From Candidatus Rokuibacteriota bacterium (GTDB lineage: Bacteria > Methylomirabilota > Methylomirabilia > Rokubacteriales > CSP1-6): 59,483 nucleotides of DNA. Below the pieces are notes generated by a model that ran no database searches, was not told the origin of the DNA, and was given only the letters and a program-made list of their open reading frames with translations. A program made the translations under genes and the position numbers. The number at the start of each line of letters is the position of its first letter. The first letter of the stretch is position 1. Of the stretch, positions 1 through 59,483 are shown in pieces. The stretch spans positions 1-59,483 of the forward strand of contig JACPDG010000065.1 in assembly GCA_016184125.1 (NCBI GenBank), in the 5' to 3' direction.

Positions 1-1
1 G

Positions 2-163
2 TCGGAAGGGCTCACCATGTTGCTGGTCGAACAGAGCGTGCCGGCCGCCCTCGAGCTCGCGAATCGGGGCTACGTGCTCCAGACGGGGCGCGTGGTGCTC
101 GAAGGGACGAGCCGCGAGCTCCTCCAGAGTGATCTCGTTCGCCGCGCCTACCTCGGGATGTAG
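2..163 (+). CDS. livF: LivF-type ABC transporter ATPase, C-terminal end only
   Basis: The window opens inside this gene, so only the last 53 residues are visible. They contain the strand and switch region LLVEQSV and end in RRAYLG, both typical of LivF ATPases of branched-chain amino acid type (HAAT) ABC transporters; LivF proteins have Gln in place of the usual switch histidine. The catalytic Walker motifs lie off the left edge. The gene belongs to a transporter cluster that ends here, separate from cluster A, which begins after the next gene and has its own livF. Confidence 0.85.
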   Translation, partial: SEGLTMLLVEQSVPAALELANRGYVLQTGRVVLEGTSRELLQSDLVRRAYLGM

Positions 164-338
164 GTGCGCCCGCCAACCCCGCCGGCGGGTTCATGCGTGC
201 GGTCGAGCGCGGCCTGACCGAGCGCGCGTGCGACGGCCGGGCCGTCGGCCTGGTCGTCCAGGCGACGAAAGGCGCGGAGCCACCGCTCCCGCGTCCCGAC
301 ATTCCTTCTCGATGTTAGGATGGGGCGCACGGGAGGAC

Positions 339-1205
339 GTGTCGTTGTCCAGAACACTCGTCGTCGCCGCCGGCCAGATGGGCCCCGCCTCGGACGACAA
401 GGCGGCCAACGCCGACACCGTCCTGCGCCTGACGGACGAGGCCGCCGGATCGGGCGCCAACATCATCTGCCTCCCGGAGCTCTGCCTCACGAAATACTTC
501 GGCCACTGGAACACGCGCGATCACGCGCGGATGTTCGACGAGGTCCCGGGGCCGATGACGCGCCCGATCCAGGAGACGGCCGCGCGGCACAAGATCGCCG
601 TCATCCTGCCGCTCGCCGAGCGCGACGGCATCACGCTCTACAACACCGCGGTCGTCATCGATGCCAGCGGCGAGATCGTGGGCCGCTACCGCAAGATGCA
701 CCTGCCCGGGTCGTTCCCGCTGAAGGACCGCGGCGCCTTCACCTACGAGCGCCTCTACTTCACGCCCGGCAATCTCGGCTTCCCCGTCTTCGACGTCGCG
801 GGCGCCCGCGTCGGCATCCAGATCTGCCACGACCGGAACTTCCCGGAGGGCTACCGCCTCCTCGCGCTCCGCGGCGCCGAGCTCGTGTTCACGCCGACGA
901 ACATGCCGGTCGTCGACCAGGTATGGCAGAGCGACATCTGGGAGACGACGCTTCGCCTCCGCGCGTACGAGAACGGCTTCTTCCACGTCGGCGTCGGCAA
1001 GGCGGGCGTCGAGGACGGCCTGCCGTACGTCGGCGACTCCGTCGTCATCACGCCGCTCGGCGGCGCGGTCGTTGCGAGGGCGAAGACCGACGGCAACGAG
1101 CTGGTCCTCGCCCAGATCGATCTCGACGACGTCGCCGAGGCGCGGACGCGGATGCCGTTCCCGCGAGACCGCCGCCCGGAGCACTACCGCGAGCTCGGCA
1201 CATGA
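339..1205 (+). CDS. Carbon-nitrogen hydrolase (nitrilase superfamily)
   Basis: Predicted cytoplasmic amidohydrolase of the nitrilase superfamily, most like beta-ureidopropionase or N-carbamoyl-amino-acid amidohydrolases. The catalytic triad is visible with the GTG start: Glu47 in LPEL, Lys119 in YRKMHLPG and Cys163 in IQICHDRNFPEG. The C-terminal FPRDRRPEHY is usual in the carbamoyl-hydrolase branch. About 288 residues is normal for the family. A GGGAGGA lies just before GTG 339 and TTG 345; ATG 312 is an alternative without a ribosome site. Cluster A starts 43 bp downstream in the same direction, so the enzyme may process what that transporter imports. Exact substrate unknown. Confidence 0.85.
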   Translation: MSLSRTLVVAAGQMGPASDDKAANADTVLRLTDEAAGSGANIICLPELCLTKYFGHWNTRDHARMFDEVPGPMTRPIQETAARHKIAVILPLAERDGITLYNTAVVIDASGEIVGRYRKMHLPGSFPLKDRGAFTYERLYFTPGNLGFPVFDVAGARVGIQICHDRNFPEGYRLLALRGAELVFTPTNMPVVDQVWQSDIWETTLRLRAYENGFFHVGVGKAGVEDGLPYVGDSVVITPLGGAVVARAKTDGNELVLAQIDLDDVAEARTRMPFPRDRRPEHYRELGT

Positions 1206-1248
1206 CGTCCTTCGATCCTCACCCGCTCGGATGAAGAGGAGCTTCCTC

Positions 1249-2511
1249 ATGAGTGCGCGACGTGTCGTGCTCTCGCTCGCGATCGTGCTGACGCTGTTCG
1301 TCTCCCTGGCCACGCCCCAGTCCAAGGAGGTCGTCATCGGCATCATCTATCCGCTGTCGGGACCGGCGGCACTCACCGGGCTCGAGAACAAGGTTGCGGA
1401 CGAGATCGCGCGAGACATCGCGAACGGCGCCGTGGATGTTCCGCTGCCGTTCTACCAGCGGCTGAAGGGCATGCCCGGCCTCAAGGGCGCCAAGGTCCGG
1501 ATGATCTTCGCGGACCACCAGGGCAAGCCGGAGGTCGGGCAGGCCGAGGCGGAGCGTCTCGTCACGCAGGAGAAAGTCCACGCGCTCGAGGGTTCCTGGC
1601 ACTCGTCCGTCACCGCCACCGTGAGCCAGATCGCCGAGCGGTACGGCATCCCGCACGTCAACGGCCAGTCCTCGTCCCCCGGGCTCACCAAGCGCGGGTT
1701 CAAGTGGTTCTTCCGCACCTCGCCGCACGACGAGCACTTCACGCAGACGATGTTCGATTTCTTCCGCGACTTCCAGAAGAAGCGGGGCATCACGCTGAAG
1801 ACGGTCGGCATCACCTACGAAGACACGCTGTTCGGCGCGGACAGCGGCAAGGTGCAGAGGGAGCTCGCGAAGAAGTACGGTTACGAGGCCGTCGTCGACC
1901 TGCAGTACCGGGCGCGCGCCACCTCGCTCCAGGCGGAGATCCAGCGGCTCAAGGCCGCCAACCCGGACGTCTGGATGCCGACGTCGTACCATTCGGACGC
2001 GATCCTGTTCGTCCGCCAGAGCAAGGAGCTCGACTACAACCCGAAGATGATCATGGCGCAGAACGCCGGCCACCAGTCGCCGGACTTCCTGCAGGCCGTC
2101 GGCAAGGACGCCGAGGGCACGATGTCGCGAGCGCCCTTCAACACCGACCTCATCGAGAAGCGGCCGGCGGCGCGGGCGATCGCCAAGATCTACAAGGAGC
2201 GCACCGGCAAGGATTTCTACGACAACCCCGCCCGCACCTTCACGGGCATGATGACGCTGCTCGACGCGATCAACCGCGCGGGCTCGACCGACCCCGAGGC
2301 CATCCGCAAGGCGCTCGTCGCGACGAACATTCCCGGCGACCAGCTCGTGATGACGTGGGACGGGATCACGTTCGACGAGACGGGCCAGAACATCCACGTG
2401 AAGGGCATCATCGTCCAGCTCCAGGGCCAGAAGTGGTACACGGTGTACCCGTTCGACATCGCCACGAAGGACGTGCTCTACCCGATTCCCGCGTGGAAGG
2501 ACCGCAAGTAG
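1249..2511 (+). CDS. LIV-type ABC transporter substrate-binding protein (cluster A)
   Basis: Periplasmic binding protein of the branched-chain amino acid (HAAT, Peripla_BP_6) family, about 420 residues. The N-terminus is a clear signal peptide (RR, then a hydrophobic stretch ending near LATPQS), followed by KEVVIGIIYPLSGPAALTG, the usual first strand and ligand loop. ATG 1249 is preferred because AGAGGAG lies 9-10 nt upstream; ATG 1231 would add MKRSFL. It is the first gene of the K-H-M-G-F transporter cluster A and is followed 46 bp later by livH. The ligand cannot be told from sequence; an amide, urea derivative or amino acid fits the adjacent nitrilase. Confidence 0.9.
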   Translation: MSARRVVLSLAIVLTLFVSLATPQSKEVVIGIIYPLSGPAALTGLENKVADEIARDIANGAVDVPLPFYQRLKGMPGLKGAKVRMIFADHQGKPEVGQAEAERLVTQEKVHALEGSWHSSVTATVSQIAERYGIPHVNGQSSSPGLTKRGFKWFFRTSPHDEHFTQTMFDFFRDFQKKRGITLKTVGITYEDTLFGADSGKVQRELAKKYGYEAVVDLQYRARATSLQAEIQRLKAANPDVWMPTSYHSDAILFVRQSKELDYNPKMIMAQNAGHQSPDFLQAVGKDAEGTMSRAPFNTDLIEKRPAARAIAKIYKERTGKDFYDNPARTFTGMMTLLDAINRAGSTDPEAIRKALVATNIPGDQLVMTWDGITFDETGQNIHVKGIIVQLQGQKWYTVYPFDIATKDVLYPIPAWKDRK

Positions 2512-2557
2512 CCTGACCGCCGAGATCTTCCTGCAGGCGGCGATCGCGGGCGTACTG

Positions 2558-3375
<818 letters not shown>

Positions 3376-3379
<4 letters not shown>

Positions 3380-4359
3380 AGCGGGCGCTCGCGGCGATCG
3401 TCGTGCTCGCCGTCCTCGCGTTTCCGCTCGTGTTCGCTCGCCCGTTCCCGCGCCACGTGATGATCATGATCTTCCTGTACGGAGCGCTGGCCACCGCGTG
3501 GAACGTCCTCGCCGGATACTGCGGCCAGATCTCGCTCGGGCACGCCGTCTACTTCGGGATCGGCGCGTATACCTCGACGCTGCTCATCCGCGAGGCCGCG
3601 CTGACGCCGTGGCTCGGGATGCCGGCCGGCGCGGCGCTCGCCGTGCTCGTTTCCCAGGTGATCGGTTATCCGGTCTTCCGGCTGCGCGGGCACTACTTCG
3701 CCATCGCGACCATCGGCGTCGGCGAGATCGTCCAGACGCTCTTCATCAACTGGGACTGGGCCGGCGGCGCGCGCGGGCTGTTCGTGCCGATCAAGCGTCC
3801 CGACAGTCTCCTGAACCTCCAGTTCCACGAGTCGAAGGCCGTCTACTACTACATCGCGCTCGGGCTGCTGGCCTTGGCGCTCGGCGTGACGCACTGGCTC
3901 GAGCGGTCCCGGCGCGGCTACGTGTTCCGTGCGATCCGCGAGGACCAGGACGCGGCGGCGAGCGTGGGCGTGCACGTCGCGCGCGAGAAGCACGTGGCCA
4001 TCGCGGTGTCCGCGGCCCTGACCGCGCTGGGCGGCACGTTCTGGGCGCAGTACGTGCTCTTCATCGATCCCGAGTCGGTCTTTCCGCTGTCGCTCTCGAT
4101 CCTCATCTCTCTCGTCGCGGTGCTCGGCGGCGTCGGAAGTCTCTGGGGACCCGTGCTCGGCGCGGCGATCCTCGTCCCGCTGTCGGAGGGCACGCGCGTG
4201 CTGCTCGGCGGAACCGGCAAGGCGCTTGACCTCGTCATCTACGGCGCGCTCATCATGCTGATCGCGGTGTTCCAGCCGAGCGGTGTGATCGGCCTGGCGC
4301 GCCGGTTCCGCCGTGATCGGCGTCAGGCCACCGGCGCCGCGCAGGCGTCGAGCGCATGA
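3376..4359 (+). CDS. livM: LIV-type ABC transporter permease LivM (cluster A)
   Basis: Second permease subunit, 327 residues and highly hydrophobic. It carries the LivM signature GYCGQISLGHAVYFGIGAY near residue 45 and the cytoplasmic loop AIREDQDAAASVGV that contacts the ATPases. The start is TTG 3376, overlapping the livH stop; no ATG or GTG lies at a sensible place, and cluster D uses the same TTGA arrangement for its livF. The end overlaps livG by 4 nt (ATGA). Confidence 0.9.
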
Positions 4360-5078
4360 GCCTCCTCACCGTGTCGGGACTCACCAAGCGCTTCGGCGGC
4401 GTCGTCGCCAACCGCGACATCTCGTTCACCGTGCGTCCCGGTGAGCTGGTCGGCGTCATCGGTCCCAACGGCGCGGGGAAGTCGACGCTGTTCGACGTCA
4501 TCACCGGGTTTGCCCGCCCGGACTCCGGCACGGTCCACGTCGACGGCCACGACGTCACGCGGCTGCGCCCCGATCAGATCTGCCGGCTCGGCGTCGCGCG
4601 GACGTTCCAGAAGCTCAGGCCCTTCCACGGGATGACCACGCTCGAGAACGTGATGATCGGCGCCTTCGGGCGGACGAACGACGTGAACGCGGCGCGCCGC
4701 GCGGCGTGGGAGGCGCTGGAGCGCGTGGGCCTCGGGGACCGGGCGGACGCGCACGCGCGCGGGCTGTCGACCGGTCAGCGCAAGCGCCTCGAGCTGGCGC
4801 GCGCGCTCGCCACCGGACCGCGACTCCTCCTCCTCGACGAGGTCACGGGCGGCGTCGATCCGGGCGCGATCCCCGGGCTGATCGCGCTCGTGCGCGAGCT
4901 GCACGCGCGCGGGCTCGCGCTCGTCGTGATCGAGCACAACATGGGCGTCATCATGGACATCGCGCAGCGCGTGGTCGCGCTCCAGCTCGGCGAGGTCATC
5001 GCCGACGCGCCGCCCGCCGACATCATGCGCGACCAGCGCGTGATCGACGCCTACCTGGGAGAAGCATGGCGGGTCTGA
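4356..5078 (+). CDS. livG: LIV-type ABC transporter ATPase LivG (cluster A)
   Basis: ATP-binding subunit, 240 residues. Walker A is GPNGAGKST, the signature is LSTGQRKRLELARAL, Walker B is LLLLDEV and the H-loop is VIEHNMG. The signature Ser is followed by TGQ rather than GGE, normal for LivG. The end YLGEAWRV is typical. It starts in an ATGA overlap with livM and overlaps the next gene by 13 nt, so all five cluster A genes are probably one transcript. Confidence 0.95.
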   Translation: MSLLTVSGLTKRFGGVVANRDISFTVRPGELVGVIGPNGAGKSTLFDVITGFARPDSGTVHVDGHDVTRLRPDQICRLGVARTFQKLRPFHGMTTLENVMIGAFGRTNDVNAARRAAWEALERVGLGDRADAHARGLSTGQRKRLELARALATGPRLLLLDEVTGGVDPGAIPGLIALVRELHARGLALVVIEHNMGVIMDIAQRVVALQLGEVIADAPPADIMRDQRVIDAYLGEAWRV

Positions 5079-5782
5079 TCCTCGAAGCGCGCGGGCTCGA
5101 CGTGCTCCTGGAGGATTACCAGGTGCTCTGGGGCGCGCACGTCGACGTCGGGGAGGGCGAAATCGTCGCGCTGCTCGGACCGAACGGCGCCGGCAAGTCC
5201 ACGCTCATGAACACGATCTCGGGGCTGCTGCGTCCGCGCGGGGGCGAGGTGGTGTTCGCCGGCCGCTCGATCGCCGGGTTGCGCGCGCACCGCATCGTCC
5301 GCGAGGGCGTCAGCCACGTGCTCGAGCGCAGGCGGCTGTTCCCGTACCTCACGGTGCGCCAGAACGTGCTGCTCGGCGCGTACAACCCGGCGGCGCGCGC
5401 CGGCCGCGACGAGCAGCTGCGCCGCGTGACGGAGCTCTTTCCGCTCATCGAATCGCGCGCGAACCAGCTCGCGCACACCCTGTCGGGCGGCGAGCAGCAG
5501 ATGGTCGCGATCGCGCGCGGTCTCATGGCCCGGCCGCGCCTGCTCATGATCGACGAGCCGTTCCTGGGCCTCGCGCCGCGCATCGTCGATCAGATCGTCG
5601 GCGTCATGGCGCGGATCAACGCGGACGGCGTCGCCATCCTCTTCATCGAGCAGAACGTGGAGCGCGCGCTCGGGATCGCGCACCGCGGCTTCGTGCTGGA
5701 GTCGGGCCGCACCGTGCTCGAAGGGCGTGCGGCAGACATCGTCCGCTCGCCGGAGATCCGCAAGGTCTTCCTCGGCGGCTGA
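5066..5782 (+). CDS. livF: LIV-type ABC transporter ATPase LivF (cluster A)
   Basis: Second ATPase of cluster A, 238 residues. Walker A GPNGAGKST, signature LSGGEQQMVAIARGL and Walker B LLMIDEP are intact, and FIEQNVERAL at the switch region marks the LivF subclass. ATG 5066 overlaps the livG end and follows GGGAGAAGC, a usable ribosome site. The gene ends the cluster; the next gene lies on the other strand and ends 63 bp away. Confidence 0.95.
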   Translation: MAGLILEARGLDVLLEDYQVLWGAHVDVGEGEIVALLGPNGAGKSTLMNTISGLLRPRGGEVVFAGRSIAGLRAHRIVREGVSHVLERRRLFPYLTVRQNVLLGAYNPAARAGRDEQLRRVTELFPLIESRANQLAHTLSGGEQQMVAIARGLMARPRLLMIDEPFLGLAPRIVDQIVGVMARINADGVAILFIEQNVERALGIAHRGFVLESGRTVLEGRAADIVRSPEIRKVFLGG

Positions 5783-5845
5783 GGCGAACGCGTCAGGCTC
5801 GTAGGCCCGTTCGTCGAGGACCTCATAACGCGGACGTCCCGGCCG

Positions 5846-7123
5846 TCAGCCGCAGAGGCGGTACGTCGCGTACGCGATGGCCCGCGCCGCGATGACGAGG
5901 TCGGAGAGCTTCACGCGCTCGTCGGGCGTCGGCCATTCCTTGTAGATGCGGATGTCGCCCGCGCCGTACTGCAGCGACGGGATGCCGGCGGCGGCGAGGA
6001 TGTTGCCGTCGCCAACGTTGCCGAGACGTCCCCAGCCACCGATCGCCGCGTCCGTCCCCGACGCCCGGCGGTGACCTTCGGCCAGCGCCTGCACCATCGG
6101 GTGGTCGCGCGAAATCTCCATCGGGTCCTGGCACCAGCCTTCTTCCGAGCCGGGCGCGGGAATCGTGACCTCGTAGTCGAGCGCGGGCGACTCCTTCTTG
6201 ATCGACTCGAGGAGGCGATGCACATCGGCGCGCACGCTGTCGAGGGTCTGGCCCGGCACGGTCCGGAGCTGGAAGATCATCTCGGCCTCGCGGCTCGACA
6301 TGCCGGTGTAGTTCGGCTGGTAGTAGTGCTCCTTGTGGAGCGTGTCGAACGTGTGCGTCGGAAACCCGGGCAGCTCGGGATGTGGCGTGAACGTGAGCCA
6401 GGCGCCCTGCGGGATGGGATCGAGGCTGGGCCCGACGCGCTGGATGACGCGGCAGAGCTGCTCGATCGGGTTCTGATACGCGGCCTTCGCCTCGGCGCTG
6501 GAGCGAAAGAAGAGCTCGGGGCTTCGCGTCTTGATGCGGACCATCACGATCCCCACGCAGACGTTCGCGATGGTGAGCGCGGAGTGCTCCATGTTGATGG
6601 CCATGTCCGCGCCCACCCCGTGCTCGAGCAGCGCGCGCGTGCCCCAGCCACCGAGCTTGTGCGCGACGACGGGACACACGAGCACGTCACCGCGCAGCCG
6701 CACGCCGGCCTTGACGATCGCTTCGACACCGCAGATGGCCGCGACCACGCCGCCCTTGTCGTCGTGCGCGCCCATCCCCCAGACCCAGCCGTCCTCGAGC
6801 TCGGCGCCGTAGGGATCGACGGACCAGCCGCTCATCTCGACGCCGGGGTCCATGTGGCCGTTCAGCATGAGGCTCGGTCCACCGCCGGTACCGTGGAGGC
6901 GTCCGATCGGCTGGCGCGTCTTCTTGCCGGGCTTCGCCGGATGCGTCACGTCCATCATCTCGACGTCGAGCCCGATGTCGGACATGTAGCTCGCGAAGAG
7001 ATCCGCGATCGTGCCTTCTTCCATCGTCGTGCTCGGGATGCGGATCGCGGCCTGCTCGAGAGCGAGGACCTGACGGTCGGTGATCCCGTCGGCGATGTTT
7101 CCCCAGGCGCTGTCGAAGGTCAT
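5846..7123 (-). CDS. M20-family peptidase/deacylase homolog with altered catalytic pair
   Basis: Cytoplasmic M20 metallopeptidase-fold protein (ArgE/DapE/carboxypeptidase G2 type), 425 residues. His90 and Asp92 in LNGHMDP and Asp121-Asp122 in GAHDDKGG match metal-binding positions. The canonical Asp-Glu-Glu before GGxGT is replaced: the local sequence is VVAHKLGGWGTRAL, with Ala154-His155-Lys156 where the general-base and metal-ligand glutamates normally sit. It may use other ligands or have a changed activity. The start has GGGGGAG 8 nt upstream. It is divergent from cluster B and convergent with cluster A. Confidence 0.8.
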   Translation of the reverse strand: MTFDSAWGNIADGITDRQVLALEQAAIRIPSTTMEEGTIADLFASYMSDIGLDVEMMDVTHPAKPGKKTRQPIGRLHGTGGGPSLMLNGHMDPGVEMSGWSVDPYGAELEDGWVWGMGAHDDKGGVVAAICGVEAIVKAGVRLRGDVLVCPVVAHKLGGWGTRALLEHGVGADMAINMEHSALTIANVCVGIVMVRIKTRSPELFFRSSAEAKAAYQNPIEQLCRVIQRVGPSLDPIPQGAWLTFTPHPELPGFPTHTFDTLHKEHYYQPNYTGMSSREAEMIFQLRTVPGQTLDSVRADVHRLLESIKKESPALDYEVTIPAPGSEEGWCQDPMEISRDHPMVQALAEGHRRASGTDAAIGGWGRLGNVGDGNILAAAGIPSLQYGAGDIRIYKEWPTPDERVKLSDLVIAARAIAYATYRLCG

Positions 7124-7205
7124 GGTCGTGCTCCCCCTGGTGGGTGAAGATACCGGAGGTCGGCTGTGTCTCGCCCGAAAACGGATCCGGCGGCTCCACG
7201 CGGCG

Positions 7206-7234
7206 TTGACAGTGTGAAGGTCGTCTCCTATGGT
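7206..7234 (+). promoter_or_regulatory. Predicted sigma70 promoter for cluster B
   Basis: A perfect -35 TTGACA (7206-7211), a 17-nt spacer and a -10 TATGGT (7229-7234) lie in the 264-bp divergent region between the M20 gene and the binding-protein gene at 7388. Transcription would begin near 7241, giving a leader of about 145 nt. This is among the best promoter matches in the window; it has not been tested. Confidence 0.55.
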
Positions 7235-7387
7235 TGCGCCTGGTTGCGCTTGCGGCCTTCTCTGGGTCTGCTGCCTCAATACCAATACTGGTCGACACCC
7301 CACTGATTGACACTCCGCGTGGCGGGGTGTAGACGGGGGACAGCGCACCGCCGTCGCGTGCCGCGCCAACAACCCGGGAGGTCGCCC

Positions 7388-8659
7388 ATGCAGCGCCGTA
7401 TTCTGGTCGCCGCGGTCTCGGTCCTTGCCCTCCTCGCCACCCTGCCGGTCGCGACCGCCGAGGCCCAGCTCAAGGGCGAGTACAAGATCGGCGTCCTCGA
7501 GCCACTCACCGGCCCGCTCTCCTCCGAGGGCAAGCGCCACCTCGCCGGTTACGAGATCATGCGCGACCTCATCAACGCGCGCGGCGGCGTCATGGGGAAG
7601 AAGCTCGTCTTCGCCGTCGCCGACATCCCGAACCCGACCGCCGCGGCGAGCGAGGCGAATCGGCTGATCTCCCGCGAGGGCGTCAAGATCCTCACGGGAA
7701 GCTTCTCGTCCACCCTCTGCGGGGCCGCGAGCGAGGCGGCCGCGCGCCACAACGTCATCTACTGGGAGTCGTCCTGCGTCGATCCGCGGTTCACCCGGCG
7801 CGGCCTCAAGACCACGTTCCGCACGGAGATCGACGGGATCGGCTTCGGCTGGTACCAGGTCGAGTTCGCGGTGAAGTACGTCGCGCCGCGCCTCGGCAAG
7901 AAGCCGAGCGAGCTGCGCGTGGCCTTCCTGTCGGAGGACTCCTCCTACGGCCAGGGCGCGACGGAGGCGGCGCGCGAGCGCGCGAAGAAAGAGTTCGGCA
8001 TGCAGGAGCTCGCCGCCGAGTACTACAACTTCCAGACGATCAACGACTTCACGCCCATCCTGATCAAGTTCAAGCAGCTCAACCCCGACATCCTGTTCGG
8101 CATCTCGCGGAACAACGACTCGATCCTGCTCTGGAAGCAGGCGAAGGAGCAGAACTTCGTGCCGAAGGCGGTCATCACGGCGGGGGCCACGGGCTTCGGC
8201 TCGCCGGACTTCGGCAAGGCGCTCGGCAACGACGCCAACGGCCCCTTCGCGCTGCTCGAGCCCGGCCCCGGCTTCAAGGTGGAAGGGCTCCGGCCCGACG
8301 GGCGGGAGATCGAGACGGCCTTCCGCGCGGCCGTCCAGAAGGCCACGGGCTCCTATCCGCTCGGCGGCCATCAGCTCGCGGCCGGCGGCCTCTGGCTCCT
8401 GAAGATCGTGCTCGACAAGGCGGGCACGGACGAGCTCGACGCCTTCCGCAAGGCGGTGTTCGCGCTCGACCTCCCCGTGGGCTCGCTGGTCAACGGCTGG
8501 GGCGCCAAGTTCGACGAGACCGGCCAGAACTCGAACGATCGCGTCCAGCACTACATGCTCCAGTGGCAGAACGGGGCGCTGGTGACGGTGTGGCCGGAGG
8601 AGTTCACGACCAACCGCACCAAGTGGCTGCCGCTCCCGGCCTGGGACAAGCGGAAGTAA
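7388..8659 (+). CDS. LIV-type ABC transporter substrate-binding protein (cluster B)
   Basis: Periplasmic binding protein of the HAAT family, 423 residues. ATG 7388 follows GGGAGG by 6 nt. The signal peptide ends near TAEAQ and the mature part begins with KGEYKIGVLEPLTGPLSSEG. Ligand-loop regions such as GSFSSTLCGAASEAAARHN are visible. It begins the K-H-M-G-F cluster B and is separated from livH by a strong hairpin, which suits the higher expression binding proteins need. Ligand unknown. Confidence 0.92.
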   Translation: MQRRILVAAVSVLALLATLPVATAEAQLKGEYKIGVLEPLTGPLSSEGKRHLAGYEIMRDLINARGGVMGKKLVFAVADIPNPTAAASEANRLISREGVKILTGSFSSTLCGAASEAAARHNVIYWESSCVDPRFTRRGLKTTFRTEIDGIGFGWYQVEFAVKYVAPRLGKKPSELRVAFLSEDSSYGQGATEAARERAKKEFGMQELAAEYYNFQTINDFTPILIKFKQLNPDILFGISRNNDSILLWKQAKEQNFVPKAVITAGATGFGSPDFGKALGNDANGPFALLEPGPGFKVEGLRPDGREIETAFRAAVQKATGSYPLGGHQLAAGGLWLLKIVLDKAGTDELDAFRKAVFALDLPVGSLVNGWGAKFDETGQNSNDRVQHYMLQWQNGALVTVWPEEFTTNRTKWLPLPAWDKRK

Positions 8660-8691
8660 CGCGGCCGCGCCGTTCATGACCGACCGCTCCC

Positions 8692-8718
8692 GGCGCCCCG
8701 GGCCACCCCCGGGGTGCC
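8692..8718 (+). other. Intercistronic hairpin after binding-protein gene
   Basis: GGCGCCCCGGG (8692-8702) and CCCGGGGTGCC (8708-8718) form an 11-bp stem, one pair being G-U in RNA, with a 5-nt loop. No T-run follows, so it is more likely an mRNA-stabilising or partly attenuating structure than a full terminator. A similar hairpin follows the binding-protein gene of cluster C. Confidence 0.6.
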
Positions 8719-8745
8719 GTGCACGTGTCCGGCGCTCGGCCTGAC

Positions 8746-9627
8746 ATGGGCGCGCTCCCCCAGCTCGTCGTCTCGACGCTGCTCCTCGGCGGCATCTACG
8801 CGCTGATCGCCGTCGGCCTGACGCTCATCTTCGGCATCATGCGCGTCGTGAACTTCGCCCACGGCGAGTTCCTGATGCTCGGCATGTACCTGGCCTTCTG
8901 GTCGTTCTCGCTCTGGCGCCTCGATCCCTACGTGGTGCTGGTCGTCGCCCTGCCGGTCTTCTTCGTGGTCGGGCTCCTCTCCTACTGGCTCGTCATGAAG
9001 GGGGTCATCAAGGCCTCGCACAACGTCCAGATCTTCACGACGGTGGGCCTCTCGATCGCGCTCCAGAACGTGGCGCTGGTCCTCTGGACGGGGGACTACC
9101 GCTTCGTCCGGCCCTGGCACGCCTCCGAGGTCGTGCGCCTGGGGGGTGCTGCGCTGAACCTCTCGCAGATCGTGGCCTTCGCGGTGGCCGTCGCCTTCAC
9201 GGGCGGGCTCATGGCGTTCATGAAGTTCACCCACGCCGGGCGGGTCATGCGCGCGACGGCCGAGGACCGCGAGGCCGCGACGCTGATGGGGATCGACACC
9301 GAGCGCGTCTACCGCCTGGCGTGGACGATCGGGATCGTCTGCGTGGGCGTGGCGGGCGTCCTGCTCTCGCCGGTCTACACGGTGTACCCGCAGGCCGGGC
9401 TCCAGTTCGTGCTGCTCGCGTATGTCGTGGTCGTGCTGGGCGGCCTCGGCGACATGCGCGGGGCGCTCTTCGGGAGCCTCATCGTCGCCGCCGTCGAGAC
9501 CGTGGGCGCGTACACGCTCGGCATCGCCTGGAAGGAAGTGCTCTACTTCGTCCTCTTCATCCTCGTGCTCGTCTTCCGGCCAGCCGGCCTCTTCGGCCAG
9601 CGGGGCGCCGAGACGCTGGGGATGTGA
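8746..9627 (+). CDS. livH: LIV-type ABC transporter permease LivH (cluster B)
   Basis: Permease of about 293 residues with the LivH signature IFGIMRVVNFAHGEF and the C-terminal RPAGLFGQRG. Hydrophobic helices span most of the length. ATG 8746 is used because MGALPQLVVSTLLLGG matches the usual LivH beginning; GTG 8719 would add nine polar residues and lies at the edge of the preceding hairpin. The stop and the next start share a base (TGATG). Confidence 0.92.
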   Translation: MGALPQLVVSTLLLGGIYALIAVGLTLIFGIMRVVNFAHGEFLMLGMYLAFWSFSLWRLDPYVVLVVALPVFFVVGLLSYWLVMKGVIKASHNVQIFTTVGLSIALQNVALVLWTGDYRFVRPWHASEVVRLGGAALNLSQIVAFAVAVAFTGGLMAFMKFTHAGRVMRATAEDREAATLMGIDTERVYRLAWTIGIVCVGVAGVLLSPVYTVYPQAGLQFVLLAYVVVVLGGLGDMRGALFGSLIVAAVETVGAYTLGIAWKEVLYFVLFILVLVFRPAGLFGQRGAETLGM

Positions 9628-10616
9628 TGCGACGGCACGCCGGGGCGATCGTCCTCTTCGGCCTCGCCGCCGTGGCGCCGCTCGCCACCCGCGACGCCTA
9701 CTTCCTCGACATGATCGTTCTGATCCTCATGTGGGGGGCGATCTCGTCCGCCTGGAACGTCGCGGGCGGCTACGCCGGGCAGGTCTCGCTCGGGCACGCC
9801 GCCTTCTTCGGTCTCGGCGCCTATTCCGCCGCCGTGCTGACGGTCCACTGGGGTCTCTCCCCGTGGATCGGCCTCGTCCTCGGCATGGCGCTCTCCATCG
9901 TGGCCGGCCTGATCATCGGCTACCTGAGCAACCGCCTCCGCGGCCCGTATTTCGTGCTCGCCACGATCGCCTTCGCCCAGGTGCTCCTCATCACGGCGAG
10001 CCGCTGGCGCGAGATGACGATGGGCTCCGAGGGCATCCCGGTCCCGTTCAAGCAGGGCTTCTGGGCCCTCGGCCTCGCCAGCAAGGTCTCCTGGCTCTAC
10101 CTGACCCTCGGCTTCGCGCTGGCGCTCTACCTCGTGCAGGTCTACCTCGAGGTCTCGCGCATGGGCTACCAGCTCGCCGGGGTGCGCGAGGACGAGGACG
10201 CTGCCCAGGCGCTGGGCATCGCGGGCCGCCGGTTGAAGGTGATCGCGATCGCGATGAGCGCCGCGCTCACCTCCGCGGGCGGGACCTTCTGGGCGCAGTA
10301 CGTCGGCTTCGTCGATCCCTTCTACGTCTTCTCGATCGATCTCTCCATCCTCTTCGCCCTCAACACGATCATCGGCGGCGTCGGCACCGCGCTCGGCCCC
10401 TTCCTCGGCTCGATCCTGATCACCTGGCTCGAGCACTACCTTCGCGCCACGCTCTCCGACATCGCGCCGGGCCTGATCGGCGTCCACCTGATCATCTACG
10501 GCTGCCTCCTGATTGTCATGGTCCGGTTCGTGCCCCAGGGCCTCATCGGAGCCCTCGGCGCCCTGTTCACCTGGCGCGCGCGCGCGGCGCAGAGGGAGCG
10601 CCATGCTCGCACTTGA
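9627..10616 (+). CDS. livM: LIV-type ABC transporter permease LivM (cluster B)
   Basis: Permease of 329 residues with the LivM signature GGYAGQVSLGHAAFFGLGAY and the cytoplasmic coupling loop GVREDEDAAQALGI. The start overlaps the livH stop. The C-terminus ends in a short basic tail (RARAAQRERHART). It overlaps the next gene by 14 nt. Confidence 0.93.
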   Translation: MRRHAGAIVLFGLAAVAPLATRDAYFLDMIVLILMWGAISSAWNVAGGYAGQVSLGHAAFFGLGAYSAAVLTVHWGLSPWIGLVLGMALSIVAGLIIGYLSNRLRGPYFVLATIAFAQVLLITASRWREMTMGSEGIPVPFKQGFWALGLASKVSWLYLTLGFALALYLVQVYLEVSRMGYQLAGVREDEDAAQALGIAGRRLKVIAIAMSAALTSAGGTFWAQYVGFVDPFYVFSIDLSILFALNTIIGGVGTALGPFLGSILITWLEHYLRATLSDIAPGLIGVHLIIYGCLLIVMVRFVPQGLIGALGALFTWRARAAQRERHART

Positions 10617-11322
10617 GTCGGTGACGAAGCGTTTCGGCGGCCTCACCGCCGTGGGCGGAGTCTCGCTCGACGTGGACGAGGGCGACCTCGTCGGCATCAT
10701 CGGCCCGAACGGCGCCGGCAAGACGACGCTCTTCAATGTGATCGCGGGCTACTACCGGCCCGAGAGCGGCCGCGTCGTCTTCGAGGGCCGCGACCTCACC
10801 GGGCATCCGCCCCACGAGATCTGCCGCCTCGGGCTCACGCGCACCTTCCAGATCGTCAAGCCCTTCGGCAACCTCTCCGTGCGCGACAACGTGATGATCG
10901 GTGCGCTGACCCGGGTGCGCTCCGTCGCCGCGGCGCGCACCGACGCCGACCGCGTCGTCGAGCGGTGCGGGCTCGGCGACTACGCGGGCGTCGTCGCGAA
11001 GTCGCTCCCCATCGGCCTCCGCAAGCGCCTGGAGCTCGCCCGCGCGCTCGCCACGCGGCCGCGGCTGCTGCTCCTCGACGAGGTCATGGCCGGCCTGAAC
11101 CCCGCGGAGCTCGCGGCCATGGTCGAGCTGATCCGGCGCGTCCACGCCGGCGGCGTCACCCTCGTCGTCATCGAGCACATCATGGCGGCCATCATGCGCC
11201 TGACGCGCCGGATCGTCGTGCTCCACCACGGCGAGAAGATCGCGGAAGGCGTCCCCGCCCGGATCGCGCGCGACCCGAAGGTGGTCGACGCCTACCTGGG
11301 CGAGGAGTTCACTCTCGAGTGA
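10603..11322 (+). CDS. livG: LIV-type ABC transporter ATPase LivG (cluster B)
   Basis: ATPase of 239 residues with Walker A GPNGAGKTT, signature region LPIGLRKRLELARAL (a degenerate LivG form), Walker B LLLLDEV and H-loop VIEHIM. AGAGGGAG precedes ATG 10603 by 5 nt. It overlaps livM upstream and shares GTGA with livF downstream. Confidence 0.94.
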   Translation: MLALESVTKRFGGLTAVGGVSLDVDEGDLVGIIGPNGAGKTTLFNVIAGYYRPESGRVVFEGRDLTGHPPHEICRLGLTRTFQIVKPFGNLSVRDNVMIGALTRVRSVAAARTDADRVVERCGLGDYAGVVAKSLPIGLRKRLELARALATRPRLLLLDEVMAGLNPAELAAMVELIRRVHAGGVTLVVIEHIMAAIMRLTRRIVVLHHGEKIAEGVPARIARDPKVVDAYLGEEFTLE

Positions 11323-12065
11323 GCGCGCCGGTGGCCGAACACGGACGGAGGGACGGTGCGCTCCTGCGGCTCGAGGGCGTCGACGCCTTCTACGGCGATC
11401 TCCAGGCGCTCCACGCCGTGGCCTTCGAGGTCTACGAGCGGGAGATCGCGGCCGTCGTGGGCGCCAACGCTGCGGGCAAGACGACGACCCTCCGCGTGAT
11501 CTCGGGGACGCTGCCGTCCCGCACGGGACGCGTCATCTTCCAGGGCCGGGACCTCGCGGACGTCCCCGCGCACCGCCGCGTGGATCTCGGGATCGTGCAG
11601 GTCCCCGAGGGCCGCCGCCTGTTCCCGTTCATGACGGTGCTGGAGAACCTCCTCCTGGGCGCCCACACGCCGGCCGCGCGTGCGGCGAGGGACGGGACAC
11701 TCGAGGAAGTCTACGCCCTCTTCCCCGTCCTCGCCGACCGCAGGGTCCAGCTCGCCGGCTCGCTCTCGGGCGGCGAGCAGCAGATGCTCGCGATCGGCCG
11801 GGCGCTGATGGCGCGCCCCCGGCTGCTGATGCTCGACGAGCCGACCCTCGGCCTCGCCCCGGTGTTCGTGAAGCGGATCTTCGAGATCGTCCGGACCATC
11901 AACGAGCGCGGCGTGACCGTGCTCCTGGTCGAGCAGAACGTCCGCCAGGCCCTGGCCCTCGCCCACCGCGCCTGCGTGCTCGAGAATGGCCGCCTGACCC
12001 TCGCCGGCCCCGCCCAGGCGGTGCTCGCCGACGACCGCCTCAAGCGCGCCTACCTCGGGCTGTGA
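11319..12065 (+). CDS. livF: LIV-type ABC transporter ATPase LivF (cluster B)
   Basis: ATPase of 248 residues. Walker A is GANAAGKTT, with Ala in place of the usual Gly after Asn, a conservative change; the signature LSGGEQQMLAIGRAL, Walker B LLMLDEP and LLVEQNVRQAL are intact. GTG 11319 overlaps the livG stop. It ends cluster B; the opposite-strand block ends 33 bp further on. Confidence 0.94.
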   Translation: MSAPVAEHGRRDGALLRLEGVDAFYGDLQALHAVAFEVYEREIAAVVGANAAGKTTTLRVISGTLPSRTGRVIFQGRDLADVPAHRRVDLGIVQVPEGRRLFPFMTVLENLLLGAHTPAARAARDGTLEEVYALFPVLADRRVQLAGSLSGGEQQMLAIGRALMARPRLLMLDEPTLGLAPVFVKRIFEIVRTINERGVTVLLVEQNVRQALALAHRACVLENGRLTLAGPAQAVLADDRLKRAYLGL

Positions 12066-12098
12066 CGGGGAGCGCCGCCCGGGCTCAGCGGCCGACCT

Positions 12099-12260
12099 TC
12101 ACGAGCGGCTGAACTCGGTCGAGAGGAAGTGCTGGCCGAACACGACGGGGTCGAAGCCGAGGTCGCGCGCCACCCGCACCTGCTCGGTGGTCTCCGCGAA
12201 GCGCTGCACGGGATCGTGAGCGGGCGGGTGCTGGTTCGCGATGAGCAGTCCGAAGCGCAT
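12099..12260 (-). pseudogene. 5' stub of an LLM-class flavin-dependent oxidoreductase
   Basis: Only 53 codons remain. They begin like luciferase-like (LLM) monooxygenases: MRFGLLIANQHPP, then EQVRVARDLGFDPVVFGQHFL, and break off after FLST, where a full protein would continue for about 300 residues. In another frame just downstream the sequence reads VQPLVKVGR then stop, possibly the original C-terminus, so an internal deletion is likely. The start overlaps the stop of the CoA-transferase upstream (TGATG), showing it was the last gene of that operon. Confidence 0.7.
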
Positions 12261-13456
12261 CAGATGATCCCCCTGTCGCGCAGGGCGGCGAGGTCGTCGC
12301 GGGTGAGCCCGAGCCGCCCGCAGTAGATCTCCTCGTTGTGCTGGCCGACCTCGACCGGCCCGGTGCTCTCCACCGTGCCCGGCGTCGCCGAGAGCTTCGG
12401 CACGACGCCGGCCATCGCGAGCATGCCGCCCAGCGGGTTCGGGAACTGGATGATGTTGTCGCGCGCCTTCACCTGCGGGTCGTCGAACAGATCGCGGACG
12501 CTGTTCACCGGCCCGCACGGCACCTCGGCGGCGTCGAGCGCGGCGAGCGCCTCGCGCGCCGTGCGCTTGCCGACCCAGTCCTGGACCATGCCGTCGAGCT
12601 CGACCCGGCGTTCGATGCGTTCCTTCATCGTCGGGAACTCCTGCAGGAGCTCCCGCCGGCCCATCGCGTCTCCCACGAGCCGCTCGAACATCCGGTCGTT
12701 GGTGCAGGCGATCGCGATCCAGCGACCGTCGCCGGCCTGGTAGTGGTTGTGCGGCACCACGTACTCCGTGCCCGACCCGATGCGCTCGCGCACGTGACCG
12801 ACCGCCGCGTACGCCGGGATCATCTCGTCCAGCATCCGCAGCATCGGCTCGTAGAGCGCGACGTCGACCACCTGCCCCTCGCCGGTGCGGTGACGGTGCT
12901 GGAGCGCGGTCAGCGCACCGAGCGCGCCGAGCACGCCGGCGAGATAGTCCGGGATGGTCGGCGTGCCGGGCGAGACCGGCGGCCGGTCCGGATAGCCGGA
13001 GATGTAGCTCACGCCGCTGACCGCGCCGGCGATGCGCCCGAACCCCGGCCGGTCGCGATACGGTCCCGTCTGCCCGAACGCCGAGATCCTCACCATGATC
13101 AGCCCGGGGTTCACCGCGCGGAGGTCGTCCCAGCCGAGGTTCCAGCGCTCCATCGTCCCCGGCCGGAAGTTCTCGGCGAGGATGTCCGCGCGCGCGGCGA
13201 GACGCTTGATCAGCGCCTGGCCCTCGGCATCGCGGAGGTTGCAGGTGATCGACTTCTTGTTGCGCGACTCCGCCAGCCACCAGAGCGAGATCCCGCTGGC
13301 GGCCGGCGTGCCGAGCCGGCGGAGGTCGTCACCGCGGCCCGGCTGCTCGACCTTGATCACCTCGGCGCCGAACTCCCCGAGCACCGTGCAGCAGAACGGG
13401 GCGGCCACGAACGTGGCGAGGTCGAGGACGGTCAGGCCTTCGAGGGCACGGCTCAT
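12260..13456 (-). CDS. CaiB/BaiF family III CoA-transferase
   Basis: Cytoplasmic enzyme moving CoA between acyl groups, 398 residues, normal for the family. The N-terminal GLTVLDLATFVAAPF and GAEVIKVEQPGRGDD blocks and the ENFRPGT motif are typical. Asp170 in TIPDYLAG aligns with the catalytic aspartate of formyl-CoA transferases. The C-terminal GQHNEEIYCGRLGL closely matches the paralog at 16834-18036. The start overlaps the stop of the nucleotidyltransferase gene upstream (ATGA). Substrate unknown; acyl-CoA dehydrogenase in the same operon suggests acid catabolism. Confidence 0.92.
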   Translation of the reverse strand: MSRALEGLTVLDLATFVAAPFCCTVLGEFGAEVIKVEQPGRGDDLRRLGTPAASGISLWWLAESRNKKSITCNLRDAEGQALIKRLAARADILAENFRPGTMERWNLGWDDLRAVNPGLIMVRISAFGQTGPYRDRPGFGRIAGAVSGVSYISGYPDRPPVSPGTPTIPDYLAGVLGALGALTALQHRHRTGEGQVVDVALYEPMLRMLDEMIPAYAAVGHVRERIGSGTEYVVPHNHYQAGDGRWIAIACTNDRMFERLVGDAMGRRELLQEFPTMKERIERRVELDGMVQDWVGKRTAREALAALDAAEVPCGPVNSVRDLFDDPQVKARDNIIQFPNPLGGMLAMAGVVPKLSATPGTVESTGPVEVGQHNEEIYCGRLGLTRDDLAALRDRGII

Positions 13457-14115
13457 CGTGGTGTCATCCCCTGATCAAAGGTTTCGTTGCGCGGCCGCGC
13501 GCACCGGCGCGGGCCGTCGAGGCGGACGATCCAGTCGCGGACGGCGGGAGGGACGAGGCCTTCCCAGCCGTCGTCGGCCGCGATGCGCGCGCGCACGTCG
13601 CGGCCGGAGAGGCGTTTCGGCGTTCCGGTGATCGCGTCGACCTGAAGGCCCGCAGCCCGCAGGCGGCGGACCTTCTCGGCTTCCCATTCGGAGAACACGC
13701 GGACGACGTGCAACACGCGCATCGGGTCATCGAGGAGCGGCCCCGGTCCCTCGGGCCGCTTCCGAGCGCGGGGGGGTGTGGGGGGCCGTGTCGGGGCGCC
13801 CCACGGCAGATAGTGGCGCCAGCGGTCGGGGTGGTGAATCGGGAACGCCACGATCACGAAGCGCTCGGGTTCGACGCCGTCCGCGAGCAGCGCGTCCCGC
13901 ACCATGAGCGTCCGCTCCCAGTAGGTGAACGGGTTCGCGTCCGGCTCGTGACGGCCTGGACTCGTCGGCTCGGGGACGATGACGTCGGGCTCGAAGTTCG
14001 TGATGCCGACGACGAGCGTCTCGCCGCGATCGAGGCCGAGCCGGCAGTACGCCAGGTGCTCGAGATGGAACGGCTGGAAGCGGCCGTGCACCACGACGAA
14101 GCGCGCCGCCGGCAT
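13453..14115 (-). CDS. Nicotinamide-nucleotide adenylyltransferase-like protein carrying an in-frame repeat insertion
   Basis: Nucleotidyltransferase-fold protein of NadM type that should join a nucleotide to AMP. Residues 1-25 carry the ATP-binding block VVVHGRFQPFHLEHLAY with its HxxH-type motif; near the C-terminus LSGRDVRARI matches the second conserved ATP motif. It is 220 residues, longer than the usual 165-180. The excess is a Pro/Arg-rich stretch after HYLPW, encoded exactly by the 78-bp palindromic element at 13727-13804; normal sequence resumes at MRVLHVVRVFSEWEAEKVRRL. It lies between acyl-CoA dehydrogenase (3-nt gap) and CoA-transferase (4-nt overlap). Activity with the insert is untested. 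Confidence 0.8.
   Translation of the reverse strand: MPAARFVVVHGRFQPFHLEHLAYCRLGLDRGETLVVGITNFEPDVIVPEPTSPGRHEPDANPFTYWERTLMVRDALLADGVEPERFVIVAFPIHHPDRWRHYLPWGAPTRPPTPPRARKRPEGPGPLLDDPMRVLHVVRVFSEWEAEKVRRLRAAGLQVDAITGTPKRLSGRDVRARIAADDGWEGLVPPAVRDWIVRLDGPRRCARPRNETFDQGMTPR
13727..13804 (-). repeat. Palindromic element copy R1, inside a coding sequence
   Basis: This copy, in the same orientation as those at 34087 and 35275, has the whole element: tail with CGAGGAGCG, inner hairpin with arms GCGGCCC-type and GGGCCGC, the spacer TTCCGAGCGCGGGG and the outer hairpin ending GGCGCCCCAC. It is 78 bp, a multiple of three, and adds about 26 codons without a stop to the host gene. Conservation with intergenic copies is evident by eye. 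Confidence 0.85.
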
Positions 14116-14118
14116 CCC

Positions 14119-15360
14119 TCACCGGTCCCCGAGGCCGAGGCCGCGCGCGATGAGGTTGCGCTGGATCTCGTCCGTCCCCGCCGGCACGCGCAGGTTGCGC
14201 GCGACGCGGAACAGCGTCTCCACCGGGTTGTCCCTGAGCAGGCCCCAGCCGCCGTGCACCTGCACCGCGCGGTCGGCGATGCGGAAGAAGGCCTCGTCGT
14301 TCGCGACCTTGATGGTCGAGATCAGGCGCACGGCGTCCGGATCGAGTGGGATCGTGTATGGGCCGAGACGGTCGATCTCCCACTGCGCCGCGAGCGACAG
14401 CGACCGCGCCGCGTACCAGTCGAGGTACATGTCGACGACGAGCCGCTGCACGGTCTGGAGCGCGCCGATCGGCGCACCGAACGCCTCGCGCTGGCGCGCG
14501 TACTCGCGGGACCGATCGAGCAGGAACTTGCCCCAGCCGGCGCACATCCCGCCGCGGCACATCCGGCGCCAGTTGATCCAGGTGAGCGCGAGCGGCAGCC
14601 CCTGCCCCACGTCGCCGACGCGGTTGGCGTCCGGCACGCGGACGTCGTCGAGGAAGATCTCGCCGGTGAGCCCGTCGTCCATGATCGTGCGATACGTCGC
14701 GCCGCGCCGGAACCCCGGGCGTGTCGCCTCGACCATGAACACGGTCAGGCTCCGCGAACCGGCGCCGGGCTCCGTCACGGCCACGACCTGTGCGACGTCG
14801 CAGTACTGCGCATTCGTGATGATCGCCTTGTGCCCCCGGATGATCCAGTCGTCGCCGTCACGCACCGCGCGGGTCTTGATGCCGAGCACGTCGGAGCCCG
14901 CCTGCGGCTCGGTCAGCGCGAAGGCCGCGCTCCGGTCGCCTCGCATGAGCGGCTCGAGCAGGCGCCGTCGCTGCTCGGCGCTGAGCGCCAGCAGCATCGG
15001 GTTCGGGCCCTCGGTCCACGCGAGGATCGCGGGCTTCATCCCGAGCCCGTGGGAGTACGCGAATTCCTCGACGAAGAACATCTCCGTGCGTGAGAAACCG
15101 CCGCCGCCGGCGTCCTCCGGCAAGTGCAGGTTGTAGAAGCCGGCCGCCGCGGAGCGGCGCGCGACCTCGCGCTTGATCTCCCACACGATCGGCGACAGCG
15201 TGCCGTCGGGCTCCAGGTTCCACAGGCCGCGCTCCGGCAGGCCGCGCGCCTCCAGCCGGCGCGCGAGCTCGCGCTCGAGCGGCTCGACCTCACGCTCGAC
15301 GAACTGCTTCAGCGCCGCGAGCACCGCCTGGACTCGTGGAGTCGGCGAGAGGTCGACCAT
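14119..15360 (-). CDS. Acyl-CoA dehydrogenase
   Basis: FAD-dependent enzyme oxidising an acyl-CoA to the 2-enoyl-CoA, 413 residues. Visible family motifs are AFALTEPQAGSDVLGIKT (substrate and flavin loop), SREYARQREAFGAPIGALQTV (flavin contact) and the C-terminal VHGGWGLLRDNPVETLFRVAR. It ends in the usual GTDEIQRNLIARGLGL. ATG 15360 gives MVDLSPTPRVQAVL, a normal start for the family; no strong ribosome site precedes it. It heads a four-gene group with the nucleotidyltransferase, CoA-transferase and LLM stub. Confidence 0.92.
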   Translation of the reverse strand: MVDLSPTPRVQAVLAALKQFVEREVEPLERELARRLEARGLPERGLWNLEPDGTLSPIVWEIKREVARRSAAAGFYNLHLPEDAGGGGFSRTEMFFVEEFAYSHGLGMKPAILAWTEGPNPMLLALSAEQRRRLLEPLMRGDRSAAFALTEPQAGSDVLGIKTRAVRDGDDWIIRGHKAIITNAQYCDVAQVVAVTEPGAGSRSLTVFMVEATRPGFRRGATYRTIMDDGLTGEIFLDDVRVPDANRVGDVGQGLPLALTWINWRRMCRGGMCAGWGKFLLDRSREYARQREAFGAPIGALQTVQRLVVDMYLDWYAARSLSLAAQWEIDRLGPYTIPLDPDAVRLISTIKVANDEAFFRIADRAVQVHGGWGLLRDNPVETLFRVARNLRVPAGTDEIQRNLIARGLGLGDR

Positions 15361-15448
15361 CAGCGGACCGCCACCGGCTGATGATCGTGCGACGCCAGGT
15401 GCTCCTGCACCGCGCACCGCGCGGCCGTCACAGGCGACCGGTCCGGCG

Positions 15449-16768
15449 TCATTCGACGTCCTCTGGACGCAGTGGCGTGACCCGCGGCACGCCCAGGCCC
15501 GCGTCCGGCGTCGGGCGGCTACCCAGGAAACGCGCCCGGTCCGCGGCGTTCAGCAGGATCGGCAGCACATCGCGCGCGCGGAGCTGACCGAGGCCGCCGG
15601 CCACCGCGGGACGCTCGCCGAACGTCGTGACGGCGTCGCGACGGACGGTCGGCGCGGAGACTGCGAGCGGCACCGAGTCACCCGTGTGCAGCATCGGCCC
15701 CTGGCTCGGCGTCGCGTGATCCGCCGTCACCGCCACGACGACGTCCTGCGCCCACGGTGCCGCGAGCTCCGCGAGCCCGCGGTCGATCGCCTCGATGACG
15801 TTGCGCTTGGTGACCGGCGAGTGGGCGTGTGCCGCTTCGTCGGCCGCCTTCGTGTGGAGGTGCACGAAGCCCGCGCCTGCCTCCAGTGCCTCGCGGGCGG
15901 CCCGCAGCTTCTCCGCGACCTCCTTCTCTGGATCGTCCACGTACTCCGGCACGTCGACGTAGCGCATGCCGAGCAGCGCGGCGAAGCCCGCGTAGATCGG
16001 CGTCGACGCGATGATCGTACCCTCGACCCCGGCCCGCCGGACGAACGGCGGAAGCGGACGGCGGCGTCCCGTCCACTTCGTCAGCAGCATGTTCATGGGA
16101 TGCGCCCCGCGGGCCCGGCGCCCGGCGTTCACCGGGTGCCCCTCGAGCACGTCGCGCGTCCACAACAGGTACCGGTTGAGGGCGCGCGCCGTGCGCGACG
16201 CGGCGCCGGGATCCCGGGCGCCGGCGAGGGGTTCCACGCGGATCGCCGGCAGCCTCGTGAAGAAGAAGGGGTCGGAGTCGGTGACGTCCTCGCTGCCACC
16301 GTGCAGGGTCAGGAGCGAATCGCTCCTGCCGAGGAACCGCAGCGAGACCGTCACACCGTCGGACTCGAAGGACGACACGCTCGCCACGAGCGCCGCGCAG
16401 TCGTCGTCCTCGTCACGAGGCCACCAGTGGGCGATCTCGAAGCCCGCCGCGGTCGGCGTGACGTGCCGCAGCCCGGCGTGCGTGACGACCGCGTCCATCG
16501 GCACGCCGACGCCGTGGCCCAGCGCCTCCAGGACAGCTCGACCGGGAAACGGGTACGGCGCATAGCCGAAGAGATGGAAGTGCGGCAGCTCGCTCGGCGG
16601 CACGAGACCCGGCTCGATGGGGTACACGAAGCCGGACACGCCACCGGCCGCGATGCGATCCAGGTTCGGCGTCGCCGCCGCCTCGAGCGGTGTGAGGTCG
16701 CCGAGCTCGCTGCACGTCCGATCGGCGACGCCGTCGAGCAGGATCAGCAGGATCGGCCTGCCACTCAC
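15449..16768 (-). CDS. Archaeal-type 2,3-bisphosphoglycerate-independent phosphoglycerate mutase (ApgM family)
   Basis: Predicted glycolytic mutase or related alkaline-phosphatase-superfamily enzyme, 439 residues, the length of ApgM. Metal-binding blocks are ILLILLDGVAD near the N-terminus (the catalytic Ser/Thr would be the Thr in TPNLDRIA), HLHTKAADEAAHAH near residue 300 and TADHATPSQGPMLHTG near 350. The start is GTG 16768. It sits in a block of acid-catabolism genes without other glycolytic genes, so a role on another phosphoester is possible. Confidence 0.78.
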   Translation of the reverse strand: MSGRPILLILLDGVADRTCSELGDLTPLEAAATPNLDRIAAGGVSGFVYPIEPGLVPPSELPHFHLFGYAPYPFPGRAVLEALGHGVGVPMDAVVTHAGLRHVTPTAAGFEIAHWWPRDEDDDCAALVASVSSFESDGVTVSLRFLGRSDSLLTLHGGSEDVTDSDPFFFTRLPAIRVEPLAGARDPGAASRTARALNRYLLWTRDVLEGHPVNAGRRARGAHPMNMLLTKWTGRRRPLPPFVRRAGVEGTIIASTPIYAGFAALLGMRYVDVPEYVDDPEKEVAEKLRAAREALEAGAGFVHLHTKAADEAAHAHSPVTKRNVIEAIDRGLAELAAPWAQDVVVAVTADHATPSQGPMLHTGDSVPLAVSAPTVRRDAVTTFGERPAVAGGLGQLRARDVLPILLNAADRARFLGSRPTPDAGLGVPRVTPLRPEDVE

Positions 16769-16833
16769 CTGCGTATCCGCGTCTCACCGGTTGCACGAGA
16801 CCGCGACAGGGTCCGACGATACCCGCCGTCGCG

Positions 16834-18036
16834 TCACACGACCCCGCGCGCGCGGAGTCCCGCGAGGTCGTCCGTGCTGAGCCCGAGACGGCCGCAGTAG
16901 ACCTCCTCGTTGTGCTGGCCCAGCTCCGGCCCCAGCCACTCGATCTCCGCCGGCGTCGCTCCCAGGCGCGGCACCGCGTTCATGACGGTCAGCGCACCGA
17001 GCACGGGGTCCGGCACCTTCACGAGGCTCCTGCGGGCCTGGAAGTGCGGGTCCGCGAAGATCTGCGCGGCGTCGTACACCGGACCGAGCGCCGCCTCGCA
17101 GGCCTCGAACCGCTTCAGGACCTCGTCGAGCGTGTGCCGCCCGATCCAGTCCGCGATGACGCGGTCCAGCTCCTCGGCGTGCGTCACGCGCGAGGGGTTG
17201 TCCTTGAACCGCGGGTCGGTGATGAGGTCCTCGCGCTCCACGGCCCTCATGATCCGCTCGGCGATCGACTGGGCGCTGCCCGACATCGCGACCCAGCGAC
17301 CGTCGGACGTCCGGTAGGCGTTGCGTGGCGACGAGTCGGCGATGCGGTTACCCGTGCGCCCGCGGACCGTGCCGAGCTGGTCGTACTCGAGCAGCATCGG
17401 CTCGAGGAAGCGCATCAGCCCGTCGTAGAGCGCGAGGTCGATCTCCTGTCCCTCGCCACCGTGGTGATCGCGATGGTAGACGGCGAACATCACCGCGTAG
17501 GCGCCGAACGCGGCGGCGATCCCGTCCGCGAGCGCGAGCGGCGGGAGCGTCGGCGGTCCGTCCGCCTCACCGGTGACGTGCGCGAAGCCGCTCATCGCCT
17601 CGGCGAGCGTTCCGAAGCCCGGCCGCGCCGCGTACGGCCCGCGCTGCCCGAACCCGGTGACGTGGATCATCACGAGGCCGCGATTGATGCGCTTCAGGTC
17701 GGCGTACCCGATCTTCCAGCGATCGAGCGTGCCCGGCCGGAAGTTCTCGACGATGACGTCCGTGCCGGCGACGAGGCGGCGGAAGAGGTCCTGACCCTCG
17801 GGAACGCGGAAGTCGAGGGTGACGCAGCGCTTGTTGCGCGACATCGAGCGCCACATGAGGCCGACGCCGTCCTTCATCGGCCCGAAGCGGCGCATGTTGT
17901 CGCCGCCCTTCGGCTGCTCCACCTTGATCACGGCGGCGCCGTACTCGGCCAGGAACGTGGCGACCCAGGGCCCCGCGCCGAGCGTGGCGATGTCGAGCAC
18001 CCTGAGCCCTTCGAGCGCGCGCGTGCCGTCTGTCAT
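16834..18036 (-). CDS. CaiB/BaiF family III CoA-transferase
   Basis: 400-residue CoA-transferase with GLRVLDIATLGAGPW, IKVEQPKGGDN, VENFRPGT and the catalytic Asp171 in LALADGIAAAFG. Its C-terminal GQHNEEVYCGRLGLSTDDL is very close to the paralog at 12260-13456, so the two probably come from one subfamily. It lies 32 bp after livF of cluster C and is likely co-transcribed. Substrate unknown. Confidence 0.92.
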   Translation of the reverse strand: MTDGTRALEGLRVLDIATLGAGPWVATFLAEYGAAVIKVEQPKGGDNMRRFGPMKDGVGLMWRSMSRNKRCVTLDFRVPEGQDLFRRLVAGTDVIVENFRPGTLDRWKIGYADLKRINRGLVMIHVTGFGQRGPYAARPGFGTLAEAMSGFAHVTGEADGPPTLPPLALADGIAAAFGAYAVMFAVYHRDHHGGEGQEIDLALYDGLMRFLEPMLLEYDQLGTVRGRTGNRIADSSPRNAYRTSDGRWVAMSGSAQSIAERIMRAVEREDLITDPRFKDNPSRVTHAEELDRVIADWIGRHTLDEVLKRFEACEAALGPVYDAAQIFADPHFQARRSLVKVPDPVLGALTVMNAVPRLGATPAEIEWLGPELGQHNEEVYCGRLGLSTDDLAGLRARGVV

Positions 18037-18068
18037 GGGCCGAGTTTCTCCCTTCCCCGCCTCGGGCG

Positions 18069-18839
18069 TCAGGCCTCCGCCCCGCCCGCCGCGGCATCCG
18101 CGTCCACGTCGCCCTCCCCGAGATACAGGCGCTTGACGCGCTCGTCGGCGAGCAGGTCGGCCGCGCGGCCCTGGAACGCGACGCGTCCCATGCTGAGCAC
18201 GTAGCCGAGGTCGGAGACCTCGAGCGCCCGCGACGCCTTCTGCTCCACCATGGCCACCGTCAGCCCCGTCTGCTTCAGCTCGACCAGCTTCGAGAACACG
18301 AGCCCGACGTACTTCGGCGACAGGCCCAGCGACGGCTCATCGAGCAGCACGATGTCCGGCGTGGTCATCAACGCGCGTCCGACCGCCAGCATCTGCTGCT
18401 CGCCGCCGCTCATCGTGCCGGCCAGCTGCCGGCGCCGGTCCGCGAGCACCGGGAAGAGATGGAGCACGCGGTCGAGCGCCTCGCGCACGCGTGCCGGCTG
18501 GCGCCGGTGCACGAACGCGCCGACCTCGAGGTTCTCCAGCACGGTCATGGTCGGGAACACGATGCGGCCCTGCGGGACGTACGCGAGCCCGCGCCCGACC
18601 CTCAGGTGCGCCGCTTCGCGCGTGATGCGCGCCGACTTCAGGAAGATGTCGCCTTCCCAGGGGCGGAGCAGGCCCATGAGCGCCTTGAGCACCGTCGACT
18701 TGCCCGCCCCGTTCGGGCCGATGATCGAGGTGAGCACGCCCGGGTGGATCGCGAGGTCGACCCCGCGCACGATCGGGATCTCGTCGTACCCGGTGACCAG
18801 GCCTCGGGTCTCGAGCACGGCGGCGTTCGCAGTCGTCAT
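18069..18839 (-). CDS. livF: LIV-type ABC transporter ATPase LivF (cluster C)
   Basis: ATPase of 256 residues with Walker A GPNGAGKST, signature MSGGEQQMLAVGRAL, Walker B IVLLDEP and MVEQKASRAL; Lys replaces the Asn usual after EQ. ATG 18839 gives MTTANAAVLETRGLVTGY. The C-terminus has an acidic, alanine-rich extension. In cluster C it follows the binding protein rather than livG, and a strong hairpin lies before it. Confidence 0.92.
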   Translation of the reverse strand: MTTANAAVLETRGLVTGYDEIPIVRGVDLAIHPGVLTSIIGPNGAGKSTVLKALMGLLRPWEGDIFLKSARITREAAHLRVGRGLAYVPQGRIVFPTMTVLENLEVGAFVHRRQPARVREALDRVLHLFPVLADRRRQLAGTMSGGEQQMLAVGRALMTTPDIVLLDEPSLGLSPKYVGLVFSKLVELKQTGLTVAMVEQKASRALEVSDLGYVLSMGRVAFQGRAADLLADERVKRLYLGEGDVDADAAAGGAEA

Positions 18840-18845
18840 CGCGTG

Positions 18846-18876
18846 GCTCCCGGCGGGCCGACGGCCCGCCGGGAGC
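18846..18876 (-). other. Perfect intercistronic hairpin between binding-protein gene and livF
   Basis: Arms GCTCCCGGCGGGCC (18846-18859) and GGCCCGCCGGGAGC (18863-18876) form a perfect 14-bp stem with a 3-nt loop. There is no T-run on either strand. Its place just after a binding-protein gene matches the hairpin at 8692-8718 and suggests 3'-end protection of the binding-protein message. Confidence 0.65.
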
Positions 18877-18889
18877 ATCCTCGTTCGGC

Positions 18890-20098
18890 TCAGCGAGCGT
18901 TCCAGCCGGGCATCGGCAACACGGCGTCGGCCGTCTTCTGGCTGAACGGCCACACGATCTCGCGATGGCCCTTCAGCACCTGCACGATGAGGCCCTTCTT
19001 CGCGGTCTGCGCCCCGGTCTCGCTCACCGCGTAGGGCCCGAACGGGGTCTCGGTCTTCAGCGACCGGAGGGTCGCGGCGAGCTTGTCCTGATCGAGGCCG
19101 CCCGCCTTCGTCACCGCCTCTTCGAGGACGAGGAGGCCGCCGTAGCCGAGGGCCGCGTAGTAGCCCGGCGCGTAGTCGTACTTCGCCTTGAACTTCTTGA
19201 CGAACTCCGGGTTGCCCTTCGTCGGCAGCGTCGGCTCGTACAGCGACATCCCGAGCGCGTACTCGGCGTCCTTGCCGGTCGCCTTGAGGAAGTCCTCCTG
19301 CGACACGCCGTTGTGGACGAACATCTTCGGCAGGTAGTTCGTGGCCTTCATCTGCCGGATCATCTCGATCGCCTCGGGCGGGTAGCCGACGGAGACCCAG
19401 ATGTCGGGCTGGATGTCCCGCGCGCGGGCGATGTACGAGGCGAAGTCCGTCGTGGCCGCCGGGAAGTACTCGACCATCTTGACCTCGATGCCGTTCTCCG
19501 GCGCCCACCGGCGGACCGCCTTCTCCATGTCGCGCGCCGCGGCGTAGTCGCGCGCCACGAACACGAGGCTCTTGTAGCCCGCCTTCTTCGCGAGCGGGAA
19601 GGTGCCCTCGACGTAGTACGGGACGGGAGTCACGACCTGGAAGATGTACTTGAACCCGCGCTGGTGGATCGACTCCGAGGCGCCCGCGATGTTGACCATC
19701 ACCATCCGGTGCTTCTCGCTCACGGCGCTCGCCGTCGACGTGCCCGCCGTGCCGAACGGCGACAGCAGCAGGTCGACCTTGTCGCTCGTGATCAGCCGTT
19801 CGGTGAGCCGCGCGGCGGTGCCGGCGTCGCTGCGGTCGTCGTAGATCTGGAATTTCACCGGCCGCCCGAGCAGCCCGCCCCGCGCGTTCACCTCCTCGAG
19901 CCACAGATCGTAGGCGCGCTTGACGTGCGCCGCCGAGTCGGCGAGGTTGCCGGTGAGCGCGATCGCCGCGCCGATCACGACCGGCTTCTGCGCGGCGACG
20001 GGCGTGACGCCGCTCGCGAGGAGCCCGCTGATCGCGAGCAAAGCGATGGCAGCGCCGATCGTGTTTCGCGTTCCGAGCTTCGTCCGAAGTCGCTTCAT
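18890..20098 (-). CDS. LIV-type ABC transporter substrate-binding protein (cluster C)
   Basis: Periplasmic HAAT-family binding protein, 402 residues. Basic N-terminus MKRLRTKLG, a hydrophobic core and a cleavage region near PVAAQKP make a signal peptide; the mature part starts KPVVIGAAIALTGNLAD. AAGGAGGGACAC precedes the ATG. The SPFGTAGTSTASAVSEKH segment is the usual ligand loop. It is transcribed after the HMG-CoA-lyase-like gene and before livF. Confidence 0.92.
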   Translation of the reverse strand: MKRLRTKLGTRNTIGAAIALLAISGLLASGVTPVAAQKPVVIGAAIALTGNLADSAAHVKRAYDLWLEEVNARGGLLGRPVKFQIYDDRSDAGTAARLTERLITSDKVDLLLSPFGTAGTSTASAVSEKHRMVMVNIAGASESIHQRGFKYIFQVVTPVPYYVEGTFPLAKKAGYKSLVFVARDYAAARDMEKAVRRWAPENGIEVKMVEYFPAATTDFASYIARARDIQPDIWVSVGYPPEAIEMIRQMKATNYLPKMFVHNGVSQEDFLKATGKDAEYALGMSLYEPTLPTKGNPEFVKKFKAKYDYAPGYYAALGYGGLLVLEEAVTKAGGLDQDKLAATLRSLKTETPFGPYAVSETGAQTAKKGLIVQVLKGHREIVWPFSQKTADAVLPMPGWNAR

Positions 20099-20160
20099 GT
20101 GTCCCTCCTTGGCGTTCTCGAGTGGCTCGCAGTGGTCACCCTGGCCTGGATCGTCCATCG

Positions 20161-21117
20161 CTAACGCGGGTGCTGGCGCGGGCTCGCGCGGCCGCGCTCC
20201 ATCACGTCCTCGCGCGTGCCGCACCGGCTCGCGTAGCTCGCCGGCTGGATGCCGAGGATCGCGCTGACGTCGTGCGCGGCCGCGATCGCCTCCCGCGTCT
20301 CCATTCCCGTGTCGACGCCCATCTCGTTCAGCAGGTGCACGATGTCCTCGGTGGCGAGGTTGCCGACCGAGCCCATGCTCGTCGGCATGACGATGCCGCC
20401 CCCGATGCCGCAGATGGAGCCCTCGATGCTGCTGGCACCGCCGTCGAGCGCCGCCACGATGTTGGCGGCACCGAACCCGGCGATGTTGTGCACGTGGAAG
20501 CCCACCTCGGCCTCGGGCCAGCGGTCGCGGATGCGCCCGAAGACGGCGTTGACGTGCCGGGGGTCCTCCATCCCGAGGCTGCCTGCGAGGTAGAAGCGGC
20601 GGATGCCTCGCTCCCAGAGCTTCGCGAAGACGGCGAGCGTCCGCTCCTCCGGGATGCGGCCCTCGTAGGGACAGAAGAATGACATGCCCATCGCCATCAC
20701 GAACCGCGCACCGGCCCGGCTCGCGATCTCGAGGGCCGCGGCCGCCTGGTCGATCGCCTCGTCCACCGACATGTTCTGGTTCTTCCGGCAGTACGTCTCG
20801 CTCACGGTCAGCAGGCCGAGCATCTCGTCCACGGTGGACTCGGCGGCGCGCGCCGCGCCCTTCGCGTTCGGCACGAGCGCGCGGTAGATCGTGCCCGGAC
20901 GCCGCGTGATCTTCGCCATGACGTCCTCGGCATCCCTCAGGTTCGGGATGACGCGCGGATGCGCGAAGCCGGTCACCTCGATGACCGGGAAGCCGGCCTC
21001 GCTCAGGCGATCGACCATGGCGACCTTCCGCTCCGTCGGGATCCACGTGTCGAGGCTCTGGAGCCCGTCGCGCGGCCCCACCTCGACGACGGTCGCGCGC
21101 TTCGGCAGGTTCAGCAT
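20161..21117 (-). CDS. HMG-CoA lyase-like protein lacking the catalytic cysteine
   Basis: TIM-barrel enzyme of the HMGL-like family, 318 residues, like hydroxymethylglutaryl-CoA lyases that split HMG-CoA into acetyl-CoA and acetoacetate. Metal positions look intact: Asp17 in EVGPRDGLQ, His208 and His210 in GFHVHN, Asn253 in VGNLATED. The G-loop reads SICGIGGGIVMP, whereas true HMG-CoA lyases have GLGGCPYA there, so the catalytic Cys position is Gly241; the only nearby Cys is Cys236. The substrate may be another acyl-CoA or alpha-hydroxy acid. AAGGAGA precedes ATG 21117. It is embedded in transporter cluster C, 28 bp after livG. Confidence 0.8.
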   Translation of the reverse strand: MLNLPKRATVVEVGPRDGLQSLDTWIPTERKVAMVDRLSEAGFPVIEVTGFAHPRVIPNLRDAEDVMAKITRRPGTIYRALVPNAKGAARAAESTVDEMLGLLTVSETYCRKNQNMSVDEAIDQAAAALEIASRAGARFVMAMGMSFFCPYEGRIPEERTLAVFAKLWERGIRRFYLAGSLGMEDPRHVNAVFGRIRDRWPEAEVGFHVHNIAGFGAANIVAALDGGASSIEGSICGIGGGIVMPTSMGSVGNLATEDIVHLLNEMGVDTGMETREAIAAAHDVSAILGIQPASYASRCGTREDVMERGRASPRQHPR

Positions 21118-21145
21118 CGTCTCTCCTTGGGTGGTCCCCCCATGA

Positions 21146-21871
21146 TCAGAAATACGCGGCGAGCACGCGCGGGTCACGCCGGATCGCGTCCGGCGGTCCC
21201 TCGGCGATGAGCTCGCCGGTGTCCATGGCCAGCACGGTGTCGCACACGTCGAGCAGGAGCCGCATCTCGTGGTCGATCAGGAACAGCGTGACGCCCTGGT
21301 CGCGCAGGCGCTTGAGATAGCCGAGGATGCGGTTCTGCAGGCGCGGGTTGATCCCCGCGAACGGCTCGTCGAGGAGCAGCAGCTTCGGGTCGAACATGAG
21401 GGCGCGGGCGATCTCGGCGAGCTTGCGCTGGCCGTACGACAGCGTGCCCGCGAGCGCGTGCTCCAGCGCCCGGACCTCGACGAGATCCAGCAGCTCCTGC
21501 GCGCGCCTGACCGCGTTCACATCGGACCGCCCGTGCGCGACCGCGACGAGGTTCTCGAGCACGGTCATCTCGCGGAACAGCCGGGTGATCTGGAACGTCC
21601 GGGCCAGTCCCATCGCGCAGATCTCGGACGGCGCCCGGCCGTCGATGCGCTCTCCCGCGAGCTCGATCCGTCCCGCGTCCGGCCGCTCGGTGCCCGCGAT
21701 GCAGTTGAACAGCGTCGTCTTGCCCGACCCGTTGGGACCGATGAGTCCCGTGATGCTGCCCGCGACGACCTTGCAGCTGGCGTGGTTCACGGCGGTGAGC
21801 CCGCCGAAGCGCTTCACGACGCCCTCGACGACGAGGATCGCGGCCGACTTCGACGTGGGGGGCCCCGACAT
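21146..21871 (-). CDS. livG: LIV-type ABC transporter ATPase LivG (cluster C), start codon inside a repeat element
   Basis: ATPase of 241 residues: Walker A GPNGSGKTT, signature LSYGQRKLAEIARAL, Walker B LLLLDEP and LIDHEMRLLL. ATG 21871 lies within the outer hairpin of element R2, so the residues just after the start (MSGPP) are element-encoded before the normal LivG sequence ILVVEGVVKRFGG. No good alternative start exists between them; the reading frame also runs upstream through the element without a stop. The element may therefore have replaced the original start. Confidence 0.9.
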   Translation of the reverse strand: MSGPPTSKSAAILVVEGVVKRFGGLTAVNHASCKVVAGSITGLIGPNGSGKTTLFNCIAGTERPDAGRIELAGERIDGRAPSEICAMGLARTFQITRLFREMTVLENLVAVAHGRSDVNAVRRAQELLDLVEVRALEHALAGTLSYGQRKLAEIARALMFDPKLLLLDEPFAGINPRLQNRILGYLKRLRDQGVTLFLIDHEMRLLLDVCDTVLAMDTGELIAEGPPDAIRRDPRVLAAYF

Positions 21872-21940
21872 GGCCCCCCACACCCCGCCCCACACCCCCC
21901 CGCGCTCGGCAGCGCCCCGGGACACCCGGGGCGCTCCTCG
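21855..21940 (+). repeat. Palindromic element copy R2
   Basis: Composite element between livM and livG of cluster C. Outer hairpin GGGGGGCCCC...GGCCCCCC, a C-rich linker extended here by an extra CCCCGCCCCACA, CGCGCTCGGCAGC, then inner hairpin arms GCGCCCCGGG and CCCGGGGCGC, then TCCTCG. The tail with the TTCACGGGCTC box is missing. It contains the livG start codon. Confidence 0.85.
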
Positions 21941-21959
21941 GGTCTCCTCCAGCACCGTC

Positions 21960-22931
21960 CTACGCCTCCACCGGTTCCGCCGGGGGCGGCGTCCGGGCCG
22001 CGATCCTGCGCAGCGTCGGGCGGCCGGCCGGGAGCCATCCGCGTCGCGTGACGAGCGCCATCACGCCCCGCGGCATGATCAGGATCACCGCCGCAATGAC
22101 GACGCCGACCGCGCCGAGATAGATCTGCGGGAACTGTGCCCAGAGCACCTCGTAGAGGACCGAGAGCACGACGGCACCGAGCAGCGGTCCCAGCACCGTT
22201 CCCATGCCACCGAACAGGACCATCGCGATCGTGGTGAGCTCCGTCGCCGGCGAGAACGCGGTCGGCGGGTCGATGAACGACAGGTAGACGGCATAGAGCG
22301 CTCCGCAGGCGCCGGGCGCGATGGCCGACAGGGCGAATGCCGTCACCTTGAGTCGCGTGGTCTTGACGCCGAGCGCCTCGGCCGCGTCCTCGTCCTCGCG
22401 GATCGCGAGCAGCTGCAGGCCGAAGCGGGAGTTGTCGAGCCGGTACGTGAGCGCGACCATCGCCACCGCGACCAGCAGGAGCGCGTAGTAGACCGGCCGG
22501 AGGTCGTACGCCGGCGGCAGGTAGAGGCCCGTCCCGCCCTGCGTCAGGTCCGACCAGCCGAACGCGACCGCCTCGAAGACGCGGGCGAGGCCGAACATCC
22601 CGATCGCGAAGAACGAGCCGCGCAGGCGCAGCATCGCGACGCCGAGCGGCAGCGCGAGCAGCAGGGCGACCGCGCCGCCGGCAAGCGCCGCGGCGGGCCA
22701 CGGCAAGCCCGCCTTCAGCGTGAGCAACGTGGACGTGTACGCGCCGATGCCGAAGAAGCTCGTGTGGCCGAACGACGTGTAGCCGGTGTAGCCGCTGATC
22801 ACGTTCCACGAGTACGCGAGGATGACGAACGTCAGGAGCTGGACGGTGAACGACAGCCCGTACGACGCCGTGACGAACGGGATCAGCGCCGCCGCCACGA
22901 TCGCGAGCACGGCGACCACCCGGACGATCAC
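21960..22931 (-). CDS. livM: LIV-type ABC transporter permease LivM (cluster C)
   Basis: Permease of 323 residues with the LivM signature GYTGYTSFGHTSFFGIGAYT and the coupling loop AIREDEDAAEALGV. Hydrophobic throughout with a polar C-terminal tail (RTPPPAEPVEA). It starts in an ATGA overlap with the broken livH and is separated from livG by the 88-bp gap that holds element R2. Confidence 0.92.
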   Translation of the reverse strand: MIVRVVAVLAIVAAALIPFVTASYGLSFTVQLLTFVILAYSWNVISGYTGYTSFGHTSFFGIGAYTSTLLTLKAGLPWPAAALAGGAVALLLALPLGVAMLRLRGSFFAIGMFGLARVFEAVAFGWSDLTQGGTGLYLPPAYDLRPVYYALLLVAVAMVALTYRLDNSRFGLQLLAIREDEDAAEALGVKTTRLKVTAFALSAIAPGACGALYAVYLSFIDPPTAFSPATELTTIAMVLFGGMGTVLGPLLGAVVLSVLYEVLWAQFPQIYLGAVGVVIAAVILIMPRGVMALVTRRGWLPAGRPTLRRIAARTPPPAEPVEA

Positions 22932-23664
22932 GCCCGCACCGTCACGCCGAGGAGCCCGGACGGCCGGAACAGCAGGAACCCGATCATCAGCAGGTACAGC
23001 AGCGCGGTCGCGAACGTCTGGCCGAGCAGGTAGCCCCCGGCGACCTCCACGATGCCGATGGCGAGCGCGCCGGCGAACGCGCCAGCGCGAAGGTGAGGCA
23101 CCGGATCTGCGCCGCGGGGATGCCGGACACCGTCGCGATCTCGGGCTGCTCGCTGACCGCGCGCACGGCCTTGCCGACCATCGTGCGACTCAGGAACAGG
23201 TACACGAGCAGCGTGAGGACGAGCGCGATGAGGAAGGCCGCGACCCGCGCCTGCGAGAGGCTGAAGCCCGCGACGCCGATGAACCCCGAGAACACGCCCG
23301 GCATGCCCTGGTACCCGCCGCCCCAGATCAGCAGCCCGGCGTTCACGAACACCGTCGACGCGCTGTAGGTGAGCAGGAGCGACATGATCGGCGGGCCGTT
23401 GACCACGCGCTCGATCAGCGTGGCCTGCAGGATCGCGCCGAAGATGCCGAGCGCGGCGGCGACGAGGACCAGCGCCAGGAGGAACGGCACGCCGGCACCG
23501 ATGACGAGCGACACGGCGAGGAGCGCACCGAACGCGAGGAACTCGCCGTGCGCGAAGTTGATGACGCGCATGACGCCGAAGATCAGGTTGAGCCCGCACG
23601 CCATGAGGGCATACAGGCCCCCGAGGAGGACCCCGTTGAGCAGCAGCTCGAGCGCCGTTCTCAC
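22928..23664 (-). pseudogene. livH: LivH permease with internal deletion and frameshift (cluster C)
   Basis: Reading from GTG 23664, frame one gives a normal LivH N-terminal two-thirds, including IFGVMRVINFAHGEF and IPAAQIRCLTFALA, then runs off. The conserved C-terminal helices (GALAIGIVEVAGGYLLG and LFRPSGLLGVTVRA) lie in another frame, so the frames switch near 23080. Compared with intact LivH (about 290 codons) this locus has room for about 245, so about 45 codons are missing as well as the frame change. The start overlaps the CoA-transferase stop (GTGA). With livM, livG, livF and a binding protein intact, cluster C may be inactive or may borrow a permease. Confidence 0.8.
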
Positions 23665-24869
23665 GCGGCGTCGAGCGGGAGGCCGGCCGCGCGGAGCTCG
23701 TCCTCGCTGAAGCCGAGCTCGCCCACCAGCACGTCCCGGTTGTGCTCGCCGAGCGTCGGACCTGCCCGGCGGATCGCGCCCGGCGTGCGCGAGAACGTGC
23801 CGACGACGTTCTGCATGCGGAGCGGGCCACCGAGCTCGGGGTCGTTCACGGCCGTGATGTTCTGCCGCGCCGCGTAGTGCGGGTCCTCGAAGATCTGCGC
23901 GACGTTGTTGACCGGCGCGACCGCGGCCTCGTGCTTGTCGAAGCGCTGGAGCAGCTCGTCGAGATCGAACCGCTCGATCGCCCGCTGCATCGTCTCCTCG
24001 AGCTCGGTCACATGCTTCATCCGGACGCGGTTGTCGAGGAAGCGCGGATCGGTGATGAGGTGCGGCACGTCGAGCGCCCGGCAGATCCGCTCGAAGATCG
24101 ACTGCGCGCTGCCCGCGATCGAGACCCACTTGCCGTCGCGCGTCCGGAAGGTGTTGCGCGGCGCCGTGAACGGCAGCCGGCTGCCGTTGCGCTCCTGCAC
24201 GAGGCCGAGCTGGTCGTAGTTCACGACCTGCGGGCCGAGCAGCGTGAACAGCGGCTCGTAGATGGCCAGGTCGACGACCTGGCCCTTGCCGCCGCGCTTG
24301 ACGCGGTCGAAGAGCGCCACCATCGTCAGGAACGCCCCCGCCAGCCCCGTCGTCGAGTCCGCGAGGCCGAAGCCAGGCAGGAGCGGTGGGCGGTCCGGGT
24401 AGCCGGTGATGTAGGCGTAGCCCGCGAAGCCTTCCGCGAGCGTCCCGAACCCCGGCTTGTGCGAGTACGGCCCCGTCTGACCGAAGCCCGTGATCCGGGT
24501 CATCACGATCCCGGGGTTGATCGCGGACAGCACGTCGTAGCCGAGCCCCCAGCGCTCCAGCGTGCCCGGGCGGTAGTTCTCGACGACGACGTCGGCCGTC
24601 CGGACGAGCCGCTTGACGATCTCGACGCCGAGCGGCGTGCGGAGATCCGCCGTGATCGACTTCTTGTTGCGGTTGACGACCTTGTAGTAGAGCCCCACGC
24701 CGTCCTTGTTCTCGCCCCAGAAGCGCATCTCGTCGCCGCGCGACGGGTTCTCGACCTTCACCACCTCGGCGCCGTAGTCGCCGAGGAACATCGAGATCAT
24801 CGGGCCGGCGAGGAAGTTCGAGATGTCGGCGACCCTGACACCCTCGAGCGGCAGTGACGCGCCTGTCAT
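23661..24869 (-). CDS. CaiB/BaiF family III CoA-transferase
   Basis: 402-residue CoA-transferase with GVRVADISNFLAGPM, VVKVENPSRGDEMR, VENYRPGT and catalytic Asp171 in GFGLADSTTGLAG. It overlaps the CitE-like gene upstream (ATGA) and livH downstream (GTGA), so transport, CoA activation and lyase genes are translationally coupled. This supports a CoA-dependent degradation route for the imported acid. Confidence 0.93.
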   Translation of the reverse strand: MTGASLPLEGVRVADISNFLAGPMISMFLGDYGAEVVKVENPSRGDEMRFWGENKDGVGLYYKVVNRNKKSITADLRTPLGVEIVKRLVRTADVVVENYRPGTLERWGLGYDVLSAINPGIVMTRITGFGQTGPYSHKPGFGTLAEGFAGYAYITGYPDRPPLLPGFGLADSTTGLAGAFLTMVALFDRVKRGGKGQVVDLAIYEPLFTLLGPQVVNYDQLGLVQERNGSRLPFTAPRNTFRTRDGKWVSIAGSAQSIFERICRALDVPHLITDPRFLDNRVRMKHVTELEETMQRAIERFDLDELLQRFDKHEAAVAPVNNVAQIFEDPHYAARQNITAVNDPELGGPLRMQNVVGTFSRTPGAIRRAGPTLGEHNRDVLVGELGFSEDELRAAGLPLDAA

Positions 24870-25789
24870 GCGTGTCTCCCGGCCGGCGCCGTCGCGCCTG
24901 CGGCCCGGTCCTTCGCCTCGAACGCCTCCGCGAGCGCGATGATGCGCTCCGCCTTCTCCACGATCGGGTAGTCCACGAACACGCCGTCCACGGTGATCGA
25001 CGCGGATCCCTGCTTCTCCGCGGCGGCGAACGTCTCGAGGACCTTCCGGCAGAACGCGACCTCGTCGGCATCCGGCGCGAACGCGCGGTTCGCCGCCTCG
25101 ACCTGCGAGGGATGGATGAGGACCTTGCCCTGGTACCCGAGGGTGCGCGCCACGCGACAGTCGGCCACGAAGCCCTCCGCGTCGCGGACCGCGATGTAGG
25201 GACCGTCGATCGGACGCGGCCGGCCCGCCGCGCGCGCGTCGACCACCAGCTTCGCCCGCGCCCACGCGAGCTCCGTGCCCGCGAGCGACCAGCGAATCGC
25301 GGGCAGCTCGAGGTCGCGCGTGAAGTCGCCGCTGCCGAAGGCGATCGTCAGCACACGCGGGCTCGCGCCCGCGATCGCCGACGCCGCGAGCACGCCGCGC
25401 GCGGTCTCGACCAGCGGCAGCACGCGGACGCGGCCGGCGGCCAGCCCTTCCCGGCGCTCCGCGGCGGCGATCATCGCGTCGACGGCGACGACATCCTCGG
25501 GCGCCTCGGTCTTCGGCAGCACGATGACGTCGAGCCCCTCCGCGACGACGCCATCCACGTCACCGGCCGTGAGCCGCGTCCCGAGGCCGTTGACCCGCAC
25601 GCACACGAGCGGCCCGTGGATCTCGCGGACCGCGTCGCGGACCATCGGGCGGGTCGCCACCTTGTCGGCGTTCGGCACCGCGTCCTCGAGGTCGAGAATG
25701 ATCGCATCGGCGCCGAAGGACGCCACCTTCTTCACCTTTCGTGGCTCGTTCCCGGGAGCGAAGAGCATCGAGCGGAGCGCGGTCGTCAT
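24866..25789 (-). CDS. CitE-like CoA-ester lyase (HpcH/HpaI aldolase family)
   Basis: Predicted Mg-dependent lyase of the CitE/malyl-CoA lyase family, 307 residues, which cleaves beta-hydroxyacyl-CoA esters such as malyl-CoA or citramalyl-CoA. Visible motifs: RSMLFAPGNEPRKV at the start, ILDLEDAV with the metal-binding acid, VRVNGLGT, VLPKTEAPEDV with the substrate Lys, PLVETARGV with the metal Glu, AFGSGDFTRDL and the C-terminal IHPSQVEAANRAFAP. ATG 25789 follows GAGGGA. It is the first intact gene after the GntR regulator. The acyl group cannot be predicted. Confidence 0.88.
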   Translation of the reverse strand: MTTALRSMLFAPGNEPRKVKKVASFGADAIILDLEDAVPNADKVATRPMVRDAVREIHGPLVCVRVNGLGTRLTAGDVDGVVAEGLDVIVLPKTEAPEDVVAVDAMIAAAERREGLAAGRVRVLPLVETARGVLAASAIAGASPRVLTIAFGSGDFTRDLELPAIRWSLAGTELAWARAKLVVDARAAGRPRPIDGPYIAVRDAEGFVADCRVARTLGYQGKVLIHPSQVEAANRAFAPDADEVAFCRKVLETFAAAEKQGSASITVDGVFVDYPIVEKAERIIALAEAFEAKDRAAGATAPAGRHA

Positions 25790-25802
25790 CGACTGTCCCT
25801 CG

Positions 25803-25913
25803 TCATTGTCGTGGGTCCTTCGGGTCGTGGGCGTCATCGGCCGTGACCGCCTTGGCGAGACGCGCCGCCTGATGCCCGGGCGTGAGCAGCAGCGACCGGC
25901 GAGCGAACGTCAC
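25803..25913 (-). pseudogene. 5' stub of a second CitE-like gene
   Basis: 36 codons starting with GTG 25913 in a GTGA overlap with the GntR stop. The sequence FARRSLLLTPGHQAARLAKAV is the typical first block of CitE proteins, but it stops before the ILDLED motif. The intact CitE gene starts 13 bp downstream. It looks like the remains of a paralog lost by deletion. Confidence 0.6.
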
Positions 25914-26587
25914 TCGAGCCCTCCGAGCGTCTCCGCGCGGATCTGACGCAGGTGCTGTCGCATCACGGCCTCTGCCCGCTCCGGCTCGCCGGTCTCGAGC
26001 GCATCGAGGACCTTCAGGTGCTCCTCGCACGTCACGCGCGCACGGCGCACCGCCGCCTCACCCGACGTGCGGATGTAGAGCTGGCGTCCGCCCTCGATGC
26101 GGCCGCGGATGCCCTCGAGCATGCGCGCGAGCGTGCGGTTGCCGGACGCCTCGACGACGATCGCGTGGAACTCGACGCCCCGCTTGTCGATCTGGCCGAG
26201 CGTGGCCTCCGAGAGCGTGTCGAGGTACTCCAGCCACTGCTTCCGAACCTCCGCGATCGTGCCGCGCGAGATACGCGAGGCGGCGAGCGCCGCGGCGGCG
26301 CCCTCGAGCGCCTCGCGGACGATCAGGATCTCCTGGATCTCCTGCACGCTCAGGATGCGGACGATCGCGCCGCGGCGCGCCAGGATCGCCGTCAGGCCCT
26401 CCTCCTGCAGGCGCATGAGCGCCTCGCGGACCGGCGTGCGGCTGATGCCGAACGTCCTGCCGAGGGCGGCCTCGGACAGCGTGGTGCCCGGCGGGTACTC
26501 GCCCGAGAGGATGCGACGGCGGATCGCCTCGTATGCGACGTTGCGCCGGAGCTTCCCGGCGCCGGCCGTACGGCGTGCCTGCGGCAT
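25910..26587 (-). CDS. GntR-family (FadR-type) transcriptional regulator
   Basis: 225-residue regulator. Residues about 15-75 form the winged helix-turn-helix: AYEAIRRRILSGEYPPGTTL then LGRTFGISRTPVREALMRLQ. Residues about 95-215 form an all-helical FCD-type effector domain with FHAIVVEASGN and the late EHLKVLDAL, which carries a metal/ligand His. It sits at the head of the CitE/CoA-transferase/cluster C block and has a perfect palindrome at its own promoter, so it likely regulates itself and these genes in response to an acid or CoA-ester intermediate. Confidence 0.9.
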   Translation of the reverse strand: MPQARRTAGAGKLRRNVAYEAIRRRILSGEYPPGTTLSEAALGRTFGISRTPVREALMRLQEEGLTAILARRGAIVRILSVQEIQEILIVREALEGAAAALAASRISRGTIAEVRKQWLEYLDTLSEATLGQIDKRGVEFHAIVVEASGNRTLARMLEGIRGRIEGGRQLYIRTSGEAAVRRARVTCEEHLKVLDALETGEPERAEAVMRQHLRQIRAETLGGLE

Positions 26588-26591
26588 TCGA

Positions 26592-26603
26592 CTTGTATAC
26601 AAG
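26592..26603. promoter_or_regulatory. Putative GntR operator
   Basis: CTTGTATACAAG is a perfect 12-bp palindrome, 4 bp before the GntR start codon. The TTGTATACAA core is of the type bound by FadR/VanR-branch GntR proteins. It covers the predicted -10 box, so binding would block transcription. Confidence 0.65.
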
Positions 26604-26622
26604 CCGCACACCAGCAGGTCAA
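26594..26622 (-). promoter_or_regulatory. Predicted sigma70 promoter of the GntR operon, near-leaderless
   Basis: On the minus strand, TTGACC (26622-26617), a 17-nt spacer and TATACA (26599-26594) make a good promoter. The distance from the -10 to ATG 26587 is only 6 nt, so the transcript would begin at or next to the start codon, a leaderless message. Confidence 0.55.
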
Positions 26623-26627
26623 GCCCC

Positions 26628-27680
26628 TCAGTACCGGTCGATGACCGTCACGCCCACCGTCGAGAACGCGTCCATCGACGCGAGCACGCCGCCCGCCTCC
26701 TCGAGCGGCACGCTCCGGCTCACGAGCTTCCCGGGGGCGAGCTTGCCCGTCTCCACCATCGCGAGCATCGCGCCGAACCGCGTCGCGGGCATGCCGTACG
26801 AGCCGACGAGGCTGACTTCCTTCAGCACCACGAGATCGATCGGGAGCGCGACCTGCCCCTGCTCCGCCGACGACGTGAGACCGATCTGCACGTGCCGTCC
26901 CTGCTTGCGCAGCGACATCACGGACGCCTGGCACGTGGCCGCGATGCCGAGCGCGTCGACGGACACGTGCGCGCCGCCGTCGGTGAGGCGAGCGATCTCC
27001 TTCACGGCGTTCGCCTGCGTCCCGTTGATCGTCGCCACGGCGCCGAGCCGCGTCGCCCAGTCGAGCTTCTCGTCGCTGATGTCCACGGCCACGACGTTCG
27101 CGCCGAGCGCGGACGCGATGTGCACCGCCGAGAGGCCGACGCCGCCGCAGCCGTGCACCGCGACCCACTCGCCGGCCATGACCTTCGCGCGGTCCACGAG
27201 CGCGTGGAACGACGTCATGAACCGGCACCCCATGCTCGCGGCCTCCACGAAGTCGATGGACGCGGGCAGCGGCACGAGGTTCACGTCGGCGAACGGCACG
27301 CCGACGTAGCGGCCGAAGCCGCCCCAGTAGGCGATGCCCGGCGTGAACCGGGTGTCGCAGAGATGCGCCTGCCCGTTCCGGCACCAGTCGCACGAGCCCT
27401 CGCCCTGGCTGAACGGCACGAGCACACGGTCGCCCTTCTTCACGCGCGTGACCTCGGGCGACACTTCCTCCACCACGCCACAGAACTCGTGTCCGAGAAC
27501 GTGCGGGAAGGAGAGCTTCAGCCCGAACCACGACCAGTCGCCCGTCCACGCGTGCCAGTCGCTCCGGCAGATGCCGTTCGCCTCGACGCGGACGATCGCG
27601 CCGTTCGCGAAGAGCGCCGGGTCCTTGACGTCCTGCACCTCGAGCGGCCGGCGAATGCCTTCCATCACGGCTGCACGCAT
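26628..27680 (-). CDS. Zinc-dependent alcohol dehydrogenase (MDR family)
   Basis: NAD(P)-dependent medium-chain dehydrogenase, 350 residues. Catalytic zinc positions Cys38 and the GHE at 63-65 are present; the nucleotide site is HGCGGVGLSAVHIA. In the structural zinc lobe three cysteines (97, 100, 108) remain and Glu94 takes the place of the first. AAGGAG lies 10 nt before ATG 27680. It ends 40 bp before the GntR gene, whose promoter fills the gap. Substrate not predictable. Confidence 0.9.
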   Translation of the reverse strand: MRAAVMEGIRRPLEVQDVKDPALFANGAIVRVEANGICRSDWHAWTGDWSWFGLKLSFPHVLGHEFCGVVEEVSPEVTRVKKGDRVLVPFSQGEGSCDWCRNGQAHLCDTRFTPGIAYWGGFGRYVGVPFADVNLVPLPASIDFVEAASMGCRFMTSFHALVDRAKVMAGEWVAVHGCGGVGLSAVHIASALGANVVAVDISDEKLDWATRLGAVATINGTQANAVKEIARLTDGGAHVSVDALGIAATCQASVMSLRKQGRHVQIGLTSSAEQGQVALPIDLVVLKEVSLVGSYGMPATRFGAMLAMVETGKLAPGKLVSRSVPLEEAGGVLASMDAFSTVGVTVIDRY

Positions 27681-27697
27681 CGCGGGTCTCCTTCCTC

Positions 27698-27774
27698 GTG
27701 GGGGGCCCCGAAATGGCCCCCCACACCCCCCCATCGCTCGGAAGCGGCCCGGGACACCCGGGCCGCTCCTCGGG
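27698..27774 (+). repeat. Palindromic element copy R3
   Basis: Outer hairpin (GGGGGGCCCCGAAATGG then CCCCCC), linker, TCGCTCGGAAGC, inner hairpin arms GCGGCCCGGG and CCCGGGCCGC, and TCCTCGGGTTCACG. The inner arms carry paired changes compared with other copies (GGCCC against GGGCC), which keeps the hairpin and argues that the structure is maintained. It lies upstream of the alcohol dehydrogenase gene. Confidence 0.85.
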
Positions 27775-27788
27775 TTCACGCTCCTCGG

Positions 27789-27813
27789 CAGGGGGCCCCG
27801 AAATGGCCCTCCC
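27789..27813 (+). repeat. Partial palindromic element R4 (outer hairpin only)
   Basis: CAGGGGGCCCCGAAATGG then CCCTCC repeats the outer hairpin of R3 just 15 bp after it, with no inner hairpin or tail. It lies next to the stop of the VOC gene. Confidence 0.7.
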
Positions 27814-27820
27814 GATTCTC

Positions 27821-28687
27821 CTACAGCTCCTGGCCGAGCGGTGCGACGAGACCGGGACGGCCCGACCATTCCCAGCCGAGCGTCGTGCGCGAGATCCCGA
27901 GCAACAGTCCGGCGAGCGCGCTCGGGTGCACCCAGAGGCCGTCCTGCTCCTTCGCGGGGTCCGGGCCGCGCGGCGTCCACCGCGCGCCGCGCGCGTCGAG
28001 CCGCTCGATGATCGGCCGCACGTCGTCCACCTCGCAATAGCACATGTAGAGCGAGTCGCCGCGCCTCGCGACCCACCGCCCCATCGCCGAATCGGGCTTC
28101 ACGACCTGCGAGATCTCGATGCGATCGAGCCGCCCGGGCGGGTCGAAGAGCGTCAACGTCCCGGCGTAACCGAACCGCTCGCTCGCGATCGGGGAGAAGC
28201 GTCGCGGGTCGAGATCGAAGAGCGCCGTGAAGCGCGCGGCCGCGAGACGCCAGTCGGACACGAGCGTGTTCGTGACCTCGTAGAGGTGGCGCACCGGCCC
28301 GGCGCGCCGCCGGGGACGCACGGGAGTCAGCACGACCGGCATCCCGAAACACTCCGCGGCGTCGAGATACGTCTGCTCGCCGTCCACGCTGAACGGCACA
28401 CCGAGGCCGGTAAGCCGCGCCTGGAGCGCCGCCACGTCGCGCACCGAGAACCCGGCTGTCATGAGTCCTTCGCCCCAGCGATCGAGATGCCGGCCAGCGC
28501 GGCCGGTGCCTGCCGGCTCGCACAGCTCGATCTCGCTGTCGCCGACGGCGAGCACCGTTCGCCGCGCGGCGAGCTCGCGGCTCTCGTCCTCGCGCACGGG
28601 CTCGGCGCCGAGGACGTCGTTGAACACTCGAGCGGCCGCCACACGGTCGCGCACGACGATCTGCACCCGGTCCACGCGCTCGATCAT
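27821..28687 (-). CDS. VOC-family protein with two glyoxalase-like modules
   Basis: 288 residues with two vicinal-oxygen-chelate modules: residues about 1-115, beginning MIERVDRVQIVVRD with LCEPAG, and about 125-285, with VRHLYEVTN, FDLDPRRF and LWVHPSALAG. Such proteins are dioxygenases, isomerases or binding proteins; candidate metal ligands include His130 in RHLYEV and the late His in WVHPSA. The gene is divergent from the helicase and follows no obvious pathway partner. Function unresolved. Confidence 0.75.
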   Translation of the reverse strand: MIERVDRVQIVVRDRVAAARVFNDVLGAEPVREDESRELAARRTVLAVGDSEIELCEPAGTGRAGRHLDRWGEGLMTAGFSVRDVAALQARLTGLGVPFSVDGEQTYLDAAECFGMPVVLTPVRPRRRAGPVRHLYEVTNTLVSDWRLAAARFTALFDLDPRRFSPIASERFGYAGTLTLFDPPGRLDRIEISQVVKPDSAMGRWVARRGDSLYMCYCEVDDVRPIIERLDARGARWTPRGPDPAKEQDGLWVHPSALAGLLLGISRTTLGWEWSGRPGLVAPLGQEL

Positions 28688-28729
28688 CACCGTATCGTCC
28701 CCTTCCTCCGAGTGGCCACCGACGCCAGA

Positions 28730-28744
28730 GTGTAGCCGATACAC
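28730..28744. promoter_or_regulatory. Inverted repeat in the VOC/helicase divergent region
   Basis: GTGTA (28730-28734), 5 nt, TACAC (28740-28744) is a small perfect inverted repeat 43 bp upstream of the VOC start codon. It could be an operator; no cognate regulator lies next to it. Confidence 0.25.
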
Positions 28745-28803
28745 GCCACGGCGAACGGGTGAGCGGGCAGCACGATTGCTCGAACGAGCCTATGATGATC
28801 TCC

Positions 28804-31560
28804 ATGGACACGTCATTCGAAGCCCTCGGCCTCGTGGAGCCCTTGCTCCGCGCGCTGGGCGAGGAAGGCTACGAGGCGCCGACGCCGATCCAGGCGAGCG
28901 CGGTCCCGGCGCTGCTCGCCGGTCGCGACGTGCTCGGGCAGGCGCAGACCGGCACCGGCAAGACCGCGGCGTTCGCGCTGCCCATGCTCCAGCGGCTCGC
29001 GCTCGAGCCGGTCGCGCTGCAGGGCCTCGTCCTGACGCCGACGAGGGAGCTCGCCATCCAGGTCGCGGAAGCGATTCACACCTACGGCCGCCACCTGCCG
29101 GGCGTGCGCGTCGCGCCGATCTACGGCGGGCAGCCGATGCCCAAGCAGGTCCGCCGCCTCGCGATGGGCCTGCACGTCGTCGTCGGCACGCCGGGACGCC
29201 TGCTCGACCATCGCCGCCGCGGCACGCTGGACCTGTCCACCGTCACGTTCGTCGTCCTGGACGAGGGCGACGAGATGCTGCGCATGGGCTTCATCGACGA
29301 CGTCGAGACGATCCTCGGCGCGCTGCCCGAGACGCGCCAGACCGCGCTGTTCTCCGCGACGATGCCGGCCGAGATCGTCCGGATCGCCGAGCGACACCTG
29401 CGCGATCCCGTCCACTTCGAGATCGATCAGCGCGCGGTCACGGTGCCGACCATCGACCAGCGGTACCTGAACGTCGGGATCCGCCAGAAGCTCGACGCGC
29501 TGACCCGGATCCTCGAGGTCGAGGACACCGACGCGGTCCTGGTCTTCGTGCGGACGAAGACCGGCGCCGCGGAGCTGACCGAGCGCCTCCAGCATCGCGG
29601 CTGGGACGCCGAGGCCATGCACGGCGACATGTCGCAGGCGCAGCGCGAGAACGTCGTGCGGCGGCTTCGCGACGGTCAGGTCGACATCGTGGTGGCGACG
29701 GACGTCGCCGCGCGCGGTCTCGACGTCGAGCGCATCTCGCACGTCGTCAATCACGACATCCCCTACGATCCCGAGTCGTACGTCCACCGTGTCGGACGCA
29801 CGGCCCGCGCGGGACGCCCGGGCGTGAGCGTGCTGTTCGTCACGCCGCGCGAGACCCGGCTGCTTCGCGAGATCGAGCGCTACACGAGACAGCGCATCAC
29901 GCCGATGAGGATGCCCACGCGCGCGGACGTCGCCGCGCGCCGCGTCGAGCTCTTCAAGGACAGTCTCAAGACCACCATTGCGGAGGGCAACCTGGAGCCG
30001 TACCTGGCGCTCGTGGAGGAGCTCGCCGAGGAAGGTCCGTACGAGATCGCCGAGGTCGCGGCGGCGGCCGCGCGGCTGGCCGGAGGCGATCGTCCTCTGG
30101 AGCTCGTCGCTGACGGCACGGCCGGCCGTGACGGCGAAGACGGTGACGCGACCGTGCGGCTGTTCATCAATGCCGGCCGCCAGCACGGTCTGAGACCCGC
30201 TGACGTCGTCGGCGCCATCGCCAACGAGGCCGGCATCCCCGGCGCCGCCATCACCGGCGTCGACATCTACGACCGCTTCACGTTCCTCGAGATCCCCGCC
30301 CGGTACCAGGACCAGGTGCTCACGCGCATGAGCGGCAGCACGATCCGGAACCGACCGGTGCTCGTGACGGTCGCGGTGCCGCGCGGCGATGGGGCGCCGG
30401 AGGAATGGCAACCATCGCGCGCCGCGGAGCGGCCCGCGGCACCGAGCGCGCCGGGCGCGATGGAGCGGCCAACGGCCCCCGGCGCGCCGCGGGCCGAGGA
30501 ACGGCCGACGGAAGCCGGCGCGCCGCGGGCCGTAGAGCCGCCGACGGCACCCGGAGCACCGCACCCCGTGGAGCAGCCGAGAGCACCCGGCGCCCCGCAC
30601 ACCGGTGAGGACGATGAAGCGCGCGGCGCCGGTCCCGCTGCCCCGCGACCGGACCGCCGAGAGTCGCGTGCCGAGCGGCGAGCGCGGGAGCGCCGCCAGC
30701 AGCGGGAGGGTTTGACCCCGGAGCGCGGCGACGGTGAGACGGCCGACCGCGACCGGGGCGCGGCGCCGACGTCAGCCCGCGACGATGCGCGGCCGGGCGG
30801 CAGGCTTGTTCACGAGACTGCCGAGCGCGGCGAAGCGCCGCCGCGTCCGCCGCGCCCGGACCGGTGGACGGAACGCGGCGGCGACCGTGGCGCTCCGCGC
30901 GGCCGCAGCGACCGGGAAGGTGCCGGCCGCTGGAAGGGGCGGCGCGACCGAGAGCGACGGGGAGGGCCCGACCGAGAGCGAGCAGGACCGCCTTACGAAG
31001 AGCGACCGGGACGCGCGTACGGAGAGCGCGAGCGAGGTGAACAGCCGGACCGAGACCGAGCGCCCCGGTGGAGCGCCAGGCGTGGCGACGCGCGGCGCAC
31101 CGCACCGGGTGCCGGTCGCTGGCGCGGACCGCGTGACAGCGCGCCGCCGGCGCGCGATCGCGGCGAGCGGCCGCGGGACGGCGAGTGGCCGCGTGCTGGC
31201 GAGCGCCCGCGGGGCGGCGAATGGCCGCGCGGCGGCGAGCGCCCCGAGGGACAGCGACCAGGCGGCAAGCGCTTCGGCCCGCCTCGCTCAGGCCAGCGGT
31301 GGCGCGATCAGGGCGGCCGTCGCGATCGACCGGGTGGCGGGCGGTTCGAACCGCCGTGGAAGAAGCGGCGCTCCGATGACGCGCGCGGCGATCGGCCATC
31401 GGGCGCCGGCCCGCGAAGCGATCGGGCGGGCGCCGGCGGCGGCCAGCCACGCAGCGAGGAGCCGCCGGCCGAGCGTCCCTTCTACGAGCGGTTCCGGCCG
31501 GGCGGGCGCTGGAAGCCGAAGCCCCGCGGTGATCGGCCGTTCCGCAAGCGTCGCCGGTAG
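28804..31560 (+). CDS. DEAD-box RNA helicase with DbpA-like RNA-binding domain and long disordered RG/proline-rich tail
   Basis: ATP-dependent RNA helicase, about 918 residues. Core: Q motif APTPIQ, Walker A AQTGTGKT, PTRELA, TPGR, motif II DEGD in place of DEAD, SAT, and HRVGRTARAGR. After the core comes a DbpA-type RNA-binding domain (from TVRLFINAGRQHGL to PVLVTVAVPRG). The last 360 residues are low-complexity: five 12-residue Pro/Glu repeats, then Arg/Gly/Asp-rich sequence ending PFRKRRR. CsdA/DeaD helicases have shorter tails. ATG 28804 gives MDTSFEALGL; ATG 28792 is an alternative. Likely roles are ribosome assembly and cold adaptation. Confidence 0.92.
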   Translation: MDTSFEALGLVEPLLRALGEEGYEAPTPIQASAVPALLAGRDVLGQAQTGTGKTAAFALPMLQRLALEPVALQGLVLTPTRELAIQVAEAIHTYGRHLPGVRVAPIYGGQPMPKQVRRLAMGLHVVVGTPGRLLDHRRRGTLDLSTVTFVVLDEGDEMLRMGFIDDVETILGALPETRQTALFSATMPAEIVRIAERHLRDPVHFEIDQRAVTVPTIDQRYLNVGIRQKLDALTRILEVEDTDAVLVFVRTKTGAAELTERLQHRGWDAEAMHGDMSQAQRENVVRRLRDGQVDIVVATDVAARGLDVERISHVVNHDIPYDPESYVHRVGRTARAGRPGVSVLFVTPRETRLLREIERYTRQRITPMRMPTRADVAARRVELFKDSLKTTIAEGNLEPYLALVEELAEEGPYEIAEVAAAAARLAGGDRPLELVADGTAGRDGEDGDATVRLFINAGRQHGLRPADVVGAIANEAGIPGAAITGVDIYDRFTFLEIPARYQDQVLTRMSGSTIRNRPVLVTVAVPRGDGAPEEWQPSRAAERPAAPSAPGAMERPTAPGAPRAEERPTEAGAPRAVEPPTAPGAPHPVEQPRAPGAPHTGEDDEARGAGPAAPRPDRRESRAERRARERRQQREGLTPERGDGETADRDRGAAPTSARDDARPGGRLVHETAERGEAPPRPPRPDRWTERGGDRGAPRGRSDREGAGRWKGRRDRERRGGPDRERAGPPYEERPGRAYGERERGEQPDRDRAPRWSARRGDARRTAPGAGRWRGPRDSAPPARDRGERPRDGEWPRAGERPRGGEWPRGGERPEGQRPGGKRFGPPRSGQRWRDQGGRRDRPGGGRFEPPWKKRRSDDARGDRPSGAGPRSDRAGAGGGQPRSEEPPAERPFYERFRPGGRWKPKPRGDRPFRKRRR
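30427..30606 (+). repeat. Five 36-bp tandem repeats inside the helicase gene
   Basis: Units begin at 30427, 30463, 30499, 30535 and 30571. They encode 12-residue repeats of the type ERPTAPGAPRAE, all in phase. The repeats open the disordered tail and show that it grew by in-frame duplication. Confidence 0.8.
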
Positions 31561-31678
31561 ACGCGACCGCCGCGCACGGTCTTGGCCAGACGCCTGCGCG
31601 CTCACCTTTGCCGGGGCTCCTGGTCACGTACCGGACTTGCGTCTCCTCGAACTCGCATGCGCCGCATCGCCTGGGCGC

Positions 31679-31756
31679 GACGCCGGCGACTATGAGCACC
31701 ACCCAGCCGTAGAAGGGTGGGCGTGATGAGGTGGCCACGCCAGGCCCAACCGACAC
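31679..31756 (-). pseudogene. 5' stub of an MFS transporter
   Basis: The 26 codons read from GTG 31756 include SSRPPFYGWVVLIVAGV, the characteristic N-terminus and first helix of oxalate/formate-antiporter-like MFS proteins. Similarity ends after this helix, where the frame runs into Arg-rich noise. AAAGGAG overlaps the start region, with a TTG 6 nt beyond it, so the original translation signal survives. The remaining 31561-31678 shows no other gene. Confidence 0.55.
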
Positions 31757-31817
31757 TCCTTTGGGAGCCGGACCGCCTGACTGCCGCCGTTCTGGAAGAG
31801 CTTCGCGCGAGTAGTTT

Positions 31818-32117
31818 TCATGGCGTGAGTCCAGACCGGCGAGTCAGGCCGGCCTTCGACTGGACCCTGTACTGGGGCAACTCCTCTCGCAGGACTCGAC
31901 GCAGCGTCTCTTCGAGATTCTGTTCGGCCGATTCCGCGAAGCGGCGTAGAGCATCATTGATGAGCGTCTGATAGCTGCCGCCTCCGGCCTTGTGAACCTG
32001 CCCCCTGAACCACTGAAGGATGTCGTCGTCGATCCGAATCGTGATTCGCGTTTTGCCTGACGGGGTGCGAAGAACAGCGCCGCGTCGACCGGCCCTAAAG
32101 TCGTACTGCCTTTTCAT
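31818..32117 (-). CDS. brnA: BrnA-family antitoxin
   Basis: 99-residue ribbon-helix-helix protein. MKRQYDFRAGRRGAV is the usual BrnA N-terminus, and KTRITIRIDDDILQWFR followed by GSYQTLINDALRRF is the DNA-binding core. BrnA normally neutralises the BrnT ribonuclease encoded just before it and represses the operon. Here only a BrnT fragment precedes it, in the same frame, so BrnA is an orphan. The C-terminal 30 residues (TLRRVLREELPQY) are helical. Confidence 0.85.
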   Translation of the reverse strand: MKRQYDFRAGRRGAVLRTPSGKTRITIRIDDDILQWFRGQVHKAGGGSYQTLINDALRRFAESAEQNLEETLRRVLREELPQYRVQSKAGLTRRSGLTP

Positions 32118-32228
32118 CGCGCATCCTACGAGAACCCGGCCGAGCGCGTCCACGCCAAGCGTGATGAACCGGTCCTCCTCGTCCGAGCCCTCATCCACGA
32201 TGGTGATCGCACGCTCGTCATGAAAAAC
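32118..32228 (-). pseudogene. brnT: BrnT toxin remnant, in frame with brnA
   Basis: 37 codons reading VFHDERAITIVD and then DRFITLGVDALGRVLV match the middle of BrnT toxins. The first ~25 residues, with the start codon, and the C-terminal RNase part with its arginine-rich motif are missing. The fragment runs without a stop into brnA. It begins right at the T-run of a terminator-like hairpin, which suggests a deletion endpoint there. Confidence 0.6.
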
Positions 32229-32249
32229 CCCCCAGCGACGAAGAGGGGT
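32223..32249 (-). terminator. Candidate intrinsic terminator of the peptide-binding-protein gene
   Basis: On the minus strand ACCCC, an 11-nt loop region, GGGG and then TTTTT follow one another about 125 nt after the stop at 32376. The stem is short. A perfect palindrome GCCCGCC/GGCGGGC (32252-32265) lies directly before it and may add to it. Confidence 0.4.
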
Positions 32250-32375
32250 CGGCCCGCCGGCGGGCGTGCACGCAGGGCGGAGGAGGGGCTCCCGGGAGCT
32301 CCTCCCCCACCCGCGTGCAGGCACGTCCCGGCGGAGAGCGCGTGCCGCATGCAGCCGCCTCGCGGATGAGGCCGG

Positions 32376-33944
32376 CTAGCGCTTGTCGAGCCACACGTTC
32401 CAGAAGTGCATGTACGGGCCGGGCCGGTAGCCCTGCACCTCCTTGCGCTTCGCGTCGAGCCGGAAGTAGTCGCCGAACCTGATGCGCCCCGCGTCGGCGT
32501 AGAAGATCGCCTGGACCTTCTCCCAGATCGCGTAGCGCTTCTTGAAGTCGGGCTCTTTCTGCATCGCCTGCAGGAGCTCGTCCTTCTCGGGGTTGCACCA
32601 CCAGCCGGGCCAGTTGCAGTTGACCTGCGACGACGTCGCCGGCTCCGGCACGAAGACGAACGCGGTGCTGAACACGTCCCAGAGCTCCGGCTTGTTGCGC
32701 CGCTGCACGACGGTCGCCCAGTCGCTCACCTGGAGATCGATCTTGAAGCCGATCTCCTCGAGCTGGCTCTTCGCGACGAGCGCCGGCTTGTAGTGGTGCT
32801 CGTACTCGGTCGTGACGATCCACCGGACCGGCTGCCCCTGGTAGCCGGCTTCCTTGAGGAGGCGCCGCGCCTTGTCCTTGTTCTTCTGGTTGTAGAGCTC
32901 GGCGCCCGCCTTCGAGTGCCAGGCCTGCTCCTGGAAGAAGAGGCCGGGATCGAGCCGGAAGAAGTCCTTGTGCCCCATCGCCGCGAGCATCATCGGCTCG
33001 ATGTCGAGCGCGGCCTGGATGGCCTGCCGCAAGCGCTTGTCCGTCATCAGACCCTGCTTGGTGTTCGGCACGGCGACGGCCCAGCCGTACGGTTTCGCGA
33101 CAACGGGATCCACGCCGGGCGTCGACTTGACCCGATCGTACTGGTCGGGCTTGACCTGCTGGATGTAGGTGTACTCGCCGGTCGCGATGCCGGCCTGCCG
33201 GGTCGCGTAGTCGGGGACCGGGATGAAGTAGAGCTCGTCGACGTAGGCGACACGCTGCCCCGCGAGACCGTTCGCGGGTTCGGTGCGCGAGACGTAGCCG
33301 TCGAAGCGGGCGAACTTGATGTGCCGGTCCGGCTTGTGCTCGACGAACTTGAACGGACCGGTGCCGACGAATTCCTTGAGCTGACCGTCGCCCGTCGCCT
33401 TGATGATCTCTTCCGGCATGATGACGGCGGCGCTGTCGACCTGCGCGAGCACCGTGAGGAGCCCCGCGGACGGCTGCTTCAGCCGGATCTCGACGGTGAG
33501 CGGGCCCTTGGCCTCGACCGCCTCGACGCTCTTGAAGATCGCCTTGCCGGGGCTGGCGAGCTTGCCCCATCGCACCAGCGATGCGACCACGTCGCCGGAC
33601 GTCATCTCCTTGCCGTTGTGGAACTTGACCCCCTTGCGGAGGCGGATCACGTATCGCTTGCCGCCGTCCCTGACGTCGACGCCGTCGGCGAGATGCGGCC
33701 GGGGCTGGTACTTGGCGTCGAGCGCGAAGAGCCCCTCGAACGTGTTGATCGTGACTTCGCGGGTGATGACGGCCGTGGTCGTCGGCGGATCGAGCGTCGG
33801 CGGCTCGCCGATCATCCCGATCCTGAGCACGCCGCCCTTCTTCGGCGCCTGGGCCTGGATGACGTCCGGCGAGGCAAGGAGCCAGACGGAAACCGCCGCG
33901 ACGACGACGGCGGCGAGCATGCACGTGAGCCGGGAGCGCGACAT
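32376..33944 (-). CDS. Family 5 extracellular solute-binding protein (peptide/nickel ABC type)
   Basis: 522-residue periplasmic binding protein of the DppA/OppA (SBP_bac_5) family. A signal peptide ends near IQAQAPKK. The mature part has GVLRIGMIGEPPTLDPPTTT and the family motif RKGVKFHNGKEMTSGDV near residue 100. GGAGGAGAACG gives a strong ribosome site. No permease or ATPase genes adjoin it, so it is an orphan that must work with a transporter elsewhere. Ligand unknown. Confidence 0.92.
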   Translation of the reverse strand: MSRSRLTCMLAAVVVAAVSVWLLASPDVIQAQAPKKGGVLRIGMIGEPPTLDPPTTTAVITREVTINTFEGLFALDAKYQPRPHLADGVDVRDGGKRYVIRLRKGVKFHNGKEMTSGDVVASLVRWGKLASPGKAIFKSVEAVEAKGPLTVEIRLKQPSAGLLTVLAQVDSAAVIMPEEIIKATGDGQLKEFVGTGPFKFVEHKPDRHIKFARFDGYVSRTEPANGLAGQRVAYVDELYFIPVPDYATRQAGIATGEYTYIQQVKPDQYDRVKSTPGVDPVVAKPYGWAVAVPNTKQGLMTDKRLRQAIQAALDIEPMMLAAMGHKDFFRLDPGLFFQEQAWHSKAGAELYNQKNKDKARRLLKEAGYQGQPVRWIVTTEYEHHYKPALVAKSQLEEIGFKIDLQVSDWATVVQRRNKPELWDVFSTAFVFVPEPATSSQVNCNWPGWWCNPEKDELLQAMQKEPDFKKRYAIWEKVQAIFYADAGRIRFGDYFRLDAKRKEVQGYRPGPYMHFWNVWLDKR

Positions 33945-34086
33945 CGTTCTCCTCCTGAAAGTTCGGAAGTGGTGAAACCCTGTCCCGGGCATCCTACGGG
34001 CCGCTCGGGAGCCGATTCAATACGCAATCGTGATCGCGGCGGCAACAATGAGCCGCCTGGCTCACGCGACCCCTGCGCGGCTCTCA

Positions 34087-34240
34087 GGGCCCGTGAACGA
34101 CATCGAGGGCCGTCCCGGGTTTCGCAGGTGCGTCCGCGCACCCCACGGGTGCGTCCGCGCACCCCACGGGTGCGTCCGCGCACCCCTCCCGGGACGGCTC
34201 CGAGCGCTGGGGGGTATGGGGAGCCATTTCGGGGCCCCCC
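34087..34240 (-). repeat. Palindromic element copy R5 with a three-unit mini-hairpin array
   Basis: Reverse-oriented copy: tail GGGCCCGTGAACGAC, TCGAGGGCC, inner arms GTCCCGGG and CCCGGGAC held 72 nt apart by an array, then CTCCGAGCGCTGGGG and the outer hairpin CCATTTCGGGGCCCCCC. It fills most of the 353-bp gap between the binding-protein gene and the crotonase gene; nothing else is recognisable there apart from their ribosome sites. Confidence 0.85.
34127..34189 (-). repeat. Three 21-bp tandem units in R5
   Basis: Units at 34127, 34148 and 34169 each begin GGTGCGTCCGCGCACC, which by itself folds with GGTGCG pairing to CGCACC. The array sits exactly in the loop of the element's inner hairpin. 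Confidence 0.85.
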
Positions 34241-34297
34241 ATGACGTCAGTACACTGCACCGACAACCGTTGCTGCTCGACGCGAGGAGGCGTCCCG

Positions 34298-35098
34298 ATG
34301 GCGAACAACGAGGTGCTGTGGGACATCGACGGCCGGGGTGTGGCGAGTGTGACGTTCAACCGTCCCGAGGTGAACAACGCGTACAACGGCGACCTCATCC
34401 AGGGCGTCCTGGCCGCGATGGACGCCCTCGGCGCGAAGCCGGGACTGCGCGTCGTCGTGCTCCGCGGGCACGGGCGTCACTTCCAGGCCGGCGCGGACCT
34501 CAAGTGGGTCCGGAGCGTCGCCGCGCAATCCCGCGCCGACAACGTGCGGGCCTCGCGGGCGACCGCCGAGGCCGTGCACCGGCTCAACACGCTCCCCGTC
34601 CCGACGGTGGCGCTGGTGCAGGGCGGGTGCTTCGGCGGCGGCACGGGCATCGTGGCCGCGTGCGACGTCGTCGTCGCGGCTGACAACGCGATCTTCTCGA
34701 TCTCCGAGACCCGTTGGGGGCTGATGGCCGGCATCATCATCCCGCAGCTCAACGACGCGATGGGCGTGCGGCAGGTGCGTCGCTACGCGCTCACGGGCGA
34801 GCGCTTCGACGCGCACGAGGCCCGGCGCATCGGGCTCGTTCACGAGGTGGTTCCGCTCGCCGAGCTCGAGTCGGCCGGCGCGCGCGTCGTCGACCAGGTG
34901 CTGCAGAACGCGCCGGAGGCGAACGCCGAGACCAAGGCGGTCGCGCTCGAGAGCGCGTGGGGCAACCTCGGCGCGCTCGACTTCACGCGGCTGGTGGAGC
35001 AGCACGCGGCGAAACGGCAGTCCGCCGAGGGCAGCGAAGGCCTCGCGTCGTTCGTCGAGAAGCGCGCCCCGAGCTGGTATCCGGGCGCACGCGCGTGA
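34298..35098 (+). CDS. Enoyl-CoA hydratase/isomerase family protein (LiuC/methylglutaconyl-CoA hydratase-like)
   Basis: Crotonase-fold protein, 266 residues. RGHGRHFQAGADLKW supplies the first oxyanion-hole region and QGGCFGGGTGIVAACDVV the second. Glu in FSISETRWGL matches the second catalytic Glu of crotonase, but the first Glu position is Gly (GGGTGIV). RRYALTGERFDAHEARRIGLV resembles methylglutaconyl-CoA hydratases of leucine breakdown, which could link it to the HMG-CoA-lyase-like gene in cluster C. GAGGAGG lies 7 nt before ATG 34298. It stands alone, flanked by elements R5 and R6. Confidence 0.82.
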   Translation: MANNEVLWDIDGRGVASVTFNRPEVNNAYNGDLIQGVLAAMDALGAKPGLRVVVLRGHGRHFQAGADLKWVRSVAAQSRADNVRASRATAEAVHRLNTLPVPTVALVQGGCFGGGTGIVAACDVVVAADNAIFSISETRWGLMAGIIIPQLNDAMGVRQVRRYALTGERFDAHEARRIGLVHEVVPLAELESAGARVVDQVLQNAPEANAETKAVALESAWGNLGALDFTRLVEQHAAKRQSAEGSEGLASFVEKRAPSWYPGARA

Positions 35099-35274
35099 GT
35101 CGTTGAGGAACGCGGCTACAGTTTTTCGGCATCCGGCTACCCCGACGCGCGCGACGGCGCAGCGTCGCGGGCGACGGCGAGCGGACTTACGCGCCCGGCG
35201 GGACGGTACGCGGCTTGCGTCCACTATGCGATTCCGCGGTCGGCGCCAGCCCTGGCGATCCCGAGCCGTCCTCG

Positions 35275-35371
35275 GAGCCCGTGAACGAATCGGGTGATCG
35301 AGGGCCGTCCCGGGTTTTCCCGGGACGGCTCCGAGCGCTGGGGGGTTTGGAGGGCCGTGTCGGGGCCCCCC
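35275..35371 (-). repeat. Palindromic element copy R6
   Basis: Complete reverse-oriented copy: tail GAGCCCGTGAACGAATCG, TCGAGGGCC, inner arms GTCCCGGG/CCCGGGAC with a TTTT loop, CTCCGAGCGCTGGGGGG and the outer part ending GTCGGGGCCCCCC. It ends directly before an ATG (35372) that is in frame with the cyclase gene. Confidence 0.88.
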
Positions 35372-35395
35372 ATGAAGTCGGAGGAGCCGGTGCAC

Positions 35396-36766
35396 GTGCG
35401 CAGCTTCAAGAGCCGCCTCGCCGTCGTCGTCCTCGGCCTCGTCGCCGTCGTGCAGGCCGCGAGCTTCGCCGCGGTCGCGCTGTCGGTACGGGCGAGCGCG
35501 CGCGCGAAGATCGACGAGGAGCTACGGGTCGCGAGCGCCCTGCTCGTCCGGCGGCTCGAGACACGACGTCCGCTCGCTCTCGACGATCGTGCCGCGGCAG
35601 AGCTACGGCTGGCGACCGGTCTGCACGTCTCGTTCGTGCGAAGGCAGAGCGCCGGCGTCACCGTGCACGGCTCGACGCTCGACGCGACGGGACGTGACAC
35701 GGTCGCCCGGCACGTCCCGGACGCCGGGACGACGGGCGTGATCGAGGTCGCTGGCGTCGACCACGTCGTGCGTGCGACGCGGCTGACCGGCGACGTCGTG
35801 GCGGTCCTTCAGCGTCCCCTCGTCGATGCGCTCCAGCCGTGGGACAACGTTCTCGCGGTGCTGCTCGCGATCGCCGCGGCCGGCGTGCTGCTCGCGATCG
35901 GCGCGGCCGGCGTCCTCGCGCGACGCGTGAGCCGGCCCGTTCTCGCGCTGGAGCAGGCGGCCACGCGCGTCGCCGCGGGCGACCTCGACACGCGTGTGGA
36001 GGTGCACGGGCGTGACGCGCTCGGCACGCTCGCCGCGGCGTTCAACGAGATGGTGGCCAGCCTCCGCGAGCGCGACCGCCTGCGCCGCGAGCTCGAACGG
36101 CTCGGGAAGCTCGAACGGTTCTTCTCGCCGCGGCTCGCCGAGCTGCTGTCACGCGCCGGCGAGAGCGGCCTCGCACCGCACCGTGAGAACATCACCGTGG
36201 TCTTCTGCGACCTGCACGGCTTCACGGCCTTCGCCGAGACGGCCGAGCCCGAGGAGGTCATGCGGTTGCTCGGCGCGTATCACGAGACCGTGGGGCCTCT
36301 CGTCTTCGAGCACGGCGGCACGCTCGAGCGGTTCACGGGAGATGGGCTGATGGTGATCTTCAACGACCCCGTCCCCTGCCCCGATCCCGCTGCGCAGGCG
36401 GTCCGCATGGCGATCGAGATGCGCGACGCGGTCGAGACGCTGCTGGAGCCCTGGCGCCGGCGTGGCCACGCGCTCGGCTTCGGCGCCGGCATCGCGACGG
36501 GCTACGCGACGCTCGGCCGGATCGGGTTCGACGGACGCCTCGACTACACGGCGATCGGTGACGTGACGAGCCTGAGCGCCCGGCTCTGCCAGGCGGCGCG
36601 AGACGGGCAGATCCTCGTCAGCCAGCGCGTGTACGCGGAGGTCGAGACGCTCGTCCACGCGGTGGCGCTCGGCGCCTCCGCCATCCACGGGTTCGGCAAG
36701 CCGCTCACGGTCTTCAACGTCGTCGCGCTGCGCCGCGCCGACTACGACGCCGCGCGCGCGGGCTGA
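35396..36766 (+). CDS. Membrane-bound class III adenylate/guanylate cyclase with HAMP domain
   Basis: 456 residues from GTG 35396, chosen because GGAGGAG lies 9 nt upstream; ATG 35372, at the edge of element R6, is in frame but has no ribosome site. Order: membrane helix near residues 10-30, extracytoplasmic sensor region to about 140, second helix (LAVLLAIAAAGVLLAIG), HAMP (RRVSRPVLALEQAAT to FNEMVASL), a charged coiled coil, then a cyclase domain with metal Asp in VVFCDLHGFTAF and Asp in RFTGDGLMVIF. It should make cAMP or cGMP in response to an outside signal. The gene is monocistronic. Confidence 0.9.
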   Translation: MRSFKSRLAVVVLGLVAVVQAASFAAVALSVRASARAKIDEELRVASALLVRRLETRRPLALDDRAAAELRLATGLHVSFVRRQSAGVTVHGSTLDATGRDTVARHVPDAGTTGVIEVAGVDHVVRATRLTGDVVAVLQRPLVDALQPWDNVLAVLLAIAAAGVLLAIGAAGVLARRVSRPVLALEQAATRVAAGDLDTRVEVHGRDALGTLAAAFNEMVASLRERDRLRRELERLGKLERFFSPRLAELLSRAGESGLAPHRENITVVFCDLHGFTAFAETAEPEEVMRLLGAYHETVGPLVFEHGGTLERFTGDGLMVIFNDPVPCPDPAAQAVRMAIEMRDAVETLLEPWRRRGHALGFGAGIATGYATLGRIGFDGRLDYTAIGDVTSLSARLCQAARDGQILVSQRVYAEVETLVHAVALGASAIHGFGKPLTVFNVVALRRADYDAARAG

Positions 36767-36806
36767 TCACCGTACACGCGCGCGCGGTCCCGGCTCCGGT
36801 CACCTC

Positions 36807-36876
36807 GGGGCCCGTGAACGAATCGGCGTGTCGAGCCGGGCCCGGGTTCACCCCGGGCCCGGCGACCGCTGGGGGC
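36807..36876 (-). repeat. Palindromic element copy R7 (degenerate)
   Basis: Reverse-oriented: GGGGCCCGTGAACGAATCGG, TCGAG, inner hairpin arms CCGGGCCCGGG and CCCGGGCCCGG around TTCAC, then CGACCGCTGGGGG. The outer hairpin is absent. It lies between the convergent cyclase and enolase-superfamily genes. Confidence 0.75.
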
Positions 36877-36928
36877 TCAGCGGGCTGGTGAGCACGGCGG
36901 ATCGCCGGGCGGCGGGACGCGGAGTCCG

Positions 36929-38095
36929 TCAGGCGCGCGCGTGACGGCGCACGAAGTCCTCGTCCACGGTGATGCCGAGCCCGGGGCGGTCCGGGATCTC
37001 GACGTGGCCGCCGGCGACGGGGAACGTCTCGTGCACGAGCTCGTGCAGCAGCGGGTTGGCGCCGAGCGAGTACTCGAGGACGAACCCCGAGCTCTGCGTC
37101 GACGCGAGCGCGAGGCCCGCGGCGAACGCGGGCGCGCCCGACCACAGATGTGGCGCCAGCCGCAGGTTGAACGCGGACGCGATCGCCGCGATCCGCAAGC
37201 CCTCGGTGATCCCGCCCGCGATCGCCAGGTCCGGCTGGAGGATGTCGGCGGCGCGCAGCTCGGCGATCTCGCGGAAGTCGTGACGGGTGAACTCGCTCTC
37301 GCCGGTCGAGATCGGGACGGCCGAGCTCCGGCGCACCTCCGCGAGGCCGGTCTTGTCGTCGGCGGTCACCGGCTCCTCGAGCCAGTACACGTCGAGCTCT
37401 TCGACCATGCGGCAGAAGGCCTTCGCCTCGGACACCGTCCAGGTCCCGTGCGCGTCCGCGGCGATCCTGACGTCCGGCCCGAGCGCCTTCCGCGCAGCGC
37501 GCACCCGCGCGGCCGAGCGGTGCGGCTCGCCGTCCATCACGCCGACGCGCATCTTCACGGCCCGGAAGCCGCCCTTCGCGACGTAGCCGGCAAGCTGCTC
37601 GCCGATCCCGGCCTCGTCGGCCCAGCCCCCCGACGCGTAGGCGGGCATCCGCGTGGCGCGCCGCCCGCCGAGCAGTCGCCATACCGGGGCGCCGAGCGAT
37701 TTGCCGAGAATGTCCCAGAGCGCGATGTCCACGCCGGCGATCGCGGAGATCGAGAGTCCGCGCCGCCCGAGCTGCGGCAGGACGTGTCCGCGGTCCACGG
37801 CGTAGCCTTCGCGCGGCATGTTGTACATCACGTCCCAGAGCCGGCTGATGTCGCGCGGGTCCTGCCCGATCAGCAGCGGCGCCAGGTCCTTCGTGATGAT
37901 GGTGGCCAGGCCGGCGCCCGGCGCAGCGCTGCCGACGCCCGCCTTCGCCTCGCCCCAGCCCACGATGCCGGCGTCGGTCTCGACCTTCACGATGACCGAA
38001 TCGAACGACGCGATCCGGCCGAAGTCGCTCACGTGCTGCCGCTCGGGCGGGATTGGCACATGCACCCACGTCGCGTTCACGCCGGTGATCTCCAT
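36929..38095 (-). CDS. Mandelate racemase/muconate lactonizing enzyme family protein
   Basis: Enolase-superfamily enzyme, 388 residues. The capping domain is residues about 1-125; the barrel carries AVKMRVG (KxR in place of KxK), metal ligands Asp in IAADAHGTWT, Glu in WLEEPV and Glu in STGESEF, and His in LAPHLWSG, the mandelate-racemase-type pattern of acid-sugar dehydratases and racemases. The start is ATG 38095. Elements R8 and R9 lie upstream. Substrate unknown, perhaps an aldonate or similar hydroxy acid. Confidence 0.87.
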   Translation of the reverse strand: MEITGVNATWVHVPIPPERQHVSDFGRIASFDSVIVKVETDAGIVGWGEAKAGVGSAAPGAGLATIITKDLAPLLIGQDPRDISRLWDVMYNMPREGYAVDRGHVLPQLGRRGLSISAIAGVDIALWDILGKSLGAPVWRLLGGRRATRMPAYASGGWADEAGIGEQLAGYVAKGGFRAVKMRVGVMDGEPHRSAARVRAARKALGPDVRIAADAHGTWTVSEAKAFCRMVEELDVYWLEEPVTADDKTGLAEVRRSSAVPISTGESEFTRHDFREIAELRAADILQPDLAIAGGITEGLRIAAIASAFNLRLAPHLWSGAPAFAAGLALASTQSSGFVLEYSLGANPLLHELVHETFPVAGGHVEIPDRPGLGITVDEDFVRRHARA

Positions 38096-38111
38096 CGGTC
38101 CTCCGTTGGAT

Positions 38112-38181
38112 GTGGGGGCCCCGAAATGGCCCCCACACCCCCCAGCGTTCGCAAGCGCCCCGGGACACCCGGGGCGCTGCT
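38112..38181 (+). repeat. Palindromic element copy R8
   Basis: Forward copy: outer hairpin GTGGGGGCCCC...GGCCCCCAC, AGCGTTCGCAAGC, inner arms GCGCCCCGGG and CCCGGGGCGC, then TGCTC. It is the first of two elements in the 388-bp gap before the gene at 38484. Confidence 0.85.
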
Positions 38182-38198
38182 CTACTTCGCGCTCGGGC

Positions 38199-38335
38199 GT
38201 GGGGGGCCCGAAATGGCCCCCACACCCCCCGCGCTCGGCAGCGCCCCGGGAGGTGCGCGGACGCACCCGCGGGGTGCGCGGACGCACCCGCGGGGTGCGC
38301 GGACGCACCCGGGGAACCCGGGGCGCTCCTCGATG
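38199..38335 (+). repeat. Palindromic element copy R9 with a three-unit mini-hairpin array
   Basis: Forward copy: GTGGGGGGCCCGAAATGG, CCCCCACACC, CGCGCTCGGCAGC, inner arms GCGCCCCGGG and CCCGGGGCGC separated by an array, then TCCTCGATGCC. Apart from R8 and R9, the gap 38096-38483 shows only the start region of the gene at 38484. Confidence 0.87.
38252..38314 (+). repeat. Three 21-bp tandem units in R9
   Basis: Units at 38252, 38273 and 38294 begin GGTGCGCGGACGCACC, the reverse complement of the R5 unit core, as expected from the opposite orientation of the two elements. The first two are identical. The array again lies in the loop of the inner hairpin. Confidence 0.88.
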
Positions 38336-38483
38336 CCCCGACATGCTCCAGGGTCTCCGCAGCATGAGGGGGAGCGCGCGTGGACGCAAGGGCCACCCGG
38401 GGGCCGTCGTTTCTTGATGATCACGGGGGCCGGCACGCTCCATAATGTGCGGCGTCACAGAGACCGATCGGGCGGAGGGGCCG

Positions 38484-39179
38484 ATGAGCGGCAGCGGCAG
38501 CAGTCGACGCCACGCACGACGTACGAACCTGCAGCAGGCGGCGTCCACGATCTTCGTGCTGACCGCGCTGCTGCCGCTGCTGATCTTCGTCTGGATCATC
38601 TACGTCCTGGACGCGATGCACGACGTGCGCGTCCAGGTCGGCCTCGGGCTGTCGCTCCTGGTGTCCATGCTGGGCTTCGCGATCCTGAGAATCACGATGC
38701 GCCGGACCTCCGAGGTCCTCCAGCTCCTCGTGCGTGCGGAGGCCCGGCCCGCGGTCCGGCCGGCCGCCGATATCCCGGCCGGTGCGCCGGCAGCCGGGCA
38801 GGGCGCCGTCCGCCCCCCCGCCGACCGACAGCCGTCCGCCGCCTCCGCACCAGCCACGCCGCCCGCGGCAAGGGCCGAGCGGAAGAGCGCGGGCCACTCC
38901 GTCGACGTCGCGCCCGCGATCGGCGCGATCCAGGAGTTGCACGACGCGGCCGAGGCCGTGATCCGTCGCTGGCGTCGCGAGGCCGAGGTGCTGCTCGGCA
39001 GACCGGTCATGGTGCACGTCGAGAACCTGGATCAGCCGGAGTGCGGCATTCTCGCGCGCGTCAGCGAGGTCGGCATCGTGCTGGAGCAGGAGGGGCAGGA
39101 GTTCGGCGTGATGTGGAAGCTGATCGCGTCGATCGAGCTCGACCCGCTCATCGAGCCGGCGGCCCAACCGGTCGGCTGA
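38484..39179 (+). CDS. Uncharacterised two-helix membrane protein with C-terminal cytoplasmic domain
   Basis: 231 residues. A basic N-terminus (SSRRHARRTN) is followed by two membrane helices (residues about 22-45 and 53-72), a Pro/Ala-rich linker (about 95-140) and a compact C-terminal domain with HVENLDQPECGILARVSEVGIVLEQEG, which looks like a small beta-barrel. I recognise no family. GGAGGGG lies 3 nt before ATG 38484; ATG 38445 is an alternative. It is 104 bp upstream of the AmmeMemoRadiSam fusion on the same strand and may be its partner. Confidence 0.65.
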   Translation: MSGSGSSRRHARRTNLQQAASTIFVLTALLPLLIFVWIIYVLDAMHDVRVQVGLGLSLLVSMLGFAILRITMRRTSEVLQLLVRAEARPAVRPAADIPAGAPAAGQGAVRPPADRQPSAASAPATPPAARAERKSAGHSVDVAPAIGAIQELHDAAEAVIRRWRREAEVLLGRPVMVHVENLDQPECGILARVSEVGIVLEQEGQEFGVMWKLIASIELDPLIEPAAQPVG

Positions 39180-39283
39180 GCGACTCGGAGGGCGGCTTCG
39201 CCCCCTTCCGAGACCTCCGCCCCCTCCGCTCAGGACGGCCGGGGCGACGCGGCGTAGAGTTGTAGAATCGAGGGCTAGCAGTC

Positions 39284-42200
39284 ATGGGGCGCGTCGTTGT
39301 CCTCCCCCCCGACACCGATCTCGAACCGGACGGAACCCGGGCCGGCGGCTGGTGGCATGCCAGCGATGCGGCCGGACGCATCGTCTGCGACCTGTGCCCG
39401 CGGGCGTGTCACCTCCAGCCCGGGGCGCGCGGGTTCTGCTTCGTGCGCGAGAACCGCGACGGCCGGATGGTCCTCACGACGTACGGTCGCAGCACCGGGT
39501 TCTGCGTCGATCCGATCGAGAAGAAGCCGCTGAACCACTTCTTCCCCGGCACGAGCGTCCTGTCGTTCGGGACGGCGGGCTGCAATCTCGGCTGCCAGTT
39601 CTGCCAGAACTGGTCGATCTCGAAGTCGCGAGAGACGGAGCTCCTGAGCGAGCGCGCGACGCCGGACATGATCGCCGCGGCGGCGCAGCGCCTGGGCTGC
39701 ACCAGCGTGGCGTTCACGTACAACGATCCGGTGATCTGGGCGGAGTACGCGATCGACGTCGCGCGCGCGTGCCGCGCTGCGGGCGTCAAGACGGTCGCGG
39801 TCACCGCCGGGTACATCACGCCCGCCGCGCGCGAGCCGTTCTTCTCGGTGATGGACGCTGCGAACGTCGACCTGAAGGCATTCACCGAGGAGTTCTACCG
39901 GCGTCTGACGCTCGCCCACCTCCAGCCCGTCCTCGACACGCTCCGGTGGCTCCGGGCCGAGACGGACGTCTGGTTCGAGATCACGAACCTCGTCATCCCG
40001 GACGCGAACGACTCGACTGACGAGCTCGAGCGGATGTGCGCGTGGATGCTGGACGCGCTCGGTGACGCGGTGCCCGTGCACTTCACCGCGTTCCACCCGG
40101 ACTTCCGCCTCCGCGACCGCGGGCGCACGCCGCAGGACACGCTGCTGCACGCGTGGCGGATCGCGCGCCGCGCCGGTCTCAAGTACGTCTACGTCGGCAA
40201 CGTCGACGACGTCACGCACCAGAGCACGTACTGCCCGCACTGCGGCCGGATGGTGATCGAGCGCGACTGGTACGAGCTCGGCCGCTACGACCTCACCGGC
40301 AGCCGGTGCCGGCACTGCGGCGGGCCCGTCGCCGGGCGGTTCGGCGAGTCACGCGGGACCTGGGGACGCCGTCGCCTGCCCGTCCGCATCGCGCAGCTCG
40401 CTCCGCCCGCGTCGATACGGCCCCCGTCGTCGAGAAGGGCCACCATGACAGCGCTTCCCGTTCTCACCGAGCAGCAGGAGCGCGCGATCCACCAGGCGGC
40501 GTGCGCGATGGTCGCCGCGGCAGCGATGCGACGCCCCGTCCGGGCGCCGGACCCGACGTTCGGCGGCGCCGCGGCCGAGGCCGTCTCGGGCGCGTTCGTC
40601 TCGCTCAAGCGGCGTGGCCGTCTGCGCGGCTGCTGCGGCGTGATCGGCCAGGCCACGACCGTCGCGGCGGCGGTCACGCGCGCGGCGGCGCGGACCGCGA
40701 CGGAAGACGTGCGTCTGCCCGCCGTGTCGCCGACCGAGCTCGGCGCGCTCGACCTCGAGGTCTGGCTGCTGTCGGAGCCGGAACCGATGCGTGCGCGCGG
40801 CGAGCAGCGCCGCGCGCACGTCGTCGTCGGACGGCACGGGCTCTACGCGCGGCGCGGCACGATGAGCGGCCTGCTCCTGCCTGGTGTCGCCGTGGAACAC
40901 GGGCTCGACGCCGAGCGGTTCCTGGAGCAGGTGTGCGTGAAGGCGAACCTGCCGCCGACGGCGTGGAAACAGGACGACGTCGAGATCGGCACGTTCGAGG
41001 GCGTCGTGATCGGGGCTCGCTTCGACCCCGCGATCGCGAAGACCGCCGAACCGCCCGCGTTCATCGACGGCATCGCCCTGGCGACGCTCGCCGACCACTG
41101 CCGGCAGAATCTCGTCGATCTCGCACGCGGTTTCCTCGGCCGATGCTACCTGCCCGGCGGCGCCGAGGGCACGGTCCATGCGGTGTCGATCGCCGTGCGC
41201 GTGCCGGGCGACACGGACACGCTCCGCTTCTCGAAGCTCTCGCTGCGTCCCGGGCTGCCGCTTCAAGCGACGCTCTACGAGCTGGTGGAGCGCGCGGCCC
41301 GGACGATCGCGTCACGGGCCAGCCTCCCCGAGCCACCGGTGGGATTCGAGCTGGACGCCACGGTCCTCTGGGATCCCGCGATGCACGGCGCGGTGGCCGA
41401 CCCCGATCTCGACGGCCTCGATCCCGCAACGCGTGCCGTGCTCGTCATCGAAGGCCGGAAGTCCGCGTGGGTGCGGGATCCCGGCGCGACACCGCACGCG
41501 CTCATCGCGACCGCCGCGCGCGAGGCGCAGGTGCGGAATCCAGGCGCAGCGCTGGTGCTCGGCCTGGCCGCCGTGTCCACGGAACTCTCCGTCGTCGTGA
41601 CCGACGTGCCGCGTCCCGAGCAGGGCGAGCGCACGCGGCCGGCGGCCGTCGCGGGTGGCTTCTATCCCGGAACGGCGCGCGACCTGGCCCGCATGGTCGA
41701 CGGCCTGCTCCCCGGCGGCGACCTCCGGCGTGAACCGCGGCCGGCGATCATGGTCCCGCACGCCGGCCTCCAGTACTCCGGAAGGATCGCGGCGGCCACC
41801 TACGCGCGCGTCGTCATCCCCGACACCGTCATCGTCCTCGCGCCGAGGCACCACCGCATGGGCGCGGAGTGGGCGGTCGCGCCGCACGACGTCTGGTCGA
41901 TCCCTGGTGGCTCCATCCCGTCGGACGTCGCGCTCGCGCACGAGCTCGCCGAGGCGATCCCCGACCTCGCCCTCGACGCCGTGGCGCACCAGCGCGAGCA
42001 CGCGATCGAGGTCCAGCTCCCCCTGATCGCGCGGCTGGCGCCGCACGCCCGCGTCGTCGGCATCGCGCTCGGATCAGGCGATCTCGCCCGCCTGCGACAG
42101 CTCGCGACGGGCCTGGCCGACGTGCTTCGCGCGCGCCGGGACCGGCCGCTCCTCGTGATCTCGACCGACCTGAACCACTTCGCGACCGATGCCGAGAACC

Positions 42201-42439
42201 GCCGGCTCGACGCCATCGCGCTCGCGGCCGTGGAACGCCTCGACCCGGCCGACGTGTACGAGACCGTCGTCGAGCACCGGATCAGCATGTGCGGCCTGTT
42301 CCCGGCCGTCGTCGTCCTCGACACGCTGCGACAGCTCGACCTCCTGCACGCGGCCGAGCGCGTCGCCTACGGCACGAGCGCCGACGTCACGGGCGACACG
42401 AGCCGCGTGGTGGGCTACGCGGGCGTGGTGTTCCGATAG
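39284..42439 (+). CDS. AmmeMemoRadiSam triple fusion: radical SAM enzyme + AMMECR1 + unassigned domain + Memo
   Basis: One uninterrupted 1051-residue reading frame. Residues 30-350: AmmeMemoRadiSam radical SAM enzyme, with an N-terminal cysteine cluster (Cys35, 38, 42, 52), the CX3CX2C cluster Cys100/104/107 in AGCNLGCQFCQNW and a paired-Cys knuckle (317/320 and 342/345). Residues about 393-590: AMMECR1, with LRGCCGVIG at 448-455. Residues about 595-775: beta-rich region I cannot assign. Residues about 785-1051: Memo domain, with AGGFYP, His826 in VPHAGLQYSG, HQREHAIEVQLPL, Asp962/His965 in STDLNHF and Cys1003. These three proteins are usually separate genes of one system of unknown chemistry. 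ATG 40445 could start a second shorter product, but no ribosome site precedes it. Confidence 0.93.
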   Translation: MGRVVVLPPDTDLEPDGTRAGGWWHASDAAGRIVCDLCPRACHLQPGARGFCFVRENRDGRMVLTTYGRSTGFCVDPIEKKPLNHFFPGTSVLSFGTAGCNLGCQFCQNWSISKSRETELLSERATPDMIAAAAQRLGCTSVAFTYNDPVIWAEYAIDVARACRAAGVKTVAVTAGYITPAAREPFFSVMDAANVDLKAFTEEFYRRLTLAHLQPVLDTLRWLRAETDVWFEITNLVIPDANDSTDELERMCAWMLDALGDAVPVHFTAFHPDFRLRDRGRTPQDTLLHAWRIARRAGLKYVYVGNVDDVTHQSTYCPHCGRMVIERDWYELGRYDLTGSRCRHCGGPVAGRFGESRGTWGRRRLPVRIAQLAPPASIRPPSSRRATMTALPVLTEQQERAIHQAACAMVAAAAMRRPVRAPDPTFGGAAAEAVSGAFVSLKRRGRLRGCCGVIGQATTVAAAVTRAAARTATEDVRLPAVSPTELGALDLEVWLLSEPEPMRARGEQRRAHVVVGRHGLYARRGTMSGLLLPGVAVEHGLDAERFLEQVCVKANLPPTAWKQDDVEIGTFEGVVIGARFDPAIAKTAEPPAFIDGIALATLADHCRQNLVDLARGFLGRCYLPGGAEGTVHAVSIAVRVPGDTDTLRFSKLSLRPGLPLQATLYELVERAARTIASRASLPEPPVGFELDATVLWDPAMHGAVADPDLDGLDPATRAVLVIEGRKSAWVRDPGATPHALIATAAREAQVRNPGAALVLGLAAVSTELSVVVTDVPRPEQGERTRPAAVAGGFYPGTARDLARMVDGLLPGGDLRREPRPAIMVPHAGLQYSGRIAAATYARVVIPDTVIVLAPRHHRMGAEWAVAPHDVWSIPGGSIPSDVALAHELAEAIPDLALDAVAHQREHAIEVQLPLIARLAPHARVVGIALGSGDLARLRQLATGLADVLRARRDRPLLVISTDLNHFATDAENRRLDAIALAAVERLDPADVYETVVEHRISMCGLFPAVVVLDTLRQLDLLHAAERVAYGTSADVTGDTSRVVGYAGVVFR

Positions 42440-42449
42440 CGAACGAGGA

Positions 42450-42710
42450 TCAGCCGGCGATCGCGCGCCGGGCCTCGGCGAGCTCCGCGTCGACCGCGTC
42501 CGGTCCACGAAACTCGCGCTCGGCCTTCCGGTACCAGTAGCGCGCGTTGCCGAGATCGCCCTCGATCGTGTGCACGATGCCGTGCAGCCAGGCCGCGAGC
42601 CGGGAGCTGTCTCGCTGCACGATCTCGTGCGCCTGCTGCCACGCGCGGCGCTCGAGCAGCTCGAGGGCGTTCAGCAGCGCGCCGTGAGGCTCGGGCTGGG
42701 CGTGGTCCAT
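42450..42710 (-). CDS. Small TPR-like protein
   Basis: 86 residues, helical: NALELLERRAWQQAHEIVQ, then SRLAAWLHGIVHTIEGDLGNARYWYRKAERE. The pair of helices and GDLGNARYWYRKA resemble a short tetratricopeptide unit seen in uncharacterised bacterial proteins. ATG 42710 is used; GTG 42722 is possible. It follows the SDR gene by about 20 nt in a three-gene operon. Function unknown. Confidence 0.7.
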   Translation of the reverse strand: MDHAQPEPHGALLNALELLERRAWQQAHEIVQRDSSRLAAWLHGIVHTIEGDLGNARYWYRKAEREFRGPDAVDAELAEARRAIAG

Positions 42711-42729
42711 CGCGGTTGACACGACCCGG

Positions 42730-43497
42730 TCAGCGCGCGCACGTGTTGTGGCGGCCGCCGTCCACGAACACGCAGTTGCCGGTGATCATCCCGGCGCGGT
42801 CCGACGCGAGGAAGAGGATCATGTCGGCGACCTCCTCGGGCTCGCCGATGCGTCCGATCGGGTGCGTCGTGCGGCTGCGCTCGACGAACGCCGCGTAGTC
42901 GGCCTCGCTCATACCGCTCCGGCGGTGGAGGTTCGTGCGTGTCACCCCCGGATTCACCCCGTTGATCCGGATGCCCTTCGGCGCGAGCTCGAGCGACGCG
43001 CACATCACGAACTGGTCGACGGCCGCCTTGCTGCAGCAATACGCGAGGACGTTCGGGAAGGCGCGCTGGCCGTTGACGCTCGACACCACCACGATGTTGC
43101 CCTTGCGCGGTGTCAGCGCGGGCAAGGCGAGCTGCACGAGGCGGTACACCGAGCGGACGTTGACCGCCATCATCTGGTCCCAGAGCTCGGGCGACGTGTT
43201 CTCGATGCTGCCGGTCGCGATCACGCCGGCCGCGCAGACGACCACGTCCAGGCCGCCGAACGCGCGCACCGTCTCGTCCACCACGCGGCGGACGTCGTCC
43301 TCCTTCGTGACGTCGGCCTGCAACGCGAGCGCGCGCTCCCCGCCGGCCGCCATCGCCTTGCGCGTCGCGTCCAGCGCATCGGGCTTGCGCCCGACCAGCG
43401 CGACGCGCGCGCCCTCGGCCGCGAGCTTGAGCGCCGCCGCCCGGCCGATCCCGCTCGTCGCCCCGGTGACCAGCGCGCACTTGTCCGTGAAGCTCAT
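42730..43497 (-). CDS. Short-chain dehydrogenase/reductase
   Basis: NAD(P)-dependent oxidoreductase, 255 residues. Cofactor motif TGATSGIGRAAAL, catalytic Ser in VVVSSVNGQ and the YCCSK (YxxxK) pair are all present, so it should be active. AAGGAAG precedes ATG 43497. It overlaps the upstream gene by 4 nt (ATGA). Substrate unknown. Confidence 0.9.
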   Translation of the reverse strand: MSFTDKCALVTGATSGIGRAAALKLAAEGARVALVGRKPDALDATRKAMAAGGERALALQADVTKEDDVRRVVDETVRAFGGLDVVVCAAGVIATGSIENTSPELWDQMMAVNVRSVYRLVQLALPALTPRKGNIVVVSSVNGQRAFPNVLAYCCSKAAVDQFVMCASLELAPKGIRINGVNPGVTRTNLHRRSGMSEADYAAFVERSRTTHPIGRIGEPEEVADMILFLASDRAGMITGNCVFVDGGRHNTCAR

Positions 43498-44033
43498 CCT
43501 GTCTTCCTTTCGGGCACCTCGAACTCCCACTCGCACCACATGTCCCGCGGGTGCGCATCCGGCGGACATACGATACACCGCACCTGGCACGCCGGGTTGA
43601 CGACGCGCGCGGCAACCTCCGAGATGGCGAGGCCGGCCGGCTTGCAGCCGAGCTCACCCATGCCTTCCTCGAGCCTCTTCACCTGCTGGTGGCACGCCGT
43701 CACGCGGACGCGTAGCTTGGTCTCCCCCACCGTCCACATCTCGTACTCGCCGTTCGCCCAGATCGTGGACAGCACCATCGCCTTCCGGAGTGACTCGACG
43801 TCGTCCCCGAGCCCGAGGAGCTTCTTGAGACGGAAGACCTGCACGCGCGCGTTCGCGGGGAAGCAGTGACAGTCGCCCCGGACCGCGGCCTCCTGGCCGT
43901 ACTCGCGGTCCATGTATGCCATCCAGTTGTTCTGGAGGTTCCACCAGTTCTTCTGCTGGATGTCGATGAGATCCAGCAGCTGCTCCCTGGACAGCGCCGA
44001 CAGGATCTCCGCCTGAGGCTTGCTGAGGACCAT
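43494..44033 (-). CDS. Uncharacterised cysteine-rich protein (DUF6125-like)
   Basis: 179 residues with a helical N-terminus (LSREQLLDLIDIQQKNWWNLQNNW) and many Cys/His: GDCHCFP near 65, TACHQQV near 120, then LGCKP, PACQVRCIVCPPDAHP and the aromatic end MWCEWEFEV. The pattern suggests a metal or cofactor site. It resembles DUF6125-type proteins, an assignment from memory. GGGGAGG lies 5 nt before ATG 44033. First gene of the operon with the SDR and the TPR-like protein. Confidence 0.7.
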   Translation of the reverse strand: MVLSKPQAEILSALSREQLLDLIDIQQKNWWNLQNNWMAYMDREYGQEAAVRGDCHCFPANARVQVFRLKKLLGLGDDVESLRKAMVLSTIWANGEYEMWTVGETKLRVRVTACHQQVKRLEEGMGELGCKPAGLAISEVAARVVNPACQVRCIVCPPDAHPRDMWCEWEFEVPERKTG

Positions 44034-44403
44034 GGTCGCCTCCCCGTCCGCTCGGTGCACGCCCGTCCGGCGCCCTTGCCGCGGTTACCCACGGATAACG
44101 CGCAGCCACCCCTGGGTGAATCCGCCGAACGACCCTCGATCAGCTGGCGGCTCGGGAAGCCGGTTCCGCGAGGCGCTGCTCGGCGCGGCCGCGCAGAGGC
44201 AGGCAGCGGTAAGGTAACGTAAGGTAAGCGTGCGTGATGCCAAACGTGCTCCAGATGTGGTAGGCTGCGCCCGTCTGATGGCCCCTGCGGAGGCCCCGAA
44301 GTCCGCGTGGGCGACTCGAACTTCATCGACCACTACGCCTCGTGACAGCGAGCGGCGCCTCACGGCCGCCCCATCGCTGCGCGGCGTCGAGAAGGAGCCA
44401 GGC
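44034..44403. other. 370-bp divergent region without a recognised gene
   Basis: It separates the DUF6125-like gene (-) from the small gene at 44404 (+). It holds a direct repeat GTAAGGTAA near 44210-44226 and a TGTGGTAGGCT stretch near 44256-44266 that could be a weak -10 region for the bS21 transcript. No good -35 is paired with it. Nothing else recognised. Confidence 0.4.
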
Positions 44404-44619
44404 TTGCAGGTAACGGCGTTCTCCACTCCCACGAGACCGAACTGGCGGTGGCGGATCGTGAACTACGCGGGCGAGGTCGTCGAGGAGTCACGCGACGAGT
44501 TCGGCAGCATTGCCGCCGCCGTGGCCGAGGGGACCAAGCGGCTCGTGCAGATGGACGCCGTGGACCGGTCCGAGCCGGTGCGCCACTGGCGATCGACGTC
44601 ACACCTGAGGCGCCGGTGA
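44404..44619 (+). CDS. Small hypothetical protein upstream of rpsU
   Basis: 71 residues from TTG 44404, chosen because AAGGAG lies 8 nt upstream. The sequence RPNWRWRIVNYAGEVVEESRDEFGS looks like a small beta-hairpin domain followed by a helix (IAAAVAEGTKRLVQM). No family recognised with confidence. It ends 22 nt before rpsU on the same strand and is probably co-transcribed. Confidence 0.55.
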   Translation: MQVTAFSTPTRPNWRWRIVNYAGEVVEESRDEFGSIAAAVAEGTKRLVQMDAVDRSEPVRHWRSTSHLRRR

Positions 44620-44641
44620 TGGCGCGCGGGCGGCGCTCGTC

Positions 44642-44845
44642 GTGAAGATCGAGGTCTTCGACAACCAGATCGAAGCGGCGCTGAAGGCCCTCAAGAAGCA
44701 GATGCAGAAGGACGGCTCGTTTCAGGAGATGAAGCGCCGCGCGTACTACGAGAAGCCGTCCGTGAAGCGAAAGCGCAAGCAAGCGCTGGCGCGGAAGAAA
44801 CGGCGGCGCGCGATGCAGCGCGCTCGCCCCTTCGACGGCGACTGA
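44642..44845 (+). CDS. rpsU: 30S ribosomal protein bS21
   Basis: 67 residues, strongly basic. EAALKALKKQMQKDGSFQEM and RRAYYEKPSVKRKRKQ match bS21, whose FYEKPxxxRKR segment is diagnostic. bS21 binds 16S rRNA near the anti-Shine-Dalgarno region on the small subunit. The start is GTG 44642. The usual rpsU neighbours (yqeY, dnaG) are absent. A repeat-derived hairpin follows the stop. Confidence 0.85.
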   Translation: MKIEVFDNQIEAALKALKKQMQKDGSFQEMKRRAYYEKPSVKRKRKQALARKKRRRAMQRARPFDGD

Positions 44846-44851
44846 TTTCAC

Positions 44852-44872
44852 GGGGGGCTCGAAGGGCCCCCC
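44852..44872. repeat. Partial palindromic element R10, likely bidirectional hairpin
   Basis: GGGGGGC (44852-44858) pairs with GCCCCCC (44866-44872) around a 7-nt loop; the sequence matches the outer hairpin of the element family. It lies between the convergent rpsU and response-regulator genes, where it could act as a shared transcript end although no T-run is present. Confidence 0.65.
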
Positions 44873-44882
44873 ATGTCCACCG

Positions 44883-45269
44883 TCACGCGGCGGCGCGCGG
44901 GGCGGCGGGACCGGCCAGCTGCCTGACCAGCTGCGACCAGTCGAGCGGCTTCGGGAAGACCATCTCGGCCCCGGCGTTCCGGGCGCGAGTGCGGCTCGGT
45001 TCCTCTTCGCCCGTGACCACGATCACTCGCATCACGTCCGCGGTGGCGGCCAGCAACGCTCGAATCAGCACATCGCCGGGGATGTCCGGCAGTCCGAGGT
45101 CGCTCACGATGACGTCGAAGTGCTGCGCCCGGACCAGGTCGAGCGCTTCTCGACCTGTCGCCGCCGCGCAGACGTCAGCGCCTTCGAGGCGGAGGAGCAC
45201 GGCGACGATTTCACGCGTCACCGGCTCGTCTTCGATGACCAGGAGGTGAAGGCCGCGGAGCGACAACAC
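44883..45269 (-). CDS. Single-domain response regulator
   Basis: 128-residue receiver domain without an output domain, CheY-like. HLLVIEDEPVTREIV holds the acidic pocket, VIVSDLGLPDIPG the phospho-accepting Asp, VIVVTGEEE the switch Thr and VFPKPLDW the conserved Lys. GTG 45269 gives VLSLRGLHLLVIEDEP; TTG 45266 is also possible. No histidine kinase is adjacent. Confidence 0.88.
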   Translation of the reverse strand: MLSLRGLHLLVIEDEPVTREIVAVLLRLEGADVCAAATGREALDLVRAQHFDVIVSDLGLPDIPGDVLIRALLAATADVMRVIVVTGEEEPSRTRARNAGAEMVFPKPLDWSQLVRQLAGPAAPRAAA

Positions 45270-45415
45270 AACAGTGGGTTCTGTTAAGCAAGTACTATGC
45301 CAGCGCGACTCGACGCCGTACGACCGGGCGCCGGTAGGAGCGAAAGCGTAGCGCGCACGGTTCCGGTCCGCGTGCGCGTGCTCGGTCATTCGCCGCCTCG
45401 TCCGTAGCCGCGCGC

Positions 45416-46288
45416 TCACGCGAGCCATCGAAGCGAGAACTTCCCCCCGGCCTGGTCCACGTACGCGGCGTGTGGGCTGGCGAAGTGGGCGGGCAACAGC
45501 ACCGACCTCCGCTCCGCGCACGTTTGCAACAACCGGAGCCGGGACGCCGCGGCCGCCGCCTGGTCGACGCATGCCACCGTGCTCCAGTGCACCTCGTAGA
45601 CCTGGATCGGGTGGTGAACGGAGTCACCGGCGAACACCGCCTCGGAGCCCTTCGACGCCAGGCGGATGTGGACGTTGCCGGGCGTGTGGCCGGGCGCGAG
45701 CTGGACCGTGAACGCACCGTCCACCTCGTGCCCGTCCTCGATCATGTCGGCCCGCCCCGCCTCGACGATCGGCAGCACGCTGTCGTTGAACCCGTTGCGG
45801 CGAATGGGGTTCGGGTCCGGGTGCGCCCGCCAGTGCTCGTACTCGACGCGCGCGAAGAGATAGCGCGCGTTCGGGAAGGTCGGCACCCAGCGCCCATCCT
45901 TCAGCACGGTGTTCCACCCGATGTGATCGGCGTGCAGGTGGGTACACATGACGTAGTCGACGTCCTCGGGCGCGGTGCCCGAACCGCGCAGGCGCTCGAG
46001 GAACGGTGTCCGGAGGCGGTGCCAGTGCTCGCGCGGCATCCGGTCCTTGTCGTTGCCGATGCACGTGTCGATCAGCACCGTGTGGCGGCCGGTCTTCACG
46101 ACCCAGCTGTGCATGCTGAACACGAGCGCGTCGCGCTCGGGGATGTAGTAGCGGGGCGCGAGCCAGGACAGGTGCGGTCGCAGCGCCTCCGGGTCGAAGG
46201 CGGGAAAGAAGCCCTTCCCCGTGAAGCTCGTGTCGACCATCTCCTCGATGCGCACCACGGACGCGTCGCCGACCGTCAGCCTGTCCAT
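45416..46288 (-). CDS. MBL-fold metallo-hydrolase
   Basis: 290-residue metallo-beta-lactamase-fold hydrolase. Metal ligands: CTHLHADHIG (HxHxDH), His in APGHTPGN and Asp in VFAGDSVHHP. Members act as lactonases, thioesterases or glyoxalase II-like enzymes; lactonase-type proteins share the long SMHSWVVKTGRHTVLIDTC N-terminal part. TAGGAGAGAGG gives a clear ribosome site. It is preceded by element R11. Substrate unknown. Confidence 0.9.
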   Translation of the reverse strand: MDRLTVGDASVVRIEEMVDTSFTGKGFFPAFDPEALRPHLSWLAPRYYIPERDALVFSMHSWVVKTGRHTVLIDTCIGNDKDRMPREHWHRLRTPFLERLRGSGTAPEDVDYVMCTHLHADHIGWNTVLKDGRWVPTFPNARYLFARVEYEHWRAHPDPNPIRRNGFNDSVLPIVEAGRADMIEDGHEVDGAFTVQLAPGHTPGNVHIRLASKGSEAVFAGDSVHHPIQVYEVHWSTVACVDQAAAAASRLRLLQTCAERRSVLLPAHFASPHAAYVDQAGGKFSLRWLA

Positions 46289-46310
46289 TCGTGCCTCTCT
46301 CCTAAGATCA

Positions 46311-46427
46311 TGGGGGGACTATCGAAGCCCCCCAAGCCCCCCGGCGCTCGGAGCCGTCCCGGGGGGGGCGCGGACGCACCCGTGGGACCCGGGACGGCCC
46401 TCGACGACGCGATTCGTTCACGGGCTC
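46311..46427 (+). repeat. Palindromic element copy R11 with one mini-hairpin unit
   Basis: Forward copy: TGGGGGGACT, AAGCCCCCCAAGCCCCCC, GGCGCTCGGAGC, inner arms CGTCCCGGG and CCCGGGACG around one 21-bp-type unit (GGCGCGGACGCACCCGTGG), then CCTCGACGACGCGATTCG and TTCACGGGCTC. This is the intermediate state between array-free and three-unit copies. It ends 5 bp before the stop of the SDR gene. Confidence 0.85.
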
Positions 46428-46432
46428 TCCGT

Positions 46433-47242
46433 TCAGGACGTGTCCTGCGTGCCGTCGGCCACCAGCACGGCGCCGCTCACGTAGCTCGCGGCGTCGGAAG
46501 CCGCGAACACGATCACGTTCGCCAGCTCCTGCGGCGTCCCCCAGCGCGTCGCGCGCATGCCCTGGTTGGCGGCCCATTCGTCGCGGGTCTGCGCGGCCTC
46601 CTCGGGGCTCAGCGTCCGCGTGGCCATCTCCCGCTCCCACTTCGCGAAGCGCTCCGGCGTGAACACCAGCCCCGGGACGACACAGTTCACCCGGATGCCG
46701 TACGGCGCGAGCTCGCTCGCGAGCACCTTCGAGAAGCGCACCTCGGCCGCCTTCGCGGGGCCCGTACAGGACGACAGGAACGGAGGCTCGGTGACCCTGA
46801 TCGCCGTCTCGCCGCTCACGTTGACGATGCGACCACCGCCCTGGGCGATCATCATCGGCACCACGCGCTGGCAGATCCGGAACTGGGCGAAGAAGTTGAT
46901 CGCCATACCGTAGACGAGCTCGTCGTCCGTGACCTCGAGGAACGGTTTGTAGGTGCCGGTGCCGGCGTTGTTGATCAGGATGTCGATGCGGCCGAGCGTG
47001 CGCCGGATCACATCGGGCAGCCTGCCGGTGTGCTCGAGGTTCGTGACGTCCATCGAGCAGGTCTCGACCGCCCGCCCCGTACTCTTCCGGATGTCCTCCG
47101 CGGCCTCCGCCAGCACGGACTCGCGGCGGGCACAGATCAGGACCCGCGCGCCCTCCCGCGCGAAGAGCCGCGCGGTTTCGAGCCCGATGCCCCGGCTGCC
47201 GCCGGTGACGAGGACCGCCTTGCCGTCCAGGCCGAGCTCCAT
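46433..47242 (-). CDS. SDR-family protein lacking the catalytic tyrosine
   Basis: 269 residues with an intact cofactor motif TGGSRGIGLETA, NNAGTGTY and a catalytic-type Ser in VNVSGETA. Where YxxxK is expected it reads TGPAK, so the Tyr is Thr while the Lys remains. It may bind NAD(P) and act by another mechanism, or not be a dehydrogenase. It follows livF of cluster D by 4 bp and is probably the last gene of that operon. Confidence 0.82.
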   Translation of the reverse strand: MELGLDGKAVLVTGGSRGIGLETARLFAREGARVLICARRESVLAEAAEDIRKSTGRAVETCSMDVTNLEHTGRLPDVIRRTLGRIDILINNAGTGTYKPFLEVTDDELVYGMAINFFAQFRICQRVVPMMIAQGGGRIVNVSGETAIRVTEPPFLSSCTGPAKAAEVRFSKVLASELAPYGIRVNCVVPGLVFTPERFAKWEREMATRTLSPEEAAQTRDEWAANQGMRATRWGTPQELANVIVFAASDAASYVSGAVLVADGTQDTS

Positions 47243-47246
47243 GCGT

Positions 47247-47957
47247 TCAGGTCCCCAGATACGCCCGGCGCACGTCCTCGTTGTGCCGCAACTGCTCCGA
47301 TGGGCCTTCGAGCTGGATCCGTCCGAGATCGATCACCGCCGTGCGCTGCGCGAGCCGCATGGCCCAGAGCGCGTTCTGCTCGGCGAGGATCACGGCGAGG
47401 CCTTCCGACCTCTGGATCTCGGTGATGAGCTCGCCGATGCGCTGCACGATCACGGGTGCGAGGCCGAGCGAGGGCTCGTCGAGCAGGAACAACCGCGGAC
47501 ACGACATCAGCGCCCGCGCGATCGCGAGCATCTGCTGCTCGCCGCCCGACAGCGATCCGGCGAGCTGTCCGGGGCGCTCCTTGAGTCTCGGGAAGTACGC
47601 GTACACCTGCTCGAGGCGCGCCGTGAACCGCGCGCGCGGGAGCGTGAACGCGCCCGTGCGGAGGTTGTCGAGCACGGAGAGCATCGGGAAGACGCGCCGG
47701 CCCTCCGGCGAGTAGCCCACGCCGCGCCGCACGACCTGCGAGGGTCGCAGGCCGTTCAGCGGCACGCCGTCCAGGCGCACCCCCCCGCGGGCGACCGGCG
47801 CCATGCCCATGATGGCCTTCAGCGTGCTCGACTTCCCGGCGCCGTTCGACCCCACGAGCGCGACGGTCTCCGCCTCCTCGACTCGCAGCGAGATCCCGTG
47901 CGTGGCCCGCACGCTGCCGTAGCGCACCTCGACGTCGTCGAGCTCGAGCAGGCTCAA
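47247..47957 (-). CDS. livF: LIV-type ABC transporter ATPase LivF (cluster D)
   Basis: ATPase of 236 residues: Walker A GSNGAGKSS, signature LSGGEQQMLAIARAL, Walker B LFLLDEP and LAEQNALWAM. The start is TTG 47957 in a TTGA overlap with livG, the same device used for livM in cluster A. It ends with RRAYLGT. Confidence 0.93.
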   Translation of the reverse strand: MSLLELDDVEVRYGSVRATHGISLRVEEAETVALVGSNGAGKSSTLKAIMGMAPVARGGVRLDGVPLNGLRPSQVVRRGVGYSPEGRRVFPMLSVLDNLRTGAFTLPRARFTARLEQVYAYFPRLKERPGQLAGSLSGGEQQMLAIARALMSCPRLFLLDEPSLGLAPVIVQRIGELITEIQRSEGLAVILAEQNALWAMRLAQRTAVIDLGRIQLEGPSEQLRHNEDVRRAYLGT

Positions 47958-48718
47958 TGCTGCGTCCCGAGGTAGGCTTCGATCACCCGTGGATCGCGCG
48001 TGACGTCCTGCGGCGTGCCCGTGGCCAGCTCGGCGCCATGGTGCAGGACCACGATGCGGTGGCAGAGCGTCGAGATGAACCGCATGTTGTGGTCGACCAC
48101 GATCACCGACACGTCCTCCCGATTGATCCGCCGCACGACCTCCGCCACGTGGTTCGCCTCGTCGTGCGACAGGCCCGCCGCCGGCTCGTCCAGCATCGCC
48201 AGGCGCGGGCGCGCCGCGAGCGCGATGCCGAGCCCCAGGACCTTCTGGAACCCGTACGGCAGGCTGCGCGCCTCGGCGTCCGCCACCTCGGAGAGCCCGA
48301 GCCACGACAGCAGCTCGTCGATCGCCTCGCCGGCGCGCCGCGCGGCCGCGCGCGCGCCCGCCGTGCCGAGGAACGTCGACCAGAAGCCGCGATACGCCGT
48401 GGTGAACGCGCCGCGGCGCACGTTCTCGCGCACCGTCCGCTCCTGGTAGATCGTGGTCGCCTGGAACGTGCGCACCACGCCGCGGCGGACGAGCAGGTCC
48501 GGCCGCATGCCGGTGACGTCCTGACCGGCGAAGGTGATCCGACCGCTGTCGGGACGGATGACGCCGCTGATGAGGTTGATGGCGGTGGTCTTGCCGGCGC
48601 CGTTCGGGCCGATGATCCCGAGGATCTCGCCCGGCTCGACCTGGAAGTCGAGCCGCTCGACCGCCTGCACGGCGCCGAACCGCTTGGCGAGGCGGGACAC
48701 GTCGAGCAGCGCGGTCAT
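47954..48718 (-). CDS. livG: LIV-type ABC transporter ATPase LivG (cluster D)
   Basis: ATPase of 254 residues: Walker A GPNGAGKTT, signature LPYGFQKVLGLGIAL (LivG-type variant), Walker B LAMLDEP, H-loop VVDHNMRFI and the end IEAYLGTQH. It overlaps livM (ATGA) and livF (TTGA). Confidence 0.93.
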   Translation of the reverse strand: MTALLDVSRLAKRFGAVQAVERLDFQVEPGEILGIIGPNGAGKTTAINLISGVIRPDSGRITFAGQDVTGMRPDLLVRRGVVRTFQATTIYQERTVRENVRRGAFTTAYRGFWSTFLGTAGARAAARRAGEAIDELLSWLGLSEVADAEARSLPYGFQKVLGLGIALAARPRLAMLDEPAAGLSHDEANHVAEVVRRINREDVSVIVVDHNMRFISTLCHRIVVLHHGAELATGTPQDVTRDPRVIEAYLGTQH

Positions 48719-49701
48719 GCGTCGCGCCCCTCCGGCTCGCGGACGAGCGCGATCGTGCGCCTGCCGAGCTCCACGAGCCCGCCGGGCACGAAGAGCATCA
48801 CGATGATGAGGACCACGCCGTAGAGGAACCGCTGGAGCTCGACCCAGCCGCGCAGGAACTCGGGCAGCGCCGTGAGGAAGACCGCGCCGACGAGTGGTCC
48901 CGTCAGGCTGCCCATGCCCCCGATGACGTTCATCACGAGGAGATTGAGCGACTCGTTGAAGGCGTAGGCGCCGGGGGCCACGAACGTGATGAAGTGCGCG
49001 AGCAGGCTGCCTTGCAGGCCGACCAGTCCGCAGGCGATGGCGAAGACCATGACCTTGAACCGGAGGATCGGCACCCCGCTCGACTGGGCGAGGCGCTCCC
49101 CCTCGCGGATCGCGTCGATGAAGCGCCCGGTCTGCGACGCGAGGATGCGGGCGACGACGCCGACGCACGCCACCGCCATCGCGAGCGCGAAGTAGTAGTA
49201 GGCGCGCTTGCTCGCCAGGAGCGCGTGCGGGGGCGGAATCCGGAAAATGCCGTCGGCGCCGCCCGTCAGCGACTGCCACTCGGTGAACACGAGCCGGACG
49301 ACTTCCCCGAACGTGAACGTGATCAGGACGAAGTACACGCCCCTGAGCCGGAGCACGATCGGCCCGACGATCAGGGCAACCACCGCGGGCACCAGGCCGC
49401 TGGCGATGAACGCCGCCGCGAACGGCCAGGACAGCGCCGTGGTCAGCAGGGCGGACGTGTAGCCGCCCAGGCCGAGGAACGCCGCATGGCCCAGCGACAG
49501 GTGCCCGATGCGCAGGACGAGGTGCAGGCTCGCCGCGCCGATCGTGTAGAGCAGCGCCAGCGTGGCGATGTGGAGGAAGAACGGCTCGTTCACGAACAGC
49601 GGCCACACCAGCAACGCCACGGCGCCGGCGGCGAGCCACGCCCACCGCGCCCGGCTCACCCCGGCGGACGCGCTCATCGCGAGGACGCGCGTCGTCATCA
49701 T
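48715..49701 (-). CDS. livM: LIV-type ABC transporter permease LivM (cluster D)
   Basis: Permease of up to 328 residues with RIGHLSLGHAAFLGLGGYT and the coupling loop AIREGERLAQSSGV. ATG 49701 or 49698 gives a short N-terminal extension; ATG 49677 (MSASAGVSRARW) is also possible and no ribosome site decides between them. It follows livH by 15 bp. Confidence 0.92.
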   Translation of the reverse strand: MMTTRVLAMSASAGVSRARWAWLAAGAVALLVWPLFVNEPFFLHIATLALLYTIGAASLHLVLRIGHLSLGHAAFLGLGGYTSALLTTALSWPFAAAFIASGLVPAVVALIVGPIVLRLRGVYFVLITFTFGEVVRLVFTEWQSLTGGADGIFRIPPPHALLASKRAYYYFALAMAVACVGVVARILASQTGRFIDAIREGERLAQSSGVPILRFKVMVFAIACGLVGLQGSLLAHFITFVAPGAYAFNESLNLLVMNVIGGMGSLTGPLVGAVFLTALPEFLRGWVELQRFLYGVVLIIVMLFVPGGLVELGRRTIALVREPEGRDA

Positions 49702-49716
49702 CGGCTCAGGATCCGC

Positions 49717-50583
49717 TCATCCTTCGGGGCGGCCCAGGAGCCCCCACGGTCGCAGGACCAGCAGCAGGATGATGGCGCCGAAGGAAGCGAACTGCGCGAC
49801 CGACGCGCCGTAGAAGGTGTTGAGGAAGCTCTCCGACATCCCGAGCAGCACGCCCCCGAGCGCGGCCCCCGGCACGCTGCCGAGGCCCCCGATGATGACG
49901 ATGATGAACGCCTTCATCAGCGGCACCTGCCCCATCAGCGGCGACAGCGCGTAGATCTGCGCGAACAGCGCCCCGCCCAGCGCCGCCAGCGTCGTCGCCA
50001 GGAAGAAGGTGACGCGATAGGTCGCCCGCGTGTCGATCCCCTGCGCCTCCGCGATCTCCCGGTCCTGGGCGACGGTGCGCAGCGCGAGACCGATCCGCGT
50101 GAACCGCACGAACAGCCAGAAGGCCGCGAGGGCCGCCAGCGCGATCGCCACCACGACGAGCCGATCCTCGGGAAAGGTGAACCCGCCGATGTGGATCAGG
50201 CCGCTGAAGGCCGAGGGAAGGCTGCGCTCGTGCACCTCGAACAGGATGATCCCGCCCTCCGCGAGCACGACCGACAGCCCGAGCGCGGCGATCATCGAGG
50301 GGAGCTCCTGGCCGTAGAGCCGCCGGAACACGAACCGCTCGGGCAGCAGCGAGGCGACGCCGACCATCAGCGCCGCGAGCGGCAACGCCAGCCAGTACGG
50401 CCACGCGAGCCGGTCGAGCAGGAACAGGAGCGCGAACCCGCCCATCATGGCGAACTCGCCGTGCGCGAAGTTCACCACGCGCATGATCCCGAACACCAGC
50501 GTGAACCCCAGCGCGACCAGGATATAGATCGCGCTGAGGCTGACGCCGGTGAACAGGATGGGGACCAGCAGGCTCACCGACAT
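49717..50583 (-). CDS. livH: LIV-type ABC transporter permease LivH (cluster D)
   Basis: Permease of 288 residues with VFGIMRVVNFAHGEFAMMG near the N-terminus and LRPWGLLGRPEG at the end. About eight hydrophobic helices. It starts 69 bp after the binding-protein gene. Confidence 0.93.
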   Translation of the reverse strand: MSVSLLVPILFTGVSLSAIYILVALGFTLVFGIMRVVNFAHGEFAMMGGFALLFLLDRLAWPYWLALPLAALMVGVASLLPERFVFRRLYGQELPSMIAALGLSVVLAEGGIILFEVHERSLPSAFSGLIHIGGFTFPEDRLVVVAIALAALAAFWLFVRFTRIGLALRTVAQDREIAEAQGIDTRATYRVTFFLATTLAALGGALFAQIYALSPLMGQVPLMKAFIIVIIGGLGSVPGAALGGVLLGMSESFLNTFYGASVAQFASFGAIILLLVLRPWGLLGRPEG

Positions 50584-50652
50584 CGCGACGGCCGCGCCTT
50601 CCGCCTCAGCGACCGGGCAGCGGCGTCGTCGTTGCCGGGCCGTGCGCCACGA

Positions 50653-51816
50653 TCACTCTCCCGCTGCCACGCGGGCCTTGATCCGCACCTTGCCGTCCTT
50701 GATCTCCGAGATGAAGAAGTCGTGCAGGAGCTGATGGCGGATCCCGTAGCGCTCCTGGCCGGTCCAGCGGACGGGACCGAAGATGGTCGAGGTGCCGTCG
50801 AGCTTCTCGAGCGCCGCGCGCACCTTCTCCACGTCGACGCTGTCCGCCTTCTTGAACGCCTCGTGCAGGATCCGGGTCGCGTTGTAGTACATCACCGAGA
50901 TCCCCGGGATCGGGCCGTCGTACTTGGCCCGGTACCCCTTCACGTAGCCCTGCACCGTCGGGTCGGTCGGATCGAACAGGTCGTAGGAGAGGAACCCCTC
51001 GGCGAACGGGCCGGCCACCCGGATGATCTCCTCGAGGCCCGGGCCACCAGTCTGGATGATCACGCCCTTGAAGCCGAGCTGGCGCGACTGCTTGACCATC
51101 AGGCCGGCCTCGCCCGGTGCGTTGCCGTCGAGCTCGAGGAGCTCGGCCCCGCGGGCCATCATGCGCGTGATGAGCGGGCTGAAGTCCTTGAGGCCCCGGT
51201 CGTACTTCTCGTCGAACACGACGTCGAACTTGGACGCGTGGTACGCCTGCACGTGGAGCGGGGCCAGCGTCTGGCCCACGGCGTCGTTCGGGCTGATGAT
51301 GCCGACCTTCTTCATCTGCGGGTACGCCTGGCGCAGCCAGCGGGCGACGGCGGGGGCGAAGTAGTCGGTGGGGATCTGGACGCGGAAGTTGTACTTGCTC
51401 TCCGGCGTCATGATCTTCGGCGAGTAGCCGTTCGCGAGCACGACGACCTTCGCCGGGTTCGTCACGGCGATCGTGCCGAGCACCGGCGGCGATCCCACCG
51501 GCCCGATGATGTACTTCACGCCGTCCACGTTCACGAGCCGCGTCGCGGCGGTCGTGCCCCCCTGGGCCGTGTACTGATCGTCGTACATGACCATCTTGAG
51601 CGTGTAGCTCTTGCCGCCGGCCTTCACGCCGCCGGCCGCGTTGATCTCGTCGACCGCGATCGTCATCCCGCGCTGCAGCGCGAGCCCCCACTCGGTGCCA
51701 CCCCCCGAGAGGGTGCCGATGGCGCCGACCTTCAACTCCTCGCTCCACCCGGTCGACGTGCCGAGCAGCACGACCAGCGCCACCGCTATCCAGACGATCC
51801 GTGACGTTCTCCTCAT
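50653..51816 (-). CDS. LIV-type ABC transporter substrate-binding protein (cluster D)
   Basis: Periplasmic HAAT-family binding protein, 387 residues. MRRTSRIVWIAVALVVLLG and a cleavage region near TGWSEE form the signal peptide; the mature part begins LKVGAIGTLSGGGTEWG. CGGAGGA lies 7 nt before ATG 51816. It is the first gene of the K-H-M-G-F operon, whose promoter overlaps a LacI-type operator. Ligand unknown. Confidence 0.92.
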   Translation of the reverse strand: MRRTSRIVWIAVALVVLLGTSTGWSEELKVGAIGTLSGGGTEWGLALQRGMTIAVDEINAAGGVKAGGKSYTLKMVMYDDQYTAQGGTTAATRLVNVDGVKYIIGPVGSPPVLGTIAVTNPAKVVVLANGYSPKIMTPESKYNFRVQIPTDYFAPAVARWLRQAYPQMKKVGIISPNDAVGQTLAPLHVQAYHASKFDVVFDEKYDRGLKDFSPLITRMMARGAELLELDGNAPGEAGLMVKQSRQLGFKGVIIQTGGPGLEEIIRVAGPFAEGFLSYDLFDPTDPTVQGYVKGYRAKYDGPIPGISVMYYNATRILHEAFKKADSVDVEKVRAALEKLDGTSTIFGPVRWTGQERYGIRHQLLHDFFISEIKDGKVRIKARVAAGE

Positions 51817-51931
51817 GATCCTGTCCTCCGGTCTTCTCGGATTCGCTCGAACGCAGGGGACGTGCGGCACGTCGAGCCGAGGGCTCTGCCCCACGCCGGT
51901 GCGCGGGAGCCTAGCGGACTCCCCGCGGCAT

Positions 51932-51950
51932 TGTCAATGAAACGTTTCCA
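51932..51950 (-). promoter_or_regulatory. LacI-type operator joined to a -35 box upstream of cluster D
   Basis: On the minus strand TGGAAACGTTTCA (51950-51938) is followed by TTGACA (51937-51932). A possible -10, TAGGCT, follows after 18 nt. The operator is one base short of the perfect 14-bp palindrome at 53159-53172 and has the same operator-to-TTGACA layout. The adjacent LacI-type regulator very likely controls cluster D here. Confidence 0.75.
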
Positions 51951-51959
51951 CCGAGGGAA

Positions 51960-52052
51960 GTGGGGCCCCGAAATGGCCCCCACACCCCCGCGCTCGGAAG
52001 CGCCCCGGGGAACCCGGGGCGCTCCTCGACGACACGATTCGTTCACGGGCTC
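51960..52052 (+). repeat. Palindromic element copy R12 (complete, array-free)
   Basis: Best full-length example: outer hairpin GTGGGGCCCC...GGCCCCCAC, CGCGCTCGGAAGC, inner arms GCGCCCCGGG and CCCGGGGCGC, TCCTCGACGACACGATTCG and TTCACGGGCTC, 93 bp. Its tail overlaps the last codons and stop of the LacI-type gene. Confidence 0.9.
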
Positions 52053-53116
52053 TGGATCCGCGCCTGGCAGCGCCCGGGCCGGCGGGCGCACGGCGGCGCG
52101 CACGACTCGCGCACCACCAGCTCGCTCTCGAGCACGACCCGCGCCGGCGCCGCGGAGGCGGCGCCGCGGAGCCGCCGCAGCACGGCCTCCGCCGCCGCGA
52201 CGCCGATCGCCTTGACGTCCCAGCGCGCCACGGTCACCGGCGGACTCGCCAGCTGCGCGAGGTCGGTGTCCCCGCAGCTGACGACGGAGAGCGCGGACGG
52301 GATGGCGGCGCCGTGCAGCCCGGCCGCACGGAGCACGCCGGCCAGGAGCTGGATGCCGCCGGCGACGATCGCGGTCGGCGGGTCGCGACGGCTCAGCAGG
52401 CTCGACGTCTCGCGGAAGGCGAAGTCGGGATCGAAGCTGCCGCAGCGCAGCAGGTCGGGCTCGACCGGGAGCTGCTCGTCGGCGAACGCGCGCGTGTAGC
52501 CCTGGACCCGCTGCGCGCCGGGCCGCACGCGCTCGGACGCGGTGATCAGGGCGATCCGACGATGTCCGAGGCCGAGCAGGTGGCGCGTCGCCGTGTAGGC
52601 GCCGCCGGCGTGGTCCGTCATCACCGCATCCCACGGGCCGGGCAGCTCCCGCTCCATCATCACGATCGGCATCCGCAGCTGCCGGAGCGCCCGCGCGAGG
52701 ACGCCGTCGTCGCCGCTGTCGAGCGCGAGGATCAGCGCGTCCGGGCGCCGCCGCGCGAACACGCCGAGCACGTCGAGCTCGAGCGCCCGCTCGCCGCCGG
52801 TGGAGGCGACGACGACCGTGTAGCCGCGCGGCTGCAGGATCCGGGACGCGGCGCCGAGGATCCAGGCCCAGTTGGGGTTCGAGATGTCCGGCACCACGAA
52901 GCCGACGGTGCGTGTCACCCGCGTGCGCATGCTCTGCGCGATCGCGTTCGGCTCGTACCCCAGGCGCGCGATCACCCGCTCGACGCGCTGGCGCGTCGCG
53001 GGATCGACCGACGGATGGGCGTTGACGACGCGCGACACGGTCCCGACGGCCACCTTCGCCGCCCTCGCGACGTCCTTGATCGTCGACTTGCCGTCGGCGC
53101 CTCGTCGTCGGCGCAT
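52043..53116 (-). CDS. LacI-family transcriptional regulator
   Basis: 357 residues. The N-terminal helix-turn-helix and hinge are STIKDVARAAKVAVGTVSRVVN to LGYEPNAIAQSMR; the rest is a periplasmic-binding-protein-like effector domain (TVGFVVPDISNPNW, SCGDTDLAQLASPPVTVARW). The last residues, QSP and the stop, are encoded by the tail of element R12, so the original C-terminus may have been altered. Operators of LacI type lie upstream of its own gene (53159) and upstream of cluster D (51938). Effector unknown. Confidence 0.92.
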   Translation of the reverse strand: MRRRRGADGKSTIKDVARAAKVAVGTVSRVVNAHPSVDPATRQRVERVIARLGYEPNAIAQSMRTRVTRTVGFVVPDISNPNWAWILGAASRILQPRGYTVVVASTGGERALELDVLGVFARRRPDALILALDSGDDGVLARALRQLRMPIVMMERELPGPWDAVMTDHAGGAYTATRHLLGLGHRRIALITASERVRPGAQRVQGYTRAFADEQLPVEPDLLRCGSFDPDFAFRETSSLLSRRDPPTAIVAGGIQLLAGVLRAAGLHGAAIPSALSVVSCGDTDLAQLASPPVTVARWDVKAIGVAAAEAVLRRLRGAASAAPARVVLESELVVRESCAPPCARRPGRCQARIQSP

Positions 53117-53158
53117 GCCGGCCCACCCTATCACACGCCGGCCGCGCCGGCACCGGGA

Positions 53159-53178
53159 TGGAAACGTTTCCATTGACA
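53159..53178. promoter_or_regulatory. LacI-type operator and -35 box between lacI-type gene and crotonase
   Basis: TGGAAACGTTTCCA (53159-53172) is a perfect 14-bp palindrome, directly followed on the + strand by TTGACA (53173-53178). It is 42 bp upstream of the regulator's own start and 38 bp upstream of the crotonase start, so it could control both. A -10 for the crotonase is weak (GAGGAT after 18 nt). Confidence 0.75.
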
Positions 53179-53210
53179 ACCCGGCGCCGCGGCGGGGAGG
53201 ATCTGGACTC

Positions 53211-54008
53211 ATGAGCCTGCCGGCGTACGAGACGCTGAAGACGGAGCTCCCCGAGCCGCACGTGCTGGTCGTCGCGATGAACCGGCCCGAGGTGCGCAAC
53301 GCGATCAACACGCAGATGGGCCGCGACATGCTCGACCTGTGGACACGGCTGACGGTGGACCCGGCCGGCGCACGCTGCGTCGTCTTCACCGGTGCCGGCG
53401 AGCACGCGTTCTGCTCCGGTGGCGACCTCAAGGAGCGGAACAACATGACGCGCGAGGCCTGGCAGGCGCAGCACGAGCTGTTCGAGCGCGCCTACTGGAC
53501 CCTGATGGACATGCCCGTGCCGATCATCGCGGCCGCGAACGGCCACGCCTACGCGGGCGGTCTCGAGATGCTGCTCGCCTGCGACTTCGCGTACGCGGTT
53601 CGCACTGCCCGCTTCGCGCTGACCGAGGTGACGATCGGGATCATGCCCGGTGGCGGCGGCACCCAGAACCTGCCGCGCGCCGTCGGTGAGCGACGGGCGA
53701 AGGAGATCATCCTCACGGGCCGGCCGTTCACCGCCGAGCAGGCCCACGAGTGGGGCATCCTGAACCGCGTGTGCGAGCCAAACGAGCTGATGCCGGCGGT
53801 GATGGAGACGGCGCGAGCGATCGCCGCCAACGCGCCCCTGTCGGTCCGGCAGGCCAAGAAGTCCATCCGCTACGGCATGCAGATGGAGCTCAAGACCGCC
53901 TTCCGGTTCGAGGTCGAGGCCTACAACCACCTCATCGACACCGAGGACCGGCTCGAGGGCATCCGCGCGTTCAACGAGAAGCGGACGCCCGTGTTCCGCG
54001 GCCGGTAA
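53211..54008 (+). CDS. Enoyl-CoA hydratase/isomerase
   Basis: Crotonase of 265 residues with both catalytic glutamates by pattern: GGLEMLLACDF and ALTEVTIGIMPGGGG. FTGAGEHAFCSGGDLKE provides the first oxyanion-hole region. GGGGAGG lies 10 nt before ATG 53211. It is divergent from the LacI-type gene and shares its operator region, so it is probably part of the same regulon as transporter D. Likely hydrates a 2-enoyl-CoA from the imported compound. Confidence 0.9.
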   Translation: MSLPAYETLKTELPEPHVLVVAMNRPEVRNAINTQMGRDMLDLWTRLTVDPAGARCVVFTGAGEHAFCSGGDLKERNNMTREAWQAQHELFERAYWTLMDMPVPIIAAANGHAYAGGLEMLLACDFAYAVRTARFALTEVTIGIMPGGGGTQNLPRAVGERRAKEIILTGRPFTAEQAHEWGILNRVCEPNELMPAVMETARAIAANAPLSVRQAKKSIRYGMQMELKTAFRFEVEAYNHLIDTEDRLEGIRAFNEKRTPVFRGR

Positions 54009-54012
54009 CGGT

Positions 54013-55443
54013 TCAGCTCCTGCGGGCCTGCTTGAGCGCCTCGCCCAGCGTCATCCCGAAGCCGCCGCCCTTCTTCGTGCTCTCCCGCAAGTAAGCCTGC
54101 GCCTCGGCCTGCTCCTCCTGCGCGAGCGCCTTCGCGTGCGACAGCCGGATGCGGCGGCCGCCCTCCTCGACGGCGAGCACGAGCACTTTCACCTCCGCCC
54201 CCGCCGGGAACGACTTGCGCGGATCCGCGCCGCGCGGGATGCCGAGCTCCGGGTTCGGGATCAGCCCGGTCTGCCCCGGGCCGAGCCGGACGAAGACGCC
54301 GAACGATTCGATCCGCTCGACCGTGCCGGTGAGCACCGCGCCGGCGACCACGTCCGATTCCATCTGCTGGCCGAGCGCCGCGTCCGCCGGCGCGAGCGCG
54401 AGCGCGATCCGGCGCTTGCCGCTGTCGATGCTCACCACCATCACGGTGACCTCACCGCCGGTGGCCGCGGCCTCACGCAGCTCGACCTGACGGCTGCGCG
54501 GGATCTCGGTCGCGTGCAGCAGTCCATCGACGCCGGGCAGGAGCTCGACGAAGACGCCGAAGTCCGTCGCGCGGACGGCCCGACCGCGGACGACCTCGCG
54601 CTCGCGAAGCTGTCCGGGCACCGCGGCCCACGGATCACCCTCGAGCGCCTTCATGCTCAGCGAGATCCTGCCCTTCTCCGTGTCGATCCTCAGCACCTTG
54701 ACGGTCACCGGATCGCCGACGCGCAGGCGGTCCGAGGGACGACCGACGCGGGAGTGGGAGATCTCCGACACGGGCACCAGCCCCTGCACGCCTCCGAGAT
54801 CGACGAAGGCGCCGAAGTCGGCCAGTGACGTGACCGTGCCGGGGAGCACGGCCCCCGGGATGAGCTTCTTGCGCGTCTCCTCCGCGGCCTTGGCCACCAG
54901 CTCCTCGAGGATCTGACGGCGAGAAAGGACGATATTCCGGCCTCTTTCGCCGTATTTGGTGATACGGAACTCGAGCACGCGACCGACGTAGTCCTCGGCC
55001 ACCTCGACCCGGCGGACGTCCATCTGCGAGAACGGACAGAAGGCCCGCAGGCCGGCCACCGTCACCTCGTAGCCGCCCTTGATCACGGCGGCGACCTTGC
55101 CCTCGACCGGCACCCCGGTCTCGGCGGCAACGGCGAGAGCCTGTCGCGCCTGCGCGCCCTGGCGCAGCTTGTGCGACAGGCGCACCTCGTCGCCCGTCGA
55201 CACGACCGTCGCCTCGACCTCGTCGCCGAGCGCGACCTTGAGCTGGCCCTCGTCATCCGCCAGCTCGGCGCGGTCCATCCACGCCTCGCCCTTGCCGCCG
55301 ACGTCGACGAAGACGCTCTCGGCGCCGATGTGGATGATGCGGCCCTTCACGACCTGCCCGACTTGCAGGACCGGACCGGTCTGCTGGCCGGCGAACAGGG
55401 TGGCGAAATCCTCGGACGGCGGGGTGTCGCGGTCTTCAGTCAC
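54013..55443 (-). CDS. S1-domain RNA-binding protein (ribosomal protein bS1 homolog)
   Basis: 476 residues with five tandem S1 domains, each with the GxVxxIxxxGxFVxL-type core: GQVVKGRIIHIGAESVFVD, GKVAAVIKGGYEVTV, GTVTSLADFGAFVDLGG, GRAVRATDFGVFVEL and GTVERIESFGVFVRLGPGQ. bS1 usually has four to six. GTG 55443 has GGAGA 9 nt upstream; ATG 55536 would add 31 residues. The C-terminus is polar (RESTKKGGGFGMTLGEALKQ). It is convergent with the crotonase, 4 bp apart. Confidence 0.9.
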   Translation of the reverse strand: MTEDRDTPPSEDFATLFAGQQTGPVLQVGQVVKGRIIHIGAESVFVDVGGKGEAWMDRAELADDEGQLKVALGDEVEATVVSTGDEVRLSHKLRQGAQARQALAVAAETGVPVEGKVAAVIKGGYEVTVAGLRAFCPFSQMDVRRVEVAEDYVGRVLEFRITKYGERGRNIVLSRRQILEELVAKAAEETRKKLIPGAVLPGTVTSLADFGAFVDLGGVQGLVPVSEISHSRVGRPSDRLRVGDPVTVKVLRIDTEKGRISLSMKALEGDPWAAVPGQLREREVVRGRAVRATDFGVFVELLPGVDGLLHATEIPRSRQVELREAAATGGEVTVMVVSIDSGKRRIALALAPADAALGQQMESDVVAGAVLTGTVERIESFGVFVRLGPGQTGLIPNPELGIPRGADPRKSFPAGAEVKVLVLAVEEGGRRIRLSHAKALAQEEQAEAQAYLRESTKKGGGFGMTLGEALKQARRS

Positions 55444-55603
55444 GATGCGTTCTCCGGTGCGGGACCAACATTCGCCGAGATGCGGCCGCCGGGCCTGCAC
55501 GAGCTGGTCCGGCCGCACGAGCGGGGTAAGAGCCATTGTAAGCGATTCCTGGCGGAACGGGCAGGAGGCTGCGACCGAGCGCCGGCGCCGGTACAGTAGG
55601 GCG

Positions 55604-56161
55604 ATGCAGCTCCGAACCGCGCTCGGCGCCATCCGTCCGGCGTGGGCGCCGATCCTCCTCACCTACTTCTGCTACGGCGCCAGCGCGGTCATCCAGGTCG
55701 GCGACGTCTTCTTCCAGAAGCGGGCCCTCGGCCTCGAACCGGCGGAGGTCGCGGCCATCGCGTTCTGGCTCGGCCTGCCGTGGTCCATGAAGATGGTCGC
55801 GGGCGTCGCGTCGGACGTCCACCCGATCTTCGGCAGCCGCCGCGTCGCGTACCTGCTCCTCGGGGCGCTCTGCTCCCTCATCGGCTTCGCCGCGCTCGCG
55901 ACGATCGTCGACACGAAGGCGAGCTATCTCGTCGCCATGCTGCTCGTCACCGTGGGATTCATGGTGCAGGACGTCGTCGCCGACGCGCTCAGCGTGGAGG
56001 TCGCGCAGACCGAGGAGGAGATTCAACGACCGCTTCGCGATCACGCAGCAGGATTACGGGAACCTCGGCCGCCTGATGATCACCGTGACGACCGGCGCCA
56101 TACCGCGACGCCCGCCCTCGTCCGCGGTCAACGGGCATCGCGGCCTGACGTTCGCGACTAG
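55604..56161 (+). pseudogene. Truncated folate/biopterin (BT1)-type MFS transporter
   Basis: From ATG 55604 about 130 residues are membrane-transporter-like: LLTYFCYGASAVIQVGDVFF, LPWSMKMVAGVASDVHPIFG, RRVAYLLLGALCSLIGF and VGFMVQDVVADALSVEVA. After AQTEEE the frame turns into Arg/Pro-rich noise, while another frame at about 56017-56080 gives RFAITQQDYGNLGRLMI, an unrelated but protein-like stretch. Full-length members have about 450 residues and 12 helices, so more than two thirds is lost and the join is out of frame. Confidence 0.65.
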
Positions 56162-56183
56162 TTCAGGGCTCCGATCACGTACC

Positions 56184-57665
56184 TCATGCCGCGCCCAGCG
56201 TGATCGCGACGTAGCGCGAGGCGCCCCGCCGCTCGAGCCTCAGGCTCACCACGTCGCCCTCCTTCAAGCGCTGAGTCGTCCGCTCGAAGTCCTCGACCGT
56301 CTTCACGGGTCGCCGGTTCACCTCCCGGACGATGTCGCCCGGGCGGATGCCGGCCCGCGCCGCAGCGCTCCGTGGCGCGACCTGCGCGACGACGACGCCA
56401 TCCTGCGACTCCGTCTGGAGCTCGCGCGCGAGGTCCGGCGTGAGCGGACGCACCCCGAGGCCGAGGCCCGAGGCCGTCGGTGGAGTGGGCGACGGCCGCT
56501 CCTCGGCACGGCGCGAAGCGCTCGGCGCCTCACCGAGCGTGACGCTGACCGAACGCTCCGCGCCGTCGCGCCACGCCTTGAGCTGCGTCCGGGTCCCGGG
56601 CTTCGCGAGCCCGATCCCGCGCTGCACGTCACCGGGATCCTTGACCGGCTTTCCGTCGAGCTCGATCACGACGTCGCCGGCCGCGAGCCCTGCCTGTCCA
56701 GCGGGACTGTCAGGCTGCACCTTCGCGATGAGTGCGCCCGCCTCGCTCTTCACCCCGAACGACTTCGCGAGCTCCGGAGTGAGCGGCTGGATCGACACCC
56801 CGAGCCAGCCGCGGCGGACGCGGCCCTTCTCGCGCAACTCCTGCCCGATGCGCTTGACCATGTTCGACGGAATGGCGAACCCGATCCCCGATCCTCCCGC
56901 GACGATCGCCGTGTTGATGCCGACCACCTGGCCGCCCATGTTCACGAGCGGCCCTCCGGAGTTGCCGGGGTTGATCGCGGCGTCGGTCTGGAGGAAATCG
57001 TCGAACGGCCCGGCGCCGATGTGGCGGGCCTTGCCGCTGACGATGCCGATGGTGACCGTGGACTGGAGGCCGAACGGCGACCCGACCGCCAGGACCCAGT
57101 CGCCGACGCGAACGGTGTCGGAATCGGCGAGGAGAACGGTCGGCAGCGGACCCTTCACGCCTTCGAGCTGCAGCACCGCGAGATCGGTCGCGGTGTCCGC
57201 GCCCAGCACTTTCGCAGGATACGTGTCGCCCTCGAGGGTCACGACCTCGATCCGCGTCGCGTTCTCGACGAGGTGCGCGTTGGTCAGCGCGATGCCCGAC
57301 CCGTCGATGATCACGCCGGACCCGAGACCTCGCTGCGGGCCAGGCTCCGGAACGCCGCCGAAGAAGCGGCGCATGAAGTCCTCGGGGGAGAACTCCTCGG
57401 ACGGCGGGCGACCGCCGGGCGCACGGGCGTGACCCCCGGGCGTCATACCGCGCGCCTGCGTCTTGATGTTGACGACCGCCGGCTTCACGGCTTCCGCCAC
57501 GCGCGCGAGCGTGCCGGCCGCGGGAGCGACGGTGTCACGCACGGCTGCGGAGGGAGCCTCGTCGGCACGCGCCGGGGTATGCCACCCGGCTCGATCGAGT
57601 CCGACGAAGGTGAATCCGAGGACGATAGCGAACGCGAAAACGCCCAGCCGCGTTGACTGCATCAT
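56184..57665 (-). CDS. HtrA/Deg-family periplasmic serine protease
   Basis: 493 residues. A signal peptide (hydrophobic residues 8-25, cleavage near TPARADE) is followed by a trypsin-like domain with His131 in LTNAHLV, Asp161 in TATDLAVLQ and Ser236 in GNSGGPLV, then two PDZ domains (about 275-370 and 395-490, each with GDVVIELDGKPV or GDIVREVNRRPV). AAGGAGGG lies just before ATG 57665. It degrades or refolds misfolded envelope proteins. It neighbours small envelope/stress genes. Confidence 0.95.
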   Translation of the reverse strand: MMQSTRLGVFAFAIVLGFTFVGLDRAGWHTPARADEAPSAAVRDTVAPAAGTLARVAEAVKPAVVNIKTQARGMTPGGHARAPGGRPPSEEFSPEDFMRRFFGGVPEPGPQRGLGSGVIIDGSGIALTNAHLVENATRIEVVTLEGDTYPAKVLGADTATDLAVLQLEGVKGPLPTVLLADSDTVRVGDWVLAVGSPFGLQSTVTIGIVSGKARHIGAGPFDDFLQTDAAINPGNSGGPLVNMGGQVVGINTAIVAGGSGIGFAIPSNMVKRIGQELREKGRVRRGWLGVSIQPLTPELAKSFGVKSEAGALIAKVQPDSPAGQAGLAAGDVVIELDGKPVKDPGDVQRGIGLAKPGTRTQLKAWRDGAERSVSVTLGEAPSASRRAEERPSPTPPTASGLGLGVRPLTPDLARELQTESQDGVVVAQVAPRSAAARAGIRPGDIVREVNRRPVKTVEDFERTTQRLKEGDVVSLRLERRGASRYVAITLGAA

Positions 57666-57845
57666 TCGGCCCTCCTTTCGCTTTGACTGCATCCGAGATG
57701 CCATCACGTGCGAGCGCGCCGACGAGGATGCGCGCGGTGCGACGTGCCCTCGAAGTATCCCCGCCCGACGCGCTTCCAATCCGCGCGCCCGCTGGCAGCC
57801 GGGTTGCGATGCGCTGCCGGAGAGCCTGGAACGCGCGAAGGCGGG

Positions 57846-58195
57846 ATGGTGATGCCGACCGTTCACCAGTTTCCAACGGGCGAGCGCGAGCGAGAGGGCG
57901 TGCGGGATCGCCTCGCGCGCCTGCTGAAGCTCGAGGTGGAGCTCGGGTCGCCGGCGTCGTGCTGCTCGCCTCCCTCGTCGTGCTGCTGGCCGGCGCGTTC
58001 GCACCGCTGTTCGGCGCGGCGTGGCAGCACCTGGTGGTAGTCGGCGGTGGGCTCACGCTGCTCTCCGCGGCGGCGATCGGCTGGAGCGCGTGGCGGCTGC
58101 AGAACCTCGACTGGCCCAACGAGACGCTCAACTCGCTGAGGGAGACGTGGCGATGGCTCGGAGCACAGATGACATCGAGGCTGAGATCGAGATGA
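57846..58195 (+). pseudogene. YqjE/phage-holin-like membrane protein with a frameshift
   Basis: From ATG 57846 one frame gives MPTVHQFPTGEREREGVRDRLARLLKLEVELG-like sequence typical of the cytoplasmic start of YqjE-like proteins; near 57945 the frame must shift by one base to continue with VAGVVLLASLVVLLAGAF, a second helix (LTLLSAAAIGWSAWRL) and TWRWLGAQMTSRLRSR. The two parts together make a normal protein of about 115 residues. The partner DUF3618 gene overlaps its end. Either a real mutation or a one-base sequence error. Confidence 0.6.
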
Positions 58196-58488
58196 CGCGC
58201 CACGCGATCGAGCACGACCTCGACGTGCTCGAAGCGCAGGCACGCCGCTACGAGCGACTGGTCGTCGGCGTGATCGTGGGCGCGGCGGTGCTCGCCGTCG
58301 TGCTCGCCTGGTTGCCGCTCGGGCGGTGGTTCCCGCGCGCCGGGCGTGCAGCCGATACCGCACGCGGCGCGGCGCGAAAAACCGGACGCGCAGCACGGAC
58401 GGGAGTGCAGGTCGCCGGGACAGGGGCGCAGGCGGTCAAGACCGGGGCGGACGTCGCACGCGCGCTGCGTGCGCTCCGCCGGACGTGA
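58153..58488 (+). CDS. DUF3618 family membrane-associated protein
   Basis: 111 residues. The N-terminus STDDIEAEIEMTRHAIEHDLDVLE is the DUF3618 signature; a single membrane helix (VVGVIVGAAVLAVVLAWLPL) follows, and the C-terminus is basic (GAARKTGRAARTG, ALRALRRT). GGAG lies 8 nt before ATG 58153. These genes usually accompany YqjE/holin-like genes, as here. Function unknown, probably envelope stress. Confidence 0.85.
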   Translation: MARSTDDIEAEIEMTRHAIEHDLDVLEAQARRYERLVVGVIVGAAVLAVVLAWLPLGRWFPRAGRAADTARGAARKTGRAARTGVQVAGTGAQAVKTGADVARALRALRRT

Positions 58489-58507
58489 GGCCGGTCGGCG
58501 CCCGCTC

Positions 58508-58672
58508 GTGACACTGACCTCGGAGGAAAAGGATCTCGCGGTCGCAGCGTCGGCGAAGCGCGTGCCCGAGAACGGCGAGCGCGCGATCGCGTACACCGCG
58601 GCGCGGAGATCCCACATCACCAGTCGGACCGAGGCCGCGGCGCAGCAAATGCAACGCGAGCGGCCGGGGTGA
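58508..58672 (+). CDS. Possible small protein
   Basis: 54 codons from GTG 58508 (VTLTSEEKDLAVAASAKRVPE...). Composition is protein-like (Glu/Lys/Ala helices), but there is no ribosome site and no recognised family. It fills the gap between the DUF3618 and CsbD-like genes. Confidence 0.25.
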   Translation: MTLTSEEKDLAVAASAKRVPENGERAIAYTAARRSHITSRTEAAAQQMQRERPG

Positions 58673-58726
58673 CCCTGCCACTGGCATCCGGACTGCACAC
58701 GTCCGGTGACGTAACGGAGGTAAACC

Positions 58727-58927
58727 ATGAACCAGGACGTGTTCGCCGGGCGCTGGAAGCAGCTCCGTGGGCAGGCCAAGGAGTGGTGGGGTCAGGTGAC
58801 GGACGACGAGCTGGACCAGATCGAAGGCCAGCGCGACAAGCTCGCCGGCCTGCTGCAGGTGAAGTACGGCTACACCAAGGAGCAGGCCGAGCAGGAGATC
58901 GATCGGCGCATCGATCGCGCTGCTTGA
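58727..58927 (+). CDS. CsbD-like stress-response protein
   Basis: 66 residues: MNQDVFAGRWKQLRGQAKEWWG, then DDELDQIEGQRDKLAGLLQVKYG and KEQAEQEIDRRI, the complete CsbD pattern. ACGGAGG lies 6 nt before the ATG. CsbD proteins are abundant small general-stress proteins of unknown mechanism. The location fits the envelope/stress group around it. Confidence 0.92.
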   Translation: MNQDVFAGRWKQLRGQAKEWWGQVTDDELDQIEGQRDKLAGLLQVKYGYTKEQAEQEIDRRIDRAA

Positions 58928-58936
58928 CGTCGGATC

Positions 58937-59332
58937 ATGAGGTGCATCACGAGACACGTCGCGCTCGCCGCCAGCGCCGGCGTGCTGGCGATCACGAGCG
59001 TCGCCGGGGCTCAGCAGCCGACCGTGAGCGACATCGCGCTGTGTAACCAGGAAGCCCACGCGGCGGTGGGCGGCAGTGCGCTGCCTCGCCTGCCCGGACC
59101 GCAGCCGGGCAGCGAGACCACACGTCATCCCGCGGCGCGAGAACGCATGCCGCCGGCGCCAGACCCGGTCGTGCCGCCCACGAAGACGCAAACGGACTCG
59201 ACAGGGTCGATCGTGACCGAGTCACCCGACCCGCTGCTCGAAGGGATGGCCGCCGACAAGGTCGATGATCGCGACTACCGAATCGCCTACCGCGAGTGCA
59301 TGCGCCGCCAGCTCGGCGAGCGCCGACGCTGA
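58937..59332 (+). CDS. Hypothetical secreted protein
   Basis: 131 residues. MRCITRHVALAASAGVLAIT and a VAGAQQ cleavage site form a clear signal peptide. The mature part has IALCNQEAHAAVGGSALP near the start, a Pro/Thr-rich low-complexity middle and RIAYRECMRRQLGERRR at the end; the two cysteines could form a disulfide. It follows the CsbD-like gene by 9 bp. No family recognised. Confidence 0.7.
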   Translation: MRCITRHVALAASAGVLAITSVAGAQQPTVSDIALCNQEAHAAVGGSALPRLPGPQPGSETTRHPAARERMPPAPDPVVPPTKTQTDSTGSIVTESPDPLLEGMAADKVDDRDYRIAYRECMRRQLGERRR

Positions 59333-59440
59333 CACCCGGGGTCGAGCGCGCGCGCGCCGCCACCGTGCACGCAACGTCTAGCCTCAATGCCGTTTAGTTA
59401 ACCGGATCCGATAACGTCGACAGGGCCTTAGCTCGTTCTG

Positions 59441-59466
59441 CTCTTGCATCCCCAGAGATGCAAGAG
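59441..59466. other. Perfect inverted repeat near the window end
   Basis: CTCTTGCATC (59441-59450) and GATGCAAGAG (59457-59466) form a 10-bp perfect stem with a 6-nt loop. The local base composition is lower in GC than the rest of the window. No T-run follows, so terminator, operator and other roles remain open; the window ends 17 bp later. Confidence 0.45.
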
Positions 59467-59483
59467 GATCCTGCCCCGGCTTC

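Follow-up and report, generated by a model that had tools for sequence, protein, structure and literature searches.

A fused AmmeMemoRadiSam protein of Candidatus Rokuibacteriota with a predicted second AMMECR1-like domain

Introduction

What does it mean when the three components of the AmmeMemoRadiSam system, a radical SAM enzyme (rSAM), an AMMECR1 domain and a Memo domain, are found in a single chain? Relatives of AMMECR1 and MEMO1 occur in bacteria and archaea as well as in humans; the two are linked to disease, yet their reaction is not known; to our knowledge, no substrate, product or activity is known for any member. A chain that holds all components in a fixed ratio, as one gene and one protein, would be a practical tool for finding the substrate. 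We therefore analyzed such a fused gene in a genome of Candidatus Rokuibacteriota (G000; 4.09 Mb, 121 contigs, 92.8% complete), within a stretch of 59,483 nucleotides of contig JACPDG010000065.1 that we refer to as the window, and asked whether the fusion is genuine, how widespread it is and what its parts might do together.

The fused gene and its conserved residues

A preliminary description, made from the letters of the window, had read rSAM, AMMECR1 and Memo in that order in one open frame with the FeS, AMMECR1 and Memo motifs intact, and both points were borne out. The 1051-residue product passes the curated cut-offs of all three AmmeMemoRadiSam models, with 584.9 bits for the rSAM component (TIGR04337, cut-off 220), 123.1 bits for AMMECR1 (TIGR04335, cut-off 99) and 248.1 bits for Memo (TIGR04336, cut-off 26). 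The Pfam domain calls agree with these, and the PF04055 score (63.8 bits, cut-off 29.5), together with the CxxxCxxC motif, places the first domain in the radical SAM superfamily. The cluster cysteines, the LRGCCG motif and the Memo metal ligands are all present (Table 1). Residue conservation was assessed over 54 aligned fusions, made up of 28 of the 120 listed proteins and 26 genome loci (see below). According to the accessible text of two reports, the conserved AMMECR1 motif is LRGCIG (PMC5502304) and the iron ligands of human MEMO1 are H49, H81 and C244 (PMC11081632). The corresponding predicted ligands of the fusion, invariant in all 54 sequences, conform to the His-His-Cys pattern of the Memo family. 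The N-terminal cysteines and the C-terminal CxxC pairs of the rSAM domain may likewise have a role in metal binding.

Table 1. Features of the fused gene, in positions of the window
Feature	Coordinates	Strand	Basis
Complete fused gene	39284..42439	+	ATG start, 1051 aa plus stop, without internal stop
Radical SAM domain (TIGR04337), residues 23-369	39350..40390	+	584.9 bits, cut-off 220
N-terminal cysteine motif C35-x2-C38-x3-C42-x9-C52	39386..39439	+	Invariant in 54/54 fusions
Radical SAM cluster motif C100-x3-C104-x2-C107	39581..39604	+	Invariant in 54/54 fusions
C-terminal paired CxxC of rSAM domain (C317/C320, C342/C345)	40232..40318	+	Invariant, 54/54
Disordered linker between rSAM and AMMECR1, residues 375-389	40406..40450	+	pLDDT <50, full model
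Canonical AMMECR1 domain (TIGR04335/PF01871), residues about 406-575	40499..41008	+	NCBIfam and Pfam matches
LRGCCG motif of AMMECR1 domain, residues 447-452	40622..40639	+	L447, R448, C450 and G452 invariant, 54/54
Predicted second AMMECR1-fold domain without RGCxG, residues about 592-769	41057..41590	+	Model and profile comparison
Memo domain (TIGR04336/PF01875), residues 785-1050	41636..42433	+	NCBIfam and Pfam matches
H826, equivalent of human MEMO1 H49, predicted metal ligand	41759..41761	+	Alignment
H856, equivalent of human MEMO1 H81, predicted metal ligand	41849..41851	+	Alignment
C1003, equivalent of human MEMO1 C244, predicted metal ligand	42290..42292	+	Alignment
C-terminal SRVVGYAG, residues 1040-1047	42401..42424	+	Basis of a speculative glycyl-radical reading

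The full-length model has a mean pLDDT of 88.8 and a pTM of 0.62. The linker between rSAM and AMMECR1, which is poorly conserved, forms its only run of at least three residues with pLDDT below 50, and the loop of the radical SAM cluster (residues 101-120) is modelled at low confidence (pLDDT 54-63). Both the join that follows AMMECR1 and the one that precedes Memo are ordered, and no disordered stretch separates the domains from AMMECR1 to Memo. When the model was examined for domains facing a shared cavity, their mutual orientation was not fixed at this pTM. The single AMMECR1 and the single rSAM of this family in G000 both lie within the fused gene, and of its two Memo matches one is in the fusion and the other is a paralogue on another contig. 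Upstream, a 244-residue frame with coding-like base composition (38445-39179, forward strand) ends 104 bases before the fused gene on the same strand; it has no Pfam match.

A predicted second AMMECR1-like fold

The preliminary description treated residues 576-784, the whole stretch that domain matches leave uncovered between AMMECR1 and Memo, as part of the join between the two; the stretch instead contains a separate folded domain, here called X. Profile comparison and structure modelling predict that residues 592-769 form a second AMMECR1 fold, the model matching the AMMECR1 crystal structures 1vaj, 1zq7 and 1wsc. A pLDDT of 88.9 rules out that X is a mere linker, and a second copy of Memo or rSAM was discarded as no domain-length profile match to either was found.

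The likeness to AMMECR1 is cryptic at the level of sequence. No Pfam model matches X, and PF01871 does not do so even at a maximum E-value of 10, a search in which the HMMER filters drop most weak matches. The first, narrow comparison of X and AMMECR1 profiles was weak (probability 7%, E 0.005), and 86.5% was reached only with a wider AMMECR1 profile. With plain HMMER this wide profile, inspected in three proteins, failed to match the window protein a second time and did so in P0010 at E 0.97 only, while a sequence search of X against the PDB gave nothing credible (best E 0.69). The RGCxG motif is absent from X, whose consensus near the corresponding place is SLRPG, and X has motifs of its own, SLRPGxPLQ and DPAMHG. 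A profile search that scored 8000 candidates gave four matches outside fusions, none of them clearly a stand-alone X protein: three lie on short contigs, and P0123, on a 318-kb contig, resembles a broken copy. If the prediction is right, X is a part of the AmmeMemoRadiSam system that Pfam annotation misses.

Distribution and origin of the fusion

Of 7993 database candidates scored, 1521 proteins passed E<=1e-20 with a length in the range of the fusion. PF04055, PF01871 and PF01875 occur together in all 120 matches listed of these 1521, the window protein included. Among the 120 matches listed, 27 bear a three-part source name composed of rSAM, protein B and a third part given in truncated form, which in P0086 reads 'uncharacterized', and the nine source names that include an organism all refer to Planctomycetes. 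In addition, genome loci were gathered with six peptide patterns of the window protein and 80 of 117 confirmed loci were kept; such patterns find close relatives, and the loci are no proof of a restriction of the fusion to two phyla. rSAM and AMMECR1 share one frame in 31 of the 80 loci, and rSAM is a frame of its own in 49. Thirty of the 31 fused loci are titled Planctomycetes and one (L002) Candidatus Rokuibacteriota; 26 are intact and full-length, and the remaining five either run off a contig end or have a break within Memo. As the same order in one frame recurs in all 26 intact loci of other genomes, an assembly error or chance frame in the window can be ruled out. In two Planctomycete fusions, L019 (2285-5644) and L022 (1985-5237), a stop or frame change interrupts the Memo part, owing either to errors in the draft assemblies or to real decay.

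The fusion is real, conserved and common in protein databases, where it is partly auto-named. With 1521 length-fitting proteins and 31 of 80 loci fused, the earlier implication of a rare or unknown arrangement does not hold. Whether the fusion is already common and characterised has a divided answer: it is common, but we found no description or characterisation in the literature searched, most subscription papers lying outside it. The Memo superfamily is the subject of Burroughs et al. 2019, which is reportedly relevant and may discuss such fusions.

Within the window's phylum the whole fusion is rare, being present in two of 95 genomes, G000 and G044, and in G054 it is cut by a contig end. 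The closest match to the window protein on a genome contig is L002 (69%); G044, of the same family as G000, has at L176 the same rSAM core as L002, with zero branch length. These matches make it very likely that the window is Rokubacterial. A tree of 121 rSAM cores (FastTree, midpoint root) places the window protein deep among the fusions, with P0002-P0009 as its nearest relatives, and the phylum's own separate rSAM genes are far from them; the node uniting all fusion cores except that of L021 is weakly supported (0.51). The simplest reading of these sequences is that the fused gene was probably gained by transfer into Rokubacteria, the donor to the window organism probably being Planctomycete-like.

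The exception, L021 (5884-9180, Gemmataceae), has an rSAM core that clusters with the intein-bearing rSAM branch of the phylum (support 1.0) and scores 239 bits on the fusion profile vs 656-757 in the other 25 intact loci. On a tree of fusions only, its other three domains (AMMECR1, X and Memo) fall among their counterparts in the other fusions. The fused arrangement was either kept or rebuilt with another rSAM.

Separate components in the phylum

To see which parts occur together, we counted them in 94 of the 95 phylum genomes (G081 left out), with limits of 100 bits for rSAM and 160 bits for Memo that were both chosen after seeing the tables. Memo above 160 bits is present in 44 of 52 genomes with rSAM of at least 100 bits vs 6 of 42 without (Fisher 3.5e-12), and AMMECR1 in 19 of 52 vs 1 of 42 (Fisher 2.8e-5); these p-values are descriptive, because the limits are post hoc, two whole fusions are included and the genomes are draft and related. 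This Memo class is counted absent in eight of the 52 rSAM genomes and present without a comparable rSAM in six. With only rSAM matches over the curated cut-off, it is found in 34 of 39 genomes and AMMECR1 in 15 of 39. Moreover, Memo lies close to a separate rSAM in six loci (L087, L091, L092, L093, L097 and L099), and in 26 genomes rSAM and Memo occur in the absence of AMMECR1. Given the co-occurrence of rSAM and Memo and the frequent absence of AMMECR1, the catalytic core likely consists of rSAM and Memo, with AMMECR1 as an accessory, which indicates the two active sites that belong together in first tests. A compulsory three-step relay, given those 26 genomes, would not be general.

Many genomes of the phylum encode a second, divergent Memo-like class (L138, at G000:C5:115500-119500, and L139-L157), with frames of about 416 aa and longer; 18 examined genomes with this class lack rSAM.

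Long rSAM frames in relatives were considered as another three-way fusion and rejected, as those checked contain inteins. In 11 genomes of the phylum (loci L092, L093, L094, L095, L096, L097, L098, L099, L100, L101 and L104/L105) the separate AmmeMemoRadiSam rSAM gene carries an intein-like insert immediately ahead of the third CxxxCxxC cysteine (...HCxY / Cys ... Asn / Cys...). Since the insert splits the motif, splicing would have to precede formation of the iron-sulfur site. All 11 genomes show the downstream junction, and seven loci show both junctions. Of four loci run against Pfam, L094 is over the Intein_splicing cut-off, L096 and L097 are just below it and L092 is lower, and LAGLIDADG_3 is over its cut-off in L092, L094 and L096; L097 resembles a mini-intein. 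Among the literature matches listed, no title concerned an intein in this rSAM.

Proposed function and alternatives

We give about even credence to the reading that one chain of rSAM, AMMECR1, predicted second AMMECR1 and Memo is a self-contained enzyme that carries out successive steps on one bound substrate. The rSAM domain would cleave SAM and abstract hydrogen from the substrate, the canonical AMMECR1 domain would bind or present the substrate or an intermediate through its RGCxG cysteine, the second AMMECR1-like domain would bridge AMMECR1 to Memo without being catalytic in the same way, and the His-His-Cys metal site of Memo would complete the reaction. With the domains fused, three genes would no longer need to be co-expressed and their products to form a complex. 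The preliminary description had argued that the fusion speaks for direct cooperation of the components, a view favoured by its conservation across many Planctomycetes; the occurrence of the fused arrangement with a different rSAM in L021 also supports functional coupling. In its example of such cooperation, a radical product would be passed from the SAM domain to the Memo metal site; this step stays hypothetical, since the full model does not fix the relative placement of the domains.

That same replacement shows that the rSAM domain could be swapped, as one would expect if the fusion were a genetic convenience only, supplying equal amounts of three proteins whose domains act independently on different substrates. 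The disordered, poorly conserved linker behind rSAM, a pTM that fixes no arrangement of the domains and the frequent absence of AMMECR1 fit this explanation too. Nevertheless, rSAM strongly co-occurs with Memo, no disorder interrupts the chain from AMMECR1 through X to Memo, and the order is constant in 26 of 26 intact fusions, so we consider independent action unlikely.

Somewhat less probable still is a role in peptide or protein modification, in which the AMMECR1 pair would hold a ribosomal peptide for modification by rSAM. The accessible text of PMC7159879 mentions Memo-Ammecr1 systems and places a related rSAM domain in peptide-processing conflict systems. Against such a role, a comparison of neighbouring frames of 110-900 aa around the fusions, several of whose loci have short flanks, revealed none that is widely shared; in the neighbour groups found in more than three loci, the members overlie the fusion gene itself, among the first 14 members of each group.

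The self-contained enzyme might also be questioned from the side of rSAM, which could be an activase like the pyruvate formate-lyase activating enzyme (PFL-AE), placing a glycyl radical on G1044 of Memo, the radical enzyme proper. The best matches of rSAM outside its family are to glycyl-radical activases (TIGR02493 at E 1.5e-14, then YjjW and PFLE types), all of them far below cut-off, and among rSAM structures a sequence match was obtained to PFL-AE alone. The Memo tail SRVVGYAG resembles the glycyl-radical motif R-V-[CSA]-G-Y (PROSITE); the bracketed position is V in Memo. V1043, G1044 and Y1045 are invariant in 54 of 54 aligned fusions, and VVGY is found in 24 of 29 intact Memo ends among the 30 loci L108-L137. 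In the second Memo class (L138-L157), 18 of whose 20 ends come from genomes without rSAM, the glycine is never present, Ser or Thr taking its position in all 20. This contrast may be plain ancestry, as the two classes differ throughout. The other five of the 29 ends read VVAY (L112, L117, L119, L124 and L131) and come from genomes with rSAM over the cut-off, so the glycine is not kept wherever the presumed activase is present, and alanine is unable to carry a glycyl radical. The five proteins, with VVAYAG instead of VVGYAG, belong to one genus (g28). Conversely, VVGY is kept in three genomes without a credible rSAM (G013, G014 and G018), and G1044 is modelled at the start of a beta-strand. At the level of sequence, the comparison of Memo ends weakens the glycyl-radical idea, which we regard as very improbable. 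Its extension, a self-activating radical enzyme with the glycyl radical on its own Memo RVVGY strand and the tandem AMMECR1 pair as substrate carrier, is the most doubtful proposal of all, even if Memo would then be a metal-assisted glycyl radical enzyme of a new kind.

Comparison with known systems

The canonical AMMECR1 domain of the fusion matches the structures 1vaj, 1zq7 and 1wsc by sequence, whereas the second matches them by predicted fold and differs in lacking RGCxG and in having the motifs SLRPGxPLQ and DPAMHG. The His-His-Cys metal ligands of human MEMO1 (7kq8) are conserved in the Memo domain of the window protein but, unlike the latter, MEMO1 is not a fusion; in its accessible text, PMC11081632 reports no dioxygenase activity for MEMO1. 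The AmmeMemoRadiSam system as defined by TIGR04335, TIGR04336 and TIGR04337 is represented in the window gene by all three components, each above its curated cut-off. Its genes are often separate or partly joined, as in L074-L076 and L078-L081, where Memo and AMMECR1 share one frame beside rSAM, whereas the window gene encodes one chain with an extra domain. The rSAM-AMMECR1-Memo fusions of Planctomycetes (Pirellula, Gimesia and Gemmataceae titles) have the same order and the same fourth domain, with 44-66% identity of the best segment to the window protein in the intact loci, and differ in their host, as the window genome stands beside Rokubacteria.
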